A stretch of 25,143 bases of DNA from a virus. Under the pieces are notes generated by a model, which was not told the origin of the DNA, did not search any database, and saw nothing but the letters and a program-made list of their open reading frames with translations. The position numbers were made by a program, and so were the translations under genes. Shown here piece by piece: positions 1 through 25,143 of this stretch (its first letter is position 1; every line of letters starts with the position of its first letter). The stretch covers positions 1 to 25,143 of the IMG/VR virus record IMGVR_UViG_3300044971_002269; one strand, written 5' to 3'.

Positions 1-163
1 TGCCGTAGCAGACTTCATGGCACGTCCTGCACGTGAACGCGTCGCGTACAAGAATCCTTTGACGCTTGGCCACCCAGTCCGCAGACGTGTAGTGGGCTCG
101 CTCCTTCTGCGGCTTCATGCCGCGCTGGTGCGGTGGTCTCCATCGTGGTATCGCGTCTGGCAT
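1..163 (-). CDS. HNH endonuclease, N-terminal part (cut by left window edge)
   Basis: This reading frame begins with ATG at 163 and runs off the left edge, giving 54 visible residues. It starts MPDAIPRWRPPHQRG and continues through a W-x-x-KRQRILVRDAFTC-x-x-C segment. Basic N-terminus, conserved W, 'R..ILVRD..TC..C' and the first zinc-knuckle CxxC are the usual start of small phage HNH nucleases. The catalytic HNH core lies outside the window, so activity cannot be judged. It starts 8 bases after the stop of the gene at 172-468, so it belongs to the same leftward operon. In many siphophages an HNH gene of this type sits directly before the terminase genes and takes part in DNA packaging. A terminase further left would fit but is not visible. 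Confidence 0.72.
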   Translation of the reverse strand, partial: MPDAIPRWRPPHQRGMKPQKERAHYTSADWVAKRQRILVRDAFTCRTCHEVCYG

Positions 164-171
164 TGCTGTAT

Positions 172-468
172 TCAATCCAAATCGCCTGGGTCGTAGAACT
201 TCGGCCGCATCAACAGCAGCCGCCGCTGATGGCACTCGGCCTTCCTGATTGCGATCTCCTCCGGTGTCGGATCGACTTGGCCGCCACGTCTTCCGCCGCG
301 TCCTTGACCACGCCGCAGGTCTGCAATCTGGTCCTTCATGCGGGCGTAGATGAGCGACGTGCAGACGCCAGCAACAAACGCCATCTCGGCACTCGTGCCG
401 CCTCTCGCGTAGATCTTGCGGACGGCAGTCTCCTGCTCGTGGGTCAGGAACTTCTTGCGGCACAGCAT
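172..468 (-). CDS. Small helix-turn-helix DNA-binding protein
   Basis: This is a 98-residue basic protein. Residues 8-45 (LTHEQETAVRKIYARGG, then an AEMAF-VAGVCTSLIYARM-type segment) read as a homeodomain-like helix-turn-helix, as found in phage regulators and small-terminase-like proteins. A Gly/Arg-rich linker (about residues 52-62) is followed by a charged C-terminal helix. Its ATG (466-468) directly follows the TGA of the RusA gene, so translation is probably coupled. Position next to an HNH gene leaves open a packaging role as well as a regulatory one. The specific function is not recognised. Confidence 0.6.
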   Translation of the reverse strand: MLCRKKFLTHEQETAVRKIYARGGTSAEMAFVAGVCTSLIYARMKDQIADLRRGQGRGGRRGGQVDPTPEEIAIRKAECHQRRLLLMRPKFYDPGDLD

Positions 469-891
469 TCACGCGTCCTCTCGGATGGTGATGATCGTGC
501 GGGCCTTCTCGTCCCTCGCGGCAAACCGTTTTCTGCATTGCCAGAAGACAGCCTGGTCGTCGTCAATCCACAGGCCCGCATCCGTCAACGCGTCGGCCAC
601 GCCCTTTTGGATGTTGTCGCCGTCAGCGTTTGGCCACAGCGGCGCCTTCGGGCTGAGATCGTGTTTTCGCCAGTGCGACTTGGGCCGCTCAAACACGGCC
701 ACGATCGAGATCACGCTCGGCACGCGTGGCATCTTCTTGCCAGACGCTCTGGCGACGAGCTCAATCGCTTGCCTGTAGACGTGGATCGGGTGCTTGGCTG
801 GCGTGTAGGCGTGGCCATGCCCCCCCCGCGTTGTAACGCGGGCACGCGGCTGGGGCACGGGCTGGCCTGGCACCTCGAGCACGATGTCCAT
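469..891 (-). CDS. rusA: RusA-family Holliday junction resolvase
   Basis: This is a 140-residue endonuclease of the RusA family, which cuts four-way DNA junctions as a dimer, using magnesium held by aspartates. The family pattern is clear: beta-strand start with QPVPQPRARV, then the catalytic block N-x-D-x-D-N-x-x-K (D90, D92, K96), followed by DALTDAGLWIDDDQ (D110-D112). Length is close to the usual 120-140 residues. The start is ATG at 891, preceded by AAGGAGG at 7-base spacing. An upstream in-frame start at 927 would place the ribosome site inside the gene and is rejected. It most likely resolves recombination intermediates before packaging, working with the ATPase and SSB-like protein encoded further right. 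Confidence 0.9.
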   Translation of the reverse strand: MDIVLEVPGQPVPQPRARVTTRGGHGHAYTPAKHPIHVYRQAIELVARASGKKMPRVPSVISIVAVFERPKSHWRKHDLSPKAPLWPNADGDNIQKGVADALTDAGLWIDDDQAVFWQCRKRFAARDEKARTIITIREDA

Positions 892-941
892 CCGTCTCCT
901 CCTTGAGACGGAGACAATCGTGCACATTCAATTACACGAGT

Positions 942-1085
942 CTAGCGCGCATTCCACGCTAGACCGACGTTCGCCAGAGCGTAGCCCAGCCACGCCAGCG
1001 CCATGCCAGGATCGCCCTTACGGAACTGGTCGACGCCGACCATCAGGTAGACAAATCCGACACACAGGATGAGGGTAGAGCTCAT
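942..1085 (-). CDS. 47-residue membrane protein
   Basis: This short gene starts with ATG at 1083-1085, overlapping the TGA of the previous gene as ATGA, and ends with TAG at 942-944. The product is 47 residues with two hydrophobic stretches: residues 4-18 (TLILCVGFVYLMVGV) and residues 28-43 (MALAWLGYALANVGLAW). They are joined by a short charged loop (DQFRKGDP). This is a hairpin membrane topology with very short ends. Such proteins in phage early regions can be holin-like, superinfection-exclusion or host-modifying proteins, and nothing here decides between these. The translational overlap and the reading frame filling the gap between two genes support it being real. Confidence 0.6.
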   Translation of the reverse strand: MSSTLILCVGFVYLMVGVDQFRKGDPGMALAWLGYALANVGLAWNAR

Positions 1086-1372
1086 GACAGCCTCGTTAGC
1101 AGCAAGCGGAGCGTGTCGGCAAAGTAAGCATCAACAGGATCCGATTCAATAAATCCTGCTATCGCTCCCCCAATCGCATCCTGCTCCGCGTCGGTGAGCC
1201 GCCGACGCTCGTTCTCAGCCACGAGCTGCGCGATGATGCTCTCGCGGATCTTGAGCCGCCACCGCAGACGCACGATGTCGCCGTCGGCGCCACGTTCCAG
1301 CGACGCGTTGTCTTTTTCGTCCATGAACGACATATCCTGTTTTCTCGTGAAAGTTTCTGCCACGGCAGTCAC
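1082..1372 (-). CDS. Hypothetical protein with a helical coiled-coil segment
   Basis: This is a 96-residue acidic protein without a recognised family. Residues 30-60 (R-L-R-W-R-L-K-I-R-E-S-I-I-A-Q-L-V-A-E-N-E) look like a coiled coil. The C-terminal half carries DAEQDAIGGAIAGFIESDP and a leucine-rich end. The start chosen is GTG at 1372, which overlaps the TGA of the preceding winged-helix gene as GTGA, the junction used throughout this operon. An alternative start is ATG at 1333, which lacks a good ribosome site. Its stop overlaps the start of the 47-residue membrane protein gene. Confidence 0.6.
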   Translation of the reverse strand: MTAVAETFTRKQDMSFMDEKDNASLERGADGDIVRLRWRLKIRESIIAQLVAENERRRLTDAEQDAIGGAIAGFIESDPVDAYFADTLRLLLTRLS

Positions 1373-1611
1373 GCTGTCTGCCGCAGCTCCTCGAGCTGCT
1401 TGATGCCGGCCGGCGTGACCCGCAACGTCCGGGCCATCCCGGCCTGACGCGTCACGAGCCCGTGCCGCTGCATACGCTCAATGTGCTGCTGGACGTTGGC
1501 CGTGCTCTTCCAGCCGAAGGCGGCGCTGATCTCGCGGACCGTCGGCGAGAAGCCGCGGGCAGCGTTCCAGTCGATGATGAATCCCAGAATCTTGGCCTGT
1601 GGTCCTGTCAC
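1369..1611 (-). CDS. LexA-type winged-helix DNA-binding protein without peptidase domain
   Basis: The 80-residue product matches the N-terminal DNA-binding domain of LexA: TGPQAKILGFIIDWNAARGF, then SPTVREISAAFGWKS, then a QQHIERMQRHGLV recognition and wing region. LexA is normally about 200 residues and carries a self-cleaving Ser-Lys peptidase domain. That domain is absent here, so this protein cannot be inactivated by RecA-stimulated self-cleavage. Start is GTG at 1611, overlapping the TGA of the replication gene as GTGA. A regulator of phage early or host SOS-type promoters is the most likely role. A longer open frame to 1839 exists but lies over the replication gene and is rejected. Confidence 0.75.
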   Translation of the reverse strand: MTGPQAKILGFIIDWNAARGFSPTVREISAAFGWKSTANVQQHIERMQRHGLVTRQAGMARTLRVTPAGIKQLEELRQTA

Positions 1612-2468
1612 TGCGTGACCTCCTGTCGTAGTTGATCGACCATCTTCCGGCGTGTGGCTTCCAGCCGTGCCGCGTCGTCGCCAGTCCATCCCTGCGCCGG
1701 TGGCTTGTCGTCCTGGCTGCGGTAGCCGCCAGCCGGCCGCTGGTCCCGCGCGTTGTCGAACTGGCCACCCAGCACCTTGTCCACGAAGCCTTTCGCCACG
1801 AGCTGCGGCAGCGTCACGGGGTCGCGGAAGTATTTGCACCGGGGAAGCTCTTGGATGGCCGCCAGGGCCTTCTCAAACCATCCCTCCTCGGCCAGCCGCT
1901 CGGCCACCTTCTCGGGGGCAGATGGCAGCTTCCACGGGCGGCCTGTGCCAGCAGCCCACGCCTTGCGTAGCGTCTCCCAGCCTGCCGGCTGCTCCGGTCC
2001 TTGCGCAGCACTTCCCGGGGAAGAAGAAGAATTTCTATCTCCTCTATCTCTTCTCTCTAGGGCGCTCGGCGTCCCGGTCGGGGGCGCCACGCGCCCCGGC
2101 TGGGGGCGCTCGGCGCCCCGGGCCTTGTCCACCTGGTGCCGGACGCTGGAAAGAGCCCTTGATTTAGCGGCCTGCGAGAACCGACGCTCCCATCCGGGGA
2201 TCGCCACAGTTCCGTTTTCCGCGTCAATCACGAGCCAGCCCACCGCCTCGACCTCCCGCCAGAACTCCTCGTCACCTCCGCACAGCTTCGCCAGCAGCCG
2301 GACAGACATCCGGGCCGTGCCGTCGGAACTGTTGAGCGCCGCCCAGCCCCACAGCATGAGGAGCCGCCCGACGACTTGGTCCGGCTGGAGGCCGGTACGG
2401 TCGACGAGCTCGAGCACCTCGGGCTTCTGGGGTAGGCACACGTCGTATGGGACCCACTCACCGGCCAT
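1608..2468 (-). CDS. O-like replication initiation protein
   Basis: This is a 286-residue protein with two domains. Residues 1-105 form a winged-helix-like region (WVPYDVCLPQKPEVLELV, GRLLMLWGWAALNSSDGTA, LAKLCGGDEEFWREVEAVGWL) of the type found at the N-terminus of phage replication proteins. Residues 115-165 are a low-complexity Pro/Arg/Ser linker. Residues 170-286 form a helical DnaD-like or primosome-like tail with KYFRDPVTLPQLVAKGFVDKVLGGQFD. Such proteins bind the origin and recruit the helicase. The linker-coding DNA holds three 18-bp units at 22-bp spacing (see 2060-2121), as in lambda gene O. ATG at 2468 overlaps the preceding HNH-like gene by 11 bases. Assignment to this class is by architecture, not by a search. 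Confidence 0.7.
   Translation of the reverse strand: MAGEWVPYDVCLPQKPEVLELVDRTGLQPDQVVGRLLMLWGWAALNSSDGTARMSVRLLAKLCGGDEEFWREVEAVGWLVIDAENGTVAIPGWERRFSQAAKSRALSSVRHQVDKARGAERPQPGRVAPPTGTPSALERRDRGDRNSSSSPGSAAQGPEQPAGWETLRKAWAAGTGRPWKLPSAPEKVAERLAEEGWFEKALAAIQELPRCKYFRDPVTLPQLVAKGFVDKVLGGQFDNARDQRPAGGYRSQDDKPPAQGWTGDDAARLEATRRKMVDQLRQEVTQ
2024..2121. other. Candidate phage replication origin inside the O-like gene
   Basis: An A+T- and pyrimidine-rich stretch (about 2024-2059, with TCTATCTC occurring twice) is directly followed by three GC-rich 18-bp units. It is the most A+T-rich part of a strongly GC-rich gene and could act as the unwinding element. The arrangement of origin-binding units plus easily melted DNA inside the coding sequence of the initiator's linker matches the lambdoid gene O origin. 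This is inferred from sequence architecture only. Confidence 0.45.
2060..2121. repeat. Three iteron-like 18-bp units with 22-bp period
   Basis: The units are GGGCGCTCGGCGTCCCGG (2060-2077), GGGCGCCACGCGCCCCGG (2082-2099) and GGGCGCTCGGCGCCCCGG (2104-2121). The first and third differ at one base. Each is an imperfect inverted repeat (GGGCGC...GCGCCC). Start-to-start distance is exactly 22 bp twice, close to two helical turns. As 22 is not a multiple of three, the repetition is not a protein repeat, which argues for a DNA-level function such as initiator binding. Confidence 0.65.
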
Positions 2469-2904
2469 CCGTGGCCTCCGTTTTTTTGTCGCTCTTCATG
2501 TATTCCTCAATCGACAACTCGCGTCGCTGGTTGTTATGCGCCCTGCACTCAATCTGACCGTTTTCTATGGTCAACGGCCCCCCGTCCCATTTCTGCCAAA
2601 TGTGACCAGCCTCAACTTCATTACAGCACGGCCCTTTACCTCGGTTTCGAAAGTAGCAGTAGATGCCGTGCGTCAACGCGATCCCGACCTTTACTTTCCC
2701 GGGATCACCAGCTTTCCTTAAACGAAGGCTAGCTTGCTCTATTTCGTCTATCGTGAAAGGAAACGCAGAGTCTCCTGTGAGGTTGACCCACTCAGTGAAC
2801 ACCGCCAGAGCAGCGCGGCGACGTTGGTCTGCAGTCGGCCTATCTCCGCCGCCGATGTCTGCCTGACTGATCGCGCACCACAACAACAACTCGGACTGAT
2901 TCAT
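2458..2904 (-). CDS. HNH-like zinc-binding nuclease next to DNA methyltransferase
   Basis: This is a 148-residue protein. The C-terminal half carries CCNEVEAGHIWQKW, then IENGQIECRAHNNQRR: a Cys-Cys pair, a His and a later Cys-x-x-His followed by Asn. This resembles an HNH fold in which the cysteines hold zinc. The N-terminal half (residues 1-85) is helical, with DQRRRAALAVFTEWV. The canonical D-H-I first motif is replaced by E-A-G-H-I, so catalytic competence is uncertain. ATG at 2904 overlaps the methyltransferase stop as ATGA, so the two are made together. It could be a restriction partner, a homing-type nuclease or a recombination nuclease. Confidence 0.6.
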   Translation of the reverse strand: MNQSELLLWCAISQADIGGGDRPTADQRRRAALAVFTEWVNLTGDSAFPFTIDEIEQASLRLRKAGDPGKVKVGIALTHGIYCYFRNRGKGPCCNEVEAGHIWQKWDGGPLTIENGQIECRAHNNQRRELSIEEYMKSDKKTEATDGR

Positions 2905-4121
2905 GATCCCGTAAGCCTTTCTGTTGCTATGTCTGCAAACACCTCGCTCTTCTCAATCCCGACATACTTCCTGCCATTCCGAACGGCTGCCACGCCTGTC
3001 GTTCCGCTGCCGTTAAACGGGTCGACGACCAGGTCGCCTGGCATAGAGGCGCACAGCACGATCGGCTCGACCAGAGCCAGCGGCAACTGTGTTGGGAAGT
3101 CCGGGATCCGCTCGGCGCAGGTGCCAGTGAGCCTCGGTATCTGCCACACGTCATCCCACAGCTTCCCGCCAGCGGCGGCGCGGCTGTCGCCGTACTTCGT
3201 CTGCCTGTCGCTCGGCCTGGTCACCGGGCCAGGATCGAACAAAAACGTATTCGGGTCTTTGACCGCATAGAAAATGTGCCTGCTCGTGCGATTGAACGTG
3301 TTAGAGCAATTGACGCCAAACGTCTCGTACCATTTGATCCACGACCTGATCGTGAGGCCATGAAACTTCAGCGTGGCGTGGTAATCGGCCGCGTACTCGT
3401 CTCCGATCATCACCCACAACGAGCCGTCATCTGTCAGGCAGTCGCAGCAGAGCCGGACCCAGTCGGACACCCACGCCATGTACTCTTCGTCAGGAAGCCT
3501 GTCTTGTTGCTCGCCTTCGCCGTAGTCGATGCCGATGTTGTACGGCGGGTCGGTGAAGATCAGCCGTGCCGGCCCATGCTCGTCTCGCACAGACTCAAGG
3601 CCGTCGAGAACGTCCATGTTCAGGAGCGAAAACTTCGGGCGGTCGGACTGATGCGCGGCCTTGGCGGCCTCCGCGATATCTTTGCGTCGCTTCGCCTTTC
3701 TCTCGTCAGCCTGATGCTTCGACGCCAGCCGCAGGGCGGCCGCCTGCGTCAGCTCCTCGCCTTCCATTCGCGAGTCGTGAATCCACCCATCAAAATCCTT
3801 TTGCGGCACAGAGGCGATGCGCTGGAATCGAGACGATTCCATCTTGTCGATCCCGATCTCAGATAAAGGTAACACGCCGTTACCTTTATTTGGCCTGCCT
3901 TTTTTGACTCCATTGCGAAGCATCTCCCCGATCATCCGCTCCGCGCGCCGGACGATTTCCTGTGCTTCGATGATTGCCTCAATGCCGACATCACGCCGCG
4001 ACTTCGCAAGCTTGATTGCCGCCTCGCCGGCGTCCTTGACGGCCTTTGCGTCCATCGGCGTGTGAGCCGCCCCCAGCATGTCGCGGGCCTTTGCGATCAG
4101 TGCTAGTGATTTGTCTTTCAT
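2901..4121 (-). CDS. Beta-class DNA methyltransferase (N6-adenine or N4-cytosine) with helical N-terminal domain
   Basis: This is a 406-residue protein. The methyltransferase core occupies about residues 160-406: catalytic motif IV is TDPPYN (about 190-195) and the AdoMet-binding motif I is DPFNGSGTT near the C-terminus (about 367-375). The order catalytic motif, target-recognition region, AdoMet motif marks the beta class of amino-methyltransferases. Residues 1-155 are an extra helical region with ERMIGEML and SEIGIDKMESSRFQRIASVP, a module also found in phage ParB-like and DNA-binding proteins. It may supply DNA binding. Start is ATG at 4121, with GGAGGAGG upstream, overlapping the previous TGA as ATGA. 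It probably modifies phage DNA against restriction. The target sequence cannot be predicted. Confidence 0.9.
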   Translation of the reverse strand: MKDKSLALIAKARDMLGAAHTPMDAKAVKDAGEAAIKLAKSRRDVGIEAIIEAQEIVRRAERMIGEMLRNGVKKGRPNKGNGVLPLSEIGIDKMESSRFQRIASVPQKDFDGWIHDSRMEGEELTQAAALRLASKHQADERKAKRRKDIAEAAKAAHQSDRPKFSLLNMDVLDGLESVRDEHGPARLIFTDPPYNIGIDYGEGEQQDRLPDEEYMAWVSDWVRLCCDCLTDDGSLWVMIGDEYAADYHATLKFHGLTIRSWIKWYETFGVNCSNTFNRTSRHIFYAVKDPNTFLFDPGPVTRPSDRQTKYGDSRAAAGGKLWDDVWQIPRLTGTCAERIPDFPTQLPLALVEPIVLCASMPGDLVVDPFNGSGTTGVAAVRNGRKYVGIEKSEVFADIATERLTGS

Positions 4122-4441
4122 GTCGTCCTCCTCCACTCCCTCTCTCGCCGCCCAGTCGCGTTGACCAGATCGCGGCCCGTTGTCTCGATCAGTCCGGCCC
4201 GGCCCATTTCGCCGAGCCGCTTGTTGACCTGGTGCGGCAGCAGCCCGCACCGTGCCGCGATCCCGCTGGCCCCAGCCGGGCCGTCGAGCAACGCCGCGAG
4301 GATCTGTCGCTGGTGGCGTGTCGCCAGCCCGCCGGCCTGTGCTGCCGCCGCGTGGGATGTCGCAGGGTCTGACGACCTGGCTGCGCCGAACAGCGGAAGC
4401 GACTCCTCGATCGGCGGCGTGATCCAGTGCGGCCTGTTCAC
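4118..4441 (-). CDS. Winged-helix DNA-binding protein
   Basis: This is a 107-residue protein with a short leader (SLPLFGAARSSDPATSHAAAA) followed by a winged helix: RHQRQILAALLDGPAGASGIAARCGLLPHQVNKRLGEMGRAGLIETTG. The S-DPATSH-AA leader recurs in phage and prophage HTH proteins. The start is GTG at 4441, which overlaps the TGA of the 49-residue HTH gene as GTGA. Its own TGA overlaps the methyltransferase ATG. It probably acts as a small transcription regulator within this operon. Confidence 0.7.
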   Translation of the reverse strand: MNRPHWITPPIEESLPLFGAARSSDPATSHAAAAQAGGLATRHQRQILAALLDGPAGASGIAARCGLLPHQVNKRLGEMGRAGLIETTGRDLVNATGRREREWRRTT

Positions 4442-4587
4442 TTGGCCCCCTGCTTCTTTTTGAGTTTCAGCACGCCGTACACGGCACCCTTAGAGCAGCC
4501 CGTCCGCTCGGCAATGCCGTTGACGGACACGCCCTGGGCGTGGAGCTGACGCACTTTTTCGGGGTCTACTTTCGGTCGTCCTGGCAT
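4438..4587 (-). CDS. 49-residue resolvase-type helix-turn-helix protein
   Basis: This short gene runs from ATG at 4587 to TGA at 4438-4440. The product begins MPGRPKVDPEKVRQLHAQG and continues V-S-V-N-G-I-A-E-R-T-G-C-S-K-G-A-V-Y-G-V-L. This is a complete helix-turn-helix of the kind found at the C-terminus of resolvases and in many phage regulators, here as a free domain. A ribosome site, GAGGTGA, lies just upstream. It is co-translated with the following winged-helix gene through a GTGA overlap. Confidence 0.75.
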   Translation of the reverse strand: MPGRPKVDPEKVRQLHAQGVSVNGIAERTGCSKGAVYGVLKLKKKQGAK

Positions 4588-4611
4588 GTCTCACCTCGTC
4601 TTTGTGTATTG

Positions 4612-4628
4612 GCCCCGTGTCGTGGGGC
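4612..4628. promoter_or_regulatory. Inverted repeat upstream of HTH genes
   Basis: GCCCC (4612-4616) and GGGGC (4624-4628) form a perfect 5-bp dyad with a 7-base centre, 25 bases before the ATG of the 49-residue HTH gene. There is no T-run, so it is not a standard terminator. An operator is possible. The rest of the 165-base gap (4588-4752) shows no clear promoter. Confidence 0.3.
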
Positions 4629-4752
4629 AGGCGGCTCGGTCACCAGGGAAGGCTTCCCGGCCCGAGCTGCGGTGGTCTGTTCGATACTCCCGCGAAACGA
4701 CCCATATGGCGGATGCAGACGCCACGACGACCAGGGTGGGCCGGTCGATGGA

Positions 4753-5073
4753 TCACTCGTAGCGGATCACCGCGAACCAACCGCGAGGCCCGCGGGCCAC
4801 GCCCTTTTCCACGATCCGGTAGCGGCCGCGCTGGGCGTCCCGGTAGTAGCACGACGACTCCACGGCCTGCTGGGCCGAGCTCGAGGAGAACCCGATGCCC
4901 TCCCGACGGCCACCGGCCCGGCCGCAGTGCCGCAGCACGCCCGTCCTGGCCATGTCCTCGGCCGCCTGCTGTGCGGACACGATCGTCGTCACCGTGAGCA
5001 CCTGCTCGGCCTGGGCCGTCGCAGCACCCATGAGCAGGGCCAGAGTCATCATCACCATAAATCTCGCGCTCAT
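4753..5073 (-). CDS. Small secreted protein with signal peptide (probable lysogenic conversion/moron gene)
   Basis: This is a 106-residue protein starting at ATG 5073, preceded by AAGGAGGG at good spacing. Residues 1-22 (MSARFMVMMTLALLMGAATAQA) are a Sec signal peptide with an A-x-A cleavage site before EQ. The mature part holds RTGVLRHCGRAGGRREGIGF, a second cysteine in SSCYY, and KGVARGPRGWFAVIRYE at the end. The HCGR..G.REGIGF...GVARG..GW.AV.RY pattern resembles a domain recalled from secreted planctomycete proteins. That is from memory, not a search. Sitting between DNA-replication genes, a secreted protein has no obvious role in phage growth, which fits a moron acting in the host envelope. 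Confidence 0.75.
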   Translation of the reverse strand: MSARFMVMMTLALLMGAATAQAEQVLTVTTIVSAQQAAEDMARTGVLRHCGRAGGRREGIGFSSSSAQQAVESSCYYRDAQRGRYRIVEKGVARGPRGWFAVIRYE

Positions 5074-5103
5074 GTCAGATCCCTCCTTGAACCCACTGAA
5101 CCA

Positions 5104-5125
5104 GGGCAACGTGCCCGACTGTCAA
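5104..5125 (-). promoter_or_regulatory. Possible promoter with dyad for the secreted-protein gene
   Basis: On the minus strand TTGACA (5120-5125) overlaps the stop of the upstream gene. A perfect dyad GGGCA-cgt-TGCCC (5104-5116) falls in what would be the promoter spacer. No convincing -10 box follows (TTCAGT at 19 bases is weak). A separate promoter is expected for a moron, but the evidence is thin. Confidence 0.25.
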
Positions 5126-5370
5126 TCGCCAGTCCACTTGATGTGAGTGCCGTACTCTTCACGCTCAACCGTCGGCTGTGCTGGCTTGAGAGTCGCCAGC
5201 TCAGCCTCTAGCTCTTTGATGCGACGCCGAAGCTGTGGCACCTCGAGGTCGGAACGCTTGATGTCCTGAAACGCCATCTGCACGATGTCGGCTGCCTTGT
5301 GGTAGCGATGGCCACGGAGCACCTCGTCGATGGTGAATGCGAACTTGTCGACTTCCTCTGCGAGTCTCAT
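5122..5370 (-). CDS. Hypothetical coiled-coil protein
   Basis: This is an 82-residue protein. Residues 40-62 (LEVPQLRRRIKELEAELATLK) form a clear leucine-heptad coiled coil. The N-terminal half is helical (VDKFAFTIDEVLRGHRYHKAADIVQMAFQDI). The family is not recognised. ATG at 5370 is preceded by GAGGAG, which overlaps the stop of the SSB-like gene, so the pair is tightly coupled. A partner of the ATPase/SSB-like set is plausible from position only. Confidence 0.65.
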   Translation of the reverse strand: MRLAEEVDKFAFTIDEVLRGHRYHKAADIVQMAFQDIKRSDLEVPQLRRRIKELEAELATLKPAQPTVEREEYGTHIKWTGD

Positions 5371-5379
5371 GGCGTCTCC

Positions 5380-5856
5380 TCAGAAGGGGATGTCGTCGGA
5401 GCTAATCGCTGGGGCCGTTTGCTTTACCTTGGCGGCAGGCGTCCTGGCTGGACGCTTCGCCACCTCGGCGGCTTCCTGCTCGAGCTGCTCGATAGGCAGG
5501 AACTTCCAGACGTTGCAGAACAGCCGGCCGTTGTTGCCGGCCCTATGCCGGATCTCGGCCCTGACGCGGCGGCCTGTCAGGTCGTCCTTCTGCGTGTCAG
5601 ACCACTCCTGCGGCGACAACGCCAAAGCACCGGCAAGCTGGGCCACCAGCACACGTGCCCAGCCTTGGTCCTTCTTCAACGAGACTTTGACCCACCAGAA
5701 CTTGCGGTCGTCGTGGGCCAGCTCAATCACGAGCTGCGTGGCGTCCTCAGACACCGTCATGATCTTGAGCTCGTGCGTGTCCTCGGGCAGCTCCACGCGA
5801 TCGCCGCTCGGCGGTGCCGCTTGCTGCGGTTCATCTACTGAGATATTCCAGTCCAT
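5380..5856 (-). CDS. Single-stranded DNA-binding-like protein (DUF669-like) with acidic SSB tail
   Basis: This is a 158-residue protein. Residues 20-115 form a beta-rich domain (LPEDTHELKIMTVSEDATQL, KFWWVKVSLKK, TGRRVRAEIRHRAGNNGRLFCNVWKF) of the type encoded next to phage recombinases. The extreme C-terminus SSDDIPF matches the acidic tip (DDIPF) by which bacterial SSB proteins dock their partners. Start chosen is ATG at 5856 with AAAAGGGA upstream. A longer frame from 5949 would add a Q5 run encoded by a CAA repeat and overlap the ATPase stop by 35 bases, and is less likely. It should bind ssDNA during phage recombination and replication, alongside the ATPase just upstream. Confidence 0.75.
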   Translation of the reverse strand: MDWNISVDEPQQAAPPSGDRVELPEDTHELKIMTVSEDATQLVIELAHDDRKFWWVKVSLKKDQGWARVLVAQLAGALALSPQEWSDTQKDDLTGRRVRAEIRHRAGNNGRLFCNVWKFLPIEQLEQEAAEVAKRPARTPAAKVKQTAPAISSDDIPF

Positions 5857-5914
5857 TGCTTCCCTTTTCTGTTGTTGTTGTTGTTTCTTCCCTGCCCGCA
5901 TTGCTGTCCACGAG

Positions 5915-6871
5915 TCATGCCACGGCATCAGCCACCGCCTCCGGCTCAATCTGCTGGTGCCGCATAGTCACGAAAGCCGTGAGCTGCAGGGCCGCTTCCG
6001 GCGTCAACTGGCCTTCCGAGACCAGCACATCTATCCGGTCGGCGATCTTTCCCAGCGTCCGCACGGACGTTGCCTGTGCGATGTGATTGGCAATCTTGAT
6101 TCCGAGCGGCTCCTCGACAGGCATGCCGCCCCCTGTACCGCCGGTAGCGTCAGCGGTTCTTGCAGGCTCCGGCGCCGGAGCCACAGGGGACGGGAGCCCG
6201 TCGGAGAGCCAATCGGCGAGCTGCTGGCCAAAGTCTTCGCCGGGCCGGTCGATCAGCTTGTCTTGGAACTTGCCCGTGCGGTCCTTGATCACGTTGGCGA
6301 TGTGCTCGGTCGAGATCTCAACGAGGAGATCAAACTCGTACTCAACGCCCTTGCCCTGCTCGGGGGCGAGGCCGACACGCTGGGGCGTCTTCTTGCCGTT
6401 GTTGTCCACGGTCGTCCACTCGGTCTTCGACCGCATCGTTGCGATCACGTGGCCCGGGTAGTTGAGGATGGCCTGCACCAGGCGGCGCTGGTGCGGCGTG
6501 CCCTCGCTCCACGCGCTCCACGTGTTTCCCCTGTACTTCGCTTTCGCCAGCTTCTCGACCTCCTCGAGCAGCGTTTGCCAGCCGTGCGAGAGACTGTCGA
6601 TCACCAGGACCTTGTAGCCGGCCTTGGCGGCCTCTTTGATCGCGGCCACGTAGCCGTCGATGGTCTGGTCCTCAAGCTCCAGCACGTCGAACGAAAAGCG
6701 GTCGGCGTACTTGCTGGCCGAGCCACGCTCGGTGTCGATGACTGCAATCGGGCTGCCACCGGCCAGGCCCGTTGCCACGCGGAGGCTCGTAAACGTTTTC
6801 CCGGCCCCGCTGGGGCCGAAGATCGCCGCGTGAAGGTTTGCTGCTGCCTTTGTCGCTTTCTTGAATCCCAT
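5915..6871 (-). CDS. RecA-like AAA ATPase, phage recombination (Sak/AAA_24 type)
   Basis: This is a 318-residue P-loop ATPase: Walker A GPSGAGKT (residues 19-26), Walker B KVLVIDS (87-93), and a sensor-like region HVIATMRSKTEW (about 143-154). Length and order match the phage nucleotide-binding/Sak-type single-strand annealing or RecA-like ATPases that pair with DUF669-like SSB genes. Residues 215-260 are a Pro/Ala/Gly linker to a C-terminal helical segment. ATG at 6871 is chosen because AAAGGA precedes it at 8 bases and the strong homology begins there. A start at 7051 would overlap the upstream gene. It probably catalyses strand annealing or exchange for phage DNA replication. Confidence 0.88.
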   Translation of the reverse strand: MGFKKATKAAANLHAAIFGPSGAGKTFTSLRVATGLAGGSPIAVIDTERGSASKYADRFSFDVLELEDQTIDGYVAAIKEAAKAGYKVLVIDSLSHGWQTLLEEVEKLAKAKYRGNTWSAWSEGTPHQRRLVQAILNYPGHVIATMRSKTEWTTVDNNGKKTPQRVGLAPEQGKGVEYEFDLLVEISTEHIANVIKDRTGKFQDKLIDRPGEDFGQQLADWLSDGLPSPVAPAPEPARTADATGGTGGGMPVEEPLGIKIANHIAQATSVRTLGKIADRIDVLVSEGQLTPEAALQLTAFVTMRHQQIEPEAVADAVA

Positions 6872-7020
6872 CTCTGCGTCCTTTGCTACTGGTGCTACTG
6901 ATGTGAAAAGCCCGTTTCGCGTCGTGCTGGCGGGCGGATGAATGCGTCCCTGCTGCTGCCGTCTCCGACGGCTCTCCTTCCGGCCTGCGGTTCCACCGCC
7001 GGCCGGTCCTGTTTGGTCGG

Positions 7021-7272
7021 TCAGAACGGGAGCAAGTTCCCGATCGGCCACGGCCGCGGGTCGACCTCGACGATGTCGTCGGCGGTCTCCACCAGGAGCA
7101 GGCCGTTGTGGTGGTCAGTCACGCGGCCGTCGTCGTATGAGCTGTCGCTCCAGCCGTGCAGCCGGAACGAAACGTGGTCGCCGATGGCGTGGCAGTCGAG
7201 GGCTCGGCTGGTGGGTGTCTGCTCGTGCAGGCCGCAGGCTGCGGCGACGTATTCGGCGTGATGTGCATCCAT
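7021..7272 (-). CDS. Hypothetical small phage protein
   Basis: This is an 83-residue acidic protein with many His and Asp residues (MDAHHAEY, SYDDGRVTDHHNGLLLVETADDIVEVD). It is not recognised. The middle (HVSFRLHGWSDSSYDDGRVTDHHNGLLLVET) could be a small beta barrel. ATG at 7272 is preceded by AAGGAG at 8 bases, a strong ribosome site. It is the first gene of the early operon after the repeat-bearing region at 7348-7369. A 149-base gap without a visible gene separates it from the ATPase. Confidence 0.65.
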   Translation of the reverse strand: MDAHHAEYVAAACGLHEQTPTSRALDCHAIGDHVSFRLHGWSDSSYDDGRVTDHHNGLLLVETADDIVEVDPRPWPIGNLLPF

Positions 7273-7347
7273 CGTGGGGGCTCCTTTTGGGGTGTGTGCG
7301 ACCAGTGAACAAACGAACAGTCATCGAGTCAAGGGGCTGGTTTGTGT

Positions 7348-7369
7348 CCCGTTATCGGGACAAGTTGTC
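7348..7369. repeat. 22-bp repeat, copy A, with internal dyad
   Basis: This copy contains CCCGTTATCGGGAC followed by AAGTTGTC. It matches copy B (7593-7614) at 19 of 22 positions. With flanking bases it forms a perfect GTCCCG-ttat-CGGGAC dyad. It overlaps the stop codon of the gene at 7352-7600 and lies about 80 bases upstream of the next gene's start. A regulator binding site is the simplest reading. Confidence 0.5.
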
Positions 7370-7600
7370 TAGAAGAAAACTAGCGGGAAAAGATGCCAGC
7401 AGCTCGAGCAGGTCGTGAACCGCCCTGGCCGCCGGAGAGTTGGTGCCGAGATCCTGTCCGATTCGGATCAGCACGAGCGATTGAAACAGGCGGTCGAGTT
7501 TGATCTTCACAGTGCCATCCTTGGCTTTGATCACGTCGGCCGGCTTCGCAAACCGGCTCGCCCGCTGGCATTCATTGCCGGCGAGGATTACACCCGTCAT
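7352..7600 (-). CDS. Hypothetical small protein
   Basis: This frame encodes 82 residues with GC-rich third positions throughout, which supports coding. It is not recognised. It contains KPADVIKAKDGTVKIKLDRL and a helical end (AARAVHDLLELLASF). The start is uncertain. ATG at 7600 has no ribosome site and falls inside a 22-bp repeat and a promoter-like element. GTG at 7510 is preceded by AAGGA at 7 bases and would give 52 residues. Both its ends lie inside copies of the 22-bp repeat, which is unusual. It follows the excisionase-like gene and could be part of the lysis-lysogeny control region. Confidence 0.5.
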   Translation of the reverse strand: MTGVILAGNECQRASRFAKPADVIKAKDGTVKIKLDRLFQSLVLIRIGQDLGTNSPAARAVHDLLELLASFPASFLLDNLSR

Positions 7601-7616
7601 CGGGACTAATTGTCAA
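7587..7616 (-). promoter_or_regulatory. Promoter-like element with repeat in its spacer
   Basis: On the minus strand TTGACA (7611-7616) and TGTAAT (7587-7592) are separated by 18 bases. The spacer consists almost entirely of the 22-bp repeat with its CCCG-tcat-CGGG dyad, so a bound protein would block or remodel the promoter. Transcription would run left toward the early genes and begin near 7580, downstream of the ATG at 7600. Confidence 0.5.
7593..7614. repeat. 22-bp repeat, copy B
   Basis: This copy contains CCCGTCATCGGGAC followed by TAATTGTC. It is 19/22 identical and in the same orientation as copy A at 7348-7369. It forms the spacer of a -35/-10 pair on the minus strand. Confidence 0.5.
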
Positions 7617-7666
7617 GAGGGATTAGGAAAAATCCAAAACATCGAAAACAGGCCGCGAAACAGGGC

Positions 7667-7897
7667 TCAGTCGGCCTGGAACCCTTGCGACCGTTTTTTC
7701 TTTCGGCCGCCGTCAGTGCGGCCTGCCAGCTTTTTGACGTCCTCAATGTCGAACCACCAAACGCCGGCGTGCTCTTCCGTACGCACTCGGCCTTCTCTGG
7801 CCAGCCGACGCATGTAGGACATCGTGCAGTCGTAGACTTCTGCCGCCTCGCTGCAGCTCACGATCTCGCGGCCATTCTCGTTCTTCACGGCGATCAT
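7667..7897 (-). CDS. Excisionase-like / MerR-type helix-turn-helix protein
   Basis: This is a 76-residue protein with a winged-helix of the excisionase/HTH_17 type: SCSEAAEVYDCTMSYMRRLAREGRVRTEEHAGVWWFDIEDV, followed by a very basic tail (GRTDGGRKKKRS). Size, basic tail and position divergent from the integrase suit a recombination directionality factor, which bends attachment-site DNA to favour excision. It could also act as a repressor. ATG at 7897 lies within about 30 bases of the dyad at 7912-7930, so it may control its own transcription. Confidence 0.7.
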   Translation of the reverse strand: MIAVKNENGREIVSCSEAAEVYDCTMSYMRRLAREGRVRTEEHAGVWWFDIEDVKKLAGRTDGGRKKKRSQGFQAD

Positions 7898-7904
7898 CCC
7901 TGCA

Positions 7905-7932
7905 ATCGTACGACCCGGCGTAAACGGGTCAA
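7905..7932 (-). promoter_or_regulatory. Possible promoter and operator of the excisionase-like gene
   Basis: On the minus strand TTGACC (7927-7932) and TACGAT (7905-7910) are 16 bases apart. The perfect dyad GACCCG-N7-CGGGTC (7912-7930) lies between them. Transcription would begin almost at the ATG (7897), giving a nearly leaderless message. The boxes are imperfect, so this is a moderate prediction. Confidence 0.4.
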
Positions 7933-7945
7933 ACGGACCAATTTC

Positions 7946-7985
7946 TTTACCCTGCCACCGACCCGGCCTTACGATCGGGTTGGTG
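7946..7985 (+). promoter_or_regulatory. Possible integrase promoter with long dyad operator
   Basis: TTTACC (7946-7951) and TACGAT (7970-7975) are 18 bases apart on the plus strand. The dyad CACCGACCCG (7956-7965) / CGGGTTGGTG (7976-7985) matches at 9 of 10 positions with a 10-base centre and covers the -10 box. The half-site ACCCG is shared with the dyad at 7912-7930. No T-run follows, so a terminator is unlikely. Confidence 0.4.
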
Positions 7986-8022
7986 TTTCAATGTTCGAGT
8001 GGAGGCGGCGGGAGTCTTGCAG

Positions 8023-8043
8023 CCGTACATGTACGGCCGTACA
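8023..8043. repeat. Three adjacent alternating copies of CCGTACA
   Basis: CCGTACA, its reverse complement TGTACGG and CCGTACA again lie end to end with no spacer, forming two overlapping perfect 14-bp palindromes. The block lies 30 bases before the integrase ATG. It could be a set of integrase or excisionase arm-type sites, an operator, or part of the attachment site. Confidence 0.6.
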
Positions 8044-8073
8044 CTACCGCTAAAACATGAAAAAGGGCGAGAG

Positions 8074-8988
8074 ATGGAACCGATTTCGATGCGGGATTTG
8101 CTGGAAAGATATGCAACTCTGAGGAACTTGGACCGGAAGACAACGCTACTCTACGGGATGCTGGCCGACAGGCTCAAGCTGTTTTTGGGGCGCGAGGCCA
8201 CAACTGCAGACCTGGACGACCTAGTCATCAGCCGATACCTGCGGTGGCGGGCCGAAACGCCGGCGTGGCGTGGGCAGATCCCCAAGCCGGCTACGGTAGC
8301 CAAGGACAAACACATGATCGCCGCTGCGTGGACGCTGGCGGCCAAGAAGAAGTGGGTGGGCGAGTTCCCCGAGCTGCCACGAATCCGGGTTCCTAAGCGC
8401 CTGCCAAACGGCCGGGCGTACACGTCAGAGGACGTCGAGAAGCTGATCGTGAGGGCCAGATGCCGGCGGGGACACACTGGCGGCGTTCCGTCAGCCTGGT
8501 GGTGGAGCACTTTGGTCTATGCGGCGTACTGCAGCGGGGAAAGATTCACGGCCCTGACGTCCATGACTTGGGGACACGTAGACCTCGACCGCTGCAAGCT
8601 GTTTTTCGTCGGCGAGTCGAGGAAGGGTAAGACGAGAGACCTCGAGCGAGACATCGCCCCCGAACTGGCCAAGCTGTTGGCAGCATACAAGGGCCAACCG
8701 GATGATCTGGTCTGGCCGTGGGATCGGAAGAGCCGCAGCCAGTGGACGAGCCTCAAGCTGCTCTGCCGGCTCGCTGGCGTGCGTTATAGGGGCTTCCACG
8801 GGTTCCGTCGGACGGCAGCCTCATACGCCGCGCTGGCCGGCGGAAGGGCCGCAGCAACGCGGATGCTGGATCACGCTGATCCCAAGATGCAGGAGGTGTA
8901 TGTCGATCCAGTCATCTGCCCAGAAGAGCGAGCCGTCCTGCCCACGCTTCACCTGGACGGGCCGCCGCCCGACCGCCCAGCCGCATAG
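8074..8988 (+). CDS. int: Tyrosine recombinase (phage integrase)
   Basis: This is a 304-residue tyrosine recombinase with the full catalytic set: R157 (SGERFTALTSMTW), the beta-hairpin lysine near K184-K186 (ESRKGKTRD), H242-x-x-R245 (FHGFRR), H267 (LDHADP) and nucleophile Y276 (EVYVDP). Residues 5-110 are a helical core-binding SAM-like domain. Start is ATG at 8074 with AAAGGGCGAG upstream. A longer frame from 7999 would translate the palindrome block and is rejected. It has no large arm-binding N-terminal domain. It is the only plus-strand gene, and its end overlaps the end of the convergent kinase gene by 40 bases. It should integrate the phage into a host attachment site, which is not identified here. 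Confidence 0.93.
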   Translation: MEPISMRDLLERYATLRNLDRKTTLLYGMLADRLKLFLGREATTADLDDLVISRYLRWRAETPAWRGQIPKPATVAKDKHMIAAAWTLAAKKKWVGEFPELPRIRVPKRLPNGRAYTSEDVEKLIVRARCRRGHTGGVPSAWWWSTLVYAAYCSGERFTALTSMTWGHVDLDRCKLFFVGESRKGKTRDLERDIAPELAKLLAAYKGQPDDLVWPWDRKSRSQWTSLKLLCRLAGVRYRGFHGFRRTAASYAALAGGRAAATRMLDHADPKMQEVYVDPVICPEERAVLPTLHLDGPPPDRPAA

Positions 8989-9668
8989 GCCTTCACGCTC
9001 CACGCGAGCTGGTCGAGCGTCCCGCTGTTGTCGATGACCAGGTCGCAGTCGTCAGCCGTCAGAGACTTGTCCGACACGTGCCCGCCTGGGCACGTGTTGG
9101 GCCGGTCGATCCACCACACCTCGCCGCCGAGCTCGTCGCGGATGAAGTGGGCCTCGTTGGCGAACCGGACGTCGCAGATGGCGATGGTGCGGAACCCCAG
9201 CCTGGCGGCCTCGTCGATCCGCTGGCGGGCTCGCCAGACCCACAGGTCATCGCGGACGAGCTCACGGCCCCACTCGGTGCCAAGCGTCCGCAGCAGGTCG
9301 CGTGGGCTCTTGCCGACGGCCGCCGGCAGCTCCTTCGTGGCGCGCTCTCGGAGCCGCTCCTCTGGCACGCCCAGCATGACGGCCAGCCCAGCGTAGAGCG
9401 GATCGGCAAACCCTAGCACAGTGCCGCCGAGGGCCGCGGCCGCCGCGTTCTTGCCGCTGCCAGCGTGGCCGGCGAAGCCGATGACCATCGGCCGGGCCGG
9501 GCTCCTCAGTTGTTCAATCTCTTGAATCATCGCTTCGCGCTCCCAGAGTAGCCGTCGCACGTCGGCCGCGAGCGATCCCGCGGAGCCTGCGTCCCAACAT
9601 GCCATGTATCTGTTTGCACGTAAACGGGCGGCGTCGATGTATTCCTCTGGCAGACGCGGCCGGCTCAT
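8949..9668 (-). CDS. Deoxynucleoside monophosphate kinase-like protein
   Basis: This is a 239-residue protein. From residue 60 it reads as a phage dNMP kinase: P-loop FAGHAGSGKN (about 65-74), FADPLYAGLAVMLGVPEE, LLRTLGTEWGRELVRDDLW, and DVRFANEAHFIRDELGGEVWWIDRP. These match the T4 gp1-like family, which phosphorylates dNMPs for phage DNA synthesis. Residues 1-58 are a helical extension (EEYIDAARLRANRY, LWEREAMIQEIEQL) not usual in the family. ATG at 9668 overlaps the phosphoesterase stop as ATGA. The 3' end overlaps the integrase tail-to-tail by 40 bases. Confidence 0.82.
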   Translation of the reverse strand: MSRPRLPEEYIDAARLRANRYMACWDAGSAGSLAADVRRLLWEREAMIQEIEQLRSPARPMVIGFAGHAGSGKNAAAAALGGTVLGFADPLYAGLAVMLGVPEERLRERATKELPAAVGKSPRDLLRTLGTEWGRELVRDDLWVWRARQRIDEAARLGFRTIAICDVRFANEAHFIRDELGGEVWWIDRPNTCPGGHVSDKSLTADDCDLVIDNSGTLDQLAWSVKAYAAGRSGGGPSR

Positions 9669-10693
9669 GACGTCCTCACCTTGCCGGCCGCAATGCGGAA
9701 GTTTTCGACGTTGAACTCGCCAGCCTCGTTGACCTGGACGACGGCAGCCCCGTGGTTCCACTTGTTGAGCGGCGCGTATGCCGGCCGGAGATCGCACAGG
9801 CAGCCTGTGGAGAAGCACACCGTCTCGGCACCCATCATGTCTGGCTCACTGTGGATCGACGTTCTGTGGCCGTGGCCCTCAAGCACCGTGTGATGTAGCC
9901 GCATGTACGCCCCCCTCGCCTGATTGACGGGCGAGCTGATGCCGTTGCCCTTCTCGTGCCCGTGGAGAATCGGGAGGCCGCCGGCCATCACGATCCGCTT
10001 GTCGGCCACCAGCTCTATGCCGAGCTCTTTGAGGGCCAGCCAGTTGTCCAGGCCCATGATGGGCGACGTCGAGAGCTCGGGGGCGTGCTGCCAGAGCCAC
10101 TTCTCCCACCGCTCCTCGTGGTTGCCAGCCTTCGCCACGATCTTGATGTCGGGGAACTCGCTGCGGAGCCACCGCAGGAGCTGCTGCACCTGCTCGAGCT
10201 CCGCCAGGAAGTTCCGGTGCTTCGGATTCTTCTCGTGGCGGCTGATCGAATAGAAGTCGGCAAAGTCCCCGTTCAAGAGCAACGCGTCGATCTTGTGCTC
10301 GTGCAGGTGGTCGACCGCGGCCCGGAGGGCGACGTCGTCGTGGTAGGGGCAGTGGATGTCGCTCAGGATGCCGACCTTGCCGACGGTGGCCATGTCGTAG
10401 ACCGTCCACGGCACGGCCTGAGACTTCGGCATCTCCACGCCCTGGCCAGGTGCTCGAGCTGCTCGCCTCACGCCGCGGTCTTGCCGGGCTCGTTGCTTCG
10501 CCCCCTTCTGGCCAAACATCATCCGCACGCGAGACCGTGCAGCCTCAAGGGTGATCGCCCCGTTGCTCTCCTCGACCAACTTCCTGGCAATCGACCGCGC
10601 CGGGTGGTCGGGGAACCGTTTGATTAGGTCGAGTGCCGACTCGCTGATCTCGTCAAGGCTGTCTCGGCTTCTTGTGCTTGTATTTGCTGGCAC
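9665..10693 (-). CDS. Calcineurin-like metallophosphoesterase with N-terminal helical domain
   Basis: This is a 342-residue protein. The phosphoesterase signature is complete: SDIH (residues 111-114), GDFAD (142-146), GNHE (190-193) and LEGHGHR (271-277), all metal-binding. Such enzymes in phages are thought to act as nucleases or phosphatases. Residues 10-65 form a separate helical, HTH-like region (ESALDLIKRFPDHPARSIARKLVEE). A basic linker follows (about 63-85). Start is GTG at 10693 with GGAGG upstream at 7 bases. It overlaps the 3' end of the preceding small gene by 41 bases. It is cotranslated with the kinase gene. Confidence 0.88.
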   Translation of the reverse strand: MPANTSTRSRDSLDEISESALDLIKRFPDHPARSIARKLVEESNGAITLEAARSRVRMMFGQKGAKQRARQDRGVRRAARAPGQGVEMPKSQAVPWTVYDMATVGKVGILSDIHCPYHDDVALRAAVDHLHEHKIDALLLNGDFADFYSISRHEKNPKHRNFLAELEQVQQLLRWLRSEFPDIKIVAKAGNHEERWEKWLWQHAPELSTSPIMGLDNWLALKELGIELVADKRIVMAGGLPILHGHEKGNGISSPVNQARGAYMRLHHTVLEGHGHRTSIHSEPDMMGAETVCFSTGCLCDLRPAYAPLNKWNHGAAVVQVNEAGEFNVENFRIAAGKVRTS

Positions 10694-10847
10694 GCTCCGC
10701 CCTCCGTGGTGTCTGGTCCGCCGGCTTCTTCACGTAAACATTGCCGTCGTCGTCAGGGCTCAGGCAGCCCTCCACCTGGTCGTCGTCGGGCTGGCCGTAG
10801 CCGTCAGGGCTTCCGGTCCAGAACCGCTTCGCTGGCTTCTTTGCCAT
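10653..10847 (-). CDS. Small basic hypothetical protein
   Basis: This is a 64-residue protein with acidic middle (PDDDQVEGCLSPDDDGNVYVKKPADQ) and basic ends (MAKKPAKRFW and RASKYKHKKPRQP). It is not recognised. Its end overlaps the phosphoesterase start by 41 bases in another frame. It lies 12 bases after the stop of the tail-protein gene at 10860-11177. Confidence 0.5.
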   Translation of the reverse strand: MAKKPAKRFWTGSPDGYGQPDDDQVEGCLSPDDDGNVYVKKPADQTPRRAERASKYKHKKPRQP

Positions 10848-10859
10848 CGTCGCCTCCGG

Positions 10860-11177
10860 CTAGATGGTTGCGTCAATAAACCCTGCCATCGCGGTGCGTG
10901 TCACGGTGCCAACAGTCCAGACGAGCTGCCACGCAAACGTGCCAGCACCGATAGCCGTGGTCTGCGTGTCAGTAAGGGCCACGTTGATCTTGCCCGCCGC
11001 GGCGTCGGGAATGGTGGTCGTGAACGTGGCGACAGGGGCGCCGGTGATCGTCGAGTAGACGGTGGCGACGGCCGTATAGTTGGCCAGACCGATGTCAAAG
11101 TCGAGCAGCGCCGAGAAGTCGTTTCCGACGTTCCAGCGTAGGTTCAGCGTGGCAGGCAGTTGATCGTATGACGCCAT
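10860..11177 (-). CDS. Small beta-sandwich tail protein (BppU-like N-domain type)
   Basis: This is a 105-residue, almost wholly beta-strand protein: LNLRWNVGNDFSALLDFDI at the start and LTDTQTTAIGAGTFAWQLVWT near the end. The same pattern (GDELNVGLAF..., GLTETQTSAL...YRWYFRWIDTAG) occurs in the protein at 17250-17636, so the two are probably paralogues. This layout fits the baseplate-upper-protein-like domains that link fibres to the baseplate. Its ATG overlaps the last base of the preceding fibre gene's stop. Confidence 0.6.
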   Translation of the reverse strand: MASYDQLPATLNLRWNVGNDFSALLDFDIGLANYTAVATVYSTITGAPVATFTTTIPDAAAGKINVALTDTQTTAIGAGTFAWQLVWTVGTVTRTAMAGFIDATI

Positions 11178-11818
11178 CAGTAGGTTCCCCCGTCCAGGCT
11201 CACGTTATCGATCGAGCCGCCAGTGATGTTGACGTTGTTGGCTGCCTGCGTGGCCATCGTGCCCAGTCCTAGATTCGTCCTGGCCGTGGCAACGTCCGCG
11301 ACATCCGATAGGTTTGACGCCTTGGCCATCTTGCCGCCAAGCGACGCGCTGACAGTCGTGGAAAAGCTGGCGTCGTTGCCAAGGGCCGCGGCCAGCTCCT
11401 GCAGCGTGTCAAGGGCCGCCCCGGCCCCGCCGACCAGGTTGCTAATGGCCGTGGTCACGTAAGCCGTGGTTGCAATCTGCGTGCTGTTCGTGCCCGCGGT
11501 GGCCGTGGGTGCCAAAGGAACGCCACTCAACGACGGCGAAGCCAGCGGCGCGTAAGTCGACGCGGCCGTGGCGGTCGTCAGGTAGCTTGAGAGCTGCGAG
11601 GAAACGTCGACGGCCGCCACCGCAGATGTCACGTAGGCCTTCGTGGCGTATGAGCCAGGGCCGGCAATGGCCACGACCGAAGCCGAGCCACCTGAGCCTT
11701 GGCCGATGTAGAGGATCTGGTCGACCTCGCTGTAGGCCAGCTCGGACTGGAGTAGGGAAGCCGGAGCCCCCGAGGCCCCGCCTGTCGCCCGACGCTTGAC
11801 TCTGATTGGTGTAGCCAT
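11177..11818 (-). CDS. Tail fibre protein (T4-type fibre repeats)
   Basis: This is a 213-residue protein. The N-terminal module IRVKRRATGGASGAPASLLQ then SELAYSEVDQILYIGQG is the fibre-attachment motif seen widely in phage fibres. Residues 55-130 hold YATKAYVTSAVA and TQIATTAYVTTAI, typical fibre shaft strands. The C-terminus carries AKASNLSDVADVATARTNLG and NVNITGGSIDNVSLDGGTY. ATG at 11818 follows directly on the TAA of the preceding gene. It is a trimeric shaft protein by analogy, and no receptor-binding head is obvious. Confidence 0.78.
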   Translation of the reverse strand: MATPIRVKRRATGGASGAPASLLQSELAYSEVDQILYIGQGSGGSASVVAIAGPGSYATKAYVTSAVAAVDVSSQLSSYLTTATAASTYAPLASPSLSGVPLAPTATAGTNSTQIATTAYVTTAISNLVGGAGAALDTLQELAAALGNDASFSTTVSASLGGKMAKASNLSDVADVATARTNLGLGTMATQAANNVNITGGSIDNVSLDGGTY

Positions 11819-12091
11819 TTACCAATTTCCCCCATCTACGATGTCGGTCTCTGGTGAGTTACGCCACTTTGAATTGCTGAACCGCAGCACGTCGCCAGGC
11901 TGGGCCGACGTGATCTGGACGTTGCTGAGCTGCTCGAGCGGGCCGCCGCTCGTGCCGGCCGGCCCCTGAGGACCAACGCCGCCGCTCGCCAACACAGACG
12001 AGCTTGAGCTCGTGACGGCCGCCGACACGCCGCTCGAGGTGACGGTCGCCGAGATCAGTTGGGGTGTGACTGTCGCGGATATGCTGCTCAT
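11819..12091 (-). CDS. Small collagen-like fibre protein
   Basis: This is a 90-residue protein. Residues 1-37 are Ser/Thr/Val-rich strands (ISATVTPQLISATVTSSG), then a short collagen-like turn GGVGPQGPAGTSGGP, then QPGDVLRFSNSKWRNSPETDIVDGGNW. The last part (D-V-L-R-F-x-x-x-K-W-x-N) is a common phage fibre end. The terminal DGGNW resembles DGGTY in the neighbouring fibre and DGGDY in the Ig-domain protein. ATG at 12091 lies one base after the TGA of the membrane-protein gene. Confidence 0.7.
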   Translation of the reverse strand: MSSISATVTPQLISATVTSSGVSAAVTSSSSSVLASGGVGPQGPAGTSGGPLEQLSNVQITSAQPGDVLRFSNSKWRNSPETDIVDGGNW

Positions 12092-12092
12092 A

Positions 12093-12218
12093 TCACCACT
12101 CCGCTGCTAGTGTTCGCTCGAAAGCCCATCGCATGAACGCCGCCGTAGTGCGTGCCGCCATCACGACCGCTGCGAGCGAGAACGTGACGAGAGCGGCGAG
12201 GTAGATAAAGTCACTCAT
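12093..12218 (-). CDS. 41-residue membrane protein inside the fibre cassette
   Basis: This short gene starts at ATG 12218 and overlaps the end of the LamG gene by 8 bases. The product has one strong membrane segment, residues 3-24 (DFIYLAALVTFSLAAVVMAARTT), followed by a basic amphipathic end (FMRWAFERTLAAEW). It fills the only gap in the fibre cassette exactly, and the next gene begins one base later. A holin-like or accessory lysis role is possible, but no endolysin is present in the window, so this is a guess. Confidence 0.55.
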   Translation of the reverse strand: MSDFIYLAALVTFSLAAVVMAARTTAAFMRWAFERTLAAEW

Positions 12219-13158
12219 TTGGGAATGCCGTAGTGCTCGGCGTGAACGCAGACGAGTACCTCGCCGCCTTCGTGATTCGCAACTCATCGATGCGGCCGTT
12301 CCAATACCCGGCATAGGTATCGTTGCCGCTGACCTTGTACACCCACGTTCCGACGATGAGAGGCTGGTCGCTTGCGCCATTGCTGTTTAGTGAAGAGATC
12401 GAGCCAACAAGTGCGCCATTGGCAAACACTTTGCCGCTCGTTCCACTGCGAACCATTGCGAGATGCGTCCAAGCGTTCGCTGGGAAGTATGTCTGCGACA
12501 CATCAACGCTTTGCTCAGCCGCATTTGTGGTCGCGTAAAAATAAAACCGCAACGAGGAGCCAAGCGCACGAATCGACGCAGTCAAGCTGCCCCATGTCTC
12601 TGACTGCGCTCCGTTGCCGGATGCGTAGTAAATGCCACGGTGGACAATTCCGCCACTAAGGGTTGAGCTATTCGGATAAATCCAGCACTCAATCGTATAG
12701 TTGTCTCCAAGGTCAAGGGCTGCTGCCGACGGTGTAGTGAGGTAATCGTCGCCGCCGTCAAGCGAAAGCGAGTTGCTGCCGAACTTTGGACTGCCGCTAG
12801 CGTTTGCATCGCCAATCGCCGTAATGGTGCGACCGTAGCTGGACGAGTCCGCGAGCGACCCATCTGCGTGCATCAGCAAGACAACGTTGGCCCACTGCGG
12901 GTCTGTCTCCCACGTCGCCAACGACGCCCGCTTCCAAGTGTTCGTGGCAGTGGCGACGTAGAAATTTCCGCTGGCGTCATACGCAATCTGCCCAGCCGTG
13001 CCGGTCGCCGTTGCGGACGCTGGCACGGCTGACCACGAGAGCCCGCCGCCGCCACTCGCGGCGACGAGCTCCCACGCATAGCCCGTCCACGAGTAGGTGC
13101 GGCCGTTCTGCGTGGATTGCTGCCCGACGGTCGGCGATGCTGGGAAAGAGAGTGGCAT
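12211..13158 (-). CDS. Tail fibre protein with LamG/concanavalin-like lectin domain
   Basis: This is a 315-residue protein. The N-terminus SFPASPTVGQQSTQNGRTYSW then TGYAWEL is the fibre module 'P.sPtvGq...G.tY.W.G..W'. Residues 50-85 are a linker with DASGNFYVATATNTW. Residues 90-315 form a LamG-like jelly roll: LLMHADGSLADSSSYGRTI, FGSNSLSLDGGDDYLTTP, YTIECWIYPN, WTHLAMVRSGTSGKVFANG, and GRIDELRITKAARY. This domain commonly binds glycans, so a role in binding host surface sugars is likely. ATG at 13158 is preceded by TAGGAGT, which includes the stop of the gene before it. Confidence 0.85.
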   Translation of the reverse strand: MPLSFPASPTVGQQSTQNGRTYSWTGYAWELVAASGGGGLSWSAVPASATATGTAGQIAYDASGNFYVATATNTWKRASLATWETDPQWANVVLLMHADGSLADSSSYGRTITAIGDANASGSPKFGSNSLSLDGGDDYLTTPSAAALDLGDNYTIECWIYPNSSTLSGGIVHRGIYYASGNGAQSETWGSLTASIRALGSSLRFYFYATTNAAEQSVDVSQTYFPANAWTHLAMVRSGTSGKVFANGALVGSISSLNSNGASDQPLIVGTWVYKVSGNDTYAGYWNGRIDELRITKAARYSSAFTPSTTAFPNE

Positions 13159-13166
13159 GGTGACTC

Positions 13167-14210
13167 CTAAGAGATGCTGAGTACGGCCGTGATGCGGTCG
13201 TTGCCCTCTGACACTTCGCTGTCCTTGGTGTACCGAAGGACAAGATATTGCCCCGCCGTGACGGCTACAGTGCCAGTGGACGATGAGGTGCCGGTAACTA
13301 TTCCAGAGGTTACAGTCAGGCCGACCGGGTGATTGCTGTAACCACTATCGGCCAACGAGTGGCTGGCGGGAGACGACGAAGTGCGATACAGAGCACCACC
13401 GTCATACCCGTTCTCGCTGCTTGCCGTGACCGTGTAGGAGAGCGTGCCACTAGTCCCGATGAGCAGCCAGAGGCGAGTGTCGTTATTGTCAACGCTGGTC
13501 ACGGTTGCCGTGATGGTGCCCGTGCCTGTCAGGGTGTAAGAGCCGTTCCCAAACTTGTTGGCGTATGCGATTGGGGCCGCAGCCGCAGGCGTTACCGCAC
13601 TAGATGCCGTTGAGTAACTGCTAGTCCCCACACCATTCGTCGCGGAGACTCTGAACACCACGGCAGTGCCGTTGGTGAGCCCTGTCACGGTCGCACTCGT
13701 CGAAGACGAGGCCGCCCGCGTGAACGTCGTCCAGGTCGAGCCGCTGTTGGTGCTGAACTGAACGGTGTAGTCCGTGATCGGGGTCTGTGCGAGTACGCTG
13801 GGTGCCGTCCACGAGACGGTCGCCTGTGCGTTGCCACCTGTCGCCGTGACGCTGGTCGGTGCTGCCGGCGTGAACAACGCACGGAGGTCCGAGTCAGTTC
13901 CTGTGCCGCCAGCCGTCCCGATCTCAACGTAGACGCTGCCTGACCACCGAAAGACGCGGTTCGCATCGGTGCTGACATACAGCGTCTGGCTGGCACCCGT
14001 TGCCGGGAAGCCTGCCGCAGTCGTGGCCTCTACGATGTTCGCGGAGCCGCCACCGCCACCGCCGAGCGTCACGCTGACGATGTTTCCTGCGGCCGTTTTG
14101 GTAAACGCCTTGCCGTCCACCCAGTTGATCGCAATTTCGTTGGCTTCGAGGTCGCTAGTGGTCGGCACTGCGCCGGTCGTGTAGCTGCGCTTTGGTTTGA
14201 TTTTAGACAT
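13167..14210 (-). CDS. Tail fibre protein with fibronectin type III domain
   Basis: This is a 347-residue protein. The N-terminal module PKRSYTTGAVPTTSDLEANE then IAINWVDGKAF is shared with the gene at 14217-15362 and is probably the docking unit. Residues 115-215 are an Fn3 domain (PAAPTSVTATGGNAQATVSW, ITDYTVQFSTNSGSTW, TGLTNGTAVVFRVSATNGVG). The C-terminal 130 residues are a beta-rich domain of unknown type (YANKFGNGSYTLTGTGTITA, GQYLVLRYTKDSEVSEG). It is probably displayed at the tail tip. Confidence 0.82.
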   Translation of the reverse strand: MSKIKPKRSYTTGAVPTTSDLEANEIAINWVDGKAFTKTAAGNIVSVTLGGGGGGSANIVEATTAAGFPATGASQTLYVSTDANRVFRWSGSVYVEIGTAGGTGTDSDLRALFTPAAPTSVTATGGNAQATVSWTAPSVLAQTPITDYTVQFSTNSGSTWTTFTRAASSSTSATVTGLTNGTAVVFRVSATNGVGTSSYSTASSAVTPAAAAPIAYANKFGNGSYTLTGTGTITATVTSVDNNDTRLWLLIGTSGTLSYTVTASSENGYDGGALYRTSSSPASHSLADSGYSNHPVGLTVTSGIVTGTSSSTGTVAVTAGQYLVLRYTKDSEVSEGNDRITAVLSIS

Positions 14211-14216
14211 AGTGTG

Positions 14217-15362
14217 CTAAACCGCCGCCCGAATAATGGTAATAGTGCCCGTGGTTGCCGTTGTCGTCCCGTAGCTGTTCGTGGATGTGATGACGCATCG
14301 AAACTCGCCCGCGGTTCCGGGAAGCGATGTAAGAGTCAGACTGCTGCCGGTTGTGGAACCAGACACGCCGTTGTTACCTACAAGAGATTGGACAGACCCC
14401 CACTCGCCGGCCGAGTATTGTCGCCGCGCCTGCCACTGCCTGGTCGTAGTCACGCCACCGAAAATCTGCTCGTCATAAGTGACGGTGAAGAAGTTGCTGC
14501 TCGACGGCCACCGCACCTCGCGTGGCCCGGTGCTAATGTTGATTTGCGGAACAGTCGCCCATGTGATCGCAAGCTGAGCCGGGGACGACGTGACCGCTGC
14601 GGCACCCGTCGCCGTCAGTCTGCATCGGTAGTACGTTTCGCGATCTATGTCATAGGTCAGGCCCGAGAGCGATAGTGTGCTGCCGGTCGCCCCGCTGACG
14701 TCCACAAACGTGGTCGCCCCGCGGCCGCGCCGCTGCCACTGGTAGACGAGCGTTCCCGAGTTGACGCTGGCCGTGATCGAGAACGATGCCGTGCTGGCGG
14801 TGCTGGCGATAGTGGCGGGCTGCGGCTGCGTTGCAATGGTAATGACCGGGGCGGCTGGCACGATCACCGCCACAGACAGCGACGCCGCGTCGCTCGTAAC
14901 GGCAGACAAACCGAACGCACTGACGACGCATCTGTAGAGCGTGCCGTCGTCCACTCCGGCCAGACCCGTGAGAGACAGGGTTGCGGACGTTGCCGCGTCA
15001 ATCGCGGTCCATGCGCTGCCCTGGTTTCGTTCCCACTGGAAGCCGACAGGCGAGCCCGTCGAGGCCGAGGCAGCGACCGTGAACGAGGCCGAGCCGGTAG
15101 AGCCTTGGTTGACCGAGATGCTCACGTCTGACGGGTGCTGCGTGACCGAGATGGACGCCACAACGCCGACATAGTCGCCGCCGTCAACGGTGTCATCGCC
15201 ACCGCTGCCGCCTAGCGTCAGAGACTGAACCGACCCATCAGCCGCCTTGACATACACGATGCCGTCAGCCCAGTTGACGGCGAATTCGTGCGGCCCAAGC
15301 TCTGCCGCAGTTGGCGTGACGCCAGCGGTATAGCTTCGCTTTACTTTTACGCGGTTAGGCAT
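14217..15362 (-). CDS. Tail fibre protein with three Ig-like domains
   Basis: This is a 381-residue protein. Residues 1-52 are the KRSYTAG..PT..EL...EFAVNWADGIVYVK docking module. Three Ig-like repeats follow, each with a hypervariable-looking W/Q-rich C strand and a Y/F-x-C strand: VGFQWERNQGSAW...LYRCVVSAFG (about 70-170), LVYQWQRRGRGATTF...YYRCRLTATG (about 175-270) and RQWQARRQYSAGEW...EFRCVITSTN (about 275-375). Ig-like domains on phage particles are usually displayed adhesion modules that hold the phage near cells or mucus-like glycans. The ATG lies one base after the TGA of the propeller gene. Confidence 0.85.
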   Translation of the reverse strand: MPNRVKVKRSYTAGVTPTAAELGPHEFAVNWADGIVYVKAADGSVQSLTLGGSGGDDTVDGGDYVGVVASISVTQHPSDVSISVNQGSTGSASFTVAASASTGSPVGFQWERNQGSAWTAIDAATSATLSLTGLAGVDDGTLYRCVVSAFGLSAVTSDAASLSVAVIVPAAPVITIATQPQPATIASTASTASFSITASVNSGTLVYQWQRRGRGATTFVDVSGATGSTLSLSGLTYDIDRETYYRCRLTATGAAAVTSSPAQLAITWATVPQINISTGPREVRWPSSSNFFTVTYDEQIFGGVTTTRQWQARRQYSAGEWGSVQSLVGNNGVSGSTTGSSLTLTSLPGTAGEFRCVITSTNSYGTTTATTGTITIIRAAV

Positions 15363-15363
15363 A

Positions 15364-17253
15364 TCACGACACCGTGAGTGTTGCGGGCTGGCTAGTCACG
15401 CTTGACGCACTCGCTGCCGACACGACCACGCGGAAGCGGTCAGCGTTGTCTACGGAGTTGGTCAATCCGGTCAGGGCGAGCGTGGAGGATGTCGCGCCGG
15501 AGACGTTGGCGAAATCGGACTGACCAGCGAGCGTGATCGTCGCTGCGATGCTGCTGTTGTAGGCCACCACGACGAACGTGCCGTCGCCATAGGTGACGGT
15601 CTGCCAGCTTGCGCTTACGGGCAGCGTCCTCTGCATCCATGTGATGCCGTCAGTGCTTGTAGCTGCGATGTTGCCGCTAGTGGCAACTGCGACGAACGTG
15701 CCGCCGCTGTAGGTAACGCTAGTCCAGCTAGTGGCGACAGGCAGCGTCCTCTGCGTCCAAGTTATGCCGTCAGTGCTTGTCGCTGCGATGCCGCCGCCGT
15801 AAGCCACTGCGACAAAAATGCCGTTTCCGTAAGCGACGGCATACCAGTTTGCGGCGTTCTGCGAAGGCAGCGTCCTCTGCGTCCAAGTGATGCCGTCGGT
15901 GCTTGTCGCCGCGATGTTGCCGCTTTGAGACACGGCGACGAACGTGCCGTTGCCATGAGCGATTGCAGTCCATGAGGTACTAGCAGGCAGAGTCCTCTGT
16001 GTCCAAGTGATGCCGTCAGGGCTTGTGGCTGCGATACTGCTGCCTTGAGCGGCCGAAACGAAAAGTCCGCCGCCAAAGGCTACGTCAACCCACTGTGCGC
16101 TCGTAGGCAGGGTCCGCTGCGTCCAAGTGATTCCGTCTGCGCTTGTGGCTGCTATGGTGCTTCCTTCAGCCACCGCGACAAAAATGCCGTTTCCATAGGT
16201 GACGCCCAACCAAGAGGCCTGTGCAGGCATCGTCCTTAGCGTCCAAGTGATGCCGTCGGGGCTTGTGGCTGCGACGTTGCCGCCGTAAGACATTGCGACA
16301 AACGTGCCGTTGCCGTAAGCGACCCTACTCCACGGTCTAGACGCAGGCATCGTCCTCTGCGTTGCAGCGAAACCCGCCGAATCGCTCTTCTGCCACTGAT
16401 AACTCAAAGTTCCGCTTGGCTCCGCAATCGCAGTCACGCCGAACGACGCTGCTCCGCTGCTTGCCGTCTGGTTCGTCGGCGGCGACGTGATCGTGATCGA
16501 CCGAGACAGGCCGCTGCCGCCGTAAAACCACTCGCCGTCAATGTCGTCGCCTGCTGCAATCGTGATAGTCGATCCGCTGGCAGTCAGCGTCACATTGTTG
16601 CCAGCCGCCAGCGTCAACGCGCCCGTCAGATTGTTGAGCCCAGTAACGTATGGGTGAGCGTGATTCGCAGCCGCAGCCCCCAGCGTTGAAAGAGACGGCA
16701 GTAGGTGGACGTGGTCGCTCCTGCTAGCCGTTGAGCTTGTGCCAGCCGAGGCCGTGCCGAGAGCCGCCGGCGTGGCGTCGGAGAGCGAAGCACCGCCGCC
16801 AGACCCGTCAGCACCTCGCGGGATGCCGAACGCCAGGGCGACGTTGGCGCCGCCATTACTCGGCGTGGCCGTGACGGTAGCCGAACTGCCAGCCGAGAGC
16901 GTGGAGGCTGTGGCCGTGATCGTGGGCGTGGGGCCAGCGGCGCCGGTGGCGCCGGTGGCACCGGTCGCCCCGGCCGGAATGCCAAACGCCAGCGACAGGT
17001 TCGCCCCGTTGTTGCTCGAGGTGCCCACCACCGTGGCCGAGCTGCCGGCCGCAAGCGTCGACACGCTGCCGACCGTGATGGTGGTGCTCGGCGGCCCCTG
17101 CGGCCCCGTCGCCCCGATGCCGCCTGGTGCAGCGGCCGCGGACGCGGAGACGCTCACCACGGCGTTCTTGGTCACGGCCGCCGAGATCGTGTCGCCGTTA
17201 GTGGCGACGACCGACGGGCCGCTCTTGCCGTTGACAGTGACGGTTACGCTCAC
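15364..17253 (-). CDS. Tail fibre protein: collagen-like tracts plus seven-bladed propeller inserted in an Ig-like domain
   Basis: This is a 629-residue protein. GTG at 17253 overlaps the preceding TGA as GTGA. In order it has: an N-terminal beta region, collagen-like GATGPQGPP (about 48-56), two copies of a T-V-G-S-x-S-T-L-A-A-G-S-S-A-T-V / N-G-A-N-L-S-L-A-F-G-I-P module separated by a GATGATGATGAAGP tract, His-rich DHVHLLP and NHAHPYVTGL, and the first half of an Ig-like domain ending YQWQKSD (to about 293). Seven 40-residue units then follow, with W..VAYGNGTFVAV...G.IAATS.DGITWTQRTLP (about 294-572). The second Ig half (FANVSGATSSTLALTGL to the end) closes the chain. The first blade strand (AATQRTMPAS) comes from the N-terminal side and the last unit lacks it, as in a velcro-closed propeller. 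Confidence 0.82.
   Translation of the reverse strand: MSVTVTVNGKSGPSVVATNGDTISAAVTKNAVVSVSASAAAAPGGIGATGPQGPPSTTITVGSVSTLAAGSSATVVGTSSNNGANLSLAFGIPAGATGATGATGAAGPTPTITATASTLSAGSSATVTATPSNGGANVALAFGIPRGADGSGGGASLSDATPAALGTASAGTSSTASRSDHVHLLPSLSTLGAAAANHAHPYVTGLNNLTGALTLAAGNNVTLTASGSTITIAAGDDIDGEWFYGGSGLSRSITITSPPTNQTASSGAASFGVTAIAEPSGTLSYQWQKSDSAGFAATQRTMPASRPWSRVAYGNGTFVAMSYGGNVAATSPDGITWTLRTMPAQASWLGVTYGNGIFVAVAEGSTIAATSADGITWTQRTLPTSAQWVDVAFGGGLFVSAAQGSSIAATSPDGITWTQRTLPASTSWTAIAHGNGTFVAVSQSGNIAATSTDGITWTQRTLPSQNAANWYAVAYGNGIFVAVAYGGGIAATSTDGITWTQRTLPVATSWTSVTYSGGTFVAVATSGNIAATSTDGITWMQRTLPVSASWQTVTYGDGTFVVVAYNSSIAATITLAGQSDFANVSGATSSTLALTGLTNSVDNADRFRVVVSAASASSVTSQPATLTVS
15540..16375 (-). 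repeat. Seven tandem 120-bp coding repeats (propeller blades)
   Basis: The TGG codon of the DGITW motif recurs at 15637, 15757, 15883, 16003, 16123 and 16243, and the matching position of the diverged first unit is at 16363. Spacing is 120 bp except one 126-bp interval. Long stretches of the units are identical at the DNA level, so they probably arose by recent tandem duplication and could expand or contract by recombination. Confidence 0.85.
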
Positions 17254-17636
17254 GGTGCCCTCGCCGTGAACTGACCGGACAGCACGGTTAGCGTCACGCC
17301 GGCCGTGTCGATCCACCGAAAGTACCAGCGGTAGCCGGTGGCCGGGCTGAGCGCCGACGTCTGCGTTTCCGTCAGCCCTATGTTCACGGTGCCGCCGGCA
17401 AGCGAAACGGCCGACACGGTGAACGTGGCAGCCGTGGAACCGACCGTGTAGGCCCCCTGGCTGAATGAGCCGTCCGGGTTGGCAAACACGGGCCGAAAGA
17501 CCTTGGCGTCGAGCGTGTAGCCCGTCAGGTTGATCGGCGTCGAGCTCGAGGTGAACGCCAGGCCGACGTTGAGCTCGTCGCCCACCACGAACTCGATCGA
17601 CATGTCTGCCGGGGTCTGGACGAACGCTGTGGCCAC
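17250..17636 (-). CDS. Baseplate-type beta-sandwich protein (BppU-like N-domain)
   Basis: This is a 128-residue beta-strand protein: SIEFVVGDELNVGLAFTSSS, INLTGYTLDAKVFRP, GTVNIGLTETQTSALSP, YRWYFRWIDTAGVTLTVLSG. This layout matches the N-terminal domains of baseplate-upper proteins that anchor fibres. The protein at 10860-11177 looks like a shorter paralogue. Start is GTG at 17636, with GCAGGAG upstream. It lies between baseplate-like proteins and the fibre cassette, so it may be the adapter that carries the fibres. Confidence 0.65.
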   Translation of the reverse strand: MATAFVQTPADMSIEFVVGDELNVGLAFTSSSTPINLTGYTLDAKVFRPVFANPDGSFSQGAYTVGSTAATFTVSAVSLAGGTVNIGLTETQTSALSPATGYRWYFRWIDTAGVTLTVLSGQFTARAP

Positions 17637-17703
17637 GCCTGCACTCCTGCGGTGGGTTCAGGCCTCCGATTGTGGCTGTAGCTGTTGGTAGTTGAAGTCT
17701 GGT

Positions 17704-18087
17704 CTAGCTGCGGGCAGCGGCTTTCCGGGCGTTCTGGATCGCCCGCCGCACGAGCATCCGCCCGGCCAGGTCGAGGAACGGCAGCCCGCGAGCCTGGGCC
17801 TGCTCGCGGAGCCAGCCCACGATGGTGTCGATGTTGCCCTCGCACCACTCGACGCCCTGGCGGTCCATCTCTGCGGCGCGAGCGTTGCACGAGCAGTCAG
17901 GCGTGGCGACGATGCCGACCTTGGCAAGCAGCTTCTTTAGCTCGGTGCCGGGGCCGCTGGTGGGTGGTGAAACGAAAACAGCCCCTTCCGTCGATGCCAC
18001 CTTGCCGAGGAAAACCGGGCATTCTGGCGCGCACGGCATCCCGCAAAACACGCACAAGCCATCACCCGATGAGATGCAGCTACGCAA
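17704..18087 (-). CDS. Conserved cysteine-rich protein (planctomycete-phage-like)
   Basis: This is a 127-residue protein with eight cysteines. N-terminal CVFCGMPCAPEC (about residues 12-23) is a CxxC-type knuckle. The middle has GTELKKLLAKVGIVATPDCS then CNARAAEMDRQGVEWCEGNI. The C-terminal half is helical (IDTIVGWLREQAQARGLPF). The TELK-LL...C.CNARA..MD..G..WC motif is recalled from planctomycete and planctomycete-phage proteins. Its function is not known to me. It overlaps the previous gene by 8 bases. A zinc-binding structural protein or tail accessory is possible. Confidence 0.65.
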   Translation of the reverse strand: MRSCISSGDGLCVFCGMPCAPECPVFLGKVASTEGAVFVSPPTSGPGTELKKLLAKVGIVATPDCSCNARAAEMDRQGVEWCEGNIDTIVGWLREQAQARGLPFLDLAGRMLVRRAIQNARKAAARS

Positions 18088-19054
18088 GTGTTAGCCTCAT
18101 GTTGACAGTGACGGTCTTGGAAAGAAACCAGCTAGCACCGCTCCCAGTAGGAATGCTTGGGCTTACCGGCGTGGAGGTGACAGACTGCGTAACCGTGTTT
18201 GCGCCGGTTCCGTCTATATACTGAAAAACGTAATAAAGTGCATTGTATTCTGAGGCTTGGGGGTCATAAGTCCACGCCCAATACGGCGACACAGACGAGC
18301 CGGAAGCAGTTGCGGCAATAAGACTTGGGCAATCAACCGTCGCATATATCTTGCAAGGTGAGGACGAAAAACCGACTGAGGCAGTCCGTGACCCTGCGTA
18401 CCCTGGGCACGACCCTTGTAGAGACGCTGTGCAATTGGATGCGCTTGCGTTGCTGGTAAATGTCGCACTGAGGCTTGCCGCTGTATCAATCCAAGCCCCG
18501 AAGGCTGGGTCTTCGCACGGCTTTTGTGCCCAGCATCCGTTGTATGTCTGTCCGTTCGGGCACCCCACGAACCCGTTGCCGCCAGCGCACCACCTCGCAG
18601 TAGGCAGTGAATCCGTAGAGACAACAATCGTCGCCATTTTCCCGGCAATTGTCTCGCCGTTCCCGCAACAGCCGCACGGCCCTGCCGCACACGTTGTGCC
18701 CACGCCCTGGAACACCTTGTTGGGAGTGCCGGTTAACGCTGCGCACCAAGCTCCTGCCGCGCCAGTTTTTTCGTCCCTAACGCAGTTGCCGCCAACCACC
18801 CATGTGCCCCCGCGCTGAATACATTGAGATTCTGACTCGCTCCTGCATCGTGGTGCAGAAGTGCCAGACACATCAACAGTGTCTGGACCGCAACAAACAC
18901 CAGACGGCACGCACTGACACTGCGGCTTGACCGTGCACGTCGTGCCCTCGCAGCACGCGCCCTCTTTGCAAGCTTGGTTGCACTCGGCCTCGGTGCGGTA
19001 AGAGCCAGACGAGGCGGCAGTGCCGTTGAATGTGGAGACTTGGCGACAGGGCAT
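18080..19054 (-). CDS. Cysteine-rich tail-associated protein
   Basis: This is a 324-residue protein with 26 cysteines. Residues 1-185 hold most of them, in tight groups: EAECNQACKEGACCEGTTC, PQCQCVPSGVCCGPD, CAAGPCGCCGNGE. SQCIQRGGTWVVGGNCV resembles a repeated C...GG.W..G..C motif. Residues 200-324 are beta-rich (WIDTAASLSATFTSNASASN, YWAWTYDP, FLSKTVTVNMRLTL). ATG at 19054, 4 bases after the previous stop, is chosen. A longer frame to 19141 would overlap that gene and has no ribosome site. It is probably an exposed tail or baseplate part stabilised by disulfides. Confidence 0.65.
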   Translation of the reverse strand: MPCRQVSTFNGTAASSGSYRTEAECNQACKEGACCEGTTCTVKPQCQCVPSGVCCGPDTVDVSGTSAPRCRSESESQCIQRGGTWVVGGNCVRDEKTGAAGAWCAALTGTPNKVFQGVGTTCAAGPCGCCGNGETIAGKMATIVVSTDSLPTARWCAGGNGFVGCPNGQTYNGCWAQKPCEDPAFGAWIDTAASLSATFTSNASASNCTASLQGSCPGYAGSRTASVGFSSSPCKIYATVDCPSLIAATASGSSVSPYWAWTYDPQASEYNALYYVFQYIDGTGANTVTQSVTSTPVSPSIPTGSGASWFLSKTVTVNMRLTLA

Positions 19055-19058
19055 TGGT

Positions 19059-19862
19059 TTACTCTGACACAGTGAGCCGGACAGCTCTTGATACACGCCC
19101 CTCCGATGGGGCTGCGCCTGATGTGTCTGTATAGACAACATCGAACGCCCAAGAGTGATTGATGACTTCCAGATTCTTGTTCAAACACGCCGGCGTGTCC
19201 CTTCCTCCAGCGGCACCGTCGAGACGCATGCCTGTGCTGTAAAGAGGAAACGCAGGTTGCCAGTTACATATTTCGTTCCAAGCCTGGTTCGTCGTTTGCG
19301 GACAGAAAACAGACAACGGTTGTCGCGTGTATGTGCGAGACGCCGCGTTATTGACGTATGTCGGGTGCCCAGGGCAGAGGTTGTTTATTGAGCTTTGCCA
19401 GTATTCGGTTGGATACATTGCAGGAACTGAAAACCCAAGCCACTCCAAGTGGACATTCGTTTGCGAAGCCGAGCAGCCGGCGTCAAGCGACTCGTAGTTA
19501 AAAGCTCCTGACGAAGTGCCGACAACCACTCGTATAACAACGCTAGTGCCTTGAAACTCATACAGGCACGGCTGGAATTGAGAAGGGTTTTTATTTAGCG
19601 TGTATGTTCCGTTTATCTGCGCTGCTTCCTGCGGCGTTGTTCTCCACGTACTCAGGAATGCTCCGCTGAAATTTCCGAGAGCGATTCCGTACATATTTGA
19701 TGGCAGCGAAAACGATAGCGTTGCACGCAATGTCTGCGGCAGCGACTTTGAGTAATTGCATGGACAAGACTCTTGGTAGCAATACCACCCGCAGCACCCG
19801 CAGTCCTCTGCGAGCTTGCCGTCCTTGACGATGATCGCGTTGTTTCGTGTGGCGATTGGCAT
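19059..19862 (-). CDS. Cysteine-rich tail-associated protein with beta-sandwich body
   Basis: This is a 267-residue protein. ATG at 19862 overlaps the preceding TGA as ATGA. An open frame reaches 20114 but only by reading over the upstream gene. Residues 1-35 end in a cysteine cluster DCGCCGWYCYQESCPC (six Cys). The rest is beta-rich with scattered cysteines (12 in all): LRATLSFSLPSNMYGIALGN, INGTYTLNK, VVIRVVVGTSSGAFNYES, VHLEWLGFSVPAM. The last 70 residues end in GRVSRAVRLTVSE. The family is not recognised. It is probably a sister of the 18080-19054 protein in the same structure. Confidence 0.6.
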   Translation of the reverse strand: MPIATRNNAIIVKDGKLAEDCGCCGWYCYQESCPCNYSKSLPQTLRATLSFSLPSNMYGIALGNFSGAFLSTWRTTPQEAAQINGTYTLNKNPSQFQPCLYEFQGTSVVIRVVVGTSSGAFNYESLDAGCSASQTNVHLEWLGFSVPAMYPTEYWQSSINNLCPGHPTYVNNAASRTYTRQPLSVFCPQTTNQAWNEICNWQPAFPLYSTGMRLDGAAGGRDTPACLNKNLEVINHSWAFDVVYTDTSGAAPSEGRVSRAVRLTVSE

Positions 19863-20287
19863 CAGGTGCACGCCGTGGTGGAAACCCAGACAAGCTGGCC
19901 GCTGGTGTTGTGCGCCAGAACTTGCTGCGTCGAGCCGCTGTAGCCCGATAGGCCGGTCCAGTCCCACGTGACCAGCACCCACTCGCCGGCCGTGTAGCAG
20001 AGCTGGCAGCCCATCTCGCCGGTCGGCAGCAACGAGGCCACGTAGTTCTTGGCTTCGTAAGTCACCGCCGAGAGCGTGGCGTCGGTGACCGTCTTCGTGC
20101 TGCCTTTGTTCCACGAGCCCGTGAACTTCCCGCGGACCAGGCCGTCGTCGCCGGCAGCCGACTGGCGGCCCGCTGCAGCGATCGACCGGTCGCCCTTCTC
20201 AACGGCCACGACGGCGCGAGCAATCCGCTGGGCGGCCTCCGGCGTGAAGGTCACCTTGCGCCCAGATTGTCGCGGAGGCTTGGCCAT
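19862..20287 (-). CDS. Hypothetical tail-region protein
   Basis: This is a 141-residue protein. Residues 8-40 are helical and charged (GRKVTFTPEAAQRIARAVVAVEKGDR). Residues 50-141 are beta-rich (LVRGKFTGSWNKGSTKTV, AVTYEAKNYVASLLPTGE, GEWVLVTWDWTG, VLAHNTSGQLVWVSTTACT). It is not recognised. The C-terminal part looks like a capping or spike-like beta domain. It is linked to both neighbours by ATGA overlaps, so it belongs to the same structural set. Confidence 0.6.
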   Translation of the reverse strand: MAKPPRQSGRKVTFTPEAAQRIARAVVAVEKGDRSIAAAGRQSAAGDDGLVRGKFTGSWNKGSTKTVTDATLSAVTYEAKNYVASLLPTGEMGCQLCYTAGEWVLVTWDWTGLSGYSGSTQQVLAHNTSGQLVWVSTTACT

Positions 20288-21162
20288 CAGCCTGGTGTCC
20301 CAAAGACGGAGAAGTCGGTCTCTTGGTAGAGCTTGAACGTGAGAGCGTCGGGGGCCGAGCCGGCGGCCTTAGCCACGCCGCTGGACAGTGCCACGGGAGC
20401 CTTTACGGGCTTCTTGTCGGCACCGAGCACGGCGGCCCGCTTGGTGCCAGAGGCAGACGGCGTGCCGTCGCTCGTGACGAGCTCGTTAAACCCGACATCC
20501 CACGGCTTGTAGTCCCACGTTTCCTTGCGGTAGCAAAACTCCCACGTGGTTTCCCAGTAGGGCTTGGTCGTGTCTTCAGAGCTCGAGGTGGCCTCCTTCT
20601 TGGAAGCACTCTTGAACGCCACCTTCCACGTCCTGGCAGGCGAGCCATTCCACGTCGAGCTATTGACTGTGTTGGATCGTGACTCGGCGATCGGAGACCA
20701 CGACAGGTCCGGGTAACACTTGGTCAGGTTGAGCGTAAACTCGCTCGACTCTCGCTCGGCCCCCTCCAGAGGATCTTTCGCGGAGTTGACGATCTTGGCG
20801 CCGTCTTTGTCTTCAAACACCGGGATGGTGATCGTCGTGCCGCTGCCGGACCAACTGTCGACCGGCATTCCAGTGGACGGGCTCGGCGTGTTGTCGACCG
20901 GCGGAATGTAGTACCGAACCGTGATCGACCACATCATCCCGTCGCCGCTCTCCTCGGTGCAGTCGAATTCCATTGCCTTGTGGCTGGCAAAGTCTGGATG
21001 GCCCGCACCGAACACGATGCCAGGGGCGCGAGAGATCAGCGTGCGTGGTGTGAACGGCGAGTCCACGCGCACAATCCACCGGCGAGTGAACGTGAACGAC
21101 TCGCCGTACTTGCCGCTGACGCCGGTGCCGCGGGCGGTTTCCAGACATGCCACGACTGCCAT
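20287..21162 (-). CDS. Tail protein following the tape measure (distal-tail position)
   Basis: This is a 291-residue, mostly beta protein: ESFTFTRRWIVRVDSPFTPR, MMWSITVRYYIPP, SEFTLNLTKCYPDLSWSPIA, WKVAFKSASKK, YWETTWEFCYRKETWDYKPW. In siphophages the gene after the tape measure normally encodes the distal tail protein or a related hub protein, so this is a candidate. The sequence itself does not show a family I can name. ATG at 21162 is 3 bases after the tape measure stop. Confidence 0.6.
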   Translation of the reverse strand: MAVVACLETARGTGVSGKYGESFTFTRRWIVRVDSPFTPRTLISRAPGIVFGAGHPDFASHKAMEFDCTEESGDGMMWSITVRYYIPPVDNTPSPSTGMPVDSWSGSGTTITIPVFEDKDGAKIVNSAKDPLEGAERESSEFTLNLTKCYPDLSWSPIAESRSNTVNSSTWNGSPARTWKVAFKSASKKEATSSSEDTTKPYWETTWEFCYRKETWDYKPWDVGFNELVTSDGTPSASGTKRAAVLGADKKPVKAPVALSSGVAKAAGSAPDALTFKLYQETDFSVFGTPG

Positions 21163-21165
21163 GAG

Positions 21166-23313
21166 TTACGCTCCCAGAATGCCGAAGGCTTCCATGTCGT
21201 CGCCCTCGGAGACGGCATCGCGGATCTGCTCGAGGACGCCGAGCTGCTGCTCCTGCACGTCTTCGCCGTTTCCACGCATGAGTCGGAACATTTCGGCCAA
21301 GCCCTCCTTGGACCGGCTGTCGGTGCCCTTGAGCTCTTTGGTGGAAGCCGCGGCAACCGCTTGCACGGCCGGCGGCTTGATCGGCTCGGCAACGCTCTGG
21401 GCCTTGGCGTCTGCCTGCGCCTTGGCGATGCCGTCCGCCAGGATCGTCGACAGCGGCCCGGATCCCTGGAACGTGCCGACGGTGCTGGCCCCGCCCGTGA
21501 CTGCGTTGCCAGCGGCCGTCAGGGCCTTGCCAGCCGCTGCATCGGCCTCCGACGAGAGCCGACCGGCCGAGTCTTCCATCGACTGGCCGAACTCTGCCCA
21601 TCCGGTGCCTGCCACGGAGTCTGGCAGGGCGTCCATGATCGCGGCGCCGTTTGCGATCACACGAGAGATCAGAGCCGCCACGCCCTTAAACACACTCTCG
21701 CCCACAAACCAGATCGCCTGCAGACCGGACACGACACGATTGAAGACGTCGATGACGGTGCCAGCGTATTCAAACGCAGAGCCGATGCCCGAGATCATCC
21801 AATCGGCAACGCCAGCAAGGAACTGGGCGCCCATCATGATGCCCTCGCCGATGAACTGGCCAATGTTGGCGCCGCCAATTCCTCCGACGAGATTCAAGAA
21901 CGTGTCTGTGACGCCCTGGATGGCCGGAGCGAGGTAGGCCACGACCTGGCCAACAATGCCCTGAACCGCCATCTGGGCCTTTGCAAACGCGTCTGACATC
22001 GAGTTGACGCTGGCCGCCTGGTCGTTGGTCAGGGCCAGCCCAAACTTGGCCGCCTCGTCCGTGGCCGCGGAGATCGCACCGGCGCCGCCCTCAAACATGG
22101 GCAGCAGCTCGGCCCCAGCCTTGCCAAAGACCTGCAGCGCGGCCCGCGATCGCTCGGCGGCCGTCGGCAGGGCCGAGATGCCGTCGGCAATCGCCCGGAA
22201 CCGCTCCGCCGGCGAGAGGCCCTCAAGCTCCTTCACGGTCAGCCCGATGCCGGCAAATGCTGCCGTGGCCTGCTTGGAACCCTGCGTGGCTTTGACAAAC
22301 GCCACGTCTGCCTTTGTGACGGCCGCGCCGATCGAGTCCATCGACACGCCGACTTGAGCCCCTGCAAAGCCCAGCCCGGCCAGCTCGCCGTAGGTCAGGC
22401 CCAGCCGCTTGGCCAAGTCGCTCTGGCCGTCGATCACCTCGGCCTGGGCGGCGCCCATGCTGGCAAACGATCGGACAGCGTTTCCAACTGCCATCGAGAT
22501 CTGGCCAAATAGCTGGGCGGCTTGGAGGGCGATCAGCGTGTTGAGCTTGCCGGCCAGGTTCTCGACGCCCGAGCTGGCCGCGGAGGTGGCAGCCGCGAGC
22601 CCACGCGTGCCACCTGTCGCCTGGCGGAGCTCGTCGTCAGCCCTATCCACGGCCCGCGAGTAGGTCTCCTGCGAGATCGCACCGGCAGCCAGCAGGCCGC
22701 GGAGCCGCTGCACCTCGTCGCCGTGCCGCTCCTCGGCCGTCCGCACAGACTGCGTGACGGCTGCCCCTTCGTTGAAGGTCTGGGCCATCATTTCCATCGC
22801 ACGGCCGGCGGCCTCGAGCTCCTGTCGCTCTCTCGCCGTCTCGCCGGTCAGGTCGGCCATTGCCCTGGCGTGCGTCTCCTGGGAGATCACGCCCTGCTCC
22901 AGCAGCGAGTTGGCCTCGGCAATAGACCGCGAGGCAGTTTCCTCGGCGGTCGTGTATTTCGCCGTCATCGCCGCACCGGCCGAGACGGCGGCCGCGGTCG
23001 ACTCTGCCGCCGCGCCGATCATCTCCATCTTGGTCGCAAACTCTTGGGCAGTTATCCGACCGGCAGCGAGCGACTGCTGGGCAAGGAGCGCCAGTCGCTG
23101 GAACTGGCCGAGCTTGGCAGCGGCCACCTCGGCAGCAGGCCCCACGGCCCCAACGCCCTTGGCAGCAACGCCCTGCATCCCCTCAAACAAGCCCTTGAGC
23201 GTGCCGGCCTCGCCGCCGAGCTGGCGGAACGAGCGGATGGCATCCGACACGCCGGCACGCAGGCCAGACGTGCTGGCGGAGAACACGGCGGATACCTTGC
23301 CGATCGTTGCCAC
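21166..23313 (-). CDS. Tail tape measure protein
   Basis: This is a 715-residue protein. It starts IGKVSAVFSASTSGLRAGVS then DAIRSFRQLGG, typical of phage tape measure N-termini. Long Ala-rich helices follow, with a repeated pattern: RITAQEFATKMEM, VISQETHARAMADL and AISQETYSRAVDRA at about 45-residue spacing. Residues 480-600 are hydrophobic and Gly/Ala-rich (VVAYLAPAIQGVTDTFLNLV, IMMGAQFLAGVADWMISGIG), fitting the part that enters the membrane at infection. Start is GTG at 23313, sharing one base with the stop of the chaperone frame. The length implies a tail of about 100 nm under the usual rule of about 1.5 angstrom per residue. Confidence 0.93.
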   Translation of the reverse strand: MATIGKVSAVFSASTSGLRAGVSDAIRSFRQLGGEAGTLKGLFEGMQGVAAKGVGAVGPAAEVAAAKLGQFQRLALLAQQSLAAGRITAQEFATKMEMIGAAAESTAAAVSAGAAMTAKYTTAEETASRSIAEANSLLEQGVISQETHARAMADLTGETARERQELEAAGRAMEMMAQTFNEGAAVTQSVRTAEERHGDEVQRLRGLLAAGAISQETYSRAVDRADDELRQATGGTRGLAAATSAASSGVENLAGKLNTLIALQAAQLFGQISMAVGNAVRSFASMGAAQAEVIDGQSDLAKRLGLTYGELAGLGFAGAQVGVSMDSIGAAVTKADVAFVKATQGSKQATAAFAGIGLTVKELEGLSPAERFRAIADGISALPTAAERSRAALQVFGKAGAELLPMFEGGAGAISAATDEAAKFGLALTNDQAASVNSMSDAFAKAQMAVQGIVGQVVAYLAPAIQGVTDTFLNLVGGIGGANIGQFIGEGIMMGAQFLAGVADWMISGIGSAFEYAGTVIDVFNRVVSGLQAIWFVGESVFKGVAALISRVIANGAAIMDALPDSVAGTGWAEFGQSMEDSAGRLSSEADAAAGKALTAAGNAVTGGASTVGTFQGSGPLSTILADGIAKAQADAKAQSVAEPIKPPAVQAVAAASTKELKGTDSRSKEGLAEMFRLMRGNGEDVQEQQLGVLEQIRDAVSEGDDMEAFGILGA

Positions 23314-23618
23314 TATTCGCCCTTCTGCATTTGCTCGCGGAATGCTGGGATCTTCATCAGCTCACGCTTCAGTTCTTCCTCGGTCTGCGGCTTGTCGCGA
23401 TAGCTTGGAAGGAATCGCTCCTCGGCCTCCGGGTCTGGTTTCGCGCCCATGCCTGCTGCCGTCGTCAGCGCCGTCCTGGCTGCCATCCGCCACTGGTCTC
23501 CAAACGGCTCGACTCGCCAGTACGCCATCCACCGCCGTAACTGCCGCAGCGTCAGCCGCTTCTTCCATTCCTCCGGGTCTGGTATTCCGAGCTCAAGGGC
23601 CAGCCTGTAGACGAACAC
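23313..23618 (-). CDS. Tail assembly chaperone, T-like frame (reached by -1 frameshift)
   Basis: This 101-codon frame lacks an ATG or a ribosome site and continues in frame upstream to the slippery site at 23639-23645. Its content (LTLRQLRRWMAYWRVEPFGD then QWRMAARTA) matches the lambda T/'gpGT' type of tail chaperone. GTG at 23618 could be an independent start. The expected main product is a fusion of about 222 residues: all 114 residues of the G-like protein, seven linker residues (LRSRPDD), then this frame. Such chaperones hold the tape measure protein while the tube polymerises. It lies directly before the tape measure gene, as in lambda. Confidence 0.85.
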   Translation of the reverse strand: MFVYRLALELGIPDPEEWKKRLTLRQLRRWMAYWRVEPFGDQWRMAARTALTTAAGMGAKPDPEAEERFLPSYRDKPQTEEELKRELMKIPAFREQMQKGE

Positions 23619-23635
23619 GTCGTCCGGCCGGCTTC

Positions 23636-23980
23636 TCAGTTTTTTTCGAGTTCCTCAATTTCCGCGTCGGTGATCGACAGCAACTTCTGACCTGCCTGCC
23701 AAATCTCGTGCATGGCTCGGGCGTTTTTCTTGCCGAGCTTCGCCACGTCAGCGTCTGACGTGAACAGCCGCGAGCCCTGCTCGTCGCACAAGAGCAGGCT
23801 GGCCAGCTTCGCCCGCCAGCTCGCTCGCTTGCCCTGGTTCGACGCGCAGTAGATTTCCCACTCGTCGCGGATGTCGGCCGTCGGGTCGAGGAGGTAGACC
23901 TCGCGGCCCCACGCCTTCACGTGCAGCTTCTGCGGCGCGCGGATGTCGTCGATGGCCAGGATGTCTTCTGCCAATCCCAT
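23636..23980 (-). CDS. Tail assembly chaperone, G-like
   Basis: This is a 114-residue protein, helical: ILAIDDIRAPQKLHVKAWGR, DIRDEWEIYCASNQGKRASW, SLLLCDEQGSRLFTSDADVA, then LSITDAEIEELEKN. A tail-chaperone role is supported by position between tube and tape measure genes and by the slippery sequence at its end. ATG at 23980 is preceded by AAGGA, overlapping the stop of the previous gene. Most ribosomes should stop at TGA 23636-23638 and a minority should shift. Confidence 0.85.
   Translation of the reverse strand: MGLAEDILAIDDIRAPQKLHVKAWGREVYLLDPTADIRDEWEIYCASNQGKRASWRAKLASLLLCDEQGSRLFTSDADVAKLGKKNARAMHEIWQAGQKLLSITDAEIEELEKN
23639..23645 (-). other. Programmed -1 ribosomal frameshift site
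   Basis: In the frame of the G-like gene the minus strand reads GAA AAA AAC TGA, containing the canonical heptamer A AAA AAC directly before the stop. A -1 slip continues as CTG AGA AGC into the T-like frame. Position and frame relation are those of lambda G/GT. Confidence 0.85.
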
Positions 23981-23989
23981 ATCTTTTCC

Positions 23990-24382
23990 TTATGAATCGA
24001 AGCCTGAGAACTGGAACACTGCGGCCCACTGGATCAATTCCCCTTTGGCAAACTCCGCGTCAAGCGTTTCAAGAAACGCCTGACCGCTCAGGGTGGCACC
24101 TGAGCCCCAAGAGAACGACAGAAAGCCAGGGCCGCCGATGTCGTTTCTGGCAAGGTCAGGCGATCCCAAGAACCGAGCCGTGATCGTGCCGGGCTCAATG
24201 CTTGTCACGTTGTATTGCTTTAGCACGCGGGCATTCTGGCCAGCACCCGTCACAGGCGAGCGCATGCTAGTAACTTCGTGCTTGTTACCAACAACAAACG
24301 ACGGGTTAGCATTCTGCAGCACGCCAAGCACCTGGCCGCGGAATGACAAGACGGCGCCCTGACTCGCTGGAATGTCTGGCAC
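23990..24382 (-). CDS. Tail tube-like protein
   Basis: This is a 130-residue beta-rich protein: DIPASQGAVLSFRGQVLGVL, VTSIEPGTITARFLGSPD, GFLSFSWGSGATLSGQAFLE, LIQWAAVFQFSGFDS. The SQG..(L/T)(S/T)F start is shared with the protein at 24401-24745, and both have the length and strand pattern of tail-tube folds. GTG at 24382 is preceded by GGGAGGTGA. Its place just before the chaperones makes it a good tube candidate. Which of the two forms the main tube is unclear. Confidence 0.7.
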   Translation of the reverse strand: MPDIPASQGAVLSFRGQVLGVLQNANPSFVVGNKHEVTSMRSPVTGAGQNARVLKQYNVTSIEPGTITARFLGSPDLARNDIGGPGFLSFSWGSGATLSGQAFLETLDAEFAKGELIQWAAVFQFSGFDS

Positions 24383-24400
24383 GGGTCACCTCCCGGCCGA

Positions 24401-24745
24401 TCAGGTGCCGGTCAGCTTGAACGTGGCGTTGCCCATGATCAGCTCGCCAACCGCCGCGGTCAGCTCGAAGTCCTCACAGACGGCCTGGCCGCTGATGCCG
24501 AGCGTTGTGCACGCGATCGCAGCAGCAGTGCCACGGGACGGGGCGGTCGTGCCCATGTACTCCAGCGTGATCTGGTCGCCGTCGACAAGCGGGGCGGCCT
24601 GCAGCACGCGGGTCGATCCGGCTGTTGCCGAGAGCGGCGTAACGTCCACATACACCTGCGTCCGCTTCACCTTCACGTTCTTGGCCACAAACGTGACGGA
24701 GTTGAAAGTGAACGTCGTTCCCTGCGAGTCGGCAATCGGCGGCAT
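24401..24745 (-). CDS. Tail tube-like protein (second copy type)
   Basis: This is a 114-residue beta-rich protein: IADSQGTTFTFNSVTFVAKN, VKVKRTQVYVDVTPLSA, LVDGDQITLEYMGTT, ISGQAVCEDFELTAAVGE, MGNATFKLTGT. The pattern matches small major tail proteins. ATG at 24745 is preceded by GGAGGAG, which includes the stop of the gene before it. With the gene at 23990 it forms a pair of tube-like proteins side by side. Confidence 0.72.
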   Translation of the reverse strand: MPPIADSQGTTFTFNSVTFVAKNVKVKRTQVYVDVTPLSATAGSTRVLQAAPLVDGDQITLEYMGTTAPSRGTAAAIACTTLGISGQAVCEDFELTAAVGELIMGNATFKLTGT

Positions 24746-24748
24746 GGC

Positions 24749-25143
24749 TTACTCCTCCCAGCGGATTTGGTACGTGTGGTCGACTGTGTACGTTGGCTTG
24801 TCTTGCCCATCGAGGTAGTCAGGCGAGCCGTCCGCCTCCTCGGTGATCAAGCATTGGCGGATTGTCACGCCGTTTGCGGTGCCGTTGAAGTTGTGCAGAG
24901 CAACGCGGACGGAGTCCGCTAAGGCCTTCACGCCCGAGTACGTGGACGCATACAACAGCACCGAGAATGTTGCCGACGGGTTGACCGTGATCGGCGACGG
25001 GCCTGGCATGGTTAGCTCCCGCTGCGTCGCGGTGCGGCCATAGATCACGTAGGGCAGGGCGGCGCCCTCGGGGGCCTCCATCGGCCACGCCAGGCAGCCG
25101 CCGGCGGTCTCGATCGCAGCTTTCAGCCACTGTTCCGGGTATG
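24749..25143 (-). CDS. Tail completion protein, DUF3168-like (5' end outside window)
   Basis: The open frame continues to the right edge, so the true start is beyond the window. An internal ATG at 25081 is not the start, because the residues before it (YPEQWLKAAIETAGGCLAWP) continue the family pattern. Next comes EGAALPYVIYGRTATQRELT, then strands NPSATFSVLLYASTYSGVKA, LADSVRVALHNFNG, VDHTYQIRWEE. This is the pattern of DUF3168 (tail terminator or head-tail joining) proteins, which cap the tail tube. It lies just upstream of the tube genes, as usual. Confidence 0.78.
   Translation of the reverse strand, partial: YPEQWLKAAIETAGGCLAWPMEAPEGAALPYVIYGRTATQRELTMPGPSPITVNPSATFSVLLYASTYSGVKALADSVRVALHNFNGTANGVTIRQCLITEEADGSPDYLDGQDKPTYTVDHTYQIRWEE

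Follow-up and report, generated by a model that had tools for sequence, protein, structure and literature searches.

We identified, inside a freshwater phage's gene for a replication initiator (P0001), an ordered array of three short inverted repeats joined to a purine- and A+T-rich tract, which together very probably form a phage replication origin on the lambda plan, in which the initiator would bind the repeats (iterons) and the adjacent tract would melt. The analysed window is a whole virus record of IMG/VR (IMGVR_UViG_3300044971_002269; 25,143 bases), a fragment of about 25 kb whose relevant features are collected in Table 1. The dyad, GGGCGC-n3-GCGCCC, occurs three times at exact 22-bp steps on the minus strand, at about nucleotides 350-409 of the gene and between the stretches that encode the DNA-binding and C-terminal domains. 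The preliminary description of this DNA had placed repeats 22 bp apart at 2060, 2082 and 2104; all of them are present, and a single base distinguishes unit 1 from unit 3. A repeat at the protein level, already discounted in that description, was ruled out because a period of 22 does not divide by three, so that successive units are read in different frames. Chance was ruled out as the source of the array by shuffling the synonymous codons of the gene: none of 5,000 shuffles reached the observed triple-repeat score of 29 (the maximum was 27), which is also the highest such score in the entire 25-kb window. The single motif is not rare when three mismatches are allowed (8 matches in the window, 7 expected). 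The exceptional feature is the ordered 22-bp array, not the single motif, and a motif search of the window found no second array. Repeats of other kinds occur elsewhere in the window: about six tandem 120-bp repeats (15539-16362) in a 650-aa tail-fibre-like gene, with the motif 'GNGTFVAV..TSTDGITWTQRTLP', and a three-copy 27-bp repeat (12008-12082), probably protein-coding since its period is a multiple of three.

Table 1. Features of the initiator gene and its candidate origin (window coordinates; iterons numbered in gene order).
Feature	Position	Strand	Basis or remark
Replication initiator gene P0001, 286 aa	1608..2468	(-)	phrog_2509 match
Winged-helix DNA-binding domain, residues 1-98	2175..2468	(-)	AlphaFold2 model, 83 relatives
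Proposed specificity segment, residues 106-115 (LSSVRHQVDK) of helix 99-120	2124..2153	(-)	Co-variation with iteron classes
Iteron 1, GGGCGC-CGA-GCGCCC	2104..2118	(-)	Perfect dyad
Iteron 2, GGGCGC-GTG-GCGCCC	2082..2096	(-)	Perfect dyad
Iteron 3, GGACGC-CGA-GCGCCC	2060..2074	(-)	One arm mismatch
Purine-rich/A+T-rich tract AGAGAGAAGAGATAGAGGAGATAGAAATTCTTCTTCTTCC, proposed unwinding element	2019..2058	(-)	Frozen codons, low stability
GCTGCG just past the tract	2004..2009	(-)	Codons GCT 46/46, GCG 45/46
C-terminal domain, residues 164-286	1611..1979	(-)	Conserved in relatives

A profile search matched residues 1-122 of P0001 to phrog_2509, annotated 'replication initiation protein' (E 3e-21); the match stops at residue 122, leaving the C-terminal half unmatched and the C-terminus different. 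Pfam profiles gave no match to P0001, and a GenBank megablast search with the window matched no close phage genome. The AlphaFold2 model of the N-terminal region, built with 83 relatives (mean pLDDT 92), predicts a winged helix (residues 1-98) followed by a long helix (99-120), and the full-length protein was modeled poorly (pLDDT 58). The viral models nearest to the N-terminal model are phage replisome-organizer-type proteins. Fold searches returned weak generic winged-helix matches only, and no useful relative was found among solved structures, the single sequence match being chain C3HR3_9r_shift4, apparently a designed protein. Along the gene, the winged helix is followed by the helix, the three dyads, the tract and the C-terminal domain, and the codons for the end of the helix overlap the start of the array. 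We propose that the C-terminal domain contacts host replication proteins; in distant relatives it is exchanged for other C-termini, e.g., DnaT (PF17948). The replication/recombination module of the window also carries a DNA N6/N4 methyltransferase gene (2901-4250), with genes for a Sak4-like ATPase (5915-7051) and a RusA resolvase (469-927) nearby. The GC skew of the 25-kb fragment was uninformative.

The tract directly adjoins the iterons on the downstream side, the third iteron ending 1 nucleotide before its AGAGAG sequence. The repeat-bearing A+T-rich run reported earlier beside the array was recovered as TCTATCTCC repeats at 2034-2058. Because the gene is on the minus strand, the gene order is iterons and then tract, as in lambda. 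The interval 2024-2059 (33% GC) has the lowest stability of any 36-bp window in the gene (-40.6 kcal/mol, where the mean is -56.8 and the sd 4.2) and ranks second least stable in the contig. The contig's least stable 36-bp stretch lies at 18214-18249, outside the candidate origin region. Across 46 related genes, synonymous identity averaged 0.98 in the tract codons (138-150) and 0.69 in the gene as a whole, and AGA at residues 142 and 145 and TCT at residue 148 are used in 46/46 genes, although these fixed codons stand within a GC-rich gene. Such freezing of the tract codons while the protein linkers differ freely shows that the constraint is on the DNA.

A scan of viral contigs recovered 63 relatives; the 46 genes compared are non-identical and full length and include that of the window, the relatives among them having 67-94% protein identity. 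All 46 carry the array at the same place. The dyads are spaced exactly 22 bp apart in 81 of 85 steps and 21 bp apart in the other four, all of which belong to one half-site class (class C, see below); the 85 steps leave out a 31-bp step produced by a spurious weak unit in relative L023. The dyad arms are nearly fixed and the loops vary freely, with 22 different loops in class A. Relative L033 has four units, and its extra 22-bp unit, combined with a start 1 bp earlier, amounts to a net 21 nucleotides that keeps the frame. In eight class B genes only two units were detected at the cut-off used, the third being degenerate. The protein linkers vary freely between classes, and the array is therefore conserved at the DNA level and not at the protein level. 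Thus, the alignment of relatives suggested in the preliminary description revealed a 22-bp spacing that is kept while the linker residues change. Rather than losing the repeats and keeping the linker, the relatives keep the repeats, their period and the tract.

Scans with broader alignments, together with annotated phages, extended the comparison to 337 non-identical genes, with prophage relatives in Pseudomonas, Stenotrophomonas, enterobacteria, Planctomycetes, Verrucomicrobia and Akkermansia. In about 330 relatives from many phyla, with identity falling to about 30%, an array and a AGAGAAGA-type tract are kept at the same site with other half-sites. Seven half-site classes account for 326 of the 337 genes and other arrays for about eight more, and in three (L122, L123 and L227) no array was recognizable. 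GTAACG and GTCCGC are the commonest half-sites in the wider family, and the last half-site commonly abuts a (C/T)AGAGAAGA-type purine run. Measured from the last half-site, direct copies are most frequent at 11 bp and next at 22 or 44 bp, distances that would place the copies on one face of the helix. Named members of phrog_2509/phrog_9474 include the YdaU-like protein of Escherichia phage Rac (MN652886) and proteins of Xanthomonas CP2, Pseudomonas PAN70 and Salmonella SPN1S. Like the window, they combine a homologous N-terminal domain with a gene-internal array and tract; unlike it, they have GTAACG or GTCCGC half-sites instead of GGGCGC and different C-termini, some of the DnaT type. Three relatives from MAGs or contigs (L121, L130 and L131) keep the array and purine tract although their reading frame ends at or before the array, and are possibly domain-only initiators or metagenome assembly errors.

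Within the 46-gene subfamily the half-site comes in three versions, GGGCGC (class A, 25 genes), GTGCGC (class B, 17 genes) and ACGCGC (class C, 4 genes), and the version changes in concert across all units of one phage. The half-site co-varies with the helix that follows the winged helix. Outside the stretch that encodes the iterons, information about the class lies mainly in residues 106-115 (a mean of 0.76 bits, against 0.08-0.12 elsewhere), and positions 107 and 111 assign all 46 genes to their iteron classes without exception. Proteins 96-97% identical over residues 1-100 can be of different classes, in which case the helix differs too (L046 vs. the window; L056 vs. L040). In a tree built from codons 1-104, the helix label agrees with the class in 46/46 genes over about five class changes, two of them forced by well-supported branches; this tree co-variation is suggestive, the events being too few for a formal sign test. 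Nearest-neighbor prediction of the class in the subfamily succeeded in 49/49 cases by helix vs. 39/49 by winged helix. Family-wide, the helix outperformed the winged helix when relatives at least 90% identical were excluded (251/261 vs. 237/261), the two tied at 70% exclusion, and at 50% exclusion, which leaves rare classes without comparators, the helix gave 176 and the winged helix 119. The columns aligned to residues 111 and 107 are the two most informative in the family, and the corrected mutual information averages 0.58 for the helix and 0.47 for the winged helix, but ancestry confounds this broader test. Hence, it is the subfamily and the natural swaps that carry the argument for a code.

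Such swaps are found among distant relatives. L129 and L130 have winged helices that are 86% identical, yet differ in their helices and use GTAACG and GTCCGC, respectively. The helix of L130 (DAERKRNVR) resembles that of Salmonella SPN1S (DADRKRNVR), and both use GTCCGC. Limnohabitans L124 and Planctomycetota L131 likewise share RQARWR and GTAGACG-type sites. From these sequence comparisons we lean slightly towards a recognition code in which residues 106-115, chiefly 107 and 111, would set the half-site, and in which helix and iterons, encoded within about 100 bp, would be exchanged as one cassette that switches origin specificity and leaves the rest of the initiator unchanged. A possible but less probable account, also compatible with an origin, is that helix and iterons match through being encoded side by side and swapped jointly by recombination, with no contact between them. 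The distance from the helix codons to the first iteron is indeed no more than about 30 bp, and the small number of class changes on the subfamily tree also leaves room for this account. However, the association falls at once upstream of the segment, to a mean of 0.10 bits in residues 99-105, and DA(D/E)RKRNVR is paired with GTCCGC in the distant winged-helix backgrounds of Salmonella SPN1S and the Verrucomicrobia relative L130.

An origin with these components could work as follows. The winged-helix domain and helix 99-120 would bind the three two-fold symmetric iterons, whose spacing of 22 bp, or two DNA turns, would set the bound proteins on one face. By analogy with lambda, several initiator dimers on the phased dyads may wrap or stress the DNA, and their assembly would destabilize the adjoining tract and provide an opening for helicase loading. 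The C-terminal domain would then recruit the host replicative helicase, directly or through an unrecognized partner. DnaB_C and IstB/DnaC profiles had no match in the contigs of seven relatives (31-40 kb and perhaps incomplete; the search did not cover lambda P), which, like the three relatives with no recognizable array, counts against the proposed origin. Several annotated relatives sit ahead of dnaC or dnaC-dnaB genes.

Many replication initiators also autoregulate, and the initiator-bound array could in principle serve mainly for autoregulation or copy-number control, with the true start of replication elsewhere. We consider this very unlikely, given the frozen A+T-rich tract that adjoins the array in the lambda order and the single array in the window. 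The perfect or near-perfect symmetry of each unit would also allow the dyads to fold as hairpins in the initiator mRNA, e.g., for translational or transcriptional control. Hairpins, however, would require neither arms shared within a phage nor exact 22-bp steps nor co-variation with a protein helix; the half-sites of distant relatives are often spaced direct or inverted copies, and the window has no Rfam match, all of which makes this function highly improbable. Least credible is that another regulator uses the array as its operator. The 80-aa LexA-like product of the adjacent downstream gene (1369-1611) would be a candidate, having a LexA-type DNA-binding domain, and a dimeric repressor would fit two-fold sites; yet in distant relatives the array persists although the next annotated gene is a different one, often dnaC-like, and it is with residues of the initiator that the half-site co-varies.

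The proposed origin can be compared with those of lambda and its relatives. The plan is established for lambda, as is the idea that initiators differ in the gene-internal repeats they bind, and both have been proposed for phages P22 and L, with repeats inside gene 18 (PMC8022706; PMC7466680). Like the window, the lambda origin and the P22 and L genes have repeats inside the initiator gene, between the N- and C-terminal domains, followed by an A+T/purine-rich tract. The array spans nearly the same codons in all of them, and the repeats differ between phages. The lambda iterons (nucleotides 349-432 of gene O, with a purine/A+T-rich tract behind them) read ATCCCTCAAAACGAGGGA at steps of 20, 24 and 23 bp, in contrast to the GC-rich units of the window and their exact 22-bp steps. 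A further difference from lambda O is the co-variation of the repeat sequence with the helix that follows the winged helix. The profile of the lambda protein family (PF04492, Phage_rep_O), which recognizes lambda O itself with an E value of 6e-36, matched neither P0001 (threshold E<=0.1) nor any of six relatives (threshold E<=1), and profile-profile comparisons of the window family with PF04492 gave probabilities of 1.9% and 0.3%. Thus, the preliminary reading of an O-like gene on the lambda plan stands for the order and position of the elements, which are those of the annotated lambda origin, but not for the DNA-binding domain, which is not detectably PF04492.

A parallel case comes from the Rac prophage of E. 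coli K-12, which is described as having an active origin, oriJ (PMC3945230). As in the window, there are repeats in the linker of its ydaU gene, and the C-terminus is common to the phage relative, with 100 of the last 120 residues shared with the protein of Escherichia phage Rac. Unlike the window, the N-terminal domain of K-12 YdaU is of another DNA-binding family, DUF1376 (PF07120), unrelated to that of phage Rac. The linker repeats differ as well, GTAACGC in phage Rac and TGTTCAAACA in K-12 ydaU, and the repeats travel with the DNA-binding domain. In the K-12 linker (L541:1175-1290), TGTTCAAACA is present as two direct copies 33 bp apart and one inverted copy, marking a candidate oriJ region. 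The DUF1376 domain rules out K-12 YdaU and oriJ as a direct experimental anchor, and we treat them as an analogous case only.

The general plan of an intragenic origin is already known; what is new is its family-wide demonstration for this group of initiators and the correspondence between helix and half-site. A search of the open-access literature, with subscription papers outside its reach, found no description of origins for the family. The comparisons assign a candidate origin and a putative binding site to an initiator family of hundreds of phages and prophages, many of whose members are annotated merely as 'hypothetical' or 'primosomal protein I'. Should the recognition code hold true, the origin specificity of such phages would be readable from about ten residues, and initiator/origin co-evolution and the differing replication specificity of close phages would become directly testable.
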